This document shows, one piece after another, positions 1 to 64,000 of a DNA stretch of 64,000 nt. The notes below the pieces were generated by a model. It was not told the DNA's origin. It saw only the letters and a program-made list of their open reading frames with translations, and did no database searches. The position numbers were made by a program, and so were the translations under genes. The DNA is taken from contig JAURPI010000017.1 of the NCBI GenBank assembly GCA_030835385.1, positions 1-64,000 on the forward strand, given 5' to 3'. This DNA comes from Alphaproteobacteria bacterium. GTDB taxonomy: Bacteria > Pseudomonadota > Alphaproteobacteria > Rhodospirillales > Rhodospirillaceae. Position 1 is the stretch's first letter; each line of letters opens with the position of its first letter.

Positions 1-1
1 A

Positions 2-247
2 TCAGGCGAGACGCCATTTACGACCGGCCAGAGCGTTGGCTTTAAGGCAGGTGTACCTGACGGGCATATGTTGGTGAACAACAGCACAGAAGCAGCGATC
101 TACTTATGTGTCGGGGATCGCTCTCACCCCGAGCACGTCACCTATCCTGATATAGATATGCAACTGGTCTCAGATGAAAATGGACCACGGTTTTTGCATA
201 ACGACGTAACGCCCTACCCAAATGAGCATCAACCTAAGTGGGGATAA
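2..247 (+). CDS. Cupin-domain protein, C-terminal part (5' end outside window)
   Basis: An open frame runs in from the left edge for 81 codons to a TAA at 245-247. It contains the pattern GFKAGVPDGH...LVNNS...YLCVGDR followed by a conserved-looking HPEHVTYPDIDMQLV stretch and a C-terminal FLHNDVTPYP. This is typical of small alphaproteobacterial cupins, in which a beta-barrel strand is followed by a tail with aspartates and His-Asn-Asp-x-Thr-Pro-Tyr. The start and the metal-binding His motif lie outside the window, so the substrate cannot be inferred. It converges on the macB-like permease gene with an 8-base gap. Confidence 0.7.
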   Translation, partial: SGETPFTTGQSVGFKAGVPDGHMLVNNSTEAAIYLCVGDRSHPEHVTYPDIDMQLVSDENGPRFLHNDVTPYPNEHQPKWG

Positions 248-255
248 GTGAGCAT

Positions 256-1461
256 CTATTCATGCCGCAGGGCATCAATTGGATCTAAACGGGCTGCATT
301 TCGAGCTGGCATATAACCAAAAACAACACCAACCAGAGCCGAAAACACAAACGCCATGATCATCATATCGGGCTGTATGATAAATGGGACGTTCAACAAC
401 GGCGCGAGCGCCATAGCACCTGCTAGTCCAATGATGATGCCTACTAGGCCGCCCAAACCCGCCAACATGGCTGCCTCGACCAAGAACTGAAGCAGTACTT
501 CTTTCTCACGGGCACCGATGGCCATGCGAATACCAATCTCCCGCGTTCGCTCCGTCACAGATACCAGCATAATATTCATTATGCCTATCCCACCGACCAA
601 GAGGCTTATTGCAGCGATCGCGGACAAAAACCCGGTCATAACAGCTGTGGAACTTTGAAATGCAGTGGACATCTCCTGCACACCGCGAACAGAAAACAGA
701 TCCTCTGCGCCCGGCTGTGATGGCCGCCGCTCTCTCATGATCACTTCAACCTCAGCCTGAGCTGCGTCAACCAATGAATCGTCAAGCGCCGCAACGTATA
801 TCTGGTCGACATTCGTATTGCCGGCAATCCGGCGCTGGAAATACTTGATGGGCACCACAACAACATCGTCTTGATCGCCCGAGAACATCACCTGCCCTTT
901 TGGCTCAAGAAGACCTATGACCTCACATGATGCTTTATTGATCCGCAAAACGTTGCCCATGTAAGGCTCGTCTTTAAACAGTTCTGTTTTTACGGTTTGG
1001 CCGATAATGCAAACAGGTTTCCCCGTTTGCTCTTCGGCAGCAGAGAATAATCGACCTGCTTCCAGGTCCCAATTCCGCACGTTTACAAATTCGCGATCAG
1101 TCCCGACAACTTGAGACCGCCTGTTTCCGTTCCCGTAGACAACCATTTGCCGTTGGATAGACATGGGCGCCACACTAGACAGCATGACTGTTTCACGTCG
1201 AAGCGCATTGACGTCCTCGATCTCAAACGGCGGTGCTGACTGAGCCGCGCCACTCCTGCGACGTTGACCAGGAAATACTGTCAGCATGGTGCTGCCAAGC
1301 TTGGATATCTCCGTCTGAACTTGCGCCTTCGTTCCAGCCCCGAGAGTGACAACCACAATCACCGCGGCAACGCCAATTACAATACCCAGAGTGGTAAGGA
1401 TGGATCGCAAAACGTTTCGCCGTATTTCTCTCATAGACAGCAGTAAGATATTGCCAATCAT
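256..1461 (-). CDS. macB: MacB-type ABC transporter permease (FtsX-like)
   Basis: Permease of a MacB/YvrN-type tripartite or lipoprotein-type exporter in the inner membrane. The 401 residues show one N-terminal membrane helix (about 18-40), a large periplasmic MacB_PCD-like domain (about 45-265), then three C-terminal helices with the FtsX signature (ISLLVGGIGIMNIMLVSV, then RTREIGIRMAIGA). In enterobacterial MacB the ATPase is fused to this part; here it is a separate upstream gene, as in many alphaproteobacteria. It is the last gene of a three-gene operon with the ATPase (9-base gap) and the MacA-like adaptor. No outer-membrane TolC-like gene is adjacent, and the substrate is unknown. Confidence 0.88.
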   Translation of the reverse strand: MIGNILLLSMREIRRNVLRSILTTLGIVIGVAAVIVVVTLGAGTKAQVQTEISKLGSTMLTVFPGQRRRSGAAQSAPPFEIEDVNALRRETVMLSSVAPMSIQRQMVVYGNGNRRSQVVGTDREFVNVRNWDLEAGRLFSAAEEQTGKPVCIIGQTVKTELFKDEPYMGNVLRINKASCEVIGLLEPKGQVMFSGDQDDVVVVPIKYFQRRIAGNTNVDQIYVAALDDSLVDAAQAEVEVIMRERRPSQPGAEDLFSVRGVQEMSTAFQSSTAVMTGFLSAIAAISLLVGGIGIMNIMLVSVTERTREIGIRMAIGAREKEVLLQFLVEAAMLAGLGGLVGIIIGLAGAMALAPLLNVPFIIQPDMMIMAFVFSALVGVVFGYMPARNAARLDPIDALRHE

Positions 1462-1470
1462 GTTCGCTAC

Positions 1471-2199
1471 CTATGCCGCTTGGGATTTTGATTCGTGAAC
1501 GATGTTACCATCACGGAACTCTAATCGACGTCCAGCGAAAGCAGCCATATCTTCTTCATGAGTCACCAGCACAATGGTGAGACCGTTTTCAGCATTCAGT
1601 TTGGCTAGCAGTTCCATAATTTCCTGGCTTCGTGCCGTATCCAGGTTCCCAGTCGGTTCGTCGGCCAATAGAAGCGACGGGCTGGTGACCATAGCCCTAG
1701 CTATCGCAACGCGTTGCTGTTGCCCTCCAGATAGCTCTGCAGCCGTGTGGTGCTCACGATTTTCAAGCCCGACTGCGTGAAGTGCTTCCATCGCCATATC
1801 CCTGCGACCTGACTTGGAAATGCGGCGGTATATGAGGGGAAGCTCCAGGTTTTCTAGAGCTGTCGTTCGTGACAAAAGATTAAAGCCCTGAAAAACAAAG
1901 CCGAGGTAGTGCCGCCTGAGCAGGGCCCGTTGATCACGGGTCAGCGTTTTAACATCCACCCCTCTAAAGAGATATCGCCCGTGTGTCGGCGTATCGAGGC
2001 AGCCTAGAATATTCATGGTGGTCGACTTGCCGGACCCACTTGAACCCATGACAGCGACAAATTCACCTTCGTAGATATCAAAGCTCACGTCATCGAGCGC
2101 ACGAACGGCCATCTCTCCTTCGCCATACACCTTCGCGACATGCTCGAAAGAGACAACCGGACCGTCATGGGCTTTTGCTGAGAGATCACCCTCTACCAT
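1471..2199 (-). CDS. MacB/LolD-type ABC transporter ATP-binding protein
   Basis: ATPase of the export system, 242 residues. Walker A is GSSGSGKS (52-59), the ABC signature LSGGQ begins at about 156, and Walker B with the catalytic Glu is [12 protein letters not shown] (176-187). This places it in the MacB/LolD/FtsE group, which uses mechanotransmission rather than substrate translocation. Its ATG overlaps the stop of the macA-like gene by one base (TAATG), so the two are probably translationally coupled. With the downstream FtsX-like permease and upstream adaptor it should form the inner-membrane part of a tripartite pump. Confidence 0.9.
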
Positions 2200-3509
2200 T
2201 AACTGGCGGCCTGAATGCCGATGATAACGTCTGTGCCTTCTTCAATGCCCTCTGCAATAACTTCAGCGCGCTGACCATCCAATAGCCCAACCTCAACTGG
2301 GATCGCCCGTGGACGCCGGTCGTCCATAACCCAAACCCGACCGGGAGCGCCGGCTTGTAAGGGTGTTTGACGCGCACCCCGATTGCCATTGAACCGCGGC
2401 ATCATCATACCCATTAGACCCGGCGGACCCCGTCGAGCAGACGGCTCATCTTCATCTTTGGCAGGCATCGGGGGCGTAAAACGTAAGGCCGCATAGGGCA
2501 CCATGATTGCGCCTGTGCGGTTTGCGGTGGTTATGGTAGCCGTCGCCGTCATACCTGGGCGCAACGCCAAGTCAGCATTATCGACGGACAGCAGAGCCTC
2601 ATAGGTCACAACGCCACCCTCATTCTTCGGCGAGAACCGAACTGATGTAATTGTTGCGGGGAATACTCGACCGGCATAGGCGTCTACAGAAAATGTGGCC
2701 CGCTGCCCTTCTTGAACCTGCCCGATATCTGCCTCATCAATATCCACCACCAATTTCATGGCTGATAGATCTTCCGCGAGTGTAAACAACACGGGAGTTT
2801 GCAGTGATGCGGCTACTGTTTGACCTGGCTCGACTTGCCGAGTGAGCACTATGCCGTCAATTGGGGCTATAATGTCTGTCTTGGCCAAGTTGGTTTGATC
2901 TGCTGCCAAATTGGCTTCTGCCACAGTCACTTGTGCTTTGACACTCGCCAGAACAGCTATAGCGCGGGCGTGAGCAGCGCTCGCGTTGTCTAATGATTGT
3001 TCTGAAACATTACCCTTCTTATGAAGGCTCTCGGCCCGCTGAAGGTTATTGCGCGCTTCAAATTCGCTGGCCTTCGCCTCTTCTACTTTTGCCCGTGCTG
3101 AAATGAGTTGCGCCTCTGTCTGACGCACCCTGGCAGACAACTGATCCTTATCCAGCACGGCCAGGATCTCACCGAGTGCAACCCGGTCATTGAAATCGAC
3201 ATTCACCACTTCAATAAGGCCAGAGATTTCAGCCCCAATATCGACTTGATTGAGCGGCTGAATCGTTCCGGTCGCTGTCACCGTCACGGTCAAATCACCG
3301 CGCGTTGCGGCAGCCGTGCGAAAATTGACATCTGGCGTACCGGATCTAGGTGCAAGGCCAATGAAACCGAACACCACGAGAGCGACCGCACCATAGAGGT
3401 ACCATTTGTATCGAGCTAAGAAGCTGCGCTGAGCCTCATTCAAACCGAGAGTATCTGCCATTTCGGCACTCGGACTTTGGGAGCGCGCAGGGTCTTCTTG
3501 TTCATTCAT
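2199..3509 (-). CDS. macA: MacA-like periplasmic adaptor (RND/HlyD superfamily membrane fusion protein)
   Basis: Membrane fusion protein that would link the MacB-type transporter to an outer-membrane channel. One membrane helix near the N terminus is followed by a lipoyl half-motif (GTIQPLNQVDIGAEISG), a long coiled-coil hairpin rich in Ala, Glu and Gln, the second lipoyl half (IIAPIDGIVLTRQVEPGQTV) and a beta-barrel region. A Met- and Gly-rich insert (GPPGLMGMMMPRFNGN) near the C terminus is unusual. I prefer the ATG at 3509 (MNEQEDP), because the longer reading from 3584 adds 25 residues that do not look conserved. It is the first gene of the operon. Confidence 0.85.
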   Translation of the reverse strand: MNEQEDPARSQSPSAEMADTLGLNEAQRSFLARYKWYLYGAVALVVFGFIGLAPRSGTPDVNFRTAAATRGDLTVTVTATGTIQPLNQVDIGAEISGLIEVVNVDFNDRVALGEILAVLDKDQLSARVRQTEAQLISARAKVEEAKASEFEARNNLQRAESLHKKGNVSEQSLDNASAAHARAIAVLASVKAQVTVAEANLAADQTNLAKTDIIAPIDGIVLTRQVEPGQTVAASLQTPVLFTLAEDLSAMKLVVDIDEADIGQVQEGQRATFSVDAYAGRVFPATITSVRFSPKNEGGVVTYEALLSVDNADLALRPGMTATATITTANRTGAIMVPYAALRFTPPMPAKDEDEPSARRGPPGLMGMMMPRFNGNRGARQTPLQAGAPGRVWVMDDRRPRAIPVEVGLLDGQRAEVIAEGIEEGTDVIIGIQAAS

Positions 3510-3691
3510 TGTATGTTCCACACCTGATCTATAGGCGACTGCGTCAATAGACGTCGCAGACCTATACCAATTTACAAACCGCAATCATAAACAGCTTTCG
3601 TATCAGCAGTGTGTCAAAAGCACCGTTCTCTGTAAGGAAGTGTAACATGATAAATAGAACAGGATCGTTGATTCACACCCCGTAACGACGA

Positions 3692-3714
3692 AAGGCCCGG
3701 TACAACCGGGCCTT
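3692..3714 (-). terminator. Probable intrinsic terminator downstream of the phasin gene
   Basis: A perfect 9-bp inverted repeat (AAGGCCCGG / CCGGGCCTT) with a 5-base loop lies 32 bases past the phasin stop. In the phasin direction it is followed by TTTCGTCGTT, a weak T-tract. It also lies between the phasin gene and the macA operon start. Confidence 0.6.
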
Positions 3715-3745
3715 CCTAATCGATTAGTCAGCTTAACAAGAGGGC

Positions 3746-4126
3746 TTATGCAGCCTTCTTAGTCGCCTTCGTGGCTTTCTTGGCCGTTTCAGTCGCGACG
3801 TCTACGGTCGCTTGAACGCGGTCAGAGATCGGAGCAGAGGCTTCTTTTATAATTCCGGTCGAAAGATCGGATATTTTCTGGCCTTCCGCGACCGCCTTTT
3901 CCCAAGCGTTTTTGGCAATCTTGGTCTGCATGTCGACAGCTTCGTTAACTGTCTTGGCAGCTACGATCTTCTTGCTAGCTTCAACAGCCTCTTCAAAGCT
4001 TTCGTTTGCGAATGCAACGCATTGCTTAGTCAACTGCTCAAAGCCTTTAGCAAAAACAGTGCTGCTAGCAACAATGGCGTCTAAGTTGTTTTGGTTGAAG
4101 GCAACCACGTCATCATAAGATTTCAT
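3746..4126 (-). CDS. Phasin family protein
   Basis: Small helical protein of 126 residues matching the phasin_2 pattern: an N-terminal segment (FNQNNLDAIVASSTVFAKG), amphipathic helices with ASKKIVAAKTVNEAVDMQTK, and an Ala/Lys-rich C-terminal tail (ATETAKKATKATKKAA) of the type that binds DNA or granules. Phasins coat polyhydroxyalkanoate granules and help set their size. No PHA synthase gene is nearby. The gene is monocistronic, with a 220-base upstream region and a hairpin terminator downstream, which fits an abundant, independently regulated protein. Confidence 0.85.
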   Translation of the reverse strand: MKSYDDVVAFNQNNLDAIVASSTVFAKGFEQLTKQCVAFANESFEEAVEASKKIVAAKTVNEAVDMQTKIAKNAWEKAVAEGQKISDLSTGIIKEASAPISDRVQATVDVATETAKKATKATKKAA

Positions 4127-4348
4127 TTCGAGTGTCCTTTACGGTCTTTTGTTGTTTTGCCGGTTCAGGCCCACGCGACCTATCTCAACAAGCGCAGCGG
4201 CATACAAATTATTGGGCAGCGAACTAATTTGCTGCGGTGCAGTATAAAATAGTGGGAATCGGCAATAAGTCAAGCAGTTTTTTTGCACCGCACCATATAC
4301 AATTTCGCGGCGCAATAAACTTTTAACTTACTGTTAAATAATGGTTTT

Positions 4349-7012
4349 CTAGTTTTCCTGGGCTAGCAGAGTGGATTCTATGGCTGCCAGAGCATCTGGC
4401 GCTTTCGCCCCATCTGGTCCACCTGCTTGTGCCATATCAGGGCGGCCTCCGCCCCCCTTACCGCCCACGGCGGCCGAGCCCGCCCGGACAAGTGCCACCG
4501 CATCGATACGGTCCGTCAAATCGTCACTAACGCTGACAACAAGAGAGACCTTGCCTTCATCGACGGACAGCAAAGCGACAACACCACTTCCTTGGGATTG
4601 TTTGATTTCGTCGGCTAAACCTTTGAGGTCTTTTGCCGGTACGCCGTCCAAAATACGACCTGAGAACGCTATTCCACCAACTGACTTGGCCTCTGGCTTG
4701 GCTGCACCCACTCCTCCTGAGGTCACGATTTTTTTGCGAAGATCTGAGACTTCCCGCTCAAGTTTGCGCCGCTCCTCCAGTAAAGCGGTAATGCGACCAG
4801 GGATATCGCGGGGGGCAACCTTGAGGGCCTCGGCTGTTTGTCCAACTAAGTTTTGTTGTTCATCGACCCATTGTTCAGCAGCCAAGCCCGTGACCGCTTC
4901 GATGCGGCGTACGCCAGACGCGACAGCTGATTCATCCACGATTTTAAACAAACCAATATCACCGGTACGGCCCACATGGGTGCCACCACAAAGTTCAACA
5001 GAATACTGGTGTTGATCGGTTCCAGCCTGGGTCCCCATAAATACAACCCGGACTTCGTCGCCATACTTTTCACCGAACAGCGCCATCGCTCCAGCCTGAA
5101 TCGCGCCTTCTGGGTCCATAAGTTGCGTTGAGACAGGAGCGTTTGCGCGGATCTGATCATTAACAATCGTCTCTACGGTCAAGATATCGTCGCGCGAGAG
5201 GGGTTTAGGGTGGCTTATGTCAAAACGTAGGCGGTCGGCTGCTACGAGAGAGCCCTTCTGAGTTACGTGGTCTCCTAGCGTCTGGCGCAAAGCGGCATGA
5301 AGAATATGCGTTGCAGAGTGATGGCCGCGCACCGCACTTCTCCGCGCGCTATCAACGACAAAGGTTGCTTCGTCACCAATGGCAACGCTGCCTTCTGTGA
5401 CCGTTCCCAAATGCACATGCAAATCATCGAGCTTCTTTTGAGTATCCGAAATCGTAATAGTTGCCCCACCCGATGTGATGATCGTGCCCGTATCACCGAC
5501 TTGACCGCCTGACTCACCGTAAAAAGGAGTCTGGTTTGCTACAACCGCAACCTCTTGCCCAGATTGAGCGGATTGCTTTGGTTGACCATCGCTAACCAGA
5601 GCAACGATCTTACCTTGCGCTGTTTCAGTAGCGTATCCGAGGAAGTCAGAAGCGCCCACGCTATCCCGAAGGTCAAACCAAACCTTGTCCGTAGCCGCGT
5701 CGCCTGAGCCAGACCACGCTTTGCGAGCCTCCTCTTTTTGACGCTCCATCGCGGATGCGAATGCGTCCGTGTCCACATCTATGCCACGGGGCCTGAGCGC
5801 ATCTTGCGTTAAATCTAAAGGAAACCCATAGGTGTCGTAGAGTTTGAACGCCACATCTCCGGACAGCTGACCGCCAGATGACAAATCTTTGGCTTCCTCG
5901 TCTAAAAGCTTAAGACCTCGATCCAGCATTGATTTAAAGCGTGTTTCCTCAAGAAATAGTGTTTCCGTTACCAACGACTGTGCGCGCTCTAGTTCCGGAT
6001 ACTGCTTGCCCATCTGTTCGACCAATGCGGGGACCAAACGGCACAACAAGGGGTCGCCACAGCCCATAAGGTGGGCATGACGCATAGCGCGGCGCATAAT
6101 TCGGCGTAGGACATATCCACGCCCTTCGTTGGAGGGAAGGACGCCGTCTGCAATAAGAAAACCTGTGGCCCTTAGATGATCCGCAATAACGCGATGCGAA
6201 ACTGCATCGTCGCCGTCCGCCTCAGTTCCTGCCGCTTCCGCTGTTGCGTCTATAAGAAACCGCATCAGATCTATGGCATAGTTGTCATTTGTACCCTGAA
6301 GGATAGCTGCGGTGCGCTCCAATCCCATTCCTGTGTCAACGGAGGGTTTTGGTAGGTCTACACGCTCATCTGCTGAGATCTGCTCGTATTGCATGAACAC
6401 GAGATTCCAAATCTCTACGAATCGATCACCGTCTTCATCGGGAGAACCGGGAGGACCACCAGCAATATGATCCCCGTGATCATAAAAAATTTCTGTACAC
6501 GGACCACAAGGACCTGTTTCACCCATCGCCCAGAAGTTGTCTGATGTCGGAATACGAATGATCTTGTCGTCAGAAAACCCTGAAATCTTACTCCAAAGAC
6601 CAGCGGCTTCTTCATCAGAAGAATGTACAGTGACAAGAAGTCGTTCAGCCTCGAGTCCATACTCTCGAGTAACAAGATCCCAGGCCAGCTTGATGGCTTC
6701 TTCTTTGAAATAGTCACCGAACGAAAAATTACCCAGCATTTCAAAAAAAGTATGGTGCCGAACAGTGTAGCCAACGTTGTCTAGGTCGTTGTGCTTTCCG
6801 CCGGCTCTGACGCATTTCTGTGAGGAAGTAGCTCGCGAATAGGGGCGCGACTCATTTCCTGTAAAAACGTCTTTAAACTGGACCATTCCCGCATTTGTAA
6901 ACATCAATGTTGGATCATTGCGCGGCACAAGAGGACTTGAAGCAACGCGCTCATGGCCGTTACTTGAAAAATATTCCAAAAAGGTTGCGCGAATATCGCT
7001 CGTCGTACACAT
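4349..7012 (-). CDS. alaS: Alanine--tRNA ligase
   Basis: Charges tRNA-Ala with alanine in the cytoplasm. The 887 residues match the usual length. Visible features are the class II core motif region ([19 protein letters not shown], about 64-82), the editing-domain zinc motifs HSATHILH and [11 protein letters not shown], and a Gly-rich C-Ala domain ([17 protein letters not shown]) near the end. The start ATG at 7012 gives the normal [15 protein letters not shown] opening. In many alphaproteobacteria alaS follows recA directly; here a SnoaL-like gene sits between them. Confidence 0.98.
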
Positions 7013-7142
7013 GACACCCGCCGTGAATGAAAAGTATATTTATAAGCCCAGTCTCTCTACGCCAAACTGGCGCTCAACCCAGCGCTTGCTGGAAGCCGTG
7101 GTTTCTAACGCTTCCTTGTAAGGCTGTCCAGAAAGCGGCCTC

Positions 7143-7619
7143 TCAGCCTGATTTCGGAAACCCTGTAGGACTTGCCGTTTGAGTTCCCAATTTCGCCCCT
7201 AAAGTAGGGTTAGCGTAGTAAATGACCATGTAATAAATCTTTCCATCCCGACAGCGAAAGAAGTTGGAATTGTTGAGGGTTAGGGGCCCTGTCTCTTCAT
7301 ATGCGGAGCCGGGCTTTGGCGTCAAAGTAACAAGGAAATTAGCAGCGCACCTCTCGGATTCCACGTCTATCGTATGTTCAAAATGTTCGAACAAGGCATC
7401 ATAGTTCCCAAGTAGGTGATCATAGAATGCCTCTAAAGGAAGTTGATCGCCCTTGGGGTTTCCGTGGAAACGTCGCACTTCGTTGTCACCATGATAAATG
7501 ACAACCTCTGCATCGTCTGTGAAACACGCGCAGGCGGCTGCAATGTCTTCTTTCATCACATTGCCGAAGTATCCCTGCTCAACCAAATTAACATAGTGCG
7601 CGCGATCATAGGTCGACAT
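7143..7619 (-). CDS. SnoaL-like / NTF2-fold protein
   Basis: A cone-shaped NTF2-like fold is suggested by an N-terminal helix (YVNLVEQGYFGNVMKEDIAAACACF), the TDDAEVVIYHGD strand, and a C-terminal FFRCRDGKIYYMVIYYANP strand pair typical of SnoaL-like proteins. I take the ATG at 7619 (MSTYDRAHYV), because AAGGAG precedes it at good distance; a longer reading from 7661 lacks one. The family includes polyketide cyclases, isomerases and many proteins of unknown function, so no reaction is assigned. It sits between recA and alaS, an insertion into a commonly adjacent pair. Confidence 0.7.
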   Translation of the reverse strand: MSTYDRAHYVNLVEQGYFGNVMKEDIAAACACFTDDAEVVIYHGDNEVRRFHGNPKGDQLPLEAFYDHLLGNYDALFEHFEHTIDVESERCAANFLVTLTPKPGSAYEETGPLTLNNSNFFRCRDGKIYYMVIYYANPTLGAKLGTQTASPTGFPKSG

Positions 7620-7750
7620 ACCGGGTTCTCCTTCATCAGCTTTGACGGACGTTACTGTCATTAGAATCGCAATGTTAGCTAAGTCGGCGTCTCAGACAAG
7701 GCGCAGAACACGAAACAATAAAAAAACAGAATGAATAGAGCAAATAGAAG

Positions 7751-7782
7751 CAGCGGCGGGCTGAAGGGAAGCGCCGCCGCTG
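7751..7782 (-). terminator. Candidate terminator after recA
   Basis: A perfect 9-bp inverted repeat (CAGCGGCGG / CCGCCGCTG) with a 14-base loop lies 26 bases past the recA stop. In recA orientation it is followed by CTTCTATTTG, so the T-tract is poor. The stem is strong, but the function is inferred. Confidence 0.5.
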
Positions 7783-7807
7783 CAAAGGCCCGAGGGGATC
7801 GGAGAAT

Positions 7808-8905
7808 TTATTCGGCGGCAGGAACCTCTGCGTCGTCTTCTTTTGCAGAGGGCGTATCTTCACCAATCATGGTGTCTGCAATCAGGCCGGCATTAACGCG
7901 GATTTGACGCTCAATCTCTTTTGCCATGTCTGGGTGCTCTCTTAGGAAAGTCTTCGCATTTTCCCGGCCCTGGCCAATACGTTCTGAATTGCATGAGAAC
8001 CAAGAACCAGATTTCTCAACGATTCCAGCTTTGACACCAAGATCAAGAAGCTCGCCCATCTTAGAAACGCCTTCCCCGTACATGATGTCAAACTCAACTT
8101 GCTTGAACGGAGGCGCGACTTTGTTTTTGACGACCTTAATACGAGTCTGATTACCCACCACTTCGTCACGATCTTTGATCTGACCAATGCGGCGAATATC
8201 CAAACGCACAGAGGAATAAAACTTAAGAGCATTACCCCCAGTCGTGGTTTCAGGATTACCGAACATCACACCAATTTTCATGCGGATCTGATTAATGAAA
8301 ATAATCATGGTGTTTGACTTAGCGACAGACGCCGTCAACTTACGCAAGGCCTGACTCATCAAACGCGCCTGCAGCCCTACATGATGGTCACCCATCTCGC
8401 CTTCTAATTCAGCTCGTGGAGTCAATGCGGCTACTGAATCAATGACCAACACATCAATGGCACCAGAACGAACCAAAGTGTCTGAAATTTCTAACGCTTG
8501 TTCACCGGCATCAGGTTGAGAAATCAGCAAGTTATCGAGGTCAACACCAAGCTTACGAGCATAACCGGGGTCAAGGGCATGCTCTGCATCTACAAACGCG
8601 CATGCACCTCCCATTTTTTGGGCTTCAGCAATGACATGTAATGCGAGAGTCGTTTTCCCAGAGCTTTCCGGACCATAAATTTCAATTACCCGACCTTTTG
8701 GAAGACCACCAATACCAAGGGCCAAATCCAAACTCAGGCACCCTGTCGGAATGGCTTCAATATCAACGGCAGTATCACGCTGACCGAGCCGCATGATTGA
8801 GCCCTTACCGAACGAACGCTCAATCTGTGAGAGAGCGGCATCCAGTGCTTTAGATTTATCCGTAGTGTTCTTGTTTTCCACGACCCTAAGGTTTGCCTCT
8901 GCCAT
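7808..8905 (-). CDS. recA: Recombinase RecA
   Basis: DNA strand-exchange ATPase and SOS coprotease. The 365 residues include Walker [10 protein letters not shown] (78-86), the [21 protein letters not shown] block, loop L2 region [17 protein letters not shown], and an acidic C-terminal tail ([17 protein letters not shown]). Length and motifs are those of alphaproteobacterial RecA. A canonical SOS operator lies about 88 bases upstream of the start, so LexA control is likely. Confidence 0.99.
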
Positions 8906-8992
8906 GCCTGCGTCCCTCCATGTTTAGTGTGCTCATGCACCCTGAGCAATGGTCACTAATGTACGCGTTTTGTTCTCACTGTCCAGCAAAAA

Positions 8993-9007
8993 GAACAATA
9001 ATGGAAC
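8993..9007 (-). promoter_or_regulatory. LexA (SOS) box upstream of recA
   Basis: The plus strand reads GAAC, seven bases, GAAC; the minus strand therefore reads GTTC-N7-GTTC, the established LexA recognition pattern of alphaproteobacteria. It lies 88 bases upstream of the recA start in the expected orientation. The match is exact in both half-sites. Confidence 0.85.
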
Positions 9008-9203
9008 AATTATCAAATAATGTAATAAAAACAGAGAATTAAGTATTGATAGATGGTCACATATTGCGTAAAAAACCAGCAGAGGTGCCAGAAATAGAGG
9101 GTCTAAAGAAGGAACAATTAAACAAAACCACTCAATCAAACATATGGAATATCAGCAACAGTCGCCGTATTTTGCGACCAAATGTTGAAGAGGAGTTTTG
9201 GCA

Positions 9204-9338
9204 ATGTCTTGGCTACGTTTACTGGCATTAACACTTACAACCGGATTTCTACTCAGCCTTGCGGGCTGCAATACCATTGAAGGAATGGGGAAAGATATTC
9301 AGAAAGCCGGAGAGAAAATCGAAGACGCAGCAGATTAG
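9204..9338 (+). CDS. Entericidin-like small lipoprotein (44 aa)
   Basis: A short gene of 44 codons encoding a signal peptide (MSWLRLLALTLTTGFLLSLAG) that ends in a lipobox LAGC, so Cys22 is the predicted lipidated residue. The mature peptide CNTIEGMGKDIQKAGEKIEDAAD is an amphipathic helix with the GxGKDIQKAGEKIE pattern of the entericidin EcnA/EcnB family. A GAGGAG Shine-Dalgarno sequence precedes the ATG. Family members are membrane lipoproteins linked to stress-related lysis or its antidote; no partner gene is visible. It converges with cckA with a 6-base gap. Confidence 0.85.
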   Translation: MSWLRLLALTLTTGFLLSLAGCNTIEGMGKDIQKAGEKIEDAAD

Positions 9339-9344
9339 CTGTGT

Positions 9345-11882
9345 CTATTGATCCACTGGTAAAGCCAATACGTCTTTCACCTTGCTTGCCAACTGCCCAA
9401 GACTAAACGGCTTAGGTAAGAAGTGAATGTCAGGGCTGTCGAGAACATCCCCACGCGCCACTTCTTCAGAATATCCAGAAATAAGAATGACCCTAACGTC
9501 AGGGCGTTCGACTTTTACAAATCTTGCGAGCGTTCCTCCGTCCATGCCGGGCATCATCATATCGGTAATGAGAAGATCGAGGTCGTCAGCGTCATGCAAC
9601 ATGTCCATGGCTTGCTCGCCAGTGCGGGCTTCCAGAACATTATAGCCTTTGTTTTTTAGAGCCCGCGCGGCAAACACCCGCACTGCATCTTCATCTTCTA
9701 CTAGTAGGATTTTGCCGCCGCCTGACAGATCACCTTTGGTTGGGCTCTTCGCCAGCGCAGCGCCAATTTTACCGGCCATTGTTACCGGATCTTCCTCCTC
9801 TGGGGATTGAACAACCGCCTCTTCTTGCTCCTCAATCGTCGGCGCATTGGTCTCACCCGTTTCGGGATCCAAACGCGGTAAGTAAATGGTGAACTTCGCA
9901 CCTTCACCCGGGGCTGAATTGACGAGAATGAAACCGCCCGTTTGACGAACGATTCCGTAGACCGTAGCCAAACCTAACCCTGTTCCCGCACCTGGCGTTT
10001 CTTGTTTGGTTGAGAAAAACGGCTCAAAAATTCTGCCAATATCCTCCCCCGCGATTCCTTTTCCTGTATCAGTTACAGAAATGGTGACGTAACGACCGGC
10101 CGGCACTTGCTCCGCACCCAGCTGAGTCGGGCACTCAAAAGTCTTAGTCCCAGTCGCGATCGTGAGGGTGCCACCTCCGGCCATGGCATCACGCGCATTG
10201 ACAGCCAAATTGATAATGATCTGATCAAATTGTCCCGGATCAACCCGAACCGCCCCTAGATCTCTACCGTGAATCAATTTGAACTCAATGGACTCACCAA
10301 TAAGTCGAGTCAGCAAATGAGATAATTCTGTCAAATGGTCCGTGCAGTTGAGTTCCTTAGGCTGAAGCGGCTGTTTTCTTGAGAACGCAAGAAGTTGCCT
10401 GACAAGATTGGCAGCGCGGTTTGCATTCTGCTTAATCTGCATAATATCGGCGAATGACGGATCGCCAGCCGCATGACGCTGCAGCAATAGATCGCAGAAA
10501 CCGATCATTGCCGTTAGCAGGTTATTGAAGTCATGCGCGACGCCACCAGCGAGTTGCCCCATGGCTTGCATCTTCTGTGCCTGAGCGAACTGAACTTCTA
10601 GGTTCTTCTGTTCAGTCGTATCGATGACGTGGGCAACCGCTCCTTCGATTTCTCCTTCAGCTGCAGCCGCCGGTCCAGACAAAGGCCCCAGAAATACTGA
10701 TGCTTGCACCGCAATCCCGCCAACTTTATCGCCTGCGAGACGTACATCAACTTGTACACTATCCGCCGCCCCTGTCATAACGCGCTCGAATTCACTGCGC
10801 ATAGCACGGCGATCATCATCAACGAGAAAATCAGAAAGAAAGTCACCAATCAGCGAATCACGAGAGCGATCAACCAATTTCGCGAAGGCTTGGTTACAGT
10901 CCACGACTGACCCATCGGTTTCTGTAATCGCAATAGCGACCGGCGCTGAGTCGAATAGAACTCGGAAGCCCGTCCGACCGGCTCCTGCTGACTGTGCAGA
11001 ATCTGATTTAATGTCACGGATTACCAGAGAACGTGTGCGTGTCGCTCCCGCATCATCGTAAGTACTTTGGAATACGAGCGCGTCAAAAGATTCACTGACA
11101 GCCGTTTTGAAACGAACCCGGCCTCGCCATTCTCCATCTAGCTCAGGACGCGACGCCCCTTCAATGACATCATCCAAAGCCATATCAACAAGCTCATCTG
11201 GCGTCCGGCCAAGCCATTCTGCGAAACGTTGATTGACGTAATGGAAGACCCCTTCGACATCAACGGAATAAATACCAGTTGGCATGAAATCTAAAAAATC
11301 GGCGAGTTCTTGTCGTTCTTGACTCAATATATCGTTGATTGCCTTGCGCGCTGTAATGTCTTCAAGCGACCAAATGAGGTGATTAGGAGGGGATTCCAAG
11401 GGACGGATTGAGACCTGAAACCAGTCAGGTTCTGGCATCTCACCGGTCAAAGGGATCTCTGCCTGATCAGCAAGACCTGCCTTTGCCGCAAGTCCAAGTC
11501 GGGCAACAGTTTGATCGCCGTCATATTCTGGTGCCGCTAAAGCTTCGAGCCGCTCAAGAGGCAACGCACCATCAAGCCAGTCGGCCCCAGACGGATTTGC
11601 ATAAACAACAGAACCTTCTACTTCTGTAACAAACCTGGGTCCAGGAGCGGAGTCAGATAATGCGGTCATGGTGTCTAATCTTTGTCGCGCGGCATCAGGT
11701 TTGGCTAAGGCAGAACAAACCAAAACAACCGCAACAAGCCAGATTACACTGCCTCCGGTAACCACCCACACCCATGGCAGTGCCTCCAGGTCAATGTTTA
11801 ATAAAAACCCGACAAGCACCAGTGCGCTGAGGACCAGCGCGACGTTAGATCTTAGCTTAGCTTGCAACCTGACCCTGCCCAT
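9345..11882 (-). CDS. cckA: CckA-type hybrid sensor histidine kinase
   Basis: Membrane-bound kinase/phosphatase that in alphaproteobacteria feeds the ChpT-CtrA/CpdR phosphorelay. Order in the 845 residues: two membrane helices (about 13-31 and 36-57), two or three PAS domains (about 75-180, 195-290, 305-425), the HisKA box with His450 in GGVAHDFNNLL, a HATPase domain with N-box NARDAM and GTGLGLATVYGIV, an acidic linker (about 680-700) and a receiver domain with phospho-acceptor Asp774 and Lys824. A flhB-cckA gene order is known from relatives; here only a stump of flhB remains, overlapping the cckA start by 26 bases. Confidence 0.93.
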   Translation of the reverse strand: MGRVRLQAKLRSNVALVLSALVLVGFLLNIDLEALPWVWVVTGGSVIWLVAVVLVCSALAKPDAARQRLDTMTALSDSAPGPRFVTEVEGSVVYANPSGADWLDGALPLERLEALAAPEYDGDQTVARLGLAAKAGLADQAEIPLTGEMPEPDWFQVSIRPLESPPNHLIWSLEDITARKAINDILSQERQELADFLDFMPTGIYSVDVEGVFHYVNQRFAEWLGRTPDELVDMALDDVIEGASRPELDGEWRGRVRFKTAVSESFDALVFQSTYDDAGATRTRSLVIRDIKSDSAQSAGAGRTGFRVLFDSAPVAIAITETDGSVVDCNQAFAKLVDRSRDSLIGDFLSDFLVDDDRRAMRSEFERVMTGAADSVQVDVRLAGDKVGGIAVQASVFLGPLSGPAAAAEGEIEGAVAHVIDTTEQKNLEVQFAQAQKMQAMGQLAGGVAHDFNNLLTAMIGFCDLLLQRHAAGDPSFADIMQIKQNANRAANLVRQLLAFSRKQPLQPKELNCTDHLTELSHLLTRLIGESIEFKLIHGRDLGAVRVDPGQFDQIIINLAVNARDAMAGGGTLTIATGTKTFECPTQLGAEQVPAGRYVTISVTDTGKGIAGEDIGRIFEPFFSTKQETPGAGTGLGLATVYGIVRQTGGFILVNSAPGEGAKFTIYLPRLDPETGETNAPTIEEQEEAVVQSPEEEDPVTMAGKIGAALAKSPTKGDLSGGGKILLVEDEDAVRVFAARALKNKGYNVLEARTGEQAMDMLHDADDLDLLITDMMMPGMDGGTLARFVKVERPDVRVILISGYSEEVARGDVLDSPDIHFLPKPFSLGQLASKVKDVLALPVDQ

Positions 11883-12078
11883 CGACCTGCATTACGTAGC
11901 CGATGATGTCGGCGACAACCTTATAGTGCTCTTGAGGAATCTCTTGATCAACCTCAACTGAGGCATATAAAGCACGAGCTAATGGCGGATTCTCCATTAG
12001 CGGAACATCATTGTCTTCGGCGATCTGAAGAATGCGGCTAGCCAAATATTCAACGCCATTGTGCCCCTGCCTTTCTCT
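11857..12078 (-). pseudogene. flhB: flhB remnant (C-terminal cytoplasmic tail only)
   Basis: From a TGA at 12081-12079 an open stretch of 73 codons matches the last part of FlhB: NGVEYLASRILQIAEDN, then ENPPLARALYASVEVDQEIP and EHYKVVADIIGYVM. The four membrane helices and the autocleavage region of this flagellar export gate protein (normally about 350-380 residues) are gone; the cheY-like gene ends 26 bases upstream. Standalone FhlB-type proteins exist elsewhere, but there is no good start codon here (only an internal TTG at 12045), and neighbouring flagellar genes are also broken. A deletion remnant is therefore the better reading. Confidence 0.85.
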
Positions 12079-12103
12079 TCACGAGTTCAAAAGCGAACCC
12101 CTT

Positions 12104-12496
12104 TCACTCCGAACTAAAAAACTTTTCAACCTCAGAAACCAAGGTCTCCACCCCAAAAGGCTTGACCAAGAATCCCGAGGCTCCGGCAGCTTCGGCCGCT
12201 GCCTGTTTCTCGTCGGTCGGCTCTGCCGTCATCAAAACGAAAATAGATTTTTCGCATGACGCATCGGCTCGAACCGAGATCAGCAGGTCTAGACCATTTT
12301 GCGAATCCATATTCCAATCCGACAGAATCAGGTCGTAACCACCATCATCCGCCATCTTTCCCAAAGCTTCAGAAACCGAGGACACTTCGTCCACGGGGCT
12401 AAACCCCTGCTTACGGAGAACGTTCGCGACTGAGCGGCGCATCACGTCTAGATCATCGACCACAAGGGCCGAATTATGGCGTGCCTCGCTCGTCAC
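12104..12496 (-). CDS. CheY-like single-domain response regulator
   Basis: A 130-residue receiver domain with no output domain. The acidic pair is Asp14-Asp15, the phospho-acceptor is Asp60 (LILSDWNMDSQNGLDLL), the switch Thr is Thr90 (VLMTAEPT) and the conserved Lys is Lys112 (FLVKPFG). All active-site residues are present, so the protein should be phosphorylatable. It lies between the motE pseudogene and the flhB stump, in a block that would normally encode flagellar proteins. With the flagellum apparently lost, it may serve another pathway or be in early decay. Confidence 0.85.
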   Translation of the reverse strand: MTSEARHNSALVVDDLDVMRRSVANVLRKQGFSPVDEVSSVSEALGKMADDGGYDLILSDWNMDSQNGLDLLISVRADASCEKSIFVLMTAEPTDEKQAAAEAAGASGFLVKPFGVETLVSEVEKFFSSE

Positions 12497-12566
12497 GGCC
12501 TTCTCTCGTCTAATCCAGACAGACGGACCGCATCTTTGGTGTTAGGGATCATTGTTTAGCGACCGA

Positions 12567-13391
12567 TTAATATAATGAGCGGGAATAGGCGGAATTCGTG
12601 CTTATATTTCGTGCTTTAGGCCAGCTCACAACATAGATAAGGTCGCCACTGGGAAGCGCCTTCCAGCCCGGAAAGATCTTTCGCATCGAAAGAGCTTCTG
12701 TCACGGCAAGCGCTTTATTGGCGCTCATATACGACAGCATTGGCACGACCTTGCTCCCTTTCATACTCTAACAAACGTAAGACGAATTGGCATATTCAGG
12801 GTCACTGACGATGCAAGCAGAAGCTTTGGGTTTCATCGCGCCTCAGATGCGAATCAGTTAACCAATTTTCGCTTGCTGCTGCGAATCCGCTTCAGCCACT
12901 AATGCCGCTAACGTTTGCTCTAGCTGCTGCAATTCTGAAAGCTTTCCGTCAATCAGGGTCTCTGCCGATAGCATGGCTTCGCGGGTTTTGAGCCCCTGCG
13001 CTTGGGCTTCAATGAAATTTCGGGACTCAGACAAATGTTGCAACAGTTCAAGTTCAGAGGGCGTAAAAGACTGGGGGTTTGCATTGGAGGATAGCACTTC
13101 TACATCGGCCGGACCCATAATATTTAAGTCGTCAGCTATCCTTTCACCATCCGTCATGGCGTTGTCTGCCATGCCGTCTTCCATCAACTCGCCGGCAGCT
13201 GCCTCGACGCGAACACCGCCTTCTTGTTTGGCGAAAGCAACCGGTCGACCGGCACTCACGGACGCCATCATTGTTTGGACATCCTGAACGACAACCGTCA
13301 CACGGAAACCCATTACAAATAGGGCGACCAAGATCATCATCGGTAAAACCCGGACCATGGGACCGCAGAGGCAAGATGTGTTGCTAACCAA
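12567..13391 (-). pseudogene. motE: motE-like pseudogene with three in-frame stops
   Basis: The 5' part (to 12858) encodes a membrane helix (about 13-31) and a coiled coil (about 115-175), then stops with TAA at 12860-12858. The same frame continues as LIRI, TGA (12845-12843), GAMKPKASACIV, TAG (12770-12768), then SMKGSKVVPMLSYM and ANKALAVTEALSMRK. That is the MgtE-N-like domain of MotE, where intact relatives read LVRIYEAMKPKDAARI and MKxxKVAPIL. MotE is the chaperone of the stator protein MotC in studied bacteria. Because reading frame is kept through all three stops, point-mutation decay rather than a wrong gene model is indicated. Confidence 0.88.
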
Positions 13392-13497
13392 TTTGCGCGT
13401 GCGCGGGCTAGCTTTACAATGACTCCGAGCAATCTGAGGTCTAGGGTGGTATTTTTTGGGTCATGACCGCATTAGATGACCACAGTTATTATTGATT

Positions 13498-14157
13498 TTA
13501 GCGGGCTGACTGTAGGGCTTTTAGAAGCTCACGCTCCGCTTCAGACCGTTCGTCTTCAAAAGACGCAGCTGCCGTCGCTATCGGTCGGGATAGTCCAAAA
13601 ACAGCAGAAGTTTCGCGCTGACCACTGAGTTTAGCCTCAGCGCGGGCTGCACCAATCGCCACCCGAAGGTCCAGATCATCCTCTTCGTCTGTCGCCGCAA
13701 TGGCGGCGCCAGCCAGTGTTCGTGACGGCGCGGGTGCGTCAATCATTGGCGGTGCTGGACGAGATTGTGCTGGGCGAGCAGGGGTAAACGGAGCCAAAGG
13801 TGCCGCTTGTTGAGCACCACCAATCGCTCTTCCGGATTTAACAGCGCCATCCAGTTTATCTGCCATTTCTTCAGCGCGCTGAATCATGAAGGCAAGATCG
13901 TCACGCAAGGAGTGGGCCTTCTCTACCCTTGCTTGCAACGCATTGTTCGCCTCAACGGTCGCTTTTTTGAGCTTGGGTATACCCGCCTCCGCGCGCATGG
14001 TGGCTTTGTTAAATCTTCCCACGACCTTAGCAAGTTCATCGCGAGAATTACGAAGAGCTGAGAGGTGGCGATTAAGAATGACGGCATAAATGATTGTCGG
14101 AACAATCAAGAGAATGATGGCTAAATCCATAATCGTATCGAGTGGCATATCCATCAT
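13498..14157 (-). CDS. DUF6468-type flagellar-locus protein
   Basis: 219 residues with one N-terminal membrane helix (about 9-28, DLAIILLIVPTIIYAVIL), an Arg/Lys-rich helical region (about 30-105), a Pro/Ala-rich linker (about 110-150) and an acidic, Ala-rich tail. Proteins of this kind sit between fliM and motE in Rhodospirillales flagellar operons and have no established function. It lies upstream of the motE pseudogene and downstream of the fliL remnant. The frame is fully open, which stands out next to its broken neighbours. Confidence 0.75.
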   Translation of the reverse strand: MMDMPLDTIMDLAIILLIVPTIIYAVILNRHLSALRNSRDELAKVVGRFNKATMRAEAGIPKLKKATVEANNALQARVEKAHSLRDDLAFMIQRAEEMADKLDGAVKSGRAIGGAQQAAPLAPFTPARPAQSRPAPPMIDAPAPSRTLAGAAIAATDEEDDLDLRVAIGAARAEAKLSGQRETSAVFGLSRPIATAAASFEDERSEAERELLKALQSAR

Positions 14158-14234
14158 TCGTCAGCCTCTTTCTTTCCTTGCTGGCCCCACGAACTTCGAC
14201 GCTTGCGTCTCTGCGGTTCAGGAACCAGATTCAT
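14154..14234 (-). pseudogene. Possible 3' remnant of the gene upstream of the DUF6468 gene
   Basis: 26 codons (MNLVPEPQRRKRRSSW...KKEADE) end in a TGA that overlaps the ATG of the DUF6468 gene in ATGA fashion, the usual sign of operon coupling. Upstream in the same frame are TGA and TAG stops. In relatives fliM would be expected here, but this basic tail is not diagnostic, so identification as a fliM remnant is speculative. Confidence 0.35.
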
Positions 14235-14356
14235 CCCATCTCAAACCTAGTTCAAAGCCAATAATAAAGGGTTAAATACCTGACCTATAGAAGTCTCATT
14301 GCCCATCTTCCCGCACGTCTTAAGAATGCGAGTAAATTATCCACAACCCACTGTTC

Positions 14357-14820
14357 TTAAAGCATTTGTTGAACGATCATTTCCTTGAAAAGCCCGTCAT
14401 TGACGCGGGCTGCTCTGACAGCCGCGTTAACTTTGTTACGAAGTTCCTCACGCAAACGATACATTACGGCCCCTACTTGCAAATTTTCCATACACAACTG
14501 GCGAAGTTAGACTTGGAAATTGTCGATAATACGGGGCAGATTAGTATACATCGTGGGATATCCGCCATGTTGGCCAACTCGAGGCTGACCCGCATTTTCA
14601 GGAAGTTTCACCCGTGCCCCAGCGTTTTGAGATTGAACAGCATTTCAGGCAAATCATAAAAGATTGCGAGCCGACGAGGGCTTCGCAGGCACTAGGAGCC
14701 ACGTCTGCACCCTCATCGAGGCCTTCACCTTCCGCCATTTTGTCGCCCGCAAGACCTTCGAAATGCAGGATGGGTCTAACGACAAAACCCAAGAGGCACT
14801 GGCCAACACCAACCTCCAAA
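14357..14820 (-). pseudogene. fliL: fliL pseudogene (frameshifts and in-frame stops)
   Basis: On the minus strand pieces of FliL can be read in order: an acidic linker (about 14820-14660), FYDLPEMLFNLKTLGHG then TGA, NFLKMRVSLELANMADIPR, a frameshift, LPRIIDNFQV then TAA, LRQLCMENLQVGAVMYRLREEL, and the conserved end VNAAVRAARVND followed by LFKEMIVQ and a TAA at 14359-14357. FliL is a single-pass inner-membrane protein around the flagellar stator. At least two internal stops and one frameshift make it non-functional. The 5' limit is approximate. No convincing gene was seen between it and 15075. Confidence 0.85.
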
Positions 14821-15074
14821 GTGCCGAGAGCTTGCTTGAAGGCAAAAGCGCCTAATCAGCGCTCGTTGTCTGGCTGCGAACGGACCCTCCTAAAGAAGTA
14901 AATCGTTCAACGCGCAGGTCCGCGAGCCTTTTTTAATGCGCGTTGTCAGTGTCCCGGTAACCCATTGCCATGCCTGGGCGGCCAGTAGGTGGCCATCCTG
15001 GCCTCGTCATCCCTCCTCTCCTTCCTCTAGTATCTTCTCATTGAAATTAAGCAAACACATTGGGGAGCACACAG

Positions 15075-15890
15075 ATGAACCGCAGATATTTTATGGCGAC
15101 GACGGGGGCTGGTGCGGTCACAGCGCTGACCTCACGCTTCAGCTTGGCGGATGGCCACAAGAAACCCACCATCGCCCTAATGGGTGCAACTGCGCGATCA
15201 GGGCGGGAGATCATCCGCCAAGGTCTGGCCGAAGGATATAAAATTAAGTGCATGGCTCGCACCCCGTCGAAGTTGGGGGTCGAGCACGAGAACCTTAAAA
15301 TGTTCAAAGGTGACATTCGGGACCGGACGTCGATCGATGCGATCCTCGCCGGTGATGAAGTAGTCGTCTCTATGGTCGGACGCGGTCCACAGGCAGACCC
15401 AATGGCCGAGATTGGCGAAGTCGACATTTATACGGTGATGGCCGAGAATCTGATTGGCGCGATGAAAGCCAAGGGCAACAAGCGCCTGATCATGGCGAGC
15501 TCAACTGGTGTCGAACACAAGTCCGATGTTAATACCCCGCGGCCACCGCCAGGCGATATGACGGCCTTTTGGCGCTGGAACGCACGGTATCTCTATAACG
15601 ATATGCACGAGATGGAGAAAATGATCATCGAAAGTGGGCTCGATTACATTCTCCTGCGTCCTGGATTTATGGTCGAAGAGCCAGCCCGCAACGACATGAA
15701 GTTCAATACTACCAATGACACTCCGGGTGCCCGGGTGATTACCTATGAAGACTTCGCAGCCTTTATCCTCGATCACTTGGTAGGTGAAGAATACAAAAAC
15801 ACCGCCATCGGTATGTACTCCGACACGGTGATGAACCCACAGGCTGAGATCGAAAAGTTCTTGGCCCAACGAAAGAAAAATAAGGGATGA
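15075..15890 (+). CDS. Tat-exported NAD(P)-binding (NmrA/SDR-like) protein
   Basis: The ATG at 15075 has GGGGAG 7 bases upstream and gives MNRRYFMATTGAGAVTALTS, a twin-arginine signal (Arg3-Arg4). The body is an atypical SDR/NmrA Rossmann fold: IALMGATARSGREIIRQGL (nucleotide-binding loop), MFKGDIRD, and LIMASSTGVE, then LRPGFMVEEPARND. A Tat-exported, cofactor-folded oxidoreductase-like protein is suggested, but NmrA-like members may only sense NAD(P). The stop overlaps the start of the next gene by 4 bases, so the two form an operon. The substrate is unknown. Confidence 0.75.
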   Translation: MNRRYFMATTGAGAVTALTSRFSLADGHKKPTIALMGATARSGREIIRQGLAEGYKIKCMARTPSKLGVEHENLKMFKGDIRDRTSIDAILAGDEVVVSMVGRGPQADPMAEIGEVDIYTVMAENLIGAMKAKGNKRLIMASSTGVEHKSDVNTPRPPPGDMTAFWRWNARYLYNDMHEMEKMIIESGLDYILLRPGFMVEEPARNDMKFNTTNDTPGARVITYEDFAAFILDHLVGEEYKNTAIGMYSDTVMNPQAEIEKFLAQRKKNKG

Positions 15891-16417
15891 GTCACATGTC
15901 GATGATCACCCAAGCAGCCCGTAGCCGCACATTCGTGATTGCCATCGCCACAACCGCTGGCCTCATGTTGTCTGGTTGCAACACGTCGAATACCGGAGAC
16001 CACATTTCTGACGATGGCTTCGAGCGCGGCTTTAGCAAGTTTTATGAGCGGGACAATCGCTACGTCACAGTCATTGAAGAATCAGAAGAGTTTTTCAATG
16101 ACCGGAATATTGAAGGCGCAATTCTAAGTCTCGACGACGATTTCACCATGTATGAGATCACCCCTGAGGGTGTCGAAGAGCGTGTGCGCGGTGTTGACGA
16201 AGTTCGCAAAGCTGTAGGCATTTCCTTTGGCACCGGCAAATGGCTCGGCGCCAATGTCTTCAAGTGGGGTCTGACGGACAACACTTTAGTCCAAATTGAA
16301 GAGGATTTTTTTTCTACGGATGATGATGGTCAACGCTCCGTCAAAACCCTTGTGGTCTTTGAGCATCGTGATGGTAAACGCTGGCGCGAATGGCGGTTTA
16401 AGCCAAAGGCAGAGTAA
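15887..16417 (+). CDS. SnoaL/NTF2-like lipoprotein
   Basis: 176 residues. A signal peptide ends with a lipobox LMLSGC (Cys at about 31). The mature part has an NTF2-like outline: ESEEFFNDRNIEGAILSLDDDFTMYE (helix then strand), and a C-terminal LVQIEEDFF...VKTLVVFEHRDGKRWREWRF sheet. The start overlaps the stop of the Tat-exported oxidoreductase gene, and the VOC-hydrolase fusion gene follows 11 bases on, so the three genes are probably co-transcribed. Members of this fold are often isomerases or cyclases; here the function is not known. Confidence 0.65.
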   Translation: MSHMSMITQAARSRTFVIAIATTAGLMLSGCNTSNTGDHISDDGFERGFSKFYERDNRYVTVIEESEEFFNDRNIEGAILSLDDDFTMYEITPEGVEERVRGVDEVRKAVGISFGTGKWLGANVFKWGLTDNTLVQIEEDFFSTDDDGQRSVKTLVVFEHRDGKRWREWRFKPKAE

Positions 16418-16428
16418 GACTGAGTTCT

Positions 16429-18177
16429 ATGCCTCTTACCAATGCGCTGCATATGGGCCCGGGCTGGTACATGCGCCGGACCACAAACGCCACAGCTCTA
16501 CTACCCTTTTACCGGGATGCCTTAGGAACATCGGTCATTCGTGGTGCAGAGCCAGTCTACTTTTTATGGGCTGGCGAAACCTTCATCATTGAACTGAAAG
16601 CAGATGGAAGCCTGAGGAGAGAACGTGTAACTGCTCCTGCGCTACATCCGTGCACGCCGATCTTTCATAGCCGTGATTTACAGGTCACCGTTGACCGTTT
16701 ACTCAACCATGGCGCGTCGCTTATCTCCCGAAGTGACACAGCCTTCGGCCCGGAAGCCTTTGTCCTGGACCCAGACCAACAAATCGTTGGGATTCGCCAA
16801 CCTAAAGATGGAGAACTCGCCATCGGACGTTCGAATGTATCGTCCTACAATCCGGGGTGTGCGCCATTGCCAGGAGACGTGATCGGACTACGCTCGATTC
16901 TACGGCCTGTCGTAGACATCGGCACAATGTCTTCGTTCTATGGCGATACTGTCGGATTCAAAGACCTTGGAAAGCACAACGGTCGGCATCTTTTTGACCT
17001 TGGCGAAGGCGTGCACTTGGAACTTACCTCCGGGGGAGAACAACAAAAACCTCCGAAAGATAGGGCAGAAATTAGTAACCAGTTCATTGTCCGCGTCGAA
17101 GACCATGATGCCTTCAACGCTGCCCTAAAGGCTAATGGCGTTCCCTTTTGCAATGACACTTTCCGCTGGAACAGTGCCGACATGAGTATCTGCATTGAGC
17201 CTGAAGGGCATATCATGGGATTTGAAGAACGTTTCGAACCCCACGAGTACGGCGTTCCCCGTGATCCATTTGAAGAAGATCTAGAATCTGACCGTCGTTG
17301 GCGCCAGACAACCGGTCAACACAATGGCAACAACCAAGACGGATTTGATGTTGGCTACGCCGCAACCCGCTACGGTGCCATGCACTACACCAGGAAGCGT
17401 GGCACTGACCCGACCAAGCGCCCCCTAATTTGTCTTCACCCTTCCCCCTACTCTGGTGCTTACTTTCGTACGTTTTTGCATGCCTGCGATGAAAACCGCG
17501 ACGTTATTGCCCTAGATCACATCGGCTATGGCAATTCAGCAAAGCGGAACGAACCATTGACAACACCTGAGCACGCAATGGCTATAGGCGATGCGCTCGA
17601 CGAAATGGGTTTTGGAGTTACACGTTCAGGACGGGTGGATGTAATGGGCTACCACAGCGGCTCCACCTTTGCTGGTGAACTCGCGATCCTGCGGGCAGAC
17701 TTAGTCGCTAAATTGGCGTTCGTGACCTATCCCTATCGACAACCGGAAGACCGCAAAGAACACCTACAGGGGATTAGGAGTGGATCATGGTTGACCGATG
17801 ACTTAGATTCCCTTGAAGGAAAGTGGTCAACCAACATTGGACGACGCGCTGAAGGTGTTCCGCTCACCCGTGGGGTAGAAAACCTTGTTGAAGACCTCAA
17901 GACCGGCGTAAATTTTTGGCATGGGTTTGAAGCGGTCTTTACCTATGCGGCGGAGGAACGCCTACCGCTGATACGCCAACGAACGTTGGTGATTAATACG
18001 GACTCCATGCTCACTGGGCCTACAGCCAATGCAAATGCATTCTTGAAAAATTCTGACTACCGCATGCTGGACCATATGAAACTTGGCATTTACGAGTTAC
18101 ATGCCGACGAATTGGCGGAAATTATAGCCAATTTTCTAGACGAGCCCATTGAGCCTTACACGGCATACAAGCCCTGA
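16429..18177 (+). CDS. Fusion of two VOC (glyoxalase-like) modules and an alpha/beta hydrolase
   Basis: 582 residues. Two VOC modules (about 10-125 and 150-268) carry the typical FYRDALGTS and FYGDTVGFKDLG openings. They are followed by a linker and an alpha/beta-hydrolase domain (about 305-575) with LICLHPSPYSG (oxyanion region), a nucleophile elbow GYHSG (Ser410) and IALDHIGYGNS. The architecture resembles a ring-cleavage dioxygenase joined to a meta-cleavage-product hydrolase, but the metal ligands of extradiol dioxygenases cannot be confirmed by eye. The hydrolase opening GYAATRYGAMHY is close to that of the hydrolase at 36149 (GYVATRHGQMHY), so the two are related. Confidence 0.8.
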   Translation: MPLTNALHMGPGWYMRRTTNATALLPFYRDALGTSVIRGAEPVYFLWAGETFIIELKADGSLRRERVTAPALHPCTPIFHSRDLQVTVDRLLNHGASLISRSDTAFGPEAFVLDPDQQIVGIRQPKDGELAIGRSNVSSYNPGCAPLPGDVIGLRSILRPVVDIGTMSSFYGDTVGFKDLGKHNGRHLFDLGEGVHLELTSGGEQQKPPKDRAEISNQFIVRVEDHDAFNAALKANGVPFCNDTFRWNSADMSICIEPEGHIMGFEERFEPHEYGVPRDPFEEDLESDRRWRQTTGQHNGNNQDGFDVGYAATRYGAMHYTRKRGTDPTKRPLICLHPSPYSGAYFRTFLHACDENRDVIALDHIGYGNSAKRNEPLTTPEHAMAIGDALDEMGFGVTRSGRVDVMGYHSGSTFAGELAILRADLVAKLAFVTYPYRQPEDRKEHLQGIRSGSWLTDDLDSLEGKWSTNIGRRAEGVPLTRGVENLVEDLKTGVNFWHGFEAVFTYAAEERLPLIRQRTLVINTDSMLTGPTANANAFLKNSDYRMLDHMKLGIYELHADELAEIIANFLDEPIEPYTAYKP

Positions 18178-18209
18178 AACGCGGTCGCAGATATAGCACT
18201 GTGCAAATC

Positions 18210-19712
18210 ATGAGACTGATCACACTTTTCACCGTTGCATTATCGCTTCTGCTCGCTGTGGCTGGAGAGCCGTCGGCCGAGGATCCGAAAAACCTGCGGA
18301 TTACGTTGCGCACCATGCCCCCGGGTAACGCAAACCCGCACACCTCCGGAGGATGGCCCCCACTACTCATCTGGCCCGCGCTGTTTGATGCCCTGACCGG
18401 CATCGATGAAAACGGCGACCTTAAGCCAGTCCTTGCGGACTCCTGGCATAACGAAGATGACACAACGTGGGTTTTCACCCTCAAAGAAGGCATTCAGTTC
18501 TCAAACGGCGAACCCTTCGACGCGGAGGCAGCCGCAGAGACAATCAATTTCCTACTCACCGACGAAGGGCGAGTGTTCTCTGTACACCGGGAAGTGCGCA
18601 ATGTTGCTAAAGCAACAGCGCGAGACACCCGCACGCTGGAAGTGAAGACCACTCAGCCCGATAGCTTGATCCCTGGGCGGCTTGCGGGAATTCGCATGTT
18701 GCCGCCAAAATATTTTGCAGGTGTTGGCGCCAGTGCCTTCGCGCTGCAGCCACATGGCACTGGGTCTTTCATGGTGGACCGCTGGGAAACCGGTCGCGCC
18801 AGCCTGGTCAAAAACCCCTATGCATGGCGGCCAGGGCAAATCGACCGGATCGACTACACGGCGGCACCGGAATCTACCTCCAGAGTGCAAGCACTGGTTT
18901 CAGGCGCGGTGGACATAGCCTATGACTTGGGGTCTACCGACATCCTCCAAATCGAGGCGTCGGGCGCTCGCATTGACTATCGCACCCGTGCCGCCGTGCA
19001 AATGTGGCAATTCGTGACCGAGGTCGAAAGTCCGCTGCAAGATAAGCGCGTGCGGCAAGCACTGAACTATGCCGTGAATATCGAGGTCATCGTCGATGCC
19101 CTGATGCAGGGCATCACGGTTGCTGTCGGACAAGTCGCGGCCCGTGGCACGTTTGGATATGACCCGAATATCAAACCTTACCCCTACGACCCCGATAAAG
19201 CGCGTGCTCTGTTAGCCGAAGCTGGACACCCCAACGGCTTCACCATTCCGTTTCAAGTTGTGTCTGCCAGCTCAGAAGAAGAGTCCGTTTATGTTCAGGT
19301 CGCTCAAGACTTGAGGCAAATTGGTGTCGACGTCGAACTCATCCGCGTTCCTTTTACCAAACAGGTGCAAAGTGTTTACGGCGCTCCTTGGGACGGCAAA
19401 GCTTTCAACATGAATTACGGGTCATTACCGTCGCTCGATCCTCTCGCTTCCATGGGGTTTCACTCGTGCCTCTGGCCATGGCCATGGATCTGCCGCGAAG
19501 ACATTGCCCAACGCACCCTTGAGGCCGATCAAGAGTTCAACCCAAACATCCGTCGAGACATGGTGCGAGGCATATTGAAAGATCTGCACGATGATCCGCC
19601 AGGAATCTATCTTTACGAAAACATTCACGTTGATGGCATCGCCAGCCGCGTCAAAACCTATGACGCACCCTTCGGTTTTATTCGCTATCACACATTATCG
19701 CTGGAAGATTGA
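18210..19712 (+). CDS. ABC transporter substrate-binding protein, family 5 (SBP_bac_5)
   Basis: About 500 residues with a signal peptide (MRLITLFTVALSLLLAVAGEPSA), then the peptide/nickel-binding protein pattern: FDALTGIDENGDLKPVLADSW, WVFTLKEGIQFSNGEPFDAEAAA and the C-terminal lobe region YDPDKARALLAEAG. It binds oligopeptides or other small solutes in the periplasm for a Dpp/Opp-type transporter. No permease or ATPase genes lie nearby, so it is an orphan binding protein or works with a transporter elsewhere. I use the ATG at 18210 rather than the GTG at 18201. It follows the VOC-hydrolase fusion by 32 bases. Confidence 0.85.
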   Translation: MRLITLFTVALSLLLAVAGEPSAEDPKNLRITLRTMPPGNANPHTSGGWPPLLIWPALFDALTGIDENGDLKPVLADSWHNEDDTTWVFTLKEGIQFSNGEPFDAEAAAETINFLLTDEGRVFSVHREVRNVAKATARDTRTLEVKTTQPDSLIPGRLAGIRMLPPKYFAGVGASAFALQPHGTGSFMVDRWETGRASLVKNPYAWRPGQIDRIDYTAAPESTSRVQALVSGAVDIAYDLGSTDILQIEASGARIDYRTRAAVQMWQFVTEVESPLQDKRVRQALNYAVNIEVIVDALMQGITVAVGQVAARGTFGYDPNIKPYPYDPDKARALLAEAGHPNGFTIPFQVVSASSEEESVYVQVAQDLRQIGVDVELIRVPFTKQVQSVYGAPWDGKAFNMNYGSLPSLDPLASMGFHSCLWPWPWICREDIAQRTLEADQEFNPNIRRDMVRGILKDLHDDPPGIYLYENIHVDGIASRVKTYDAPFGFIRYHTLSLED

Positions 19713-19740
19713 GCCTTAGATTCGCCCTTGCGCGAGGCGA

Positions 19741-20157
19741 CTAGTCGGACCTATGCGTCCGTTCCATGCGCTCATGGGCTTCTTGCGCCTCGAGACTGAG
19801 AGTCGCGATTGGACGTGCTTCTAATCGTTTCAAACTGATGGGTTCATCAGTTTCTTCACAATAGCCATAAGTCCCATCATCAATCCGCTGGAGAGCAGCA
19901 TCAATCTTGGATATCAGTTTACGCGCCCGGTCCCGGGTCCGCAGCTCCAAAGACCGTTCCATCTCAGCGGTGGCTCGGTCGGCTATGTCAGGTTCTTGCA
20001 AACCGCCATCTTGAAGGCTCTCAAGAGTTTCCTCAGTTTCCTTCATAAGTTCAGTACGCCAACCGAGTAACTTCTGACGGAAGTACTCCTGTTGGTTCGT
20101 GTTCATGAACTCTTCTTTTTTTGTCGGCTTGTAATCTGGTGGAAGATTAATGGTCAT
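19741..20157 (-). CDS. dksA: RNA polymerase-binding transcription factor DksA
   Basis: 138 residues: an N-terminal coiled coil with the DxxDxA tip motif (Asp57, Asp60, Ala62), which contacts the RNA polymerase secondary channel and works with ppGpp, then a C-terminal region corresponding to the zinc finger. Only one Cys is kept (Cys100 in YGYCEETDEPISLKRLEARP). The position of the second pair reads PIATLSLEAQ, so this is a one-Cys variant that probably does not bind zinc in the E. coli way, as seen in other alphaproteobacteria. It stands alone, convergent with the binding-protein gene. Confidence 0.92.
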   Translation of the reverse strand: MTINLPPDYKPTKKEEFMNTNQQEYFRQKLLGWRTELMKETEETLESLQDGGLQEPDIADRATAEMERSLELRTRDRARKLISKIDAALQRIDDGTYGYCEETDEPISLKRLEARPIATLSLEAQEAHERMERTHRSD

Positions 20158-20855
20158 AGGCCCCTAACCGTGGGTGTCTTTATTAATGGCGCGGGACTAT
20201 AGGGATAGGGATTTTCCGCCGCAATAGAGAAAGACTCTATTTCAAAAGCTTATGATCTCAGGCCTGCGCCGCTAGCAGCATAAGTGCAAAGCATTCGAAT
20301 AATTGCTAAATCCATGCTTCAACTCTGGTGTATTTTGGGCAGCTCGACCTCCGCCCGTAATTCAATCTCGTCTAGAATCTCGGAAACCGGCGGGTTTATG
20401 CCTTTTTCTCGCACCAGGCAGGCTATGGGTCTGGGGCGGTGCTTAAGAAATTAGCAGAGTAGCAACCCATTGCGGACCTCCTCCAAACGATAAAGAATGC
20501 CCTCTCCGCGGTGCACACGCCCCTTGCGCTCCTGGTATTCGGGTTAGGTCGCGTATGAATCCGTCGCCTGAGTAGCCAAAAACCGACCAGGCCCACAGTA
20601 GTGGAGCCCTGTTCTGCTGGCGCGATTTACTAGCCCGGCTGGGAGTCGGCATGGCGCAACTTGGAGTTAAGTTTGCCTGGTTCTCGATACTTTCTTGCCT
20701 TTTCCTTATCGCCGTCCGGGAAGGTACAAAATCCGAAACCATGGTCGATCACCTGATCACTGACAAACCCTAACCATCTCTGCCGTTTCACGTCATACTA
20801 TTGGCCACGCCGGTGCCCTGCGCCGGACCCTAGGTTTATGGCTGGGTGACGGAAC
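20158..20855. other. 698-base gap with only degenerate coding-like segments
   Basis: No intact gene is seen. On the plus strand short membrane-like stretches are readable: LKKLAE, stop, QPIADLLQTIKNALS and TPLALLVFGLGRV (about 20440-20560), and later WRDLLARLGVGMAQLGVKFA with a hydrophobic continuation (about 20620-20772, ending TAA). These look like pieces of decayed membrane-protein genes but match no family I can name. Since dksA is often near flagellar genes in relatives, more flagellar debris is possible but not shown. The promoter of waaA should be at its right end. Confidence 0.35.
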
Positions 20856-22130
20856 ATGCTATCTCTCTATCGCTTTTTAACTGATATCGCTGCTTGGCCG
20901 TTGCGCGCTTTTTTACGTGTGCGCGCATGGCGCGGAAAAGAGGAACCGCTGCGGTTACCAGAGCGACGGGGGATTCCCTCTTCTAAACGTCCACTAGGCC
21001 GTTTGATATGGTGTCACGCCGCGAGTGTTGGTGAGGCCATCTCCGTATTACCCATCGCTGAGAACCTCCTCAAAGATCCAGAGGTAAGCATCCTTGTCAC
21101 CACCGGAACAGTAACAAGTGCCCGTATATTGGCGGAGCGCCTCCCCACCAGAGCCATTCATCAGTTTGCGCCCTGGGATCGCCGCGCATGGATTACCCGA
21201 TTTTTGGATTTATGGCAGCCCGACCTTTCCCTCCGGATGGAGTCCGAACTTTGGCCCAATACGCTTCTGGCACTGCGCGAGCGCAGCATACCATCAGTTA
21301 TTGTTAACGCTCGTCTGTCAGAGAAAACCTTTCGGGGATGGAAGCACTTTTCTTCCTTCGCCCAGGACATTATGGATTGTGTTGATGTTGTCCTTGCACA
21401 ATCGGTGGAATTTGCTGATCACTTCAAAACACTCGGCGCCAAATGCATTAAAATCACAGGAAACATCAAACTTGCAGCTGCCCCCCTCCCCATAGACACT
21501 AACGCACATGGGAAACTCTCTGGAATGATTGGTTCTCGACCAGTCTGGTTGGCCGCAAGCACGCATATAGGGGAGGAAAAAATCTGTTTCACTGCTCATA
21601 AGCGGCTTCGCGATACATTTCCTAAACTCCTGACTATAATCACCCCTCGCCACCCTGAGCGTGGATCTGCAATATCGGATAGCGCCAAATCGCATGGCTT
21701 AAACGTTGCCCGTCGAAGCAAGAACGAACCCATCACTGACATGACGTCCATTTACATCGCCGACACTCTGGGTGAGCTAGGCGCTCTTTTCTCTATTGCA
21801 CCGATCGTCTTCATGGGAAAGAGCCTTAAAGCACATGGGGGGCAGAACCCGATCGAGCCATGTCACTTTGACTGTGCAATAATATTCGGACCGAACATGG
21901 AAAACTTCAAAGACATAGCGGAAGCAATGGTCAAAGAACACATGGCACTGCAAGTCAATTCGACCGAGTCTTTGATTGCGGCTGTTTCCCGCCTGTTACA
22001 TAGCCCAGACGAACGGCAACGGCTGTCTCATAACGCAAAGACCATAACCATGTCGGCAGATGCAAGCCTTGAGAAAACGTGCAAAGCAATCTCAGACATG
22101 GTCGACGAACAGCTTCGAATAAAGTGTTAA
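20856..22130 (+). CDS. waaA: 3-deoxy-D-manno-octulosonic acid (Kdo) transferase
   Basis: Transfers Kdo from CMP-Kdo to lipid IVA at the inner membrane, making the base of the LPS core. The 424 residues contain an N-terminal membrane anchor (about 5-22), then IWCHAASVGEAISVLPIAENL with the glycine- and glutamate-containing acceptor loop, LRMESELWPNTLLAL, VWLAASTHIGEEK, ITPRHPERGS and the C-terminal GKSLKAHGGQNPIEPCHFDCAIIFGP, all characteristic of the KdtA/WaaA GT30 family. In relatives lpxK often follows; here nadC converges instead. Confidence 0.95.
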   Translation: MLSLYRFLTDIAAWPLRAFLRVRAWRGKEEPLRLPERRGIPSSKRPLGRLIWCHAASVGEAISVLPIAENLLKDPEVSILVTTGTVTSARILAERLPTRAIHQFAPWDRRAWITRFLDLWQPDLSLRMESELWPNTLLALRERSIPSVIVNARLSEKTFRGWKHFSSFAQDIMDCVDVVLAQSVEFADHFKTLGAKCIKITGNIKLAAAPLPIDTNAHGKLSGMIGSRPVWLAASTHIGEEKICFTAHKRLRDTFPKLLTIITPRHPERGSAISDSAKSHGLNVARRSKNEPITDMTSIYIADTLGELGALFSIAPIVFMGKSLKAHGGQNPIEPCHFDCAIIFGPNMENFKDIAEAMVKEHMALQVNSTESLIAAVSRLLHSPDERQRLSHNAKTITMSADASLEKTCKAISDMVDEQLRIKC

Positions 22131-22198
22131 GACTAGATGCAAAGGCCACGGCTAAGCCCAGGGGATACGAACTCCAGGACCTTTTATTAGACCGCCCA

Positions 22199-23056
22199 CT
22201 ATTCCCTGAAGTCTAGGCCTACGTCCAAGCATGGCGCCGAATGGGTAATCCACCCAACGGAAATGACATCCACACCGCTTTCGGCCACCACCCCCACCGT
22301 ATCAATCGTGATGGAACCTGAGGCCTCAACAACGGCCCTGCCATCTATCAGCGCAACCGCTTCCGCCATAGCGTTAGGATTCATGTTATCGAGCATGATT
22401 ACATCTGCTCCACCATCAAGAGCTTCTTCGATTTGGTCAATACGATCGACCTCGGCCTCAATTTTGACCATGTGGCCTGCGGTCGCCTTCGCATTTCGCA
22501 ATGCTATCGCGATACCCTCAGCGGCAATAATGTGGTTGTCCTTTATGAGCACTCCGTCACTAAGACCAAATCGATGATTGAAACCACCGCCACAGCGTAC
22601 CGCATATTTTTCTAGGGCACGAAGACCAGGGGTAGTCTTTCGGGTGCAGCAAATACGCGCTTTTGTGTGAGCCACAGCGTTGACCATTATTCTGGTCTCT
22701 GTCGCAATACCAGAGAGATGCCCGAGAAAATTAAGCGCTGTACGTTCCGCCGCAAGAATTGCGCGCGCGTTCCCAGACACACGCAAAACGGCATCACCTG
22801 CAAGGAGCTGATCTCCATCAGCCGCACGATTCTCGATATTGAGCGATGCGTCGACCAGGGAAAATGCATGATTGGCCGCATCAAGCCCCGCAATGACACC
22901 AGACTTGCGGGCCACCAATTCCGCCGTCGCGGAAACGTCTTTAGAGACTGTCGTGCTAGACGTAATGTCTCCTGCAGCACCAAGGTCTTCATCAAGAGCA
23001 TTGAGAACGATGCGCTCAAGTATTGCTGGCGCTAAAGGAAAGTTAGTCGTCGTCAT
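22199..23056 (-). CDS. nadC: Nicotinate-nucleotide pyrophosphorylase (carboxylating)
   Basis: Third step of de novo NAD synthesis: quinolinate plus PRPP gives nicotinate mononucleotide. Motifs: DEDLGAAGDITSS, LNFLGHLSGIAT, ARICCTRKTTPGLRALEKYAV (PRPP/quinolinate site), GGGFNHRFGLSDGVLIKDNH, EAEVDRIDQIEEAL and VEASGSI. The ATG at 23056 (MTTTNFPLAP) matches the family start; a longer frame from 23116 would overlap nadA by 23 bases and add 20 unlikely residues. It is the second gene of a nadA-nadC unit. nadB (L-aspartate oxidase) is not in the window. Confidence 0.95.
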   Translation of the reverse strand: MTTTNFPLAPAILERIVLNALDEDLGAAGDITSSTTVSKDVSATAELVARKSGVIAGLDAANHAFSLVDASLNIENRAADGDQLLAGDAVLRVSGNARAILAAERTALNFLGHLSGIATETRIMVNAVAHTKARICCTRKTTPGLRALEKYAVRCGGGFNHRFGLSDGVLIKDNHIIAAEGIAIALRNAKATAGHMVKIEAEVDRIDQIEEALDGGADVIMLDNMNPNAMAEAVALIDGRAVVEASGSITIDTVGVVAESGVDVISVGWITHSAPCLDVGLDFRE

Positions 23057-23093
23057 GGCAACACCCAAAGATAGGGATAGAAAATATTGGCCT

Positions 23094-24122
23094 TTATTGA
23101 CCGGGCTGCCATCCATTAAGCATGCGATCCACAGACCGCCTTGCGCTATCAGCGATGGCAGGATCGATCGTCACTTCGTGTTCCATGTTCTGGAGCGCTG
23201 TCAAAATATTATCAAGTTCGATACGCTTCATATGTGGACATAAGTTGCATGGCTTTACAAATTCGATGTCTGGGTATTGAGCTGACACATTGTCGCTCAT
23301 AGAGCATTCCGTAACCAACACAACTCGAGCAGGATTGTATTCACCGACATAGCCAGCCATACCTGCCGTTGAACCGGAGTAATCCGCCTCATCGATGACA
23401 TTGGGTGGGCATTCCGGATGGGCCAAAACTACAACACCCGGATAACTCTCGCGGAAATCACGAATGTCTTGCGGGGTGAATTGTTCATGAACTTCACACC
23501 GCCCCTTCCAAGTGACGATGTTCACATTTGTTTCACGTGCGACATTCTGCGCGAGATATTCATCCGGCAACATAATGACCTGATCTACACCAAGAGATTC
23601 AATAATCTGCTTGGCGTTACCAGAGGTGCAGCAAATGTCTGATTCTGCTTTTACTTCTGCCGACGTGTTCACATAAGTTACCACCGGTGCGCCAGGATAT
23701 TTTTCTTTCATCAAGCGCACGTCAGCTCCCGTAATCGAAGCTGCCAGAGAACACCCAGCGTGAAGATCAGGAATGACAACGGTCTTATTTGGGTTAATCA
23801 ACTTGGCGGTTTCCGCCATGAAATGCACACCGGCCATCACGATGATATCGGCATCTGTGTCGACAGCGTGACGCGCTAGGGCCAGAGAGTCGCCGACAAT
23901 ATCCGCGACGCAGTGGTAGATCTCGGGTGTCATGTAGTTGTGCCCGAGAATAACGGCATTGCGTTCTGCCTTGAGTTTATTGATGGCATCTATCTTGGGT
24001 GCGTGAACGGCCCACTCGATCTCCGGAATGACTTTTTTCACCCGATCATACAAAGGGGCTGTGCGGCTCTGGATCTCTTCGCTATACGTTAGGTCAGCCG
24101 GAGCAATGTTTGAAGCGTTCAT
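23094..24122 (-). CDS. nadA: Quinolinate synthase A
   Basis: Condenses iminoaspartate with dihydroxyacetone phosphate to quinolinate using a 4Fe-4S cluster. The 342 residues show the three pseudo-repeated Rossmann-like domains and the cysteine sites: HAGCSLAAS, a CCTSGNAKQ segment, AHPECPPNV and the C-terminal [38 protein letters not shown] is a family hallmark. It is first in the nadA-nadC unit, with two NrtR-like palindromes in its upstream region, so NAD-dependent repression is likely. Confidence 0.96.
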
Positions 24123-24154
24123 ACCGCCAATCTCTCACACGATTACGTGACACT

Positions 24155-24173
24155 TATACTTATTTTGAGCATA
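24155..24173 (-). promoter_or_regulatory. Candidate NrtR operator 1 upstream of nadA
   Basis: TATACTTATTTTGAGCATA is an imperfect palindrome (outer parts TATACT / AGCATA). It lies 33 bases upstream of the nadA start and shares its TATRCT / AGC(A) arms with the second site. The assignment to the neighbouring NrtR-like protein is inferred from position and symmetry. Confidence 0.5.
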
Positions 24174-24200
24174 TGGGGGGTGCATAAAAAAGCACGCCCT

Positions 24201-24219
24201 TATGCTCGCGCTGAGCGGA
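24201..24219 (-). promoter_or_regulatory. Candidate NrtR operator 2 upstream of nadA
   Basis: TATGCTCGCGCTGAGCGGA contains a perfect GCTC-N5-GAGC inverted repeat and resembles operator 1 in its left arm. The two sites start 46 bases apart, a little over four helical turns, which would suit two dimers on the same face of the DNA. Function is inferred. Confidence 0.45.
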
Positions 24220-24311
24220 AGCTAGTCACCAGGGTGTCACAAGTCAAGAAATCGCGACTCTGAACTGAGCCTCAAAGTGACTTAACAACCGCCAAAACTA
24301 GCAATATTCCG

Positions 24312-25307
24312 CTATTTTGTGCGCCGACCACGGGGCATACGAACACCTGGTGCCGGACGCTCACGCACCACGTCAGGCCGAAAACTGAAGAGCTCAGCGG
24401 GCCGCCCCCCGGTTTCTGACGAGACTCGTCCAGTCGGCTCCACCAGCCCCTCCGCGGCCACCAAACGCCGAAAATTCTGTTTGTGCAAAGGAGCCCCTGT
24501 AAGGGCTTCGACTGCCCTTTGTAATTGTAATAATGTAAATTCTATCGGCATAACTTCAAAAATCACGGGCCGATAGCGAATTTTGCCCCGCAAGCGACCC
24601 AACGCAGTGGCGAGGATACGCCGGTGATCCTGATGGAGCGGAAGCCCTGTCCAGGCATGGGCATCAGACTGGTTCTGTCTGGTCTTAATGCGCCCATCGA
24701 TCACTGTTTCCGCGACTAAACCCGCCTCATACAGCAATTCGTAGCGTTCCAGCACGCGGTCTGCATCCCAACCAGCATCACTGAAACCAAACGCGACGTC
24801 AGCTCGGCCACGGCGCGCTCGCTTCGCCTTGGCATTGTCTGCTTCGTCAATCCAAGAGCTGATTTTTGGTTTCAGAACCTCATTCAGCACGGCTGGCCGG
24901 CCATTGCGCCAGTCTTCCCAGGGAAACAGCCGGTACCAATCGAACCAATCAGACCCAGCGGGGCGCTTTGCGGCAGATTGGCGGATTAAAGCGACATATC
25001 CGACCGAAATAGACCGAGGACCACCAGCCAAAGCGTCTGGATCGCGAAATAGGTCTCCGAACGTATAAAGCTGTTCTACGAACCCAACGGTTAGGCCCGT
25101 TTGTTCTTCAACCCAGCGGCGAAGCCCCTCCTCCATTGTGCGGTCACCCTCAGGATCAAATGGGCCAGAAGGGAGGCTTGGCCTGGCGTCGGAACCATCG
25201 GCGCTAACCAGTAAAACCTGTGGCTTTTCAGCATCTACGGTCGCAATAACAGCGTCGAGGTCAAGAACAACGGCTTGGTTCGTGCCTGATTTTGGTTTTT
25301 TGTTCAT
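24312..25307 (-). CDS. nrtR: NrtR-like transcriptional regulator (degenerate NUDIX plus winged helix)
   Basis: 331 residues. The N-terminal part is a NUDIX fold whose box is degraded: the REUxEE core reads RWVEEQ, so the catalytic Glu pattern is not kept, as in NAD-responsive NrtR repressors that bind ADP-ribose-type ligands without hydrolysis. The C-terminal part (about 225-315) has the winged-helix signature MPIEFTLLQLQRAVEALTG, HKQNFRRLV and GRPAELFSFRP. It is directly upstream of nadA-nadC with two palindromes between, so it most likely represses NAD synthesis. A plain NUDIX hydrolase is less likely. Confidence 0.85.
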   Translation of the reverse strand: MNKKPKSGTNQAVVLDLDAVIATVDAEKPQVLLVSADGSDARPSLPSGPFDPEGDRTMEEGLRRWVEEQTGLTVGFVEQLYTFGDLFRDPDALAGGPRSISVGYVALIRQSAAKRPAGSDWFDWYRLFPWEDWRNGRPAVLNEVLKPKISSWIDEADNAKAKRARRGRADVAFGFSDAGWDADRVLERYELLYEAGLVAETVIDGRIKTRQNQSDAHAWTGLPLHQDHRRILATALGRLRGKIRYRPVIFEVMPIEFTLLQLQRAVEALTGAPLHKQNFRRLVAAEGLVEPTGRVSSETGGRPAELFSFRPDVVRERPAPGVRMPRGRRTK

Positions 25308-25612
25308 GGAAGTGCAGTGGGCGATGTTTCTAGATTGGGGTCAACCCGGCAAATCTTGTCGGGTGTTGCCGTCTTCTTCGCACAGCCCTCTTAACGTCCA
25401 AACCTAGAGGCAACAAAAGCTTTTTGACCTAAATCCTCAATAAATCCCAGGACGTATGAGGATACGGGTCAATCGGGAGGGAGGTCGATCGTGAATCCGT
25501 TCTACAGCAGCTCAAAAATCATGGGCTTACCTAGCTCGCAGCCATGGCAGGCGCAGCAGTTAGGTTAATCTCGTTCATCATCTTTTTGGCGACGCGTTTC
25601 TCTTCGTCTCCT

Positions 25613-26625
25613 ATGAACCTGGTCTATGGCAGACTGAGCCAATCGGAGTCGCTTGAGATCGCTAGGCAAATAGAGCTGTCTGGAACTAAATTTCATCTGG
25701 CCTACAATGGCTTTCAAGTTGTGCGCAGCGGACAAGACGTATACTTGGTCATGATTAACGCTCACACGTATATTAATGAACTCATTGCGGCAATTACTGC
25801 CGAACACCTTCACTATCCAGTTATTGCGTGCGGCATTGAAACCGACTCTGCAGCCGCAGTTGCCGCCATCAAGTTTGGGGCTAAGGAATACCTCCCAATT
25901 CCTCCTGACGCCGATCTCATAGCAGCTGTCTATGAAGCGATCAGCGAAGACCAAGACGCTCTTGTCTGTGCAGATCCTGTCATGAAGAAATGGGCAGATA
26001 TGGTAGAAAAAGTCGCTAGCCATTCAGGATAAGAAAATACAGCGGGTCGGCTCCGACACAGCAATGTAAGTGAACGCTGGCATCCTCACGACCTCGCACC
26101 GGAATATGGAAGCCGAAGTGAAAGCAGGCAATTTCTGTGAAGATTTATATTTCCGGCTGAACGTCGTCAGTATCGCAATTCCATCTCTTCGAGACCGACC
26201 GAGAGATGGACGGTTCTCGATAAACACTTCACTGAAAAATACTCTGAAGAAAATGATATCGCGTTTCAATCTATCAACGATGAGGCGATAGCTTCTCTTG
26301 AGGGTCACACCTGGCCTGGCAATGTCCGCGAGCTCGAAAACACCATGTACCCGCAGTACTTTTGGCATTTAGTGACATTATTGGTGCAGGTGCTTTGCTT
26401 ACCGGCGGAGTAGACCGAAGCGACGACAATCAAGGTGCAGGTAGTCTTGTGGGTCAAACTATCGCCGATTTTGAACGCGACCTTATCATCGATACTCTCA
26501 AGCATACGACCTGCAACTGCACCCACGCGGCTAAGATTCTTGGGATATCTATCAGAACCCTCCGGAATAAGCGTAACACCAATGTCGAAGGGGGTGTCCC
26601 GGCACCCTCTCCCGGCGAAGCCTAA
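25613..26625 (+). pseudogene. flbD: flbD pseudogene (flagellar sigma-54 activator, central deletion and frameshifts)
   Basis: FlbD normally has about 450 residues. Here the receiver part is open (MNLVYGRLSQSESLEIARQ, then HYPVIACGIETDSAAAVAAI and FGAKEYLPIPPDADLIAAVY) up to a TAA at 26032. Only fragments follow: TSHRNMEAEVKAGNF with EDLYFRLNVVSIAIPSLRDR (26087-26210), HTWPGNVRELENTM in another frame (26309-26347), and an HTH tail DTLKHTTCNCTHAAKILGIS ending at 26625. The Walker A/B part of the AAA+ domain is missing, and at least three frame changes are needed, so the gene cannot make an activator. It controlled class III flagellar genes in relatives. Confidence 0.9.
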
Positions 26626-26810
26626 GTCGCCACCGACGGCCTCCGAAAAACGCAAACTTGCTAGGCATTTCATGCCTATCTAAACACCTTGTTAACGGTC
26701 ATTAGGGCACAGTAGTTCTTTGAGATGCGGATTTCCGTCGCGCCCCGGGACGGGCTTGGGAACCGCTGAATATTAAGATTTAACGGTTACTTTGGGACTC
26801 TGGGACGCGT

Positions 26811-27235
26811 ATGGCGGAAGACACCCAAGACGGCGGGGAAGCAGCTGAGGCAGCCCCTAGGGCGGCAGAACCTGCGGCATACCACTTGGCACTCGCACCA
26901 AGTGGAGAACCAGCGTTTGACGCTGGATTTAATTTCGATGGCGTACTGAACCGAGTCGGCGCTACTGCTAAGCATGTCGACCTCGGTTTCGCGCTCGGAC
27001 TGGTCGCGATTCTCGTCGTCCTGATCATGCCCATGACACCGTGCCTAATCGATATCGCCCTGGATCTCTCAATTACGCTTTCGGTCCTCATCTTGATGAC
27101 CGTTGTAATGTCTCAAAACGAAGTTTATCCGATGGCAAAAATCAAAACGGCCTGCCGAATCTGGCATATAGTAACACCGAGCCGAGCACTTGGGATCACG
27201 CTAACACCGATTGGGAGCGCCATAGTTCATAAACA
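26811..27235 (+). pseudogene. flhA: flhA pseudogene (N-terminal 120 codons plus scrambled tail)
   Basis: The start and N-terminal region fit FlhA: a hydrophilic leader, then DLGFALGLVAILVVLIMPM (first helix), LIDIALDLSITLSVLILMTVV (second helix) and the conserved block around YPMAKIKTA. Right after this the frame is lost. In another frame GLPNLAYSNTEPSTWDHANTD recalls the LRLSLNxASTRxIL/HGxTG region of FlhA. Only about 145 of some 700 codons remain, and flhF begins immediately, so most of the export-gate gene has been deleted. Six other membrane helices and the whole cytoplasmic domain are absent. Confidence 0.9.
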
Positions 27236-28258
27236 ATGCGCCTGAAGTCTTACACAGCCGCCACCATGGCCGAAGCCATGAATTTGGTTCGCGAAGAACT
27301 GGGAGAAGACGCAATTATCGTCTCAACCCAGCGGTCTTCTGACGGTCAAGGCGTGCGCATTACGGCAGCTTTAGAAGAACCCGACGGCGAAGAGGACATT
27401 GCTCGCGCCCTCGCCGGTGATGACGCAACCCCCTTCTCTGAAGGCGTTCGGGAAGCCCTCACCTATCACGGGGTACCAGCCCGTTTAATAGAGAAACTTG
27501 TCATGACCGCGCGGTCTGTTGAAGTTGGCTCTCCAACTATGGCCTGCGCTGCGGCACTAGAAGACCACTTTGATTTTGCACCGTTGCCAGAACGGAAGGC
27601 ACCGAGACCCTTTATGCTGGTCGGCCCGCCAGGGTCTGGAAAAACAATCACCGTTGCGAAGCTGGCCGCGCGAGCTCGGCTCGCTGGCCGTCCAGTTGGT
27701 GTCATAACTACCGATACAATTCGCGCAGGTGCCGTCGAACAATTAACAGCGTTCACCAAAATCCTAGAAGTTGAGATACATCAGGTTCGAGGGCCTGAGG
27801 CTCTCCCTCAAGCGGTCGATACAATGATGGGACAGTTCGATTTGGTATTTATCGATAGCCCAGGCTTGAACCCGTTCAGCCATCACGACATGGATTATCT
27901 CAAGGCGCTAACACGCATCTCCAACGTTGAATCGATCTTAGTCCTCGCCGCTGGTGGTGACGCCGGCGAGGCTGCCGATATTGGCGAGTCCTTTTCTGCG
28001 TGTGGGGCGACACGGATACTGGCCACCCGCCTTGATATGACTCGACGGCTAGGCTCTGTCTTAGCCGCTGCAGATTCGGGGCAATTGATGTTCTCTGAAG
28101 TGAGCCTCAACCCCCATGTCGCAACCGGTCTGTGTGCCATAAACCCCGTATCGATGGCGCGCATGATTCTCCCGCCCGACGAAGATCTTCAACCGGCACG
28201 GTTCGAAGAAACAGAAACGCCAGAACGGCCTGCAGGCCCCAGAACTGAGGTATTTTGA
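27236..28258 (+). CDS. flhF: FlhF, SRP-type flagellar GTPase
   Basis: 340 residues, open throughout. The N-terminal B domain starts MRLKSYTAATMAEAMNLVREELGEDAIIVS, followed by the NG domain: P-loop GPPGSGKTITVAKLAARA (about 128-145), the DTIRAGAVEQL motif, and FIDSPGLNPF where most homologues have DTAGR. TRLDMTRRLGS stands for the TKLD base-specificity motif. FlhF sets number and position of polar flagella with FlhG. It is still intact although its upstream neighbour flhA is almost fully deleted, and it overlaps flhG by one base. Confidence 0.92.
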   Translation: MRLKSYTAATMAEAMNLVREELGEDAIIVSTQRSSDGQGVRITAALEEPDGEEDIARALAGDDATPFSEGVREALTYHGVPARLIEKLVMTARSVEVGSPTMACAAALEDHFDFAPLPERKAPRPFMLVGPPGSGKTITVAKLAARARLAGRPVGVITTDTIRAGAVEQLTAFTKILEVEIHQVRGPEALPQAVDTMMGQFDLVFIDSPGLNPFSHHDMDYLKALTRISNVESILVLAAGGDAGEAADIGESFSACGATRILATRLDMTRRLGSVLAAADSGQLMFSEVSLNPHVATGLCAINPVSMARMILPPDEDLQPARFEETETPERPAGPRTEVF

Positions 28259-29085
28259 TGAACTCCGATTTGCCCCCGTCTTCCCAGCCAACCGGTGATC
28301 GGGAGGCACCTTCGTTAGCTGGTCGGCCAGCAGTTTCTGCCAAGCGCGGCCGCATCATTGCTGTTGCGTCGGGCAAAGGCGGCGTTGGGAAAACGTTCTT
28401 CTCAATCACACTCAGCCATGCGCTGTCTATGCGTGGGGATCGCGTATTACTTTTTGACGGTGACCTCGGCCTCGCCAACGTCGACATTCAACTTGGCCTT
28501 ATGCCGCACTACGACTTAGGCAGCGTGATCGCAGGAAAGCTCTCACTCAATCAGGCATCGATGCATTACGAACAGGGAGGCTTTGATGTTATTGCCGGTC
28601 GATCAGGCTCGGGCAGCCTGGCTAATATTCCCATTTCTCGTTTGCAGATCTTGGGTGAAGACCTTGCTTTGATCGCCGCGCGTTACGATCGGGTTATCCT
28701 TGATCTTGGTGCGGGCGTTGAGAAATCCGTTCGGCAATTGGCCCGTGCCGCTGACACCGTACTGGTTGTCACAAGTGATGAGCCAACTTCGCTCACGGAT
28801 GCATACGCCTTTATCAAAGTCACCGCATTGGAACGCCCAAACTTAGATATCCGGATTGTTGTGAATGCATCTAATTCAACGCGCGAAGGTGAGCGCACCT
28901 ATCAAACGTTGTTCAAAGCTTGCCAAGGGTTCCTAAAAATATCACCACCGTTAGCTGGGATCATTCGTCGGGACGCTAGAGTGCGAGAGACCATTCGCAA
29001 CCAAACACCCATTTTGATCCGCTCACCCAATTCAGAAGCGGCGATGGATGTTGCTACTGTCGCCGAAAGGCTGATCGCAAGCTGA
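28258..29085 (+). CDS. flhG: FlhG, MinD-like ATPase
   Basis: 275 residues. Deviant Walker A of the MinD/ParA family, ASGKGGVGKTFFSITLS (about 36-52), switch region DGDLGLANVDIQLGL and DLGAGVEKSVRQLARAADTVLVVTSDEPTSLTDAYAF. FlhG antagonises FlhF in placing flagella and shares this architecture across Proteobacteria. The ATG at 28258 overlaps the flhF stop (TGATG), so the pair is coupled. The frame is fully open. With the flagellar genes around it decayed, it may be residual or may have taken a pole-marking role. Confidence 0.93.
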   Translation: MNSDLPPSSQPTGDREAPSLAGRPAVSAKRGRIIAVASGKGGVGKTFFSITLSHALSMRGDRVLLFDGDLGLANVDIQLGLMPHYDLGSVIAGKLSLNQASMHYEQGGFDVIAGRSGSGSLANIPISRLQILGEDLALIAARYDRVILDLGAGVEKSVRQLARAADTVLVVTSDEPTSLTDAYAFIKVTALERPNLDIRIVVNASNSTREGERTYQTLFKACQGFLKISPPLAGIIRRDARVRETIRNQTPILIRSPNSEAAMDVATVAERLIAS

Positions 29086-29086
29086 G

Positions 29087-30073
29087 ATGTCCACGATACT
29101 GCCGCCGGGCGCGCAGGCGCCACCGCCTCAACCAGCCGCTACAGCTCAGGCGGCGCCAACAGCGGTGGTGCGTGAACCATCGGTAGAACTGCTACGGGCA
29201 GCAGCCGGCACCAGAATAGAGGGAACTGTTCAACCCCCCAGGGACCAAACAGTACGTTACCAACCGGGGGGCAACGCAAACAGGACTGCGGTTGGTTGGG
29301 GCTCAAGGCTGGCCTGCACCGCCGTTTGCAACGCCAACACAAACCCAGGCATTTCCTGTACAACTCGCTTTGACTGGCACAGTTACCGGTCAATCAACAA
29401 CAGCACAGCCAACAATCCAGGCCGCTGCTGGCACCCTTCAACTTGCCACGCCCGCTAATTTGCCGGCTGGCACAACAGTCACCATTGAGGTTCTGACCCA
29501 ATCCGCTCCACGGGCCGACACTGTCGGCGGTGCAACCGGGACTGCACCGCCTCCGTCACCAGGAACATTACCCTTTGCGGCCGGAGCAGCGCCTTGGCCA
29601 ACTCTCACTGAAGCGTTGCAAGTATTGCAAAGATCAGACCCGCAAGCGGCACAAATCCTAGCCAACACAATTCCGGAAGGCGGACAACGCCTCTACCATG
29701 AAATGCCCAAGGGTAGGTTGAAAAAATTAATCTCATAACTCGCCGTGAAGACTCAAAAGAAGACGATGACGAAAAAGTCGAAAAGAAGAGCGGGGGTGGA
29801 TTACGATTTCTATTAGATTTGGAACTCTCTAATCTTGGCGCCCTTCAATTAGATGGCATGGTGAACGAAGAGACCAAGGGCTTTGATATGATGCTTCGGA
29901 GTCATGAGAAGCTGGATGACGACATCCGTCGCGACCTGACGGGATTATTCGTTGCCGCCAACCAAGCTGTTGGACTCAAAGGCGGGCTCACGTTCCAAGT
30001 GATCCCCAAGTTTACTGATCCCATCGGATCGAGCGAACCGCTTAACCTTGAGAAAGAAGGTGTGTGGGCGTAA
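29087..30073 (+). pseudogene. Flagellar hook-length control (FliK-like) pseudogene
   Basis: Three frames must be joined. The first (29087-about 29290) is Pro/Ala/Gln-rich (AQAPPPQPAATAQAAPT) and carries a VELLRAAAGTRIEGTV stretch. The second (about 29290-29738) gives VGAQGWPAPPFATPTQTQAF, TLQLATPANLPAGTTVTIEVL and GGQRLYHEMPKGRL. The third ends with RFLLDLELSNLGALQLDGMV, SHEKLDDDIRRDLTGLF and a TAA at 30073. The LDLxLSxLGxLQLDG signature and the Pro-rich body fit a FliK-type C-terminal domain and linker. It follows flhG by one base, its usual place in Rhodospirillales-like loci. Frame changes at about 29290 and 29740 indicate decay. Confidence 0.8.
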
Positions 30074-30108
30074 ACGAAACTGACAAGAATTAAACGAACA
30101 GCGCTGTC

Positions 30109-30530
30109 ATGTACGTCATAGATCAAGCAAAAAAGATGATCCAGCGCTGCACTGGGGTTTACCAGACCGAATATTCTTCGCTTGTGGTGAATGCCACATC
30201 CTCGCACACGCCTGTTTAGAGCGATACAACGGCATGGGATTCTCTGCTTTGTGGATCAAACCGAGGGGTCAATATTGCGGCAACCACATTATCGTCGCCC
30301 GGGAGGATGTCGCCTTTGATTATCATAGGTATAGTCGATTACCTGTCTTGCTGTCTCACATGGAACGTAAAGCAAAGAGATGGTGGCGGGGCTGGCAGAC
30401 CGACCATATTTCGTTGCCCAAGTCTGTTTTGATTTCTGAGGCCGAGTCAAAAACTTATGATGGACTCTGGTTGCGCGAACCGCAGCAATTTGTTGCACGA
30501 CGCTATGCCACGCGCGAAAAAATTCCTTAG
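30109..30530 (+). pseudogene. Conserved-looking protein with a 1-base frameshift near its start
   Basis: The open frame for the body (DDPALHWGLPDRIFFACGECHILAH, LERYNGMGFSALWIKPRGQY, CGNHIIVAREDVAFDYHRYS) has no acceptable start upstream. The ATG at 30109 (MYVIDQAKK) is in another frame. One additional A in the run of six A at 30128-30133 would join them into a single 140-residue protein. The run length makes a sequencing or assembly error plausible; a real 1-base loss is the alternative, and fits the decay next door. I do not recognise the family; it has two Cys in ACGEC and ends in a basic Arg-rich tail. Confidence 0.55.
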
Positions 30531-30560
30531 CGGTTTTCCGTCACCGGAACCGCATACAGA

Positions 30561-31031
30561 TTAATGAACTTCTTGACCGGCCGCTGAAGAAGTTTGTCTA
30601 GGAGGCGCGCTCCGGCGGGTCACAATCCACACCGCGATTGGCGCCAGAACAGCCGCTAAAATCGTCGGTACTGGCCACGACGAAGACGAGACCGCAACAA
30701 TAGCCACACTGATCATCATCATAATTATCGCGGCCGCCTTGGCGGGAGGTGGAATGACACGGTGAACGTGCCAAGCCCTTAACGTTGCGCCAAATCGAGG
30801 ATGCGTCCATAGCCACCAGCGCAAACGATCTGAGCTCTTAGAGAATGCCCATAAAGCGATGATCAAAAAAACCGTTGTCGGAAGGCCTGGCAAAAAGGCA
30901 CCGATAAACCCAAGTCCGACGCAGACCCAGCCCAACGCCAGAAATACCGGACACAAACTCGAATGTGTCAGAGGCGGCGGCGGAATGTCGTCCCAATCTT
31001 CTGGTCTGTTTTCGTTTTCGGACGTGGTCAT
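30561..31031 (-). CDS. DUF454 (YbaN-like) inner-membrane protein
   Basis: 156 residues. The core LGLGFIGAFLPGLPTTVFLIIALWAFSKSSDRL is characteristic of DUF454/YbaN, followed by WLWTHPRFGATLRAWHVHRVIPPPAKAAA and two more membrane helices (IIMMMISVAIVAVSS; IWDTG-like end). Family members are small integral membrane proteins without established function. The 304 bases between it and the next gene contain two abutting Fur-box-like sequences near 31264-31301; nothing else was seen there. It converges with the upstream frameshifted gene. Confidence 0.8.
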   Translation of the reverse strand: MTTSENENRPEDWDDIPPPPLTHSSLCPVFLALGWVCVGLGFIGAFLPGLPTTVFLIIALWAFSKSSDRLRWWLWTHPRFGATLRAWHVHRVIPPPAKAAAIIMMMISVAIVAVSSSSWPVPTILAAVLAPIAVWIVTRRSAPPRQTSSAAGQEVH

Positions 31032-31263
31032 ATTACACCAATAGGTAAGGAACCTGGGTTTTAGACCAGCCAGGCGGCTAGGGGCAAGGAAAGCGGCTCT
31101 TTCTATTCCAATAGAGTATGGGACGGAGCCGAATCCCCGTCCCCATCAGCGCGATTCCTTAGGGAGAGGGTCCAGAACCAAGGTGATCTGTCGGTTGCAC
31201 CACGGTGGTCGTTCATCAAGCCCAATCCCGGTGAAACGCTCGCTTATTTCTTCTCTAGATAAC

Positions 31264-31301
31264 GCTATTAATAATCATTTGCAATAATAATAATCATTAT
31301 T
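31264..31301 (+). promoter_or_regulatory. Two abutting Fur-box-like operators
   Basis: 31283-31301 (AATAATAATAATCATTATT) matches the classical 19-bp Fur consensus GATAATGATAATCATTATC at 16 of 19 positions. 31264-31282 (GCTATTAATAATCATTTGC) matches at 14 of 19. The two sites abut without a gap and are in the same register, 38 bases upstream of the ATG at 31339. Iron-dependent repression of that gene is inferred; alphaproteobacterial Fur/Mur sites vary, so the regulator itself is not certain. Confidence 0.65.
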
Positions 31302-31338
31302 AATTAGAAAAACTATAGAGGATTTGAACGAGTAAGTG

Positions 31339-31884
31339 ATGGATCAAACGGACAACGATGTACCACTTGAAAGGCGATCTGTTTTCCCAGACAGAAATAC
31401 AACAGAGAAGCTGAATACCTCCGAACTGCTAATGCTGTGGACTATTCGGGCATGGGTCCAAGACACCCATGGCACACCCACAAGAAGGTATAAATTACAG
31501 GATGGTTTGGAGAGAGCAGGATGTGGTGATGCGATCGACTCGCTTTGCACATTGCTGGAAATCGTTGGTGCCGCAGGAAAACGAAGAATCGAAATTCACG
31601 CCACAGGGTGTCTCTGTATTTCTACAGACGAGAAACGAATGCTACACACTCTCGCTGCACAGCAATCAGGACATACTTTGGAAGCCTTCGATGTTCTGAC
31701 GCACCTTATTCCTGATGCGGCGGCTCGCATTGCTCTTGGCCACGCAGAATCTGTTGCCGCGAGCATGACCCGAGTGGGACTTCTTCTGCCTGATCGAGCA
31801 TGGTGCTTAGCTGAACTATCTTTGACACATCGTTTGCGTGCGCCACGTGCTGCATCGACTTGTGTTCGGTATGAACTTCATTGA
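31339..31884 (+). CDS. Unknown protein behind Fur-box-like sites (181 aa)
   Basis: I do not recognise the family. The protein is soluble, without signal peptide or membrane helix. It opens with LNTSELLMLWTIRAWV and has Cys at about 62, 70, 91, 93 and 156, including a CLC pair (91-93), plus several His. The middle (CGDAIDSLCTLLEIVG...IEIHATGCLCISTDEKRML) looks regulatory rather than enzymatic. The Fur-box pair upstream and convergent hemH (ferrochelatase, 16 bases away) suggest a link to iron or heme supply. I take the ATG at 31339 rather than the GTG at 31336. Confidence 0.7.
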   Translation: MDQTDNDVPLERRSVFPDRNTTEKLNTSELLMLWTIRAWVQDTHGTPTRRYKLQDGLERAGCGDAIDSLCTLLEIVGAAGKRRIEIHATGCLCISTDEKRMLHTLAAQQSGHTLEAFDVLTHLIPDAAARIALGHAESVAASMTRVGLLLPDRAWCLAELSLTHRLRAPRAASTCVRYELH

Positions 31885-31900
31885 ATACAGAATAGTCACG

Positions 31901-32944
31901 CTAAACTTGTACAGCCATAGGACATTGACCAAAGGCCTTTGGACACAAACGTTCGCCGTGCTCCGACGCAGGTCCTCCTCGGCCAATAGCGCGGCGAACC
32001 AAGTCAGCTAGTCCGTTAATAAACGAAGATCCCGTGGCGACAGCAGGCACACGTTCAAAGCCTGGAACGCCGACGTCATCGGCCAGTTCACGCATTTCCT
32101 GTTCGATTTCGACCAGGGTCTCAACGTGCTCTGAGACAAAACTGATCGGCGCAATAACCACTGGGACTTGGTCCCGCCCGGCGCGATGAATCTCGTCCTC
32201 TATAAACGGCCCAATCCATTTCACCGGCCCAACCCGGCTTTGGTAGCAAATCGTGTAATCGAGACTTGAGTCTCCGAGTTCGTCGACAATGGCTTGTGCA
32301 GTTTGCTCAACCTGCCATTGATACGGGTCACCAGCCTGGATGGTTCGTTCTGGGAGTCCATGCGCAGAAAGGAGAAGTCTTGGCTTACCCCGCTGTGATG
32401 CAGCGTCCAGTGAGAATCTTATGTTCTGCACAGTTTCTGAAAGAAACCCATCCTGAAAAGGAAAACAGCAAAGTGAGTCAATTGGCACCGATAGACCTTG
32501 TGCGCGCGCCTCTCTATTGAACGCGTTCAAAGACGTGCCAGCGGTTGTGGTTGAAAATTGGGGATAGAGCGGTAGCAAAATGACGCGATCTGGTTTGTCT
32601 TCTTTGATGGCCCCAACAACTTCCTTCGCCATAGGGTGCCAATACTGCATGCACACATGCACGGTGACTGTTCCTACAACATCACCTAGACTTTTTTGAA
32701 GGGCATCCGCTTGTGCCTGTGTTGATGGCAATAGCGGCGATCGCCCCCCCACCAGCTTGTAGATATTTTGCGACTTTTCGGCGCGGCTGCGAGAGATAAT
32801 TTGAGCGATCATCCACCGCATTGGATTAGGCATTCTAAGGATCGCGGGATCGCTAAACAGATTGAATAAAAACGGACGCACGGACTCCAAAGAATCTGGG
32901 CCTCCAAGATTGAACAAAACGACAGCAACTTTTTTAGCGGTCAC
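31901..32944 (-). CDS. hemH: Ferrochelatase
   Basis: Inserts ferrous iron into protoporphyrin IX, the last step of heme b synthesis, at the membrane. The 347 residues show VAVVLFNLGGPDSLESVRPFLFNLFSDPAILRMP, MQYWHPMA, LLPLYPQFSTTTAGTSL, the catalytic His in LLLSAHGLPERTI, CYQSRVGPVKWIGP and VVIAPISFVSEHVETLVEIEQEM with the conserved Glu. Together these cover the whole chelatase fold. It is convergent with the Fur-box-controlled unknown gene. Confidence 0.97.
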   Translation of the reverse strand: MTAKKVAVVLFNLGGPDSLESVRPFLFNLFSDPAILRMPNPMRWMIAQIISRSRAEKSQNIYKLVGGRSPLLPSTQAQADALQKSLGDVVGTVTVHVCMQYWHPMAKEVVGAIKEDKPDRVILLPLYPQFSTTTAGTSLNAFNREARAQGLSVPIDSLCCFPFQDGFLSETVQNIRFSLDAASQRGKPRLLLSAHGLPERTIQAGDPYQWQVEQTAQAIVDELGDSSLDYTICYQSRVGPVKWIGPFIEDEIHRAGRDQVPVVIAPISFVSEHVETLVEIEQEMRELADDVGVPGFERVPAVATGSSFINGLADLVRRAIGRGGPASEHGERLCPKAFGQCPMAVQV

Positions 32945-33151
32945 GGTGAATATCTCCTAATTCCCCGTAAGCGCGTGGGAGCCGCGTTCAGTGAATTAGA
33001 ACAATGGACTTATGGCATATGGCATCGCAACCAATCAAAGATTCCTAGCGTCCTCAATCGCCCTCGCCAAGGTCCGGTCAGACCCAATTATCCAGCTACC
33101 CTATTTCGAATAGCTAGATTACAAACGCCCTGGCCAATAATGGAGATCGCT

Positions 33152-34495
33152 TTGACAGACACATCCACGGTACTAGAACCTGACCGCAGTGGCATCAAGA
33201 TTGGACCGGTATGGATGGTCCCGGGCATTTCGCCACTCAATGTCTACGCGCTTCTCTATATTGCGTTCTTTACTATTGCAAGCTCTGTGTTCTTAAGCGC
33301 CACGCAACCGTACCTATTTAACGCAGTTCTCAACATACCTGTAGAGACACAAGGGTCTCTATCAGGCCGCTTAGTTCTGTTCAATGAACTGGTTGTCATC
33401 GTGTTGATCGGTCCTCTCGGCCTTCTGGCCGACAAGATTGGCCGACGCCCAATTTTTGCGGCGGGCTATTTCTTCCTATTCATTGGCTACATGCTCTATC
33501 CAATGGCGGAAAGCATTCCTGAACTAACAGCCTATCGCATGATTTTCGCAATCGGCGTTGCCTGCAACACGGCGATGATTGCGACAATCCAGGCCGACTA
33601 TCCACAGAATTCCTGGCGCGGAAAATTGCTGGGGCTGTGCGGTCTACTCCAAGGAATAGGAGTGGTCATGGTCTTAGGCGTGTCTCGCAGCCTGCCTGGG
33701 TGGTTTGTTGACAGCGGCATGGACCAAATTAGTGCCGGACGACTGGCCTTCTGGACCTTTGCAGTTATTTGCTTAATCAACGCGGTCATTGTTCGCGTTG
33801 GTCTAAAAGGAGGCGTTCCGTCCGCTAAGACAGACAAAGAACCTCTGCCAACGATCCTACGCAGAGGCATCAAAGCAGGTCGCAATCCCCGAATTGCCCT
33901 GTCTTATGTCGCAGCATTCGTTTCTCGCGGAGACCTAACCGTCGTGAGTACGTTCTTTTCCCTCTGGTTGGTTCAAGCTGGCATAGCAAATGGTTATTCG
34001 GCTGAAGAAGCCCTCGAGAAAGGTCTTTTGTTCTTCATCATTGTTCAAGCCATCGCCGTCCTGTGGGCACCTGCTGCGGGGCTCGTTATTGATCGATTTG
34101 ACCGAGTCACAGCCTTAAGTATCGCAATGGCAATTGCTGCGGCTGGGTATATTTCACTCGGCTTTATCGGTGACCCAACACAGCCCATCATGTATGGCGC
34201 AGCCGTGATCTTAGGTATGGGTGAAATTAACGCTGTACTAGCCGCACAGGCACTCATTGGACAAGAGGCACCAAAAGATGGCCGTGGCGCTGTGGTTGGA
34301 GTCTTCGGCTTTTTTGGCGCTATCGGTATTTTGCTTGCCGCTTCGATCGGTGGCTACTTATTCGATGCATGGATGCCAGCTGGTCCTTTTGTGTTAATGG
34401 GCGTCGCCAACGCCACCCTGTTTTGCATCGCAGTTTGTGTCCGCCTATTCGCCCCTCTCCCGCAAGCTGCGGAAGAAACATCTAACGCATCGTAA
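33152..34495 (+). CDS. MFS transporter (12 membrane segments)
   Basis: About 447 residues with membrane segments from about 30 onward (LNVYALLYIAFFTIASSVFLS, LVVIVLIGPLGLLADKIGRRPIFAAGYF with the MFS A-motif DKIGRRP, and so on) to about 430. TTG at 33152 has TGGAG 6 bases upstream; an ATG at 33140 is a second option, and a 56-residue extension from 32975 is unlikely. It imports or exports a small solute; no substrate can be named. The DUF1838 gene at 34506 follows 10 bases downstream, so they are probably one transcript. Confidence 0.85.
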   Translation: MTDTSTVLEPDRSGIKIGPVWMVPGISPLNVYALLYIAFFTIASSVFLSATQPYLFNAVLNIPVETQGSLSGRLVLFNELVVIVLIGPLGLLADKIGRRPIFAAGYFFLFIGYMLYPMAESIPELTAYRMIFAIGVACNTAMIATIQADYPQNSWRGKLLGLCGLLQGIGVVMVLGVSRSLPGWFVDSGMDQISAGRLAFWTFAVICLINAVIVRVGLKGGVPSAKTDKEPLPTILRRGIKAGRNPRIALSYVAAFVSRGDLTVVSTFFSLWLVQAGIANGYSAEEALEKGLLFFIIVQAIAVLWAPAAGLVIDRFDRVTALSIAMAIAAAGYISLGFIGDPTQPIMYGAAVILGMGEINAVLAAQALIGQEAPKDGRGAVVGVFGFFGAIGILLAASIGGYLFDAWMPAGPFVLMGVANATLFCIAVCVRLFAPLPQAAEETSNAS

Positions 34496-34505
34496 GGAGC
34501 ACCCC

Positions 34506-35504
34506 ATGAATTTCCATTATCCTCATTCGCACCCGTTGCCAGCGGACCTCACCCGTCGCAATGCTCTCATGACTTTAGGTGGCCTTGGTGGAACTGGCTT
34601 CATGGGAGCAGCTTTTGGCGCCGGCGAAGCGCAAGCGGGCCTAACAAAAGGCAGTGACAAAATCAGCATTGACTTTTCAGACCCAGCCCAGAACTTGCGG
34701 TCATACATCCGCCTGCAAGGAAATCTTGATCCATCAAAAATATCTATCGGCTACTACTCAGGGACAATCTACAACGTTGTCGGCGATTGGAAGAAAGTAA
34801 CCCCACTATGCGGTCTCGCTGGCATTGGTGTCCGTCGCATCGAACCTCAACCAGAAAATAAATACCGCGTTTTCAATCGGGAACTCGCGTTCTATTCCGA
34901 CATCCAGACAGGCGAGTTCGTCGATGTTTGGGACAACCCCCTGAACAATGAGACAGTCGAAGTGCTGCCGATTCAAAATATGACGGTCAATGCTGAAATT
35001 GCACCGATCTTTGAGTTTGATATGGAGGGCACAATTGTCCGACGCCCATTCAACCCGCCATGGGAGATTCTAAACGGTTCGGCGCTCGCTTTGTTTGAAG
35101 TACACCAAGAACTAAAATCAGAACTTCAGCCTGAGGAATGGCCTCGTGAGAGTTCAGGCCCAATGATGCGAATCTCTGAGTTATTTCATCGCCATTGCCG
35201 CGCAGCCGATCTTGAGAACCTAGACCTCACATCAATCCCTTATGTTGGCACATGGATGCGCCTGGCGCCCTATCTGCCTTGGATGCTGATGGGGCAAACC
35301 GAAGGGCATCTGTTTTATCGGTGCTCAATGCACAAATTCACCCGCATCGAAGATTTGCCTGAAGCTTTCCTTGCCAAGGCAGAACGGGAATACCTGCAGT
35401 TTCTTGAACCCCCAAAACCGGATAGCTGGGGCACCCCCAACAACTCCAGCTTCAATGTATACAAGGATTTGCGCTCACCAGCCTCAAGCGGCGGGCAAGG
35501 ATAG
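34506..35504 (+). CDS. Tat-exported DUF1838 protein 1
   Basis: The ATG at 34506 follows AAGGAG and encodes MNFHYPHSHPLPADLTRRNA, a twin-arginine signal with Arg17-Arg18 and an ALMTLGGLGGTGF hydrophobic core ending near AQA. The mature domain is DUF1838: LRSYIRLQGNLD, FVDVWDNPLNNETVEVLPI, EEWPRESSGPMMRISELF and PWMLMGQTEGHLFYRCSMHKF. No catalytic residues are established for this domain. Two more copies lie at 49425 and 50352. It follows an MFS gene, suggesting a periplasmic step on the transported compound. Confidence 0.85.
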   Translation: MNFHYPHSHPLPADLTRRNALMTLGGLGGTGFMGAAFGAGEAQAGLTKGSDKISIDFSDPAQNLRSYIRLQGNLDPSKISIGYYSGTIYNVVGDWKKVTPLCGLAGIGVRRIEPQPENKYRVFNRELAFYSDIQTGEFVDVWDNPLNNETVEVLPIQNMTVNAEIAPIFEFDMEGTIVRRPFNPPWEILNGSALALFEVHQELKSELQPEEWPRESSGPMMRISELFHRHCRAADLENLDLTSIPYVGTWMRLAPYLPWMLMGQTEGHLFYRCSMHKFTRIEDLPEAFLAKAEREYLQFLEPPKPDSWGTPNNSSFNVYKDLRSPASSGGQG

Positions 35505-35506
35505 CT

Positions 35507-36046
35507 CTAAAGCTGGTCCGTTGTTGGCGCCTGGTCGGGCACACCGGCGCCAACATCAATCCACTCAACGTCAGGAATTCCCAAGTAAATTTGCGATACG
35601 TCGCGGTATTGCAGTTTCTCAACCACTTCAGAAAATGAGACCAGTCGGTTTGGCTTACCGCCGTCGATCGAAAACGGCAGAACGATAGCTTCCACAGAGA
35701 ATTGTGCGCCGGTGGTAGCGGCGAATTTCATGTTCATCCGAAACCCACAAGGGCGAGAGATTGCCGACCAAGAAAACCGGCAGAGTGACTGCTGCATTTT
35801 CGGCGGCTGCCCCTCTCCCACGACCTCACCCGTCTTGTCTCTGCCCCAGCGCTCAGCCAATTTGGTTCCGATTAAGCGGAAAATAATACGTCCATTAGGA
35901 AATTCTGCAATGTGAAGGTGGGGCGCAAACCCGGGGTGAGGGTTATCGAGAAAAACCGATTGCCACAGAACTTGCGCACTTTCTACACGCAAGGAGGTCC
36001 AATGCTCAAAAAATTTACTGCACTGGTCGGTCTTGAATGTCGCCAT
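35507..36046 (-). CDS. PAS-fold (PAS_5-like) protein
   Basis: 179 residues. The central part FAPHLHIAEFPNGRIIFRLIGTKLAERWGRDKTGEVVGEG is typical of the short PAS_5 family found in many Rhodospirillales-like genomes. The second half has a strand pattern (CGFRMNMKFAATTG, VEAIVLPFSIDGG) as in that family. It has no kinase or DNA-binding domain, so it probably senses a ligand or partners with another protein. It converges on the DUF1838 gene (3-base gap) and is divergent from the hydrolase gene at 36149. Confidence 0.7.
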   Translation of the reverse strand: MATFKTDQCSKFFEHWTSLRVESAQVLWQSVFLDNPHPGFAPHLHIAEFPNGRIIFRLIGTKLAERWGRDKTGEVVGEGQPPKMQQSLCRFSWSAISRPCGFRMNMKFAATTGAQFSVEAIVLPFSIDGGKPNRLVSFSEVVEKLQYRDVSQIYLGIPDVEWIDVGAGVPDQAPTTDQL

Positions 36047-36148
36047 TAGGACCCTACACTATTTTGCTTCAAGCCGAGACTTAAAAGCGCCGATTAGAGT
36101 AAGCTTATCCCATAAAGAGTTATCGTCCACACCCGCGATAGGCGCGTC

Positions 36149-36934
36149 ATGACACCAGAGAGTGGATACGTAGCAACACGTCACGGACAAATGCACTATC
36201 GCAAGACTGGTGGCGGTCCACCGCTCGTATTGCTACACGCCACCCCCAAGTCTTCGCGGTCTTTTATGCCACTCATGCAACAACTGGCCGCACATCATAC
36301 GGTTATCGCGCCCGATACACTTGGCTTTGGCAAATCAGACCCGTTGCCGCCACACTTAAAAATGGAAACTCTAGCCGAGGCCACAGCTGATTTGATTCTC
36401 GCCTTGCGGATCAATCCATCCCCGATTTTTGGTTTGCACACTGGAAATAAAATTGGTGCCGCCCTGTCAGCGGGATGGCCCGAACTGGTATCTCATTTCA
36501 TTCTGTGCGGCATGACGCACTCGATCATACTGAATCGCAGCACCAGAGAAGCCGCCATACAAACCTTAGTCGCCACGCCTTTCACTAAAAAAGACATTAC
36601 AGATGAAGAAAAAATGGACCGAGAGGAAGGCGCGAAGAGCATCGATCAAATATACAAAGCCAACTACGACTTAGATTTAGAATCCATTCTTCAGAAAATA
36701 GAAACCCCAACTTTGGTTCTGGAGCTCGCGACACCGGAAGAAGACCACTTAGGGCGACAAGCGGTCGCGGTAGCGGAGCATATTCCCGGCGCCACAGCAC
36801 ACACTTTTGAGGGCAGTGATCGCGACGCATTAGAACTTAGGACACCAGAGATTGCCAAAGTGATCGTTGATTTCACTAGTGATAAGATAACTTTGCCATC
36901 GACCCGATCAATGATACCGGAGAATCCCGGCTAG
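36149..36934 (+). CDS. Alpha/beta-hydrolase with Thr at the nucleophile position
   Basis: 261 residues with an alpha/beta-hydrolase core: PLVLLHATPKSS (oxyanion region), VIAPDTLGFGKSD, and an elbow GLHTG at 95-99 where a Ser, Cys or Asp is expected at position 98. Thr98 there is a notable deviation. The opening GYVATRHGQMHYRKTG is close to that of the hydrolase domain at 16429-18177 (GYAATRYGAMHY), which keeps Ser. Histidine near the C terminus (VAEHIPGATAHTFEGSDRDALE) is consistent with the fold. It may be an esterase, a C-C hydrolase or inactive. Confidence 0.75.
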   Translation: MTPESGYVATRHGQMHYRKTGGGPPLVLLHATPKSSRSFMPLMQQLAAHHTVIAPDTLGFGKSDPLPPHLKMETLAEATADLILALRINPSPIFGLHTGNKIGAALSAGWPELVSHFILCGMTHSIILNRSTREAAIQTLVATPFTKKDITDEEKMDREEGAKSIDQIYKANYDLDLESILQKIETPTLVLELATPEEDHLGRQAVAVAEHIPGATAHTFEGSDRDALELRTPEIAKVIVDFTSDKITLPSTRSMIPENPG

Positions 36935-36981
36935 AACGCCGCCTCAAGCGCGCCGGGGTGTGGAAAGACTAAGGAGACACT

Positions 36982-37668
36982 ATGAAGATAACCATCACCC
37001 TAGCTCTATCTCTGCTTGCTACAACCGTTGTTGCGAGTAGCCCTGCGTGGGCCCAAGCGGAAGAGGAAGATGAGCCTGATTTCGTTTTTTTCAGTTTGAT
37101 TGATGATAACGGACACGTGCCAGCGGACATCGTGGCAGAGCATTGCGCCAATTCGCCTCGTGCCCTGTCTGTTGAAACGCGAGACCTGGTTCACACGACG
37201 CCACACCAAAGAGTTTGGTTCAATGGTCGACAGATTACCAACGTTAACGCCAACCCGGGTGAATGGACGGGCGCTCTGTATAAACCGCTCTGCCCCGGCC
37301 TCTATAGTTTCAGCGTCGATTTCATGACCAGCGCGGAAGACGGCGCGACAGATGGTGAAGTCATTGTTCATCTTCACACGTGGCACCGCGGCGGGCGTGA
37401 CCGCCCGGGCGAACTCTCGGCTATGGCAGTTAAAGCGCCGGGACAAGACCGTGGCGTTGGCCATGCGAGTGTTATCGTTGAAATGGCCACGGGTGACGAA
37501 TTCAGCCTCTTTACTCTATCCCCTGGCGCCGAGAAACGCCGCTTTGAGCGTTTGCAACTGACAGCCTATCGGGTCAACCACATTGCCGACCTCGCGCGAT
37601 CTTTTAACAGCAAAGTATGGGACCAAGAACGCGCGGATTCTGATGCCGTCCCAGGAGCAATGCCATGA
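36982..37668 (+). CDS. Secreted protein of unknown function (228 aa)
   Basis: A clear Sec signal (MKITITLALSLLATTVVASSPAWA) is followed by an acidic segment (EEEDEPDF). The mature domain is beta-rich (FVFFSLIDDNGHVPADIV, FNGRQITNVNANPGEW, VIVHLHTWHRGGRDRPGELS) and contains two Cys that could form a disulfide. I do not recognise the family. The stop overlaps the start of the di-heme oxidoreductase gene, so the two are probably made together; it may be a partner or accessory protein of that enzyme. Confidence 0.65.
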   Translation: MKITITLALSLLATTVVASSPAWAQAEEEDEPDFVFFSLIDDNGHVPADIVAEHCANSPRALSVETRDLVHTTPHQRVWFNGRQITNVNANPGEWTGALYKPLCPGLYSFSVDFMTSAEDGATDGEVIVHLHTWHRGGRDRPGELSAMAVKAPGQDRGVGHASVIVEMATGDEFSLFTLSPGAEKRRFERLQLTAYRVNHIADLARSFNSKVWDQERADSDAVPGAMP

Positions 37669-39068
37669 AAGCCGTGACCTTAGCATTCGCGATGTGCGCC
37701 TTCGCACTCGGACAGGCAAATGCACTCGATACCTCCGTCCGGGACCGTTTGCTCGCCATGCCCATTACAACAGAACTTGGTGGCGACACCACCCGCCCCC
37801 TCGCAACGGCGGAGGCCTTTACTTTCATTTCGGCCAATGCGCCTTCAAAGGTCAAAGGTGGCTTTACCTTCGGCAATCAATTGTTCAACACGATTTGGCG
37901 TCCGGCGCCAGGACCACAACCAACCACAGACGGGCTAGGACCTATCTTTAACAAAGAAGCCTGCTCTGATTGCCACATAAACAATGGACGAGGTAAACCA
38001 CCACCCGAGGTGGGCGCCCCTATGGACTCAATGTTGGTTCGCCTTAGCGTGCCAGGCACCGACCAACATGGTGGGCCTGTAGGCGTGCCTGGGTATGGAG
38101 ATCAATTGCAGGACCGGGGTATCGAAGGCGTACCTGCCGAGGGCCGAGCTATTATTGAGTGGGAAGAAATCGCTGGAGCTTATGGGGACGGCACCTCCTA
38201 CAGCTTACGCAAACCATCGGTACGATTCGAAGACCTTGCCTACGGCCCCCTACCAGATGATGTCATGACGTCACCACGTGTCGCCAACCCAATGATCGGG
38301 CTTGGCCTCCTCGAAATGATTTCTGATAACACACTTAACGCTCTTGCTGACCCCGACGACATGGACATGGACGGTATTTCCGGGCGCGTGAACATCGTCT
38401 GGGATGCCCGCGATAGGAAAATGGCCACCGGAAAATTTGGCTGGAAGGCTAACGCGCCCAATCTCACCAACCAGAATTCTGGCGCTGCTTTGGGAGACAT
38501 GGGGATCACCACGCCGACCCGTCCAAATGATAACTGCGAAGCCGAACAGGAATTATGTGTCGCGGCCGCGAGCCATGATGGCGTCGAGATGAGCAAGGCC
38601 TTTTTAAATCAGATGAATGTCTACACGCAACGCCTCGCTGTACCCCGGCAACGCGGTGCAACCTTGCCAGAAGTTGTTAGGGGCCAGGCGCAATTTTATG
38701 ACGCTGGTTGCCAGTTTTGCCATATCCCCACCTTGGAGACAGGGGTGGACCCGAGAAGCGAAGATCTAGCAGAACAGACCATTCATCCCTTCACCGACCT
38801 ATTGCTACACGACATGGGAGAAGGTCTTTCGGATGGTCGACCTGACTTTCTCGCCACCGGGTCCGAATGGCGTACAGCGCCTCTGTGGGGCATCGGACTG
38901 ACGGAAAAAGTAACCACCCACGAACGCTATTTGCACGATGGTCGAGCCAGAGGACTAGAGGAGGCGATACTGTGGCACGGTGGCGAGGCCGAATCTGCTA
39001 AAGAATACTTTCGTCTCTTGCCAGCTGATGCCCGAGACGACTTGGTCGCTTTTTTAAAATCTTTGTGA
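37665..39068 (+). CDS. Di-heme oxidoreductase (DHOR / putative thiol oxidoreductase, peroxidase-like)
   Basis: 467 residues with a signal peptide (MKAVTLAFAMCAFALGQANA), heme-binding CSDCH (100-104) and CQFCH (349-353), and ADPDDMDMDGISGRVNIVWD with other family landmarks such as GKFGWKANAPNLTNQ and the C-terminal FRLLPADARDDLVAFLKSL. Such proteins transfer electrons in the periplasm; reactions differ among members, some being peroxidase-like and some of unknown activity. The start overlaps the preceding secreted protein's stop by 4 bases. Confidence 0.85.
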   Translation: MKAVTLAFAMCAFALGQANALDTSVRDRLLAMPITTELGGDTTRPLATAEAFTFISANAPSKVKGGFTFGNQLFNTIWRPAPGPQPTTDGLGPIFNKEACSDCHINNGRGKPPPEVGAPMDSMLVRLSVPGTDQHGGPVGVPGYGDQLQDRGIEGVPAEGRAIIEWEEIAGAYGDGTSYSLRKPSVRFEDLAYGPLPDDVMTSPRVANPMIGLGLLEMISDNTLNALADPDDMDMDGISGRVNIVWDARDRKMATGKFGWKANAPNLTNQNSGAALGDMGITTPTRPNDNCEAEQELCVAAASHDGVEMSKAFLNQMNVYTQRLAVPRQRGATLPEVVRGQAQFYDAGCQFCHIPTLETGVDPRSEDLAEQTIHPFTDLLLHDMGEGLSDGRPDFLATGSEWRTAPLWGIGLTEKVTTHERYLHDGRARGLEEAILWHGGEAESAKEYFRLLPADARDDLVAFLKSL

Positions 39069-39070
39069 GA

Positions 39071-39382
39071 TCAGCGGACGGTTACTTGATCACCCTCAGC
39101 GGAAACCTTTTTGAGAGCATTCGCTATTGTGTCCGGGCGTTCGTCGGCAATAGTCGACAGAAATGCAGCAATCAGTTTGATAGTCTCTGATTTTTGAGCC
39201 TCTGGTTTAAGCGCACCCTCCGCCGCCAAGGGTGCATTAAGCCACCGATATCGTTTGGCATCACAATTGGCCCCCGGGAGCATTATGATCCTTACGGCAC
39301 GACGGCGCCCTGCCGGTGGGGAAAACAGAATGACCCGGAAGGATTCATCATCTCTATCAATAAGGGTGTAGATGTCTGCCAC
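39071..39382 (-). pseudogene. Truncated alpha/beta-hydrolase-like remnant
   Basis: The first half (FRVILFSPPAGRRRAVRIIMLPGANCDAKRYRWLNAPLAAEG) looks like the N-terminal strand and oxyanion region of an alpha/beta-hydrolase. Position about 55 is followed directly by a lysine-rich C-terminal segment (KPEAQKSETIKLIAAFLSTIADERPDTIANALKK) that resembles the C-terminal helix of such proteins. The nucleophile elbow, Asp and His regions, some 150 or more residues, are absent, so an in-frame internal deletion is the simplest explanation. A genuine small protein cannot be excluded. Confidence 0.5.
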
Positions 39383-39394
39383 AAGCCTAATCGA

Positions 39395-40807
39395 TCAAAT
39401 GGTTGCAGCAGCGTCAATCTGTTTGGTTGCTTTTAGCTTTTCCTCTGTCAGATCATATCCGAGCAAGGAAAGTGCGCCGAGAAGTCCAGCTAGTGCCGGA
39501 AGCCCAGCTGCACAAATATAAACGGCTAGGATGGCACTGTCTGGCTGCTCCACGAAGCCGTCGCTGGACGAGATATATCCCATGGACGCCAAGACAATCC
39601 CAGTAACAGCAGGACCAAACGCAAAAGCGAACTTTTCAATCGTTGTATAGACTCCGGAGTAAACGCCCTCGCGGCGCAATCCGGTGATCCGCATGTCGTA
39701 TTCCATAGTGTCCGGCAACATCGCCTGCCCCATGAGCAGAGTTGCGCCACCTAAAAACCCGAGAGCAACGCCGCGCAGGATCGTCAGGGCGTATGCTTCT
39801 GTCGGGGAAGCCAGCAGCCAAGTTAAGTTGACCACCACGGTTAGCAACAACGCAGTTACAAAGATATTTCGTTTGCCATGGCTTTTACCCAACTTGAGCC
39901 ACAATCTCTGCGACACGATCATCGCTGTGTAGAATGCAGCCCAGTACCATCCGAAACTGGTGAGACTTGCACCCAATACTAACGGGAAGAAAAAGGCCTT
40001 TGCCGGGTTGCTGAGCGCTTGCCCTAAGAGCCCAAACATCTTCGCCATCATAAGCCAAAGGAACGGTCGGTTTTGTAACAATAACCGGACCTGCGCCCTG
40101 AAGCCGACTGGTGCAGACTCCACCTTATGTTTAAACGGTGCGTCTTTGGTGAAATAGAAACAGGCCAGAGAGGATATGAGAACCGCGCCCCCCATAATCC
40201 AGGCCATTGATTCAAATCCAGCCCGTCCACCGCCAAAGAAATCAATGATGATTGGTGCGGCAAAATATCCGACGTAACCAGCACCCGCTATTCCATATAC
40301 GCGGAAGCTCATCAGATATGACCGCTCGTGGTACCCCTCCGTCATTTCAGCAGGCATCGCTAGATACGGCACATTGAACACCGTGTAAGCGGTGGCATAG
40401 AGCAACAACATCGCCGTCATGTAAATTGCCGCGCCATTTGGCGTTGCAAAGTCAGGTACGTTAAACATCAGCACCATTGACGCCGCGAGCATAAACGCAC
40501 CAGCTAAAAGGTAGGGTCGACGCCGGCCCATCTTGCCGCCGGTCCGGTCAGAAATGACGCCCATAATCGGGTCCGTCACGCCGTCATAAATTTTAGAGAG
40601 ACCGAGCAGAAGTCCTGCTACTCCGGCGGAAATGGCCAGAAAATTAGTCATGAAGCTTAATGCGAACGTGCTAATCAGACCAAACATGACAGCCATGCCC
40701 AGGCTGCCAACGCCCCAGCCCATGCAGACTGTAAGCGGCAATGTGCGCTCAGGCTCGCCCTCGGACCCGCCGGTGGTTATGGCCGTTTCCGGCGTCGAAT
40801 CAGTCAT
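39395..40807 (-). CDS. MFS transporter, GPH (glycoside-pentoside-hexuronide:cation symporter) type
   Basis: 470 residues, 12 membrane segments. The pattern GLSKIYDGVTDPIMGVISDRTGGKMGRRRPYLLAGAF, with IYDGVTDP in loop 2-3 and GRRRP in the A-motif loop, marks the GPH family. Other members cotransport sugars with Na+ or H+, but related proteins in environmental bacteria also carry other compounds. It is transcribed left from a unit with the small coiled-coil protein (13-base gap) and the methyltransferase gene upstream. Confidence 0.85.
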   Translation of the reverse strand: MTDSTPETAITTGGSEGEPERTLPLTVCMGWGVGSLGMAVMFGLISTFALSFMTNFLAISAGVAGLLLGLSKIYDGVTDPIMGVISDRTGGKMGRRRPYLLAGAFMLAASMVLMFNVPDFATPNGAAIYMTAMLLLYATAYTVFNVPYLAMPAEMTEGYHERSYLMSFRVYGIAGAGYVGYFAAPIIIDFFGGGRAGFESMAWIMGGAVLISSLACFYFTKDAPFKHKVESAPVGFRAQVRLLLQNRPFLWLMMAKMFGLLGQALSNPAKAFFFPLVLGASLTSFGWYWAAFYTAMIVSQRLWLKLGKSHGKRNIFVTALLLTVVVNLTWLLASPTEAYALTILRGVALGFLGGATLLMGQAMLPDTMEYDMRITGLRREGVYSGVYTTIEKFAFAFGPAVTGIVLASMGYISSSDGFVEQPDSAILAVYICAAGLPALAGLLGALSLLGYDLTEEKLKATKQIDAAATI

Positions 40808-40819
40808 GGATACTGCTTT

Positions 40820-41116
40820 CTAGCGTTGGCCGCGCTCGACCAAAGACTCGACCGTAAATTCAACTTCCCACGGCGCCCCAGCAACACGCCGCACAAACCG
40901 GTCACGTTCTTCATCTAACTCGGCAGCAAATTCACCTTCAGGGGCGTAATCATCAATGGCCTTGCGATCAACGACCCCTTTTTCGTCCAGAAGCTTTTCT
41001 AGCACGGTGACGCGGTCTCTTAAAATCCATAGCTCAGACATCAACTCTGTGTTGATCCGCATCATCGCGTCCATATCTTCCGACCCCGTGATCGGATTTG
41101 GGGGAGGTTTGGTCAT
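40820..41116 (-). CDS. Small acidic protein with predicted coiled coil (98 aa)
   Basis: 98 residues without signal or membrane segment. The middle MDAMMRINTELMSELWILRDRVTVLEKLLDEKG has a clear heptad pattern, followed by a Glu/Asp-rich stretch and a basic tail. I do not recognise the family. It lies between the GPH transporter and the methyltransferase and is probably in the same transcript; it has the usual features of a bacterial coding gene such as a solid start and spacing. Confidence 0.55.
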   Translation of the reverse strand: MTKPPPNPITGSEDMDAMMRINTELMSELWILRDRVTVLEKLLDEKGVVDRKAIDDYAPEGEFAAELDEERDRFVRRVAGAPWEVEFTVESLVERGQR

Positions 41117-41143
41117 TGGAATCTCTCCGAATCGTAAATGGGC

Positions 41144-42313
41144 TTAGGCCGGTTTCGTACCAAGATTGATCCAAGGATAACCGTGTGATCCAAGACCAAA
41201 AGCCTTGGTATCTACAAATCCAACATCTTTGAGAACATCGACCCATTCCGTTGCACAGGTTTCTGAGAAGAACGGCTCGCCACGATTGTCCGTATCCCAG
41301 TCTAGTACAACAGCTTGAAACGGATGTACGGCTGCAAACGGCGGTGGGTCGTTGATAATAATATCACCGCCGGGCTTAAGGATGCGAAACGCCTCTTTGA
41401 TCGTCTCGACACACACACTTACAGGCATTTCGTGGAACAGAGCGTAACAAACAACAGCATCAACGCTTTCGTCAGGCTCTCCAGTATCCCGAGCATCACG
41501 CTGCTTAAAAGTGATTGGGATGCCCATAGCCCTTGCGGCATCGTGCCCTCCTTTTAGCAGTGCCGGCGACAGATCGCTGCCAACCAATTCTGCTTCGGGA
41601 TAGTTTTTGTGGCAGGCCGCTAGGGTTGTTGCACCGCCACACCCCATTTCATAAATACGATCGTAGTGATCCTTTGGGAGATGCTTAGTGACGTCAACAC
41701 GCTGATTGCGGATATCGTCACCGACTTCCACTGCCGCGTACCCACCCTTGCTGAATACATACGGACCGATACCCGCCATGAACATGGGGCCTGCAAGGTC
41801 GTAACCATCCCAACCACCTGGCTCAAGGTGCCACTCAACACCCTCGTAGTAATCTGGAATGGGAACACTTTCGTCCAATTCCAACGATCCACCACAGTCT
41901 TCCAGCGGTCGATTGACAAGCTTTTCCGCCTCAGCCCGTTTTTCTTCTATGGCCGGTATAGCGCGGACAAAATTTTCTTCCCCGACGTACCGTTGATAGA
42001 AGCGCTCATGTTTGTAAGCGACAGATTTTTCCGCAACTGCTTTCGCTTTAGCGATCCGGTCTGGCCATGGCTCATTTGAACCACCTCGCTCGTACTCTTC
42101 AACGATCGCTTTGCCCTGGGGATCAGCTTCAAACTCCGCTTTGGCGATACCGCGCACACGGCTCGACGCATACGGCTGTAACGACCCTAGAAATTGGAGC
42201 CCGGACCTGCCTCGTTGGGAAAGAGTGAGCATTGCTTTAGGCCTCCTGGAGATTTTGCGTTCTTCGAAACTAGGTACAATAATGGGCAAGGCAGACAGCG
42301 CGTTCAAGGCCAA
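41144..42313 (-). CDS. Class I SAM-dependent methyltransferase
   Basis: 389 residues. The N-terminal half (1-200) is unlike standard methyltransferases and rich in charged residues. The C-terminal half is a class I fold with motif I IYEMGCGGATTLAAC, the acidic residue after beta 2 in ELVGSDLSPALLKGG, motif FKQRDARDTGEPDESVDAVVCYALFHEMP and ILKPGGDIIINDPPPF. A methyl acceptor cannot be named. It heads a leftward transcription unit with the coiled-coil protein and GPH carrier. Confidence 0.82.
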   Translation of the reverse strand: MALNALSALPIIVPSFEERKISRRPKAMLTLSQRGRSGLQFLGSLQPYASSRVRGIAKAEFEADPQGKAIVEEYERGGSNEPWPDRIAKAKAVAEKSVAYKHERFYQRYVGEENFVRAIPAIEEKRAEAEKLVNRPLEDCGGSLELDESVPIPDYYEGVEWHLEPGGWDGYDLAGPMFMAGIGPYVFSKGGYAAVEVGDDIRNQRVDVTKHLPKDHYDRIYEMGCGGATTLAACHKNYPEAELVGSDLSPALLKGGHDAARAMGIPITFKQRDARDTGEPDESVDAVVCYALFHEMPVSVCVETIKEAFRILKPGGDIIINDPPPFAAVHPFQAVVLDWDTDNRGEPFFSETCATEWVDVLKDVGFVDTKAFGLGSHGYPWINLGTKPA

Positions 42314-42489
42314 CCCGGCCCCAGTGCTGATTTCGTTCCCTAGGTGATTAGTTCACCCCTTGGGCAAGTATTCAAGCCCGAATATCCTATGCGCGTAATG
42401 CATGAGACCTGAAAGCAATGCGTATGGTTCTAGTACCAGCGACAAACCTGCGTTAGCCTCACTGTCGAAATGGGAAGAGAGGAACACAC

Positions 42490-42906
42490 ATGGCTCAGCA
42501 TATCGCCCAAGTAGGTATTGCAGCGGCACTGGCCCTGGCAGTCAGCGCGTGTGGGGAACCCGAAGACGCGAGCTCGCTCGACGTTCAAATTGTTGATCGT
42601 GAAGATTTCACGTGCTCGGCCGAGTACGGATACGGATGCTGGTTCAAAGTGCGAATCGTTAACAACACGAAAATGGATTTCGCTAAACTTGAAGCGTTCA
42701 TAATGGATGACGATACCTTTCTATTTTCAATCAATGCTCAGCTGCCGGCCGACGGTGCTTCCATCCGAACTCACGATGTCCAACAGAACAAGCGATGTGG
42801 AGAGATTGGAAAAGAGGTCAAACTCAAGAAGAACTCATGTGCTATAGTTAGCATGTCCGAGCCGGAGCGCTTTGCCATTCTTCAACTCTCGCCACCGGAC
42901 GCTTAG
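42490..42906 (+). CDS. Small lipoprotein of unknown function
   Basis: 138 residues. The N-terminal signal ends at a lipobox ALAVSAC (Cys21), then GEPEDASSLDVQIVDRED. The mature part has four further Cys that could pair, and a beta-sandwich-like pattern (WFKVRIVNNTKMDFAKLEAFIMDDDTFLFSINAQLP) similar to extracellular FxLYD-type or DUF domains, though no family can be confirmed. It stands 57 bases before an EmrA-type gene and may belong to that unit. Confidence 0.65.
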   Translation: MAQHIAQVGIAAALALAVSACGEPEDASSLDVQIVDREDFTCSAEYGYGCWFKVRIVNNTKMDFAKLEAFIMDDDTFLFSINAQLPADGASIRTHDVQQNKRCGEIGKEVKLKKNSCAIVSMSEPERFAILQLSPPDA

Positions 42907-42963
42907 ATAGAATACAAAACCCGAACCGACCACTCAAATTGGAAAGTTCGGTTGGACTCCCGT

Positions 42964-44043
42964 ATGATAAAGAACCCAAGATCACTCGCCATCACCGCCC
43001 TTGGCACTGTCGTGCTTGGGCTCATGGCGTATTGGGTTCTCAACTGGTGGGTTGTCGGCCGCCATACTGAGAACACAAACAATGCCTACATACGCACAGA
43101 TATCACCACAGTCAGCGCCCGGGTTGAAGGACAAATCGATGACGTTCTCGTCAAGGACAACCAGCGTGTTGAGAAGGGCGACCTTTTGGTCCGTATTCAG
43201 CAAGAAGCGTTTCGAGCCCGCCTTGCTCAGGGGCTCGCTGATTTAGAAAAGGCCGAAGCCACGGTCAACGCTATTGAAGGTAAACTTATCCTACAAGACA
43301 GCCTCATCGTGGAAGCACAGGCCGACCTTGACGCCGTACTGGCGGACCATGCATTGGCAAAGGGAGAATTGAAGCGCGCAAAAGGGTTGGTGGCCGATAA
43401 CGTCACTTCTGCCCAACGGTTCGAGACTGCCGTCGCCGAGGAATTGAGGGCGCGTGCAAACGTCGCAGGCGCAAGAGCTCATCTCTCAGCAGCGCGAACA
43501 GAAAAAGATATACTTGAAATGGAGCGCAAAGCTCTTTCGGCAGAAGCTGGTGAGAAAGCTGCTGCGCTCGATCTTCTAAAAATTGACCTAACTTACACAG
43601 AGGTCCGGGCGCCGGTGGACGGTGTTGTCGGAAATCGATCAGTCCGGACCGGACAATACGTTCGGCCTGGCATGCATTTGATGGCATTGGTGCCAACTGA
43701 CACGCCTTGGGTCGTTGCAAACTTCAAAGAAACCCAACTCACACGAATGCAACCAGGTCAAACTGCAGAAATTACAGTTGATACCTATCCGGATGTCATT
43801 CTTACCGGCCAGATCGAGAGTTTGTCGCCAGCGAGCGGTGCTGAATTCAGTTTGCTGCCGCCAGAAAACGCGACAGGGAATTTCTCTAAGATTGTCCAAC
43901 GTGTTCCAATCAAAATCACTCTTCCTAATGAGCACGCGCTTAAGGGGCTACTCAGACCAGGCATGTCTGTCATCGTGAACGTCGACACGCGGATGGACGG
44001 ACGTACTATCGGATCTGGCGCCCTCGCTTCCGACTCCCCGTAG
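42964..44043 (+). CDS. emrA: HlyD/EmrA-type membrane fusion protein
   Basis: About 359 residues. One N-terminal membrane helix, then the lipoyl half-motif with DDVLVKDNQRVEKGDLLVRI, a coiled-coil hairpin and DLTYTEVRAPVDGVVGNRSVRTGQYVRPGM, followed by TPWVVANFKETQLTRMQPGQ. It is the periplasmic adaptor for the EmrB-type carrier that follows with a 1-base gap. I prefer the ATG at 42964 to the upstream TTG at 42952. No TolC-like gene is adjacent. The system would export toxic or amphipathic compounds. Confidence 0.87.
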   Translation: MIKNPRSLAITALGTVVLGLMAYWVLNWWVVGRHTENTNNAYIRTDITTVSARVEGQIDDVLVKDNQRVEKGDLLVRIQQEAFRARLAQGLADLEKAEATVNAIEGKLILQDSLIVEAQADLDAVLADHALAKGELKRAKGLVADNVTSAQRFETAVAEELRARANVAGARAHLSAARTEKDILEMERKALSAEAGEKAAALDLLKIDLTYTEVRAPVDGVVGNRSVRTGQYVRPGMHLMALVPTDTPWVVANFKETQLTRMQPGQTAEITVDTYPDVILTGQIESLSPASGAEFSLLPPENATGNFSKIVQRVPIKITLPNEHALKGLLRPGMSVIVNVDTRMDGRTIGSGALASDSP

Positions 44044-44044
44044 C

Positions 44045-45667
44045 ATGTCGGATGCGGCACTCCCCACCAACGGCATAAGTGCCAGCGGTAAGGTCGTAGG
44101 CCCCGCAGCAACTGACGACACCATAAGTTGGCGGCATTGGTTAGGGTTCTCCATCTTACTCGTCGGCCAATTCATGGCCGTACTCGATATTCAAATCGTT
44201 GCCAGTTCATTGGGAGAATTGCGAGCTAGTCTCGGCGCAACCGTTGAAGAAATCGCCCTGATACAATCGACCTATCTGGTCGCTGAAGTGATTATGATTC
44301 CATTGTCGGCATGGCTTGCCCGCTTACTCTCGATCCGGATCATGTTTGCCGCGTCCGCAGCTTTCTTCGTCGTAACAAGCCTGCTCTGCGCGTCCGCCTG
44401 GAATTTGGAGTCCATGCTGGTGTTCCGCGCGATGCAGGGGTTCTCTGCTGGTGCGCTTACGCCACTCTCATTTGCCACAATCTTTTTCATGTTCCCGCGC
44501 TCCAAACATGCCATTGGCGTGGCTATTGCAGGCATGATTACGACGACCGGCATCACGCTCGGACCCATCGTGGGGGGCTGGATCACACTGACTTTTTCCT
44601 GGCATTGGATATTTCTAATGAATGTAGTGCCGGGACTTATTGTTGTCTTCGGTGTTCTTGCCCTGATCGACGTCGACCGCCCTCAACTTCATATCCTTCC
44701 GCAGATTGACATTCCGGGTGTCGTGCTAGCTGGTCTTTTTCTAGGCAGCCTCGTTATTCTCTTTGATAAGGGACCAGAGAACGACTGGTTCGACACACCA
44801 TGGATAATGCGCTTGACCATCTTGATGGTGGTGAGTGGAATTCTATTCCTATGGCGGGAACTCACCTGTCGCTACCCAGCAGTTGAACTGCGCTTATTTA
44901 TGGATGGTACATTTGCTGCTGGATGTATTTGCTCGTTTATCCTCGGCGCCGCAATTGTCGGATCAGCCTACTTGAGTCCGGCCATGCTCTCGACCGTGCG
45001 CCACTTTAACAGTCAGCAAATCGGTACAATCATGATGTTTACCGGTGCTGCACAGGTGCTGTTAGCACCCCTTGCCAGCTACATGGTGCAACGCTTGGCT
45101 GCCCGGGTCGTGTTGGGTATGGGACTTGCCATACTCATCGTCTCTCTCGTGTGGCACGGCCAGATGACCTCTGAAATGGGCCTGGATCAGTTAGCCCTGC
45201 CACAGTTCTTGCGAGGCTTTGGCATCATGTTGTGCTTCATGCCGATCACCATAGTTGCCATCGGCAGTGTTCCGTTATCAGACGTGAGAACAGCAAGCTC
45301 CCTGTTCAACTTGTTCCGTAGCCTAGGCGGCGCCATAGGCCTTGCCCTTATTACAACCTTTCAGGAATCGCGCTTCGATTTCCATCGCGAACGGCTCTTG
45401 GCCCAGGTCGGCGAAGGGGGGATTGTTGCGGAGCAATGGCTAAACGGATTGCAACAACGTATTCAAGACGCCTATGGCACCGTTCCCAACCCCGAAGCCG
45501 CTGCCTTAAAAATCATGAATACCTTCATAGAGCGGGAAGTATGGGTGCTGACCTTTAATGACATGTGGATGGCTATGGCATTTTACTGTGGCCTCTCAGC
45601 ACTATTCCTGCCCTTCCTTCCAGACCGAGTTAAGCGACAGGAAGATGAGCAAACGGATCGTAACTAG
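44045..45667 (+). CDS. emrB: EmrB/QacA-type (DHA2) MFS drug exporter
   Basis: 540 residues with about 14 membrane segments. The start FMAVLDIQIVASSLGELRASLGATVEEIALIQSTYLVAEVIMIPLSAWLAR is the DHA2 signature, with the characteristic motif D1 near the N terminus. The A-motif region LSAWLARLLSIRIMF and the C-motif GITLGPIVGGWI (TM5) are present. Together with the adaptor it makes an EmrAB-type inner-membrane efflux unit. The pair lies upstream of the amidohydrolase and OYE genes and may protect the cell from their substrates or products. Confidence 0.9.
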   Translation: MSDAALPTNGISASGKVVGPAATDDTISWRHWLGFSILLVGQFMAVLDIQIVASSLGELRASLGATVEEIALIQSTYLVAEVIMIPLSAWLARLLSIRIMFAASAAFFVVTSLLCASAWNLESMLVFRAMQGFSAGALTPLSFATIFFMFPRSKHAIGVAIAGMITTTGITLGPIVGGWITLTFSWHWIFLMNVVPGLIVVFGVLALIDVDRPQLHILPQIDIPGVVLAGLFLGSLVILFDKGPENDWFDTPWIMRLTILMVVSGILFLWRELTCRYPAVELRLFMDGTFAAGCICSFILGAAIVGSAYLSPAMLSTVRHFNSQQIGTIMMFTGAAQVLLAPLASYMVQRLAARVVLGMGLAILIVSLVWHGQMTSEMGLDQLALPQFLRGFGIMLCFMPITIVAIGSVPLSDVRTASSLFNLFRSLGGAIGLALITTFQESRFDFHRERLLAQVGEGGIVAEQWLNGLQQRIQDAYGTVPNPEAAALKIMNTFIEREVWVLTFNDMWMAMAFYCGLSALFLPFLPDRVKRQEDEQTDRN

Positions 45668-45723
45668 AGGCCTCGCCAAAACGGGTTTAGGGTTGTCTAC
45701 TCGCACTCCCGGTTTCAGTCTTA

Positions 45724-47328
45724 ATGGTGGATATGATGCAGCCCCCCCCACTCTCCGTCGACGGACCCTGCGCCCTCTGCGGGCCAGATAGCTCTCAGCC
45801 CGACCACACTAACGCGCCTCGACTTTCTCGCCGTGCCGCCTTAACTGCGGCTGGGGCTACATCAGCATTTATCGGAGGCGTAAGAACTGCTCAAGCGTCG
45901 ACTCATCAAGTTGAGGGCGTACCCTCCGGAGAATACGTGATTGAAGCGGGATGGCTTTTAATTGAGCAAGATGGCCGACATGAACTTATGCGTGATGCCT
46001 CTGTTCTAGTGTCAGGCGACAGAATTGAAAGGGTCGCTGAGGGACGAATCTCAGGGAACTACACGCGTATCGACGCACACCAACATTTGGTCACTCCCGG
46101 ATTCATTAGCGGCCACACTCATGCCTGCACAGCGACACCAACGCGGGGCTTGATCGAGAATGGACGGAGGCCGAACAATAGACGCCCGCAGGAACTCGTT
46201 GAGCAACTTGATGACAGCGACTTAGATAAACTCACTGCGTACAACGTTGCCGAACTGTTGCGAGGTGGCACCACCACTCATGTTGAAATGAGCCTCAGTC
46301 TGCGCCAGGCGCAATCCTATGTGCGTGTCGCAGAATCTTGGGGGGTGCGCGGCTTTCCTGGTGGCATGATTCCTGGAACGAAGCGGCTCGGACCGATCTG
46401 GGCCCGTACAGATGACCAGATACTCCTCGACTCAGAAGAAGGCACGCTTGCTGAGATTGCTGAAAATCTTGCCTTCGCCAAAGAAAAGATGGGCGCTGGC
46501 GACGGGCGGATAAATCCGATGATGAGCCCGCACGCAACCGACACCCATACGCCAGCAACGATGGCCGCCGTCGCTGCGGCCGTGAAAGAACTTGGAACTG
46601 GACTCCATATTCACCTGTCACAATCCAGCACCGAAACCGAACGTGTCAAACGGATGTGGGGCGTAACACCGACACAATGGCTCGACATTTTTGGCCTGTT
46701 GGAAGGCACGGTCTTTGGCGCTCATATGGGCGGACTGGACTGGAGCATTGATCCTGAAATCTTGATCGAACGAGGCGTCGTATTGGCACATTGCCCTTCC
46801 GCTGGTGGAGCAGGCGGGTTCAGCCAGAATTATACCGAGGCGCTTGCCGCCGGTATGGACGTCAATATTGGCATCGATACTCATTCAAATGATTACCTGG
46901 AGAATCTCAAACTTGCGGTGCTATATGGCCAGGCCCGATACGACCTCATGAGAGGTGGTGCGATAGCCGTTCAGCGCCCAACCGCTTGGACCGCAATTCG
47001 CAATGCCACCAGCATCCCAGCGGCGGCCCTCAAGCGTCCTGATCTGGGGCGCATCGCGGAGGGTGCCAAAGCTGATATCGTTGCCATCGACGTTGCCGGC
47101 CTCCTAGTTGGCGGAGGGGCTCTCCCCCCAGAACCCTTGAACAACCTGCTCTATGCCAATGGTCTGATGGTCCGCCATGTCATCACTGACGGCCTCATTC
47201 AGGTATTTAACGGTCATCTGGTTGTTGATGACGAAAACCGAGTCGTATCAGAGGGCGGGCGCGTCATGGCCTCGATTTATGAACAGCTGCAATCTGAGGG
47301 TTGGTTTACGCCCCTACCAAGGGAATAG
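45724..47328 (+). CDS. Tat-exported amidohydrolase (ATZ/TRZ- or cytosine-deaminase-like)
   Basis: 534 residues. RRAALTAAGATSAF with Arg36-Arg37 in LSRRAALTAAG is a twin-arginine signal, so the enzyme is probably periplasmic. A signal peptide of this type is unusual for the family. Metal motifs are HTHACTAT (HxH), HIHLSQSSTETERV with the His after beta 5, LAHCPSA (His after beta 6) and IGIDTHSNDY (Asp after beta 8). This fits a single-metal deaminase or chlorohydrolase type amidohydrolase, often on heterocyclic N-compounds. EmrAB-like genes are upstream and an OYE-like gene downstream. Confidence 0.83.
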   Translation: MVDMMQPPPLSVDGPCALCGPDSSQPDHTNAPRLSRRAALTAAGATSAFIGGVRTAQASTHQVEGVPSGEYVIEAGWLLIEQDGRHELMRDASVLVSGDRIERVAEGRISGNYTRIDAHQHLVTPGFISGHTHACTATPTRGLIENGRRPNNRRPQELVEQLDDSDLDKLTAYNVAELLRGGTTTHVEMSLSLRQAQSYVRVAESWGVRGFPGGMIPGTKRLGPIWARTDDQILLDSEEGTLAEIAENLAFAKEKMGAGDGRINPMMSPHATDTHTPATMAAVAAAVKELGTGLHIHLSQSSTETERVKRMWGVTPTQWLDIFGLLEGTVFGAHMGGLDWSIDPEILIERGVVLAHCPSAGGAGGFSQNYTEALAAGMDVNIGIDTHSNDYLENLKLAVLYGQARYDLMRGGAIAVQRPTAWTAIRNATSIPAAALKRPDLGRIAEGAKADIVAIDVAGLLVGGGALPPEPLNNLLYANGLMVRHVITDGLIQVFNGHLVVDDENRVVSEGGRVMASIYEQLQSEGWFTPLPRE

Positions 47329-47403
47329 ACGCAGCGCGAGATTGGTTGGTTCATTCGCCCGCACAGGGTATGAACGAGCTCAGAATATCTATGTTTAACT
47401 TAC

Positions 47404-49410
47404 TTGATTGAGCGTCGCGTGACTGATTCCCCACATCCCGTATATCCGCACCTGTTCTCCCCCATATCACTGGCCGGGAAACCCCTGCGGAATAGGCTTG
47501 TGCACGCCTCGATGTCACTGCGGTACGTCTCCGACAGCAAAGTCAACGATGAGACGATTACCTACTACCGCAATCGAGCCCGTGGCGGAGTCTCCATGGC
47601 TATTACTGAACCCATGGGCACAACACGCTGGAACATAGCCCCTCGCCGCATCCAGGTGTTCGGCAAAGCAAATGAAGACGGCCTAAAGAGATTTGCCGAC
47701 GAGATTGGCAATGAAGGCTGCTTAATGATCGGGCAGCTTCAAGACTCTGGCCGCGGTAACCACGAAGGTGGACGTCGCGCAAACTCGATCGGTCCATCGC
47801 CTTTGCCCGATGATTTGAGCTGGACCGTTCCTCACGCCATGACCACTGAGGAAGTCGATACAATGGTCGCGGATTTCGCAGAATCGGCAGCGTGGCTGAA
47901 GCACTGTGGCTGGGGCGGCGTCGAGATATCGGCCGGGCACGGACACATTTTCCATCAGTTCATGTCTGCCCACTCCAACATCCGTGAAGACAAATACGGC
48001 GGTGACATTGAAGGCCGCACGCGAATAGTGCGCGATCTAATGTCAGCCATCCGGGACCTAGCTGGGGATGACTTTATCATTGGAGTTAAGTTACCCGGCG
48101 AAGACGGCGTACAGGGCAGCATCGACTTAGTAGAAGCAAAACGGATTTCTGAACAGGTGGCCGCCAACGGTAACGCGAGTTATGTGACCTACTGCTGGGG
48201 GTCCCACTCAGACACTCTTTACTGGCACCTTCCGGACCTTCATGGCGAACGCGCACCTTTTGTTGAGAAAATAAAAGAGATCGCGGCACCTTTTGGCGAT
48301 ACGCCAGTTGGTGCCCTTGGCCTCATAACTGATCCTAATGAGGGAGACCGCGCCGTCGAAGCCGGTCATGCTGACCTCGTTATGCTGGGGCGCCCCCTGG
48401 TCACAGATCCGGCATGGGGTAAAAAGGCAATGGAAGGCCGCGAAGCGCAGATTCGGTATTGCGTATCGGGCAATACATGTTGGCAGATGATCATCGCGGG
48501 TGGACGCCTTCAATGTGATAATAATCCCAGAGTAGGTCAGCCCGACGAAGTGGATTGGTGGCCAGCTCAAGCAGAGTCCAAACGCAAAATTGTCGTCGTT
48601 GGTACCGGGGTAGCGGGAATGGAAGCTGCGTGGATTGCGGGCGCTCGCGGGCATGACGTGACTGTCTTAGGTATTTCTGGAGAAGTCGGCGGAAAAACAC
48701 GCCTCCATGCTGAATTACCTGGCGGTGAGAACCTTTCGAGTATTTATGACTACCAGCAACTCAGCGCGAACAAGGCCGGTGTTAAGTTTGAGTTGGGCAT
48801 CACCGCTTCACTTAGTGACGTGAAAGCCCTGGAACCAGATGCTGTTATTTTGGCGACTGGTTCAACGATGTCATGGCCTTCGTTTCTACCAGAAGAATAC
48901 AAAGACGAAGGCTTCTTCCCTGACCTGCGCGAAACAATGGCAATGCTGTTGGAGCGACCCTCTCCTCAACCGGGCACAGCCGTCATATACGACCAAGATC
49001 ACACAAAGATGACCTATGCATCAGCAGAATGGCTGGCAGATAAGTTTGATCGCGTCATCATTGTGACGCCGCGGGACCGGATCGCATCCGATGAAGCCCT
49101 GGTAAATCGACAAGGAATCTACGCCCGCCTATCAGAGAAGAAGGTGCAGCTTGTTACCAGTTGCGACCCCTCTCCTGATTCAGCTTTTGAGGAAGGTCAG
49201 ATCACCGCACGCAATGTCTTTAACGGTGAAGAGCAGATTATCGATGAGGTCAGCTTGTTTACCTACGCCACTGCACGCACACCTAACCTTGATCTTGTGC
49301 CCGACCTGCGAGCTATCGGCGTTGACCTTCACATGATCGGTGACGCATACGCCCCACGTATTGTTGTCACAGCAACGGCCGATGGGAACCGGATCGGACT
49401 GGCAGTCTAA
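47404..49410 (+). CDS. Old-Yellow-Enzyme-type NADH:flavin oxidoreductase with altered Fe-S motif
   Basis: 668 residues in the plan of 2,4-dienoyl-CoA reductase or trimethylamine dehydrogenase: a TIM barrel binding FMN (1-350, with IEISAGHGHIFHQFMSAHSN and RTRIVRDLMSAIRDLAG), a short Fe-S region and a C-terminal FAD/NAD(P) domain (KIVVVGTGVAGMEAAWIAGARGHDVTVLG). The 4Fe-4S motif Cx2Cx3Cx11C is altered: Cys353, Gly356, Cys359, Cys371 (CVSGNTC then C), so one ligand is missing and the spacing changed. TTG at 47404 is a possible start; GTG at 47419 is another. Confidence 0.85.
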   Translation: MIERRVTDSPHPVYPHLFSPISLAGKPLRNRLVHASMSLRYVSDSKVNDETITYYRNRARGGVSMAITEPMGTTRWNIAPRRIQVFGKANEDGLKRFADEIGNEGCLMIGQLQDSGRGNHEGGRRANSIGPSPLPDDLSWTVPHAMTTEEVDTMVADFAESAAWLKHCGWGGVEISAGHGHIFHQFMSAHSNIREDKYGGDIEGRTRIVRDLMSAIRDLAGDDFIIGVKLPGEDGVQGSIDLVEAKRISEQVAANGNASYVTYCWGSHSDTLYWHLPDLHGERAPFVEKIKEIAAPFGDTPVGALGLITDPNEGDRAVEAGHADLVMLGRPLVTDPAWGKKAMEGREAQIRYCVSGNTCWQMIIAGGRLQCDNNPRVGQPDEVDWWPAQAESKRKIVVVGTGVAGMEAAWIAGARGHDVTVLGISGEVGGKTRLHAELPGGENLSSIYDYQQLSANKAGVKFELGITASLSDVKALEPDAVILATGSTMSWPSFLPEEYKDEGFFPDLRETMAMLLERPSPQPGTAVIYDQDHTKMTYASAEWLADKFDRVIIVTPRDRIASDEALVNRQGIYARLSEKKVQLVTSCDPSPDSAFEEGQITARNVFNGEEQIIDEVSLFTYATARTPNLDLVPDLRAIGVDLHMIGDAYAPRIVVTATADGNRIGLAV

Positions 49411-49424
49411 ACATACGACAGACT

Positions 49425-50348
49425 TTAGAGCGGCTTGGGCTTACGCGCCTTCATAAAGTCACGATAATTATTGCGTACACCCGTCCAGCTATCGAGGTCG
49501 AACATCTCGGGCAACTCCTCTTGCAATAACGTGAGTGGCTCCTCTGGGATTTCATCCATGGACAAAAACTTCATGCCGAAACCTCGGGACAGGGAGAACC
49601 CAGGTCGTCCGGCCATTTCAAGCCATGGCGACCAAGTCACGTTCTCTTGATAGTGGTTGAGCGCGCGCACTCGATCGAGAGCCGGATTCTCAAGATCAGC
49701 AAGAGACGCCATAAATAGGATAAACGACTGCCAGGTCGTCGTTTCACCGGACGACTCTCTAGGCCATTTCTCTGGCGATATTGGGTTAGGGAAAGAGAAC
49801 TCCGATTGGACCGGCATCCATACGGACCCACCCATTACGGTCCAATCCATATTGACCGGCTTAATCGTCGCCTCAGGACCTGTATCAGAACCTTCGGGCG
49901 TCACGGTTACTTCAATTGGACCAATGACGTAAGACATCGGCTCGACATCTTCGCCGGTAAGAGGGTTGCGGAAGGTTTTTAATACCGCGAACTCGTCGAA
50001 TGGTGTGTAAAGCGCACATTCATGCATTTTGTATGTGTGCTCAGTCTCACTAACTCGGCTCCACTGCGTAACATTGTAATTGATCATGCTGTAGAACGGC
50101 GTGAACGAGTCGTCGTCAGGATTGTAACCGTACACCCATCCGCGGGAGACCCGGTGTGACGTCACATTATCCTTTAACGTCCCAATCATTTTAACCTTAG
50201 CCCGCATTTTGGCGATCGGGTCATCAAGATTGAGTGGCTCACGGGCCGAGGCCTCCCCACCAATTTCCAGTGGCGGAAGAGTCCCTAGTCCGGCAGCCAT
50301 TCCGGCGCCACCGGCGAGCATGGAACGACGATCAAGAGTGAAGGTCAT
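49425..50348 (-). CDS. Tat-exported DUF1838 protein 2
   Basis: 307 residues. MTFTLDRRSMLAGGAGMAAG carries Arg7-Arg8 in a twin-arginine signal. The DUF1838 domain follows: PIAKMRAKVKMIGTLKDNVT, FYSMINYNVTQWSRV, TFRNPLTGEDVEPMSYVIGPIEV, KWPRESSGETTTWQSFILFM and WSPWLEMAGRPGFSLSRGFGMKF. It is directly followed on the same strand by the OYE gene's convergent end and preceded by copy 3 (4-base gap), so 2 and 3 form one unit. Confidence 0.85.
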   Translation of the reverse strand: MTFTLDRRSMLAGGAGMAAGLGTLPPLEIGGEASAREPLNLDDPIAKMRAKVKMIGTLKDNVTSHRVSRGWVYGYNPDDDSFTPFYSMINYNVTQWSRVSETEHTYKMHECALYTPFDEFAVLKTFRNPLTGEDVEPMSYVIGPIEVTVTPEGSDTGPEATIKPVNMDWTVMGGSVWMPVQSEFSFPNPISPEKWPRESSGETTTWQSFILFMASLADLENPALDRVRALNHYQENVTWSPWLEMAGRPGFSLSRGFGMKFLSMDEIPEEPLTLLQEELPEMFDLDSWTGVRNNYRDFMKARKPKPL

Positions 50349-50351
50349 TGC

Positions 50352-51287
50352 TCAACCCTCCCCTGCAGCCGGCTCGAACGGCGGCTTCGGCTTTTGGGTT
50401 CGGAGATACCAAAGAAACTCGTTTTGGAAGTCACCCCAATTCTCGCGATCCAGAACTTCGGGAACATGTTTTTCCATTCGCTTCAGGCGATCAGCTGGAA
50501 TGTCCTCCCACCGCATCTTCTTGCCATAGCCGCGGGCGATCAGTCGGCCCGGGCGCTGCCCCATAAGCATCCAGGGCTGCCAGCGGGTGCTTTCTTGATA
50601 CCAGCTGTGCGCCATCGCTTGCTTGACGTTGGGGTCTGCCAGGTCACTGATCTTGGACGCGAACATGATAAACGAATCCCAGCCAAACGTTTCACCGGCC
50701 GAGGCGCGCGGCCAAACGTCGGGTTGGAGAGGATTCTTATAATCGACGGACGAATCTGTGGGCATGTAAACCGTGTCCCCCATTACCATCCAATCTAAAT
50801 GATTGGGCACTATGACCCGTTCCGCATTTTCAGCCCCAGCGTCAGCATCCGTCGCACGCGGGTCGTGCGCAGAGAGCATTGGGCCAATCACATAGTGATG
50901 CACCTTTAGTTTTTCGTTGGTAAACGGATTAACCCACTCCTCCATCACCTCATCTGTACCGAACTTAAGATAGACCGCTACTTCAAACATCCGGGAACGG
51001 ATGACGCCATCATCGTCATGGGTCCATTCTGTGACGTTGTAGTTTTCCATTGAGCAGAATGGATCGAATTTGTGAGTCTCTGGGTGATACATCCATACAT
51101 GCCCCGTCGAGAGCCGATGAACGGTTTCCTCCGCCAAGGAGCCTCTCGTTTTTAATCGGGCTTCAAATCGGCTGATCGGGTCTTCCATATCAAAGCCTGG
51201 CGCCGCCTGAGCGGTCCCAGTCAGCGGAAAACCAAATCCACCCAGCGCGCCAAAGGCAGACCGGCGATCGAGCATATGTTCTGTCAT
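50352..51287 (-). CDS. Tat-exported DUF1838 protein 3
   Basis: 311 residues. MTEHMLDRRSAFGALGGFGF has Arg8-Arg9 of a twin-arginine signal. The domain reads PISRFEARLKTRGSL, FCSMENYNVTEWT, EWVNPFTNEKLKVHHYVIGPM, WPRASAGETFGWDSFIMFASKI and RWQPWMLMGQRPGRLIARGYG. This is close to copy 2 and more distant from copy 1. In the unit the order is VOC protein, copy 3, copy 2; the VOC protein ends 12 bases before. Confidence 0.85.
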   Translation of the reverse strand: MTEHMLDRRSAFGALGGFGFPLTGTAQAAPGFDMEDPISRFEARLKTRGSLAEETVHRLSTGHVWMYHPETHKFDPFCSMENYNVTEWTHDDDGVIRSRMFEVAVYLKFGTDEVMEEWVNPFTNEKLKVHHYVIGPMLSAHDPRATDADAGAENAERVIVPNHLDWMVMGDTVYMPTDSSVDYKNPLQPDVWPRASAGETFGWDSFIMFASKISDLADPNVKQAMAHSWYQESTRWQPWMLMGQRPGRLIARGYGKKMRWEDIPADRLKRMEKHVPEVLDRENWGDFQNEFLWYLRTQKPKPPFEPAAGEG

Positions 51288-51299
51288 TGCGATAAACCC

Positions 51300-52343
51300 T
51301 TATAGAGGCTCAAAAAATTCAAGGAAAACGCCGTCCGGCGTTGTTACTGAGAATAAGGACACGTCGCCGTACGGCGGCATAGTCACTGTTGTCGGTTTGG
51401 TCATCAGGTGCCCACCCTTCTCAACGATGTCGGACGCGCGCTCGGCGGCATCAGAAACAGGAAAACGCAATGTCAGAATACCGAGATTCGGTGCAACGGC
51501 TCTTGCCGATAAGTCACGCCCCTCTAACCCGTCCCATTCGACAAATTCGACACGACCGGTCTCGCCGCCGACAGGGTGCATAATCGCCGATTTCAATGGC
51601 GTTGACGTGACCAAATTCATGGGCAGACCGAAGTTGTTGGCATCTGCCCGGGCAGCCGGTGAGTTGCCGATCGACATAGACACAAACCCGAGAACATCTT
51701 CATAAAAAGCGACTGTCGCATCACGGTCCTTCACGATCTGCATTGAATTGAAGGGCCGACTTAATTTTTTGATATTGGCCCATCCGGGCAGGCCGGGCAC
51801 AACACGCTCATAGACACCAAAATTAATGCTATCAGGGCCGCGCAACACGACATTGCGCAAACGCCTCTCTGGCCCCAGGTAAAGCGTGACCGGATCGTTA
51901 TACCCAGTCCATTGGTACCTGCGTGCGTCCGCGAAGTTCTTGTCTACTCCCCGTGATCTGAGCAGAAGTGACAAGAACCCTCCGGTATCCCATGACTGGG
52001 CACTTGACCGGATCTGCACCTGTTCTGCACCTGAGAATTGGACCAGACGAACCAGCCCCTGGGGCTCACCTGGATTCTGAAGAACGATAGCTTTTGCCGA
52101 TACGTTTTTGTCTAGATCCCATGCTTCGAGCTGTCTGCGTTCTACAGTGCCAGCATGAACCGCGCGCCACCCCGCAATATCTTCCAGCTGGGATTGCCAT
52201 TCCAACGCATTGCTGACGCTCAGCACCGCCTCTTGCCAGCCTACATCAAGGTCCAGCGGCCACGCTTCCTCAGCCTGGGCGGCACCCCAGACCGCGAAAA
52301 GGCTGATCAAAAATACAATGAATCTTAGTCTCACATGCCTCAT
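51300..52343 (-). CDS. Secreted VOC (glyoxalase-like) protein
   Basis: 347 residues from ATG at 52343, which gives a Sec signal (MRHVRLRFIVFLISLFAVWGAAQA); a start 24 codons upstream would bury it. The N-terminal half is a divergent VOC-like module; the C-terminal half is a clearer one (DRDATVAFYEDVLGFVSMSIGN, LTLRFPVSDAAERASDIVEKGGHLMTKP, FSVTTPDGVFLEFFEPL). A metal-dependent lyase, isomerase or dioxygenase activity is possible. Export would place it with the two Tat-exported DUF1838 proteins encoded just downstream. Confidence 0.75.
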   Translation of the reverse strand: MRHVRLRFIVFLISLFAVWGAAQAEEAWPLDLDVGWQEAVLSVSNALEWQSQLEDIAGWRAVHAGTVERRQLEAWDLDKNVSAKAIVLQNPGEPQGLVRLVQFSGAEQVQIRSSAQSWDTGGFLSLLLRSRGVDKNFADARRYQWTGYNDPVTLYLGPERRLRNVVLRGPDSINFGVYERVVPGLPGWANIKKLSRPFNSMQIVKDRDATVAFYEDVLGFVSMSIGNSPAARADANNFGLPMNLVTSTPLKSAIMHPVGGETGRVEFVEWDGLEGRDLSARAVAPNLGILTLRFPVSDAAERASDIVEKGGHLMTKPTTVTMPPYGDVSLFSVTTPDGVFLEFFEPL

Positions 52344-52501
52344 TTCGCACCCCGTCTGGTCAATTTGGCTCAAGCCTAACCGGCGGCAGACCCCATGCAC
52401 AATGGCAGGCCACATAGATTATTGATTTGCGTTTGACCTTGCGCTGAGCAGCCATTTCGTCGTCCAATTGGTCCAAATCAGATCAGGGAACACATGGTAT
52501 C

Positions 52502-53566
52502 ATGATGGAAATCGGCATCTTCCTGCCCATAGCCAAGGGCGGTTTTATTATCTCCAAGAACGTTCCGCCAACCTGGCCAACTTGGGCACTCAATCGGGAT
52601 GTCACACTTAAGTGTGAAGCCCTCGGATTTGATTTCGCTCTATCCATGGTCAAGTTTCGCGGCTTCGGTGGCGAAACAGAGTACTGGGACCATGCCCTTG
52701 ACTCCTTCACGCTAACTGCGTCGCTTGCACCGGTCACTAATAAAATCAAACTGATCCCATCTGTGACCAATCTCTCCTTGCATCCAGCCGTTGCGGCCCG
52801 CATGGCCGCGACCATTGAAGCGGTTTGTCCGGATCGCTTCGGCCTCAACATTGTCTCAGGTTGGTACAAGGAAGAATTTAATCAAATGGGCTTGTGGCCG
52901 GGCGATGAATTCTTCGGCACGCGCTACGACTACGCCACCGAATACGTAACCATCCTGAAGGAATTATGGGAAACGGGTAAATCCAATTTCAAAGGCCAGT
53001 TCTTTGAAATGAATGATGCAGAAATTAAGCCCAATCCGACCACGCCGATCCCACTAGTGTGTGCCGGGCAGTCCGACCGAGGCATTCGCTTCACGGCAGA
53101 AATGGGAGAGCGAAATTTTGTCATCGCCGGTGGTAACAGCCATGACATCGAAAGCGATATTGAGGCTTTCAAAAGCATTACGACCCGACTACAGACTCAC
53201 GCAACAGAGTTAAAACGGGATGTCGGCACGATTGCGCTGTTCAACGTATTCGCAGCGGACACAGATGAAGACGCTCACAAACGGTTTGAGCATATTGTCG
53301 AAGGCGCAGACGAAGTTGCCATCACAAATCTGGTCGGCCAGGCGGAGCTGGATAAGTCTGATGGCATGTCCGAGAGCTTGAAACGCAAATCGATGTTTAT
53401 GGGCTTACCGACACTTGTTGGCTCATATGCGACCGTGGCAAACTATTTGGATCGCATCTACGATGAGGCTGGCGTTGATGCCTGCATGTTTGCCTTCCCC
53501 GACTTTGAGCATGACATCGATACGTTCGGCGAGCATATTTTGCCTAAGTTGGAGTCACGGAAGTAG
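52502..53566 (+). CDS. RutA-like LLM-class flavin-dependent monooxygenase
   Basis: 354 residues. The order of motifs (GIFLPIAKGGFIISKN, LGFDFALSMVKFRGFGGETEYWDHALDSFTLTASLAPVT, RMAATIEAVCPDRFGLNIVSGWYKEEFNQMGLWPGD, TRYDYATEYVTILKELWETGKSNFKGQFFEM, and VCAGQSDRGIRFTAEMGERNFV) follows RutA, the pyrimidine oxygenase, closely. No rutB, rutC, rutD, rutF or rutG gene is near, so a different ring substrate is possible. It is divergent from the VOC gene. Confidence 0.85.
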   Translation: MMEIGIFLPIAKGGFIISKNVPPTWPTWALNRDVTLKCEALGFDFALSMVKFRGFGGETEYWDHALDSFTLTASLAPVTNKIKLIPSVTNLSLHPAVAARMAATIEAVCPDRFGLNIVSGWYKEEFNQMGLWPGDEFFGTRYDYATEYVTILKELWETGKSNFKGQFFEMNDAEIKPNPTTPIPLVCAGQSDRGIRFTAEMGERNFVIAGGNSHDIESDIEAFKSITTRLQTHATELKRDVGTIALFNVFAADTDEDAHKRFEHIVEGADEVAITNLVGQAELDKSDGMSESLKRKSMFMGLPTLVGSYATVANYLDRIYDEAGVDACMFAFPDFEHDIDTFGEHILPKLESRK

Positions 53567-53568
53567 AG

Positions 53569-55104
53569 CTAAGCTTTTCCGGTTAACAGTGAAGGATTAA
53601 ACCATCTGCCGGACTCTACAGCTGGGAAGCACCTTTGTGTTAAAGTAAAGGCGTAGGGGTCAACTGGCCATACTTGACCTACATCTGCGCTGTGCACAAT
53701 TTCATCAACCCCCTCAGGAACGACTAGAATTATAAAATCCAGGGCCAATCTCGTGCGAGTGCGAGGCGGTGTCGCCCTATGTTGTACCGCGTTAGCATCA
53801 AATATAACCAACGATCCTGCGGGGCCTTGAACCTGCTTAGTACCTGAGCCATCTGCTGCCTCATATTCGAACGCGCCATCCCCGTCGGCCACATCGCCCA
53901 GATAAAGCAAGCCTCGGAAAATACCGGCCGGACAGTGATCTCGATGAAATTTCTGCGGCCCAACACCGTCACCCTTATGAACAGCTGACTCTACAGCACG
54001 CACATTGATGATTGAAAAACGAGAACCGACAAGTGATCGAATGGTGTCACCAATTGAACCCTTAACAAAAACGTTGTGCAAAAGCCTCAAACCGTCATGG
54101 TCTACGGCACCATATTTGATTTGGGGGTTGAATTTTGGATAGTCAGGGAATGGTGGTGCATGTGCCCAGTCAGCCTTTGGCTTGTTGCAAACATAGTTCT
54201 CAAATTGGCTAAAAGAGGCTTGTAAAGTCGCGACTTGCCCATCATCAAGAACCTGAAAGACTTTAGACACCCCCATCTGTGAAATAGGTGGCGATCCTTT
54301 TTGCCCACTCAATCTCTCAACCCACTTTTTGTATCTTAGCGTCCTGTCCGCGGAACGACTGTACAACCACTGGTGGGCAATTCTCCCTAGAGAAATAGAC
54401 GTATATTTTGGATCAGCGTGCACACCATCGAAATCATAGTCCGATTTTAAGCAGCCATGCTTATCGGCCAAATAATCATTGGATCTACAGAACATGACCT
54501 TGTTGTTTGATGCGTACTGAATAAGAAGCTCGTTAAACTTTCTGTAGATCGTTCCTCGGAACTCATTCGTGCATGCAACTCCGTTGATCTTCTCGAACTG
54601 AGAGTCGTCTGCTGTGGGAGGGCATACTTCATGCACCACCGCATCCAACCCAAAGGATGTAGCAATCCCCTTTACACTATTGATGTACGACTCAATAACC
54701 AGTCGGAAATCGGAATCAATTTTTTCTTGGTCAATAGTCTCTGCCAGATCAAGAGCGCCAAGATACTTCCGGACATAAATTTCACCGATAAGGAATACCA
54801 CCAACTCACTCTGAAAACCGGTGCCAGTTGCATATTGCTCAGACAGAATAGCACTCTCATCAGTTAAAGCGATCGGCATCCCATCAGGAGTAATTAAAGT
54901 TTCTTTGACCAAATACTGTGCTAGCAGTGGATTTAACTGACCATTTGGAGTGATGTTTGAAGGCTGCACTCCACGCATATAACAAACGCTAGTTGAAAAA
55001 ATCATCCCCAACTCAGACAGTTCAATATTCTTTCGCTTAAAAGCAAGTGCGTGAGAGTCCCCTATAACATGGATAACTTTGGGTTGAACCGGCCTGATCT
55101 CCAT
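53569..55104 (-). CDS. Fusion of SGNH-like domain and 2-oxoglutarate/Fe(II) oxygenase
   Basis: 511 residues. The N-terminal domain (1-240) opens IHVIGDSHALAFKRKN with Ser17 in GDSH, and has an Asp-x-x-His pair (Asp226, His229 in FDGVHADP) as expected for an SGNH hydrolase. The C-terminal domain (about 360-465) reads FHRDHCPAGIFRGLLYLGDV with HxD (His387, Asp389), and QHRATPPRTRTRLALDF with His442 and a following Arg, the facial triad and 2-oxoglutarate Arg of an Fe(II) oxygenase. Both active sites look complete. It starts 4 bases after the GSCFA gene ends. Confidence 0.8.
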   Translation of the reverse strand: MEIRPVQPKVIHVIGDSHALAFKRKNIELSELGMIFSTSVCYMRGVQPSNITPNGQLNPLLAQYLVKETLITPDGMPIALTDESAILSEQYATGTGFQSELVVFLIGEIYVRKYLGALDLAETIDQEKIDSDFRLVIESYINSVKGIATSFGLDAVVHEVCPPTADDSQFEKINGVACTNEFRGTIYRKFNELLIQYASNNKVMFCRSNDYLADKHGCLKSDYDFDGVHADPKYTSISLGRIAHQWLYSRSADRTLRYKKWVERLSGQKGSPPISQMGVSKVFQVLDDGQVATLQASFSQFENYVCNKPKADWAHAPPFPDYPKFNPQIKYGAVDHDGLRLLHNVFVKGSIGDTIRSLVGSRFSIINVRAVESAVHKGDGVGPQKFHRDHCPAGIFRGLLYLGDVADGDGAFEYEAADGSGTKQVQGPAGSLVIFDANAVQHRATPPRTRTRLALDFIILVVPEGVDEIVHSADVGQVWPVDPYAFTLTQRCFPAVESGRWFNPSLLTGKA

Positions 55105-55107
55105 ACG

Positions 55108-56220
55108 TCAGTCCGCCTTCTGCTTTGTGAGATATGCATTCCAAATATTCTCTTCCTCACACACTGGATCAACTTCGTCGCTTTCTTTTTGTTCGTCGGC
55201 GACCATAATTTCCGGGGGTGAAAGACCAATGGAGATAATGGGTTCTTCAGCCGCCCCTGGTACAAAGCGCTTTTGAAACTGCTGCATTACACGATCAACC
55301 CCAAGCTCACTGATTGATCGCATGTCTGCAGCAAAGTTCTCAGTAATGCAGAACGGGTTCATAACGATCTCGTAGGATGGAAAATACGTTACGGGCGCAT
55401 CCGTGTCTGGCTGCTCTGAAACAACCTGTGCGATCGCCTGCCGCAGCAATGCCTTTGAATAAAGCGTCGCCTCAACAGCGGACACCAACGTATAGGTGGC
55501 AACCAGTGGAACCGGTGACAGAGTCAGCACAATTGAGAGCTTCGGATTAATCTCTCGCAGCAAGTCGATACTCTCTCGGAGTTCGCTGACCACTTCAAGC
55601 AATGTTGAATTGTGAAAAGTGTGCTTGGACGTATCAAACGCACCAAAACCGCAACCAGGCGCAGATGGAAACGTGATCTCAGTTTCTTTATCGATCCATT
55701 GCTCAGTTAACCCAAGCGTGAATGTAAAAACTGTCGCTCTCTCCAATAAAGTCTTCACGTTAGACAAGTGGGCTTCGTCATCAGCGCGCAACACATCAAC
55801 AGAGCTGTAGCTAAGAACGCTGGGGCGGAAAAGATTGCGGTATCGCCGATTTTCGTCTTGAGCTACTGGCGGATCTATAGCTTGCTTGCCCGTAACGCGC
55901 CGCAATAATTGGGCGAGATGCCTAGTCGTGTAAATGTTCCCGTATCGCAAAGAAAAAATCGCAGATGATTCCTCGCGCACCTCATTGTCTTCAGAGCTAA
56001 CACGATCATCTGAGAACAAATATGTTAAGCCTGAGGTGCGGATAAACGTGGCTATCCTCGCCGCGAAACAACTGCCCGCAGATATAATTTTGTCCTCTGG
56101 TCCAATAGAAAGACGCGGATCTGGCTCAAGGTAGATATCGCCGTTACGCCCACTTAGCTTCTTGAAAAAGGCGCGGTATGGCAGGTCATTGTACGGGCAT
56201 GTTTGGTAGGCGTTGGACAT
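55108..56220 (-). CDS. GSCFA-domain protein
   Basis: 370 residues. The family hallmark GSCFA is visible in KIISAGSCFAARIATFIRTSGL (about 47-68), with IYTTRHLAQLLRRVTG, FTLGLTEQWIDKETEITFPSAPGCG and LSIVLTLSPVPL, all landmarks of GSCFA proteins, which are SGNH-like and often part of polysaccharide or glycan modification loci. Together with the fused SGNH/oxygenase gene (3-base gap) it makes a two-gene unit. The codon choice looks less G+C-rich than in the flanking core genes; this is by eye. Confidence 0.85.
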   Translation of the reverse strand: MSNAYQTCPYNDLPYRAFFKKLSGRNGDIYLEPDPRLSIGPEDKIISAGSCFAARIATFIRTSGLTYLFSDDRVSSEDNEVREESSAIFSLRYGNIYTTRHLAQLLRRVTGKQAIDPPVAQDENRRYRNLFRPSVLSYSSVDVLRADDEAHLSNVKTLLERATVFTFTLGLTEQWIDKETEITFPSAPGCGFGAFDTSKHTFHNSTLLEVVSELRESIDLLREINPKLSIVLTLSPVPLVATYTLVSAVEATLYSKALLRQAIAQVVSEQPDTDAPVTYFPSYEIVMNPFCITENFAADMRSISELGVDRVMQQFQKRFVPGAAEEPIISIGLSPPEIMVADEQKESDEVDPVCEEENIWNAYLTKQKAD

Positions 56221-56431
56221 CGTCCATCTCTGACAGCATTACTAGTTATTGCTAGGGTTTAGCCGCATACGAACGCACGGCGCAAGAGGTAAAGAATGTG
56301 TTGATTTACTAACGAAACCAGCCGAATGCAGAATATATAGGCGAAACCCCAAGCGCGGCGGTTGCAGCTAAGGTATATTCCCGCTCAGATACAGCTAAAC
56401 CTAGTTGCACAGCCGGGGAAATGCAGGATCC

Positions 56432-56863
56432 ATGTCAATAAATTCATCAAGTTTACGTCTATGGTATGCCCGCATCGTCATGGTATCTGCAGTGTTGATA
56501 TTTGCCTTTCTTGCTTCGTTGTACGCCTTCAACCCAACGGCGGGTATCGATATGTTCGGCGTCAGCATTTCAGGTGAACCTCATTCCATAACTTTTCTTC
56601 GTACAAGCCTAGGGGCAATGTTCTCGGGCTTGTTTTTCGCCTCCGCCATTGGGTTAGTAAAACCACGCCTCTTTATGACGTGCTTGACCATTGTCATTAG
56701 CTTCATGGCGACCATCGTGGGCTTGCGGCTTTATGGCTTGGCGATCGACGGCGTAACATATACGAATCTATCAGAGCTACGTAATGAAGGATTGTTTTTG
56801 TTGTTCTTTATAAGCGGTTGGCTCTCCCACCCTCGCTCTGGTAGGGAAACAACACCAAAATGA
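56432..56863 (+). CDS. DUF4345-like small membrane protein
   Basis: 143 residues from the ATG at 56432 (CAGGA just upstream; a longer frame from 56405 is less likely). Four membrane segments: 10-32, about 52-72, about 78-98 and about 118-136. The loop SLYAFNPTAGIDMFGVSISGE, then TFLRTSLGAMFSGLFFASAIG, fits the DUF4345 group of small integral membrane proteins of unknown function. It converges with the MDR dehydrogenase gene. Confidence 0.65.
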   Translation: MSINSSSLRLWYARIVMVSAVLIFAFLASLYAFNPTAGIDMFGVSISGEPHSITFLRTSLGAMFSGLFFASAIGLVKPRLFMTCLTIVISFMATIVGLRLYGLAIDGVTYTNLSELRNEGLFLLFFISGWLSHPRSGRETTPK

Positions 56864-56875
56864 ATTGACTCAGTA

Positions 56876-57916
56876 CTACTGCACGCGGATCACGATCTTC
56901 CCCAACTTCTCACCACTCTTCATGTACGGAATGGCGTCCAAGAAATTATCGAAATCAAAAACCTTATCAATGACAGGCTTAATTTGGTTAGTCGTCATAG
57001 CCTGCACCAAATCTACAAACATGCGTCGGCTACCCACTATAATTCCCTTAATTGTTAAGTCCTTAATGATCAGATTCGGGAATCGCGTCAACGCAACCGG
57101 CTCAGACGTGCTTTGACTGTGAGCAACAGGATTAGCACCTATGTACATAACCCGACCGTTAGACGCACAGGACAGCAGGCATTTTTCCATCTCCTGCATA
57201 CCAACATTGTTAAGCACAACGTTGACACCCTTACCGTCCGTTAGATCCAAAACCTCCTGAGACCAATCAGGACTATTGCGATAATTAATCGTGTAATCCG
57301 CACCCAACGCTCTCACGCGTTCAAGCTTGTCGTCGCTTGAAGACGTAACGATAGTTTGTGCCCCAAGCATCTTCGCCCATTGCATGCCAAACACTGAGAC
57401 TCCACCAGTCCCAAGAGTCAGGATAGTATCACAAGATCTCACCTGCCCCGCTTCTACGACGGCATTCCAAGCTGTTAGCCCAGCACTTTGCAACGTGCTG
57501 GCATCTTCATAGGTCATGCTATCGGGTATTTTCACAAGAGCCTCAGCAGGAACGACAACCTGCTCGGCCAAAAATCCATCTAGTGTGGCCGCGTAATCTT
57601 GCTCGGCCATTGAGACGTTCCAATCGCCATCCAACCATTGCCAATAGTGAGTCATGGTCACTCGATCTCCGACCTCGACTTGATCCACGCCCGGCCCGAC
57701 CGCCAAGACGTCACCAGCATTGTCGCTAAGAGGAACACGCGTATACGGCATGGCTCTTGTAGTGAGCGCCCCCTCCATAATCGATAAGTCCCGAGCATTA
57801 ACACCGGTGGCACGTACGTTCATGACCACCTCCCCGTGACCTGGAACGGGATCTGGCCGCTCTACAATGTGTAAACTCAGCCCTTTTGTGTAATCACCGA
57901 TTTCATAGACTCTCAT
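56876..57916 (-). CDS. MDR-family alcohol dehydrogenase / quinone oxidoreductase
   Basis: 346 residues with a GroES-like N-terminal domain (GHGEVVMNVRATGVNARDLSIMEG) and a Rossmann domain with ILTLGTGGVSVFGMQWAKMLGAQTIVTSS and VRALGADYTINYRN. The structural-zinc Cys cluster is not seen, so it is closer to the zinc-free quinone oxidoreductase/crotonyl-CoA-type members than to classical alcohol dehydrogenases. The NAD(P) specificity is uncertain. It stands alone between a small membrane protein and the PQQ enzyme gene. Confidence 0.85.
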   Translation of the reverse strand: MRVYEIGDYTKGLSLHIVERPDPVPGHGEVVMNVRATGVNARDLSIMEGALTTRAMPYTRVPLSDNAGDVLAVGPGVDQVEVGDRVTMTHYWQWLDGDWNVSMAEQDYAATLDGFLAEQVVVPAEALVKIPDSMTYEDASTLQSAGLTAWNAVVEAGQVRSCDTILTLGTGGVSVFGMQWAKMLGAQTIVTSSSDDKLERVRALGADYTINYRNSPDWSQEVLDLTDGKGVNVVLNNVGMQEMEKCLLSCASNGRVMYIGANPVAHSQSTSEPVALTRFPNLIIKDLTIKGIIVGSRRMFVDLVQAMTTNQIKPVIDKVFDFDNFLDAIPYMKSGEKLGKIVIRVQ

Positions 57917-58025
57917 ATCTTCGCCCTTGGTGTTTTATTTTGCATTCATTCCTGCCGTTCGAAGATGCCGATCTAGATTGGTCAACCTCTAAGGCAAATA
58001 TGTATGCCAGTTGCACTAATTTTAT

Positions 58026-59969
58026 TTATTCAGCCGGCAGCACAAACGCCACCAACCTGTCATCTAACGGCGTACCGACGAGGGCGCTGCCTCCCGCGGC
58101 GACAACAACATACTGACGGTCATTTACCCTGTAGGTCATAGGCACCGCCATAGCCGGAACATCCATTGTCGTCGACCACAATGTTTCTCCAGTGTCGATG
58201 TCGAGCGCTCGAAAATCACCCTCCATTGTGGCGCCAATAAATATCAATCCGCCGCCGGTTATGATCGGCCCTCCTGAGATGGGCCCGCCCCAGGCCTTTG
58301 GAGACTTGAAAAGATTAAACGGCCCGAACGGTACCTGACCGAGGGGCCGGCGCCAGACTGTTCCGCCAGAATTTAAGTCAATAGCTGACAACTCGCCCCA
58401 TGGCGGAGGATTGCATGGCACACCAAAGGGCGATTCCCACCGACCTCCGTCTATACGATAGGGCGTGCCCTCCATGTAACGGTTGAGCGTACTTTGCTCA
58501 AACAGCCCAGCGCTTTCAGGATTATTTCCAGCTGGCACTAATTTAAAAGTATTGGCAAAATTCTGCCCCTTCACGATGAGCAGCTGACGCGTAGGATCTA
58601 CCGCCGCACCACCCCAATTTCCGCCACCACCAGGTGACGGAAATATCAGGGAACCCTGCTCACTTGAGGGCGTAAACATGCCCTCGTAGCGCAACGCCTC
58701 GAAACTCTCTCTGCACTTGTTTCTATCCCAGAATGTCAAACCGAAAATCTTATCCTCGGCCACCCTTTGATGGGAGAACGGGTCGGGCAGGCTAGGCATC
58801 GGCTGAGTTGGCGATGCCACCTCTCCCGGAATATCTGATTCAGGAGCCGAAATTTCTTCTATCGGGAATATAGGTTCCCCGGTTTCTCGATGGAAAACAA
58901 ACACGGTTCCCATCTTGGTGATCTGCACGACAACTGGCACGTCGACGCCATCACGCTGAATCGTCGTCAGGATAGGTTGGGACGGCAGATCATAGTCAAA
59001 TAGGTCATGGTGCACGATCTGGTAGTGCCACAGGACTTCACCGCTGGCCCCATCGATCGCAAGTAGGGCATTCGCATACGGAATGGGGTCGGTTCGCCCC
59101 GCGCCATACACGTCTACACTCGGACTACCCGTTGCAATAAAAGCGACTTCTCGCTCCTCATCTACTGTGAAGGGAGGCCATACATCAGCACCACCAGTAA
59201 CATCTTGGAGATGTTCAGGAACCAATACCAATCGCCACAGCAAATCACCTGTTCTTGCGTCGAGAGCACGAATTACACCGTCTGTAGAATCCGCCTTTAC
59301 ATTATCGCCAACTGCGCCACCGATGATGACAGAGTCCCCAAGGATCGCTTGAGGGGAACTCATGAATATACGACCAGTGCCACCATTCTCCGGCACCTTG
59401 AGATCAACAGCTCCACCGATCCCGAAATCCTCGCACGCCTTTCCGGTGTCCGCATCAACAGCAAAAATTCGCCCATCCCGGTCGCCTTTGAAAACTCGCT
59501 TTTCACATAAGGCATCAGCTTTGGGATTCTCAGCCTGCCAGTAAGACACACCACGACAGGTTGAGGGGACAGCAGCATCTGCGAATAAGGAGTCGTGCGG
59601 ATCAAAAAACCACACTTCCTTACCCGTTTCTGGATTGAGCGCTATGACACGGTTGAACGGCGTGCAGATGTAAAGTGTGTCGTTCACATAGAGTGGCGTC
59701 ACTTGATAGGACGCACCCCGTCCCATTGCTGCCGCCCGTTGGGCATGGCCAGATGAATGAGTCCATGCACGCTCCAAAGTTTTAACATTGTCGCGATTGA
59801 TCTGATCTAAAGCTGAATACCGCCCGCCCCCAGGTATTGCACCATATGCGGACCATATGACGTTCGTCGCTGGGTCGGCTTGAGCCATCGATGACCATGC
59901 CGCAGTGACGGCGATCGCCACCGCAGACACGGCTTCAGAGAATGAAATAGAACCTTTGATTACCCTCAT
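58026..59969 (-). CDS. PQQ-dependent dehydrogenase (quinoprotein, secreted)
   Basis: About 647 residues from ATG at 59969, with a signal peptide (SAVAIAVTAAWSSMAQA). A beta-propeller with W-motif repeats follows: WSAYGAIPGGGRYSALDQINRDNVKTLERAWTHSSG, ALNPETGKEVWFFDPHDSL, FAVDADTGKACEDFG, ALDARTGDLLWRL and ALDIDTGETLWSTTMDVPAM. This resembles the soluble domain of membrane glucose dehydrogenase. There is no cytochrome c domain or N-terminal membrane anchor, so it probably passes electrons to a separate carrier. Substrate not known. pqq biosynthesis genes are not in the window. Confidence 0.87.
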   Translation of the reverse strand: MRVIKGSISFSEAVSAVAIAVTAAWSSMAQADPATNVIWSAYGAIPGGGRYSALDQINRDNVKTLERAWTHSSGHAQRAAAMGRGASYQVTPLYVNDTLYICTPFNRVIALNPETGKEVWFFDPHDSLFADAAVPSTCRGVSYWQAENPKADALCEKRVFKGDRDGRIFAVDADTGKACEDFGIGGAVDLKVPENGGTGRIFMSSPQAILGDSVIIGGAVGDNVKADSTDGVIRALDARTGDLLWRLVLVPEHLQDVTGGADVWPPFTVDEEREVAFIATGSPSVDVYGAGRTDPIPYANALLAIDGASGEVLWHYQIVHHDLFDYDLPSQPILTTIQRDGVDVPVVVQITKMGTVFVFHRETGEPIFPIEEISAPESDIPGEVASPTQPMPSLPDPFSHQRVAEDKIFGLTFWDRNKCRESFEALRYEGMFTPSSEQGSLIFPSPGGGGNWGGAAVDPTRQLLIVKGQNFANTFKLVPAGNNPESAGLFEQSTLNRYMEGTPYRIDGGRWESPFGVPCNPPPWGELSAIDLNSGGTVWRRPLGQVPFGPFNLFKSPKAWGGPISGGPIITGGGLIFIGATMEGDFRALDIDTGETLWSTTMDVPAMAVPMTYRVNDRQYVVVAAGGSALVGTPLDDRLVAFVLPAE

Positions 59970-60065
59970 CCCTTGATGACAACACCATCTGGAAGAGAGC
60001 ACAAGACAGTGCGGGCACTTGGTGGGCTAGATTTTGGCCACTTGTTTAGCGGTGGCGCACCTACC

Positions 60066-60683
60066 TTAAATGCTGAGCGACCTATCACTGGCCGCAACAA
60101 ACGCCGCCCTTAGGGCTTCAAAGTCTTTCACCGCTTGAAACTGGGGAAACTCATCGATCACAGTTTGAGGAGCGTGAAACAGGATTCCAACATCGGCCTC
60201 ACTCAACATTGTCGTATCATTGTATGAGTCTCCCGCTGCGATGACGCGGTAGTTAAGTGAGTGAAACGCTTTAACTGATGCGCGCTTCGGGTCTGGCTGC
60301 CGCAACTTATAATCAACGACTTTGCCATCCTCGTCCGTAATCAGACGATGACAAAACAGCGTTGGCCATTTGAGTTGGCGCATAAGAGGTTCTGAAAATT
60401 CGTAAAACGTATCGGAAAGAATAATGATTTGGAATCTTTCCCGAAGCCAATCAAGAAAGTCCGCCGCACCCGGAAGGGGTTCTAATGTCCCAATAACGTC
60501 TTGGATATCTGGGAGACGTAGACCGTGCTGATCGAGCAGAGACAATCGCTGCTTCATCAACACATTGTAATCAGGAATATCGCGTGTGGTCGCGCGCAAT
60601 TCGTCTATGCCAGTCTTGTCAGCGAACGCGATCCATATTTCTGGGATGAGAACACCCTCTAGGTCGAGGCAGGCAAGTTCCAA
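60066..60683 (-). CDS. thrH: ThrH-like HAD phosphatase (phosphoserine phosphatase / homoserine kinase-type)
   Basis: 205 residues of the HAD superfamily. The opening ACLDLEGVLIPEIWIAFADKTG has the nucleophile Asp, then IILSDTFYEFSEPLMRQLKWPTLFCH and AAGDSYNDTTMLSEADVGILFHAP carry motifs II-IV. The pattern DLEGVLIPE is typical of ThrH, which has phosphoserine phosphatase activity and can transfer phosphate to homoserine. The gene has its own space; the 206 bases upstream contain no gene, only a tRNA-like fragment (see rejected items). Confidence 0.85.
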   Translation of the reverse strand: MELACLDLEGVLIPEIWIAFADKTGIDELRATTRDIPDYNVLMKQRLSLLDQHGLRLPDIQDVIGTLEPLPGAADFLDWLRERFQIIILSDTFYEFSEPLMRQLKWPTLFCHRLITDEDGKVVDYKLRQPDPKRASVKAFHSLNYRVIAAGDSYNDTTMLSEADVGILFHAPQTVIDEFPQFQAVKDFEALRAAFVAASDRSLSI

Positions 60684-60889
60684 ATTTGTTACTCCTCAAA
60701 ACGTCCCTACGAACAATGTCCGAACATGCTTGGCTGCTTCGAGTACACTGCCAAAGATCGCGCCTCCAATACGAACTCGAATCGCTGACGCACGGACTTA
60801 CAATCAAAAACTGAATAGTTTCGGGTTCTTACAAGCCTTTCCTGTGCGCTGCAAGGGGCCTGGGTTCGAACCACCGACTCTAGATCATC

Positions 60890-62254
60890 TCATGGTCCGA
60901 CTGTGTTTTTGTAAATGTGGCCGTCTTTCATGATAAGTTTGATCGTGTTCTCGTAGTCCTCAAGGATGGACGCATCGCTCAACGGATCACCTTCAACAAG
61001 AAGAAGGTCGGCGTAAGCGCCCTCCACGATGACTCCCAGCGGACCATCGGGATACGGATTGCGCAGGCCCGTCAACTTCAAAAGCTTGGCGTTATGGCTA
61101 GTTGCCTGCTTGAGAATTTGGAGGGAGTCGAACCAACGTTTTCGGTAAGTAAATTCTTTGATCCCGCGTCGATAAGTCTCAAGAGAACCAAAAGTATCTG
61201 TCCCAAAGGCTACCGGAAGGCCTATGCGCTTCGCGGTCGCCATCATGGCATCCACGCCATCCATAACCATTTGAGACTTGCGCGCACGGGCAGAATTACT
61301 GTTTGTCATCATTTCACGTACGAACCCAAATGACTGGGACGAGAGGTAAGCGCCATCCCTTTTGATGCGGCGAAGAGTCGGCTCGGTCAGCAAGTGCCCA
61401 TGCTCAATGACCTTGACCCCAGCGTCGAGCGCACGGTTCACAGACCCGTCCGTATAGGCGTGAACCGTGACATAGGTATTCCAGTCCGATGCCGCCTCCA
61501 CAGCGGCTTCGAGTTCTTCGAGGCTGAACTGGAGGGAATCAAGCGGATTGAAGTCAGAACTGATCCCGCCTCCGGCAGTGAGCTTGATCTGCACTGCGCC
61601 CTGGCGCAGAGACTCCCGCACAGCCCGCCGCACCTCATCCGGGCCATCAGCAAGCCTTGAGTATTGTTCGGACGCCGGGTTGCGCATCCCCGTCATGTTG
61701 GGATGTGGATCCGTCCTACCGCGCCGATCTCCATGTCCGGCTGTCTGTGAGATTGTGGCCGCCGAAGGATAGACCCTTGGACCGATGGCATGACCCGCAT
61801 CAATAGCGCGGCCTAAGCCTTGTGAGGGACCACCGACGTCACGCATGGTTGTCCAGCCGCGCATCAGATAAAGACGCGCTGCCTGTAATGCTACAGCTGC
61901 GATATAGAAAGAGTCTTCCTGTGTTCTGATCAAAGGATTCACCGGCGATGCCAGGTGGGTATGTGCATCGATGATGCCCGGCATGAGCAAGAGATTCTGA
62001 CCGTCGATGACCTCAGCGTTACCATTCGCTCGCATGTCACGGCCGATAGCTTTTATTAAATGGCCTTCAACCAATAGGTCTCGATTGGGAATGGCTTTGT
62101 CACTGGTGCCGTCCCAAATACTGACGTTTCGAATAAGAGTTTGGTGTGGCGGTCGTGTTTCTGCGTCTTGCGCGAAAACAGTTGTGATAAGTGTCGCGCT
62201 CAATAGAACCGTTAGCCCAACATAAATCGATGTCTTTGCAATAGGCATGCTCAC
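60890..62254 (-). CDS. Secreted amidohydrolase (imidazolonepropionase/prolidase-like)
   Basis: 454 residues with a signal peptide (SIYVGLTVLLSATLITTVFAQ). Metal motifs: HTHLASP (HxH after beta 1), QIKLTAGGGISSDFN with a possible carboxylated Lys after beta 4, VHAYTDGSVNRALDAG and EHGHLLTEP for His after beta 5 and 6, and FGTDTFGS for the Asp after beta 8. Members of this group include Xaa-Pro dipeptidases and other hydrolases; the carboxylated-Lys position suggests a binuclear site. Substrate unknown. It is followed by 24 bases and then tRNA-free space before tRNA-Phe. Confidence 0.82.
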   Translation of the reverse strand: MSMPIAKTSIYVGLTVLLSATLITTVFAQDAETRPPHQTLIRNVSIWDGTSDKAIPNRDLLVEGHLIKAIGRDMRANGNAEVIDGQNLLLMPGIIDAHTHLASPVNPLIRTQEDSFYIAAVALQAARLYLMRGWTTMRDVGGPSQGLGRAIDAGHAIGPRVYPSAATISQTAGHGDRRGRTDPHPNMTGMRNPASEQYSRLADGPDEVRRAVRESLRQGAVQIKLTAGGGISSDFNPLDSLQFSLEELEAAVEAASDWNTYVTVHAYTDGSVNRALDAGVKVIEHGHLLTEPTLRRIKRDGAYLSSQSFGFVREMMTNSNSARARKSQMVMDGVDAMMATAKRIGLPVAFGTDTFGSLETYRRGIKEFTYRKRWFDSLQILKQATSHNAKLLKLTGLRNPYPDGPLGVIVEGAYADLLLVEGDPLSDASILEDYENTIKLIMKDGHIYKNTVGP

Positions 62255-62343
62255 CCCCTAAGCCGACTCCCTGAGTAAAAGCTAGGCGGATAATGAATGC
62301 CAGTAAAGGCAGACCAGAATGAGGAAGACCTGACTGGTAATAG

Positions 62344-62419
<76 letters not shown>

Positions 62420-62504
62420 AAACCCTGTACGGGCGATAGGAAGGCGGCCTTATAAAAGAGATTCCAGGCCCTGTCTAGCGCAGGAAACTGGGACCCAGCC
62501 ATCA

Positions 62505-62735
62505 TTAGTCCTCATCTAGTGGCAGATCGATTTCAGATCCATCAGGCGCCTCATCGGTTGGAATCCGGTACTGAGAGGTTAACCAACCCGCCAAATCCAG
62601 GTCTGAGCACCGCTGCGAACAGAAAGGCCGAAACCTGGCAACAACAGGCTTTTTGCACCGGACACACTTTGCCGCGGTTACACGGACCCCATCAGGGCGT
62701 GCTTTTCCAGCGCTAGCACTGGGCTTTGTTGTCAT
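62505..62735 (-). CDS. yacG: DNA gyrase inhibitor YacG
   Basis: 76 residues with a treble-clef zinc ribbon made of Cys24, Cys27, Cys39 and Cys43 (CVRCKKP... FCSQRCSDLDLAGWL). After this comes a disordered acidic tail. In E. coli YacG binds GyrB and limits gyrase activity. It lies 6 bases downstream of the RNase G-like gene, an arrangement common in alphaproteobacteria (maf, rng, yacG). Confidence 0.92.
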   Translation of the reverse strand: MTTKPSASAGKARPDGVRVTAAKCVRCKKPVVARFRPFCSQRCSDLDLAGWLTSQYRIPTDEAPDGSEIDLPLDED

Positions 62736-62741
62736 CGTTCC

Positions 62742-63893
62742 TCACGACGTCACGATATCAATATAAGAAATACGGGCTCCATTGGTGACTTGCAATGTTA
62801 CTGGTGATTTGAGTGTTGCTTCCGCTTCTTTAAGAGCGCCCTGCATAGGACCGCGCAAAACCGCAATTACTGCATCATTGGCACGCAGCAAGACCTTCGC
62901 CGAGCCAGAGGATAAACCGGTACGAACACACTGCCGCAACGCGTCAAACGCGATTGCATCAGTGGAGGATTGCCCAGATCGCGACTCATCAAGCATGATA
63001 TCTGCAAGCGACGGTCGACTTCTGCGACGATTGATTTCAAGCCGACCCTCCGGTGTGAGACCGGAAACTTGAGTGCGCACAGGATCGTCTGCAACCGCCT
63101 GTTTAAATTTATCAACCAATGCATTCCGCCCCTTGGCAGGAATGAGGTCAACAATGATCGGTCCCGACAATCCCCGCACACGCACTTCCCGGGCCAGCGC
63201 ATTTATGGCCGCCGTATTCGCGGCTGGAGCGGACATCGGTCCAGCATCAACATCAACGGCTACCAGTGCGGCCGTGGGTTCAATAATGAGTTTTCCACCA
63301 CCAGCAAATGAGGCGATAGGATCGAGCGCCTGCTCGATGGCATCATCTACACCGTATTGTAAAAACAGGTCGCCAGTATCTGTTTGCACTCGAATGTCGC
63401 CGACCATTCCCGCAATCTTTTTGTCTGGGTCTCCAGGCGTGACGATGACTTTTTTTAGACCGCCCCCGTAAACACGAGCGCAAAATGCCACAGGGTGTTC
63501 TGCTGCCTGCAAGCATACTGGTGGCTCGGCACTACCAGTGTGCCCCTCAAGGGCAGACTTCACCATTGCCGCGTCGGCCGGCGCCACCTTGGCGCCCTTC
63601 TCAGATCGCGGTGGCTGCACCACACGAACGGCAACCGGTGAGCCTTCGGGTGGTCTATTCGGACCGCATGCCATTAGTGCTGGTCGTTCAAGTCCGATAT
63701 CTACAAAAATTGCATTCGCGTTTGGAAGAGGCTTGCCAACTCGCCCTTTATACAATGCTCCCGCACTCGGGAGGTCGTGGCGGTGATGATATACCTCGAT
63801 CACGCATTCACCAGAAATCGCCGCCACACGGGTTTCGCCAGGGCCGTGATCGACCAACAAGGTGTCAATCTGTGGCACTGGCTGCCAGTCCAA
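62742..63893 (-). CDS. rng: Ribonuclease E/G family protein (short form)
   Basis: 383 residues, near the size of RNase G-like proteins that lack the long C-terminal scaffold of RNase E. The S1-like region GECVIEVYHHRHDLPSAGALYKGRVGKPLPNANAIFVDIGLERPALM is followed by the metal-binding parts VAVDVDAGPM and IIVDLIPAKGRNALVDKF (corresponding to RNase E Asp303 and Asp346). The zinc-link CPxCxG motif is absent. A TTG at 63893 gives a start that overlaps the maf 3' end by 29 bases. It processes rRNA and mRNA in relatives. Confidence 0.85.
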   Translation of the reverse strand: MDWQPVPQIDTLLVDHGPGETRVAAISGECVIEVYHHRHDLPSAGALYKGRVGKPLPNANAIFVDIGLERPALMACGPNRPPEGSPVAVRVVQPPRSEKGAKVAPADAAMVKSALEGHTGSAEPPVCLQAAEHPVAFCARVYGGGLKKVIVTPGDPDKKIAGMVGDIRVQTDTGDLFLQYGVDDAIEQALDPIASFAGGGKLIIEPTAALVAVDVDAGPMSAPAANTAAINALAREVRVRGLSGPIIVDLIPAKGRNALVDKFKQAVADDPVRTQVSGLTPEGRLEINRRRSRPSLADIMLDESRSGQSSTDAIAFDALRQCVRTGLSSGSAKVLLRANDAVIAVLRGPMQGALKEAEATLKSPVTLQVTNGARISYIDIVTS

Positions 63894-64000
63894 GAGGGCC
63901 GCTCAACATGATTTCTGTGGTACTGAGGCACAGTCCAACAACGTTCGAATATGAGCCGTTGATTCGCTTGACGAATGTTGCCGCTCGGCCCTGTATAGCG
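63865..64000 (-). CDS. maf: Maf/YhdE-like nucleotide pyrophosphatase, C-terminal end (start outside window)
   Basis: 45 codons read AIQGRAATFVKRINGSYSNVVGLCL and end with a TGA at 63867-63865. The ING SYSNVVGLPL-type motif is typical of Maf proteins, which hydrolyse non-canonical nucleoside triphosphates such as dTTP/UTP variants. The stop lies inside the RNase G-like gene, so the genes overlap by about 29 bases and are coupled. Only the C terminus is in the window. Confidence 0.88.
   Translation of the reverse strand, partial: AIQGRAATFVKRINGSYSNVVGLCLSTTEIMLSGPLGLAASATD

What the first reader, a model, noticed from the sequence alone, without database searches (positions are those of the whole stretch)
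53569..56220. Two-gene unit: SGNH plus 2OG-Fe(II) oxygenase fusion with a GSCFA protein
The fusion keeps both catalytic sets, Ser17/Asp226/His229 and His387/Asp389/His442. A hydrolase or acyltransferase of SGNH type joined to an oxygenase in one chain, and made with a second SGNH-related protein, is unusual. A role in modifying a surface glycan or a small metabolite, for instance de-acetylation followed by hydroxylation, is possible.
Basis: partly seen in the sequence, partly recalled or inferred. Interest (0 to 1): 0.75.

Follow-up and report, generated by a model that had tools for sequence, protein, structure and literature searches.

The report
Oxygenase fused to a two-protein acyltransferase
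An uncultured bacterium carries a small two-gene unit that probably adds a hydroxyl group to a molecule and then caps it with an acetyl-type group, and relatives of one of its proteins seem to work in such pairs more widely.

Summary
Both genes lie on the minus strand, 3 nt apart: a GSCFA protein (55108-56220), then a 511-aa SGNH plus 2OG-Fe(II) oxygenase fusion (53569-55104) with both catalytic sets in place. It is no assembly error: nine such fusions were found in eight genomes, each beside or near a GSCFA gene.

"De-acetylation then hydroxylation" is probably backwards. In the pseudotetraivprolide pathway an SGNH protein (PipF) and a GSCFA protein (PipG), with PipD, are needed in vivo to O-acetylate the hydroxyl made by a separate 2OG dioxygenase. 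Here an SGNH domain of the GSCFA-partner family and an oxygenase of another family share one chain. I read the unit as a hydroxylate-then-acylate enzyme (inferred; no assay).

Support: 24 of 45 surveyed GSCFA loci pair with an SGNH partner, one as a single chain; one relative holds two fusion copies with reciprocal active-site loss; the unit is absent as a block in 3 of 7 genomes of the genus; the fusion ORF alone was replaced between nearest relatives. Against: four of nine fusions lost the iron ligands.

By-product: six surveyed GSCFA genes (one family of bacteria) sit beside WcbI-family genes; WcbI was reported to need an unidentified partner.

Substrate and acyl donor are unknown; a glycan role is not supported in the window.

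The parts
55108..56220 (-). GSCFA gene, 370 aa, first gene of the unit
   Evidence: ORF; PF08885 159.3 bits, cut-off 25
56068..56070 (-). GSCFA Cys51 (matches PipG Cys47 by motif)
   Evidence: Codon checked; C in 37 of 37 aligned rows
55159..55161 (-). GSCFA Cys354, beyond the Pfam match
   Evidence: Codon checked; C in 37 of 37 aligned rows
53569..55104 (-). SGNH plus 2OG-Fe(II) oxygenase fusion gene, 511 aa, second gene of the unit
   Evidence: ORF; recurs in three other genomes of the genus at 57-63% identity
54319..55104 (-). SGNH domain, residues 1 to about 262
   Evidence: Profile comparison with 18 stand-alone SGNH partners of GSCFA: probability 95.7, E 8e-9
55054..55056 (-). Ser17, presumed nucleophile
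   Evidence: Codon checked; S in 37 of 39 rows
54418..54429 (-). Asp226-Gly-Val-His229
   Evidence: Codons checked; D in 38 and H in 39 of 39 rows
53596..54294 (-). 2OG-Fe(II) oxygenase domain, residues about 271-503
   Evidence: Fold match Z 13.2-14.5 in the rows shown
53938..53946 (-). His387-Arg-Asp389, iron ligands
   Evidence: Codons checked; invariant in the 5 rows of A8
53779..53781 (-). His442, third iron ligand
   Evidence: Codon checked; invariant in the 5 rows of A8
53749..53751 (-). Arg452, presumed 2OG-binding residue
   Evidence: Codon checked; invariant in the 5 rows of A8

Best explanation
The two genes make one cytosolic modification enzyme. The oxygenase domain hydroxylates a substrate with O2, Fe(II) and 2-oxoglutarate. 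The SGNH domain (S17, D226, H229), together with the GSCFA protein, then transfers an acyl group, most likely acetyl, onto that hydroxyl. GSCFA is the constant subunit; its C51 corresponds by motif to PipG C47, which matters in vivo, and might hold the acyl group as a thioester (speculative). Shown here: gene structure, residues, linkage to GSCFA, kinship of the SGNH domain with stand-alone SGNH partners of GSCFA, presence or absence as a block, replacement of the fusion alone. From the literature: PipD, PipF and PipG are needed for O-acetylation of a hydroxylated natural product. Inferred: that this unit transfers rather than hydrolyses, that both steps use one substrate, and the order. Unknown: substrate, acyl donor, and whether a third subunit is needed.
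For: [quoted passage not shown] PipF S18 and H211 and PipG C47 matter in vivo; PipE adds the hydroxyl before. 2) Streptomyces plasmid loci L080 and L082 have NRPS-type gene, GSCFA, an SGNH ORF and a TauD dioxygenase in order, the gene set tabled for miramide/rimosamide/detoxin (PMC9503745, passages). 3) Chain of kinship: window-clade SGNH domain (5 fusions) against 18 stand-alone GSCFA-adjacent SGNH proteins, probability 95.7, E 8e-9; those 18 against the PipF-like proteins, 98.1, E 9e-14; controls with GSCFA, WcbI and the oxygenase domain 0.1-7.7. 4) 24 of 45 surveyed GSCFA loci have a same-strand SGNH partner within 700 bp; no hit in reversed sequences; one is a single GSCFA-SGNH chain. 5) GSCFA also sits beside WcbI, a CoA-binding putative acetyltransferase (PMC4104973, passages). 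6) In G224 two fusion copies by one GSCFA show reciprocal loss: one keeps only the iron site, the other only the SGNH site. 7) GSCFA also occurs near unfused oxygenase genes. 8) Fusion and GSCFA are present or absent together at this locus in 7 of 7 genomes of the genus.
Against: No assay. In 4 of 9 fusions (L004, L006, L008, L102) the iron ligands are gone while the domain remains, so the domain can serve without oxygenase chemistry. The direct comparison of the window clade with the PipF-like proteins is not significant (probability 9.1), and a clean profile of 18 stand-alone partners does not pick up the window protein itself though it picks up L008, L102 and weakly L025, L006 and L002; an earlier, stronger-looking number came from a profile that held a fusion. 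PipE is a TauD-type enzyme; this domain is of another 2OG family. No relative of the SpcZ-type third protein was found (no positive control). In the host family only 3 of 25 non-fusion GSCFA loci have an SGNH partner. PMC12828459 also reports no acetylation in E. coli given pipDFG (passage). SGNH proteins are often esterases. The SGNH half of the model is poor.
Confidence: 0.45

Rival explanations
1. Esterase plus hydroxylase: the SGNH domain (with GSCFA) removes an acyl group and the oxygenase then hydroxylates the freed molecule.
For: Intact Ser-Asp-His in the SGNH domain; the GSCFA model resembles SGNH acetyl esterases.
Against: Genetics of PipF/PipG point to acetylation (PMC12828459, passages); GSCFA also sits beside CoA-binding WcbI; the block-III Asn of hydrolases is not conserved in this partner family.
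Confidence: 0.15
2. The unit is an acyltransferase in which the C-terminal domain mainly shapes the substrate site; oxygenase activity is dispensable, or is used for a step unrelated to the acyl transfer.
For: Iron ligands lost in 4 of 9 fusions while the domain and its WP-x-DP motif remain.
Against: The four genus members and one G224 copy keep all iron ligands and the Arg; in G224 the iron site survives in exactly the copy that lost the SGNH site.
Confidence: 0.25
3. Protein modification: the oxygenase hydroxylates a protein residue, as prolyl hydroxylases do, and the SGNH-GSCFA pair acylates it.
For: Fold matches include prolyl 4-hydroxylases and PHD2.
Against: Fold matches of similar Z include small-molecule enzymes (AsqJ, SnoN); a shared fold shows no substrate; sugar-gene context in G224.
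Confidence: 0.08
4. Artefact of assembly or chance reading frame.
For: None beyond the weak Pfam scores.
Against: Nine fusions in eight genomes with conserved catalytic residues and GSCFA beside them.
Confidence: 0.01

Closest known systems
PipF/PipG (with PipD) O-acetylation complex of pseudotetraivprolide biosynthesis; homologous gene sets of detoxin, rimosamide and miramide clusters
   Same: SGNH protein with Ser, Asp and His paired with a GSCFA protein carrying the motif Cys; tied to a 2OG dioxygenase that makes the acceptor hydroxyl
   Different: There the dioxygenase is a separate gene (TauD-type in the Streptomyces loci) and PipD is needed; here the oxygenase is fused and of another 2OG family, no NRPS was seen beside the unit, no PipD-type partner was found, and the SGNH link runs through intermediates
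GSCFA family PF08885
   Same: The window protein is a clear member
   Different: R55 where His is commonest (26 of 37 rows); the 2022 review lists no known activity for the family (PMC9487903, passages)
WcbI family PF18588, CoA-binding putative polysaccharide acetyltransferase
   Same: Its genes are also found directly beside GSCFA genes
   Different: No profile match to the SGNH domain or partners; it would take the place of the SGNH partner
Prolyl 4-hydroxylase/PHD2-type and AsqJ/SnoN-type 2OG oxygenases
   Same: Double-stranded beta-helix fold, H-x-D...H and a distal Arg
   Different: 8-16% identity in the rows shown; below Pfam's cut-off; fused behind an SGNH domain
EvdMO1 (PDB 6ec3)
   Same: Among the Foldseek hits; that it is a two-domain 2OG enzyme of orthosomycin synthesis is recalled
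   Different: Weak global match (rmsd about 20); no SGNH or GSCFA link seen

Membership tests
GSCFA (PF08885) | Match over the curated cut-off (25 bits) | tested here: met
   159.3 bits, residues 44-315, full profile
GSCFA (PF08885) | G-S-C-F-A motif | tested here: met
   Residues 49-53; 37 of 37 aligned rows
SGNH superfamily | Block I Ser in GxS | tested here: met
   G15-D16-S17; S in 37 of 39 rows
SGNH superfamily | Block V DxxH | tested here: met
   D226/H229; 38 and 39 of 39 rows
SGNH superfamily | Block III Asn (oxyanion) | tested here: not met
   E108 in the window by my placement of the block; column mixed (E 7, N 7, G 6 of 39)
SGNH superfamily | Block II Gly | tested here: inconclusive
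   Block not placed in the alignment
SGNH superfamily | Match to a solved SGNH fold | tested here: inconclusive
   Model poor there; the rows shown cover only 271-503
2OG-Fe(II) oxygenase superfamily | HxD...H facial triad and distal Arg or Lys | tested here: met
   H387, D389, H442, R452; invariant in 5 rows of A8
2OG-Fe(II) oxygenase superfamily | Double-stranded beta-helix fold | tested here: met
   Z 13.2-14.5 over 153-205 residues in the rows shown, on a low-confidence model
2OG-Fe(II) oxygenase superfamily | Pfam PF13640 over its cut-off | tested here: not met
   19.1 bits against 27
PipF/PipG-type acetyltransferase complex | Adjacent SGNH and GSCFA genes | tested here: met
   3-nt gap; profiles of both families
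PipF/PipG-type acetyltransferase complex | SGNH subunit homologous to PipF | tested here: inconclusive
   Direct comparison with PipF-like proteins not significant (9.1); significant through stand-alone partners (95.7, then 98.1); PipF itself not at hand
PipF/PipG-type acetyltransferase complex | Third subunit PipD | tested here: inconclusive
   SpcZ-type query found nothing in the genome, no positive control there; that PipD is SpcZ-type is my inference
PipF/PipG-type acetyltransferase complex | Acetyl transfer to a hydroxyl | not testable with these tools
   Needs an assay
Detoxin/rimosamide-like gene cluster | NRPS/PKS genes beside the pair | tested here: not met
   None seen among the ORFs listed at 46-64 kb and the seven proteins scanned

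The most novel reading that the evidence does not exclude
A single-chain hydroxylase-acyltransferase that makes its own acceptor hydroxyl and caps it with the help of GSCFA, where GSCFA is the constant partner of a whole class of two-part acyltransferases (SGNH or WcbI as the other part), and the fused specificity gene is exchanged between strains as a cassette while GSCFA stays in place.
Probability: 0.27. Interest if true: 0.85.

Novelty: new variant of a known kind. Interest (0 to 1): 0.6.

Why it matters
GSCFA was listed in 2022 as an SGNH-clan family without known function (PMC9487903, passages), and of the seven papers that name it in the library only the pseudotetraivprolide paper gave functional data in the passages I saw; three of the seven I know from the listing alone. 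The survey suggests a rule: the main GSCFA type works with an SGNH or a WcbI partner in acyl transfer. That would offer a candidate for the 'unidentified partner' proposed for WcbI (PMC4104973, passages). The fusion makes 'hydroxylate, then acylate' testable with two proteins from a harmless environmental genome.

Tried and rejected
Surface glycan role: rejected as a general claim. I scanned 61 of the 94 neighbour ORFs listed for the 24 pair loci; among the 25 of 49 families displayed, Epimerase, GDP_Man_Dehyd and Glyco_transf_21 each match one. Kept as possible because of G224 and plasmid loci (I opened 8 of 39 plasmid hits, two of them without annotation).

Link to the luciferase-like, glyoxalase and DUF1838 neighbours: rejected, since the unit is absent as a block in three congeners that keep flanking genes.

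dN/dS on the fusion: dS undefined (saturated) in all three comparisons, so I used fourfold sites.

A first profile link between partners and the window protein (E 7e-7) was contaminated: one of its 19 seeds (L102) is itself a fusion. Rebuilt with 18 seeds it misses the window protein; profile-profile comparison gives the link.

PDB sequence search with the fusion: no hit. Phages and plasmids with the fusion protein: no hit. Third subunit: nothing found, inconclusive. No SGNH chain is listed; that shows nothing, since the SGNH half of the model is poor.

Chosen after looking: the GSCFA cut-offs 1e-90 and 1e-60 and the WcbI link, found while inspecting unpaired loci. The 1e-60 cut-off held on the later family loci: 3 of 4 non-fusion loci below it are paired, 0 of 21 above it.

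Print searches: (open-access PMC only) showed no paper on such a fusion; others (WcbI; GSCFA) shared no paper. This is not proof that none exists.
Full report
WHAT IS THERE. Both genes are on the minus strand. GSCFA (370 aa, 55108-56220) comes first; the fusion (511 aa, 53569-55104) starts 3 nt after its stop codon. The named catalytic residues are at the named positions, and R452 fits the 2OG-binding Arg (the role of that Arg is general knowledge of the superfamily). Pfam sees GSCFA clearly (E 1.7e-46) but the fusion only weakly (PF13640 E 0.0026, PF13472 E 0.13); NCBIfam lists neither protein at E 0.1. The highest 19-residue Kyte-Doolittle means are 1.43 and 1.78; I take both proteins as cytosolic (inference).

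STRUCTURE. AlphaFold2 on five and four rows gave weak models (mean pLDDT 56 and 61). The fusion's residues about 271-503 still match 2OG oxygenases (Z 13.2-14.5 in the 50 rows shown: a Shewanella oxygenase, PiuC, P4H, AsqJ, SnoN, PHD2). The GSCFA model's best matches are SGNH acetyl esterases (E 4e-5), with PatB at 6e-3; 7 matches reach E 0.001. In that model C51 starts the helix after strand 44-49, where SGNH proteins carry their nucleophile (recalled).

DISTRIBUTION. Named relatives are MAGs titled Rhodospirillaceae; a marine origin is my guess from their names. Full fusions were found in eight genomes: the window's and three more of the 7 in the genus, G208 of the same family, G224 of the same order with two copies, G394 and G912. 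Genomes with any match: 5 of 297 and 13 of 317 (order), 15 of 385 (class), 10 of 73 (family), 13 of 398 (phylum). The other matches cover one domain or less; I read ORFs of some of them. A GSCFA gene lies directly upstream of a fusion on the same strand in seven of the eight genomes (cut by the contig end in G394, frame broken in G695) and divergent from it in G208.

PRESENCE AND ABSENCE. The flanking luciferase-like gene was found in all seven genomes of the genus (the window's and the six). In G295 and G236 it lies next to the small hydrophobic-protein gene with no unit between; in G269 the unit is missing and the small gene was not found either. More distant GSCFA genes exist elsewhere in G295 and G236.

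EXCHANGE OF THE FUSION ALONE. Against L034 (G245), the closest relative by flanking genes, fourfold-site identity is 55.8-97.4% in 12 other genes of the region and 63.3% in GSCFA, but 25.6% in the fusion, which is saturation. In 60-column windows nucleotide identity is 78-95% through GSCFA, 45-72% through the fusion, and 82-93% past its end; the change falls at the ends of the fusion ORF. In the SGNH-domain tree the window groups with L002 (80/82), while flanking genes are most alike to L034. The best reading is replacement by a divergent homologue while GSCFA was kept. Against L032 and L033 all genes are near saturation, so those comparisons say nothing. The glyoxalase gene (97.4%) shows that exchange also acts elsewhere here.

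ACTIVE SITES ACROSS FUSIONS. SGNH residues are kept in 8 of 9 fusions; iron ligands in 5 of 9 (four genus members and one G224 copy). Lost iron ligands: L004, L006, L008, L102. In the SGNH-domain tree the nine fusions stand on one side of a branch against five stand-alone SGNH proteins (97/97), in two groups that each hold an intact iron site; several branches are long and that grouping is less sure (82/87 for one). An active ancestral oxygenase with repeated losses is the simplest history (inference). In G224 two convergent copies are complementary: one keeps the iron site but has GDES for GDSH and no DxxH; the other keeps GDSH and DGFH but not the iron ligands. They lie with GSCFA near genes for a PfkB/cytidylyltransferase-like (HldE-like), a SIS, two epimerase/dehydratase-like and two methyltransferase proteins.

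THE PAIR IS COMMON. GSCFA was found in 33 of 398 genomes of the phylum sample. I fetched the 45 loci that cover all listed matches except the window's own. A profile built without those loci found an SGNH partner within 700 bp in 17 of 45; iterated without regard to position, 24 of 45, all on the same strand, with no hit in reversed sequences. The 24 come from 18 genomes of seven families, 16 of them from one family, so they are not independent (my count). One (L118) is a single GSCFA-SGNH chain. Of the 32 loci with GSCFA-profile E below 1e-60, 24 are paired; of the other 13, none (cut-off chosen afterwards). Of the 8 unpaired among 30 with E below 1e-90, six have an opposite-strand WcbI-family neighbour (PF18588 E 3e-32 to 6e-19); these six come from five genomes of one family, and three of them share another neighbour too (a HemC-like ORF by my reading), so they may be one inherited locus. 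One (L120) has an SGNH hit 837 bp away, one (L105) lies beside an NRPS-like ORF by my reading. On plasmids a WcbI query, itself taken from a GSCFA locus, found three records; in two a GSCFA gene is adjacent. In the host family GSCFA was found in 31 of 73 genomes; I examined 29 loci, four of them fusion loci. Of the other 25, three have an SGNH partner (3 of 4 with E below 1e-60, 0 of 21 above) and three have an oxygenase-domain gene nearby on the other strand. Of 20 separate loci with unfused oxygenase matches, two have GSCFA nearby.

KINSHIP WITH PipF. Window-clade SGNH domains (5 fusions) against 18 stand-alone partners: probability 95.7, E 8e-9; 18 partners against three PipF-like proteins: 98.1, E 9e-14; window clade against PipF-like directly: 9.1, not significant; controls 0.1-7.7. 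A clean profile of the 18 finds PipF-like proteins (E 9e-17, 4e-15), L008 (7e-7), L102 (3e-5) and, weakly, L025, L006 and L002 (5e-4 to 0.01), but not the window protein; no reversed sequence is hit. In the other direction, fusion profiles searching whole genomes hit two stand-alone partners beside GSCFA (G233, E 3e-6; G859, E 1e-6). In 39 SGNH rows S17 is kept in 37, D226 in 38, H229 in 39. In 37 GSCFA rows C51 and C354 are both invariant; C354 lies outside the Pfam match.

HOW IT LIKELY WORKS. In PMC12828459 (passages, not the whole text) PipD, PipF and PipG are needed for the last O-acetylation, after PipE has hydroxylated a proline; PipF S18 and H211 and PipG C47 matter in vivo. Streptomyces loci L080 and L082 have the order NRPS-type gene, GSCFA, SGNH ORF, TauD dioxygenase, the gene set tabled in PMC9503745 (passages), so I call their SGNH proteins PipF-like by position and motif. 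I conclude that the window unit is an acyltransferase of this pair type whose SGNH subunit has been fused to an oxygenase, and that hydroxylation precedes acylation (inferred).

WHAT WEAKENS IT. Iron-site losses; a SGNH link to PipF only through intermediates; no known substrate, donor or third subunit; no acetylation in E. coli with pipDFG in the same paper; no assay.

VERDICT. Real, conserved within the genus and rare outside it; new variant of a known kind; interest 0.6.

Noticed in passing
L113, L115, L117, L125, L126, L127, L083: GSCFA genes lie directly beside WcbI-family genes (PF18588). WcbI was reported to bind CoA but to need an unidentified partner for acetyl transfer (PMC4104973, passages); GSCFA is a candidate. 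The six survey cases are from one family of bacteria.
   Followed up: partly
window 53569-55104 against L034: The fusion ORF alone was replaced by a divergent homologue between nearest relatives, with breakpoints at its ends.
   Followed up: yes
L118:239-2014 (G770): One chain of 591 aa holds GSCFA followed by an SGNH domain, a natural fusion of the two partners.
   Followed up: yes
window 55159-55161 (C354): A second Cys beyond the Pfam match, followed by acidic residues, is invariant in 37 of 37 aligned GSCFA rows.
   Followed up: no
L100:4299-7999 (G023): A stand-alone oxygenase ORF is followed on the same strand by an ORF with two GSCFA motifs in tandem.
   Followed up: partly
L010:1039-2910 (G616): A 623-aa ORF looks like an oxygenase joined to a methyltransferase, by my reading of the translation.
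   Followed up: no
L009 and L017: TPR-like proteins end in an SGNH-like stretch with a GEIDCR motif, by my reading; more distant relatives.
   Followed up: no
window 51300-52415: The glyoxalase-like gene is 97.4% identical to L034 at fourfold sites while most neighbours are near 56-70%: a recent separate exchange.
   Followed up: no
L033:8872-10000 (G695): The GSCFA reading frame is broken in this MAG; assembly error or real loss not settled.
   Followed up: no
G233: One genome of the family has 11 counted GSCFA matches.
   Followed up: no
window 60066-60683: ThrH-type phosphoserine phosphatase/homoserine phosphotransferase, over its NCBIfam cut-off.
   Followed up: no
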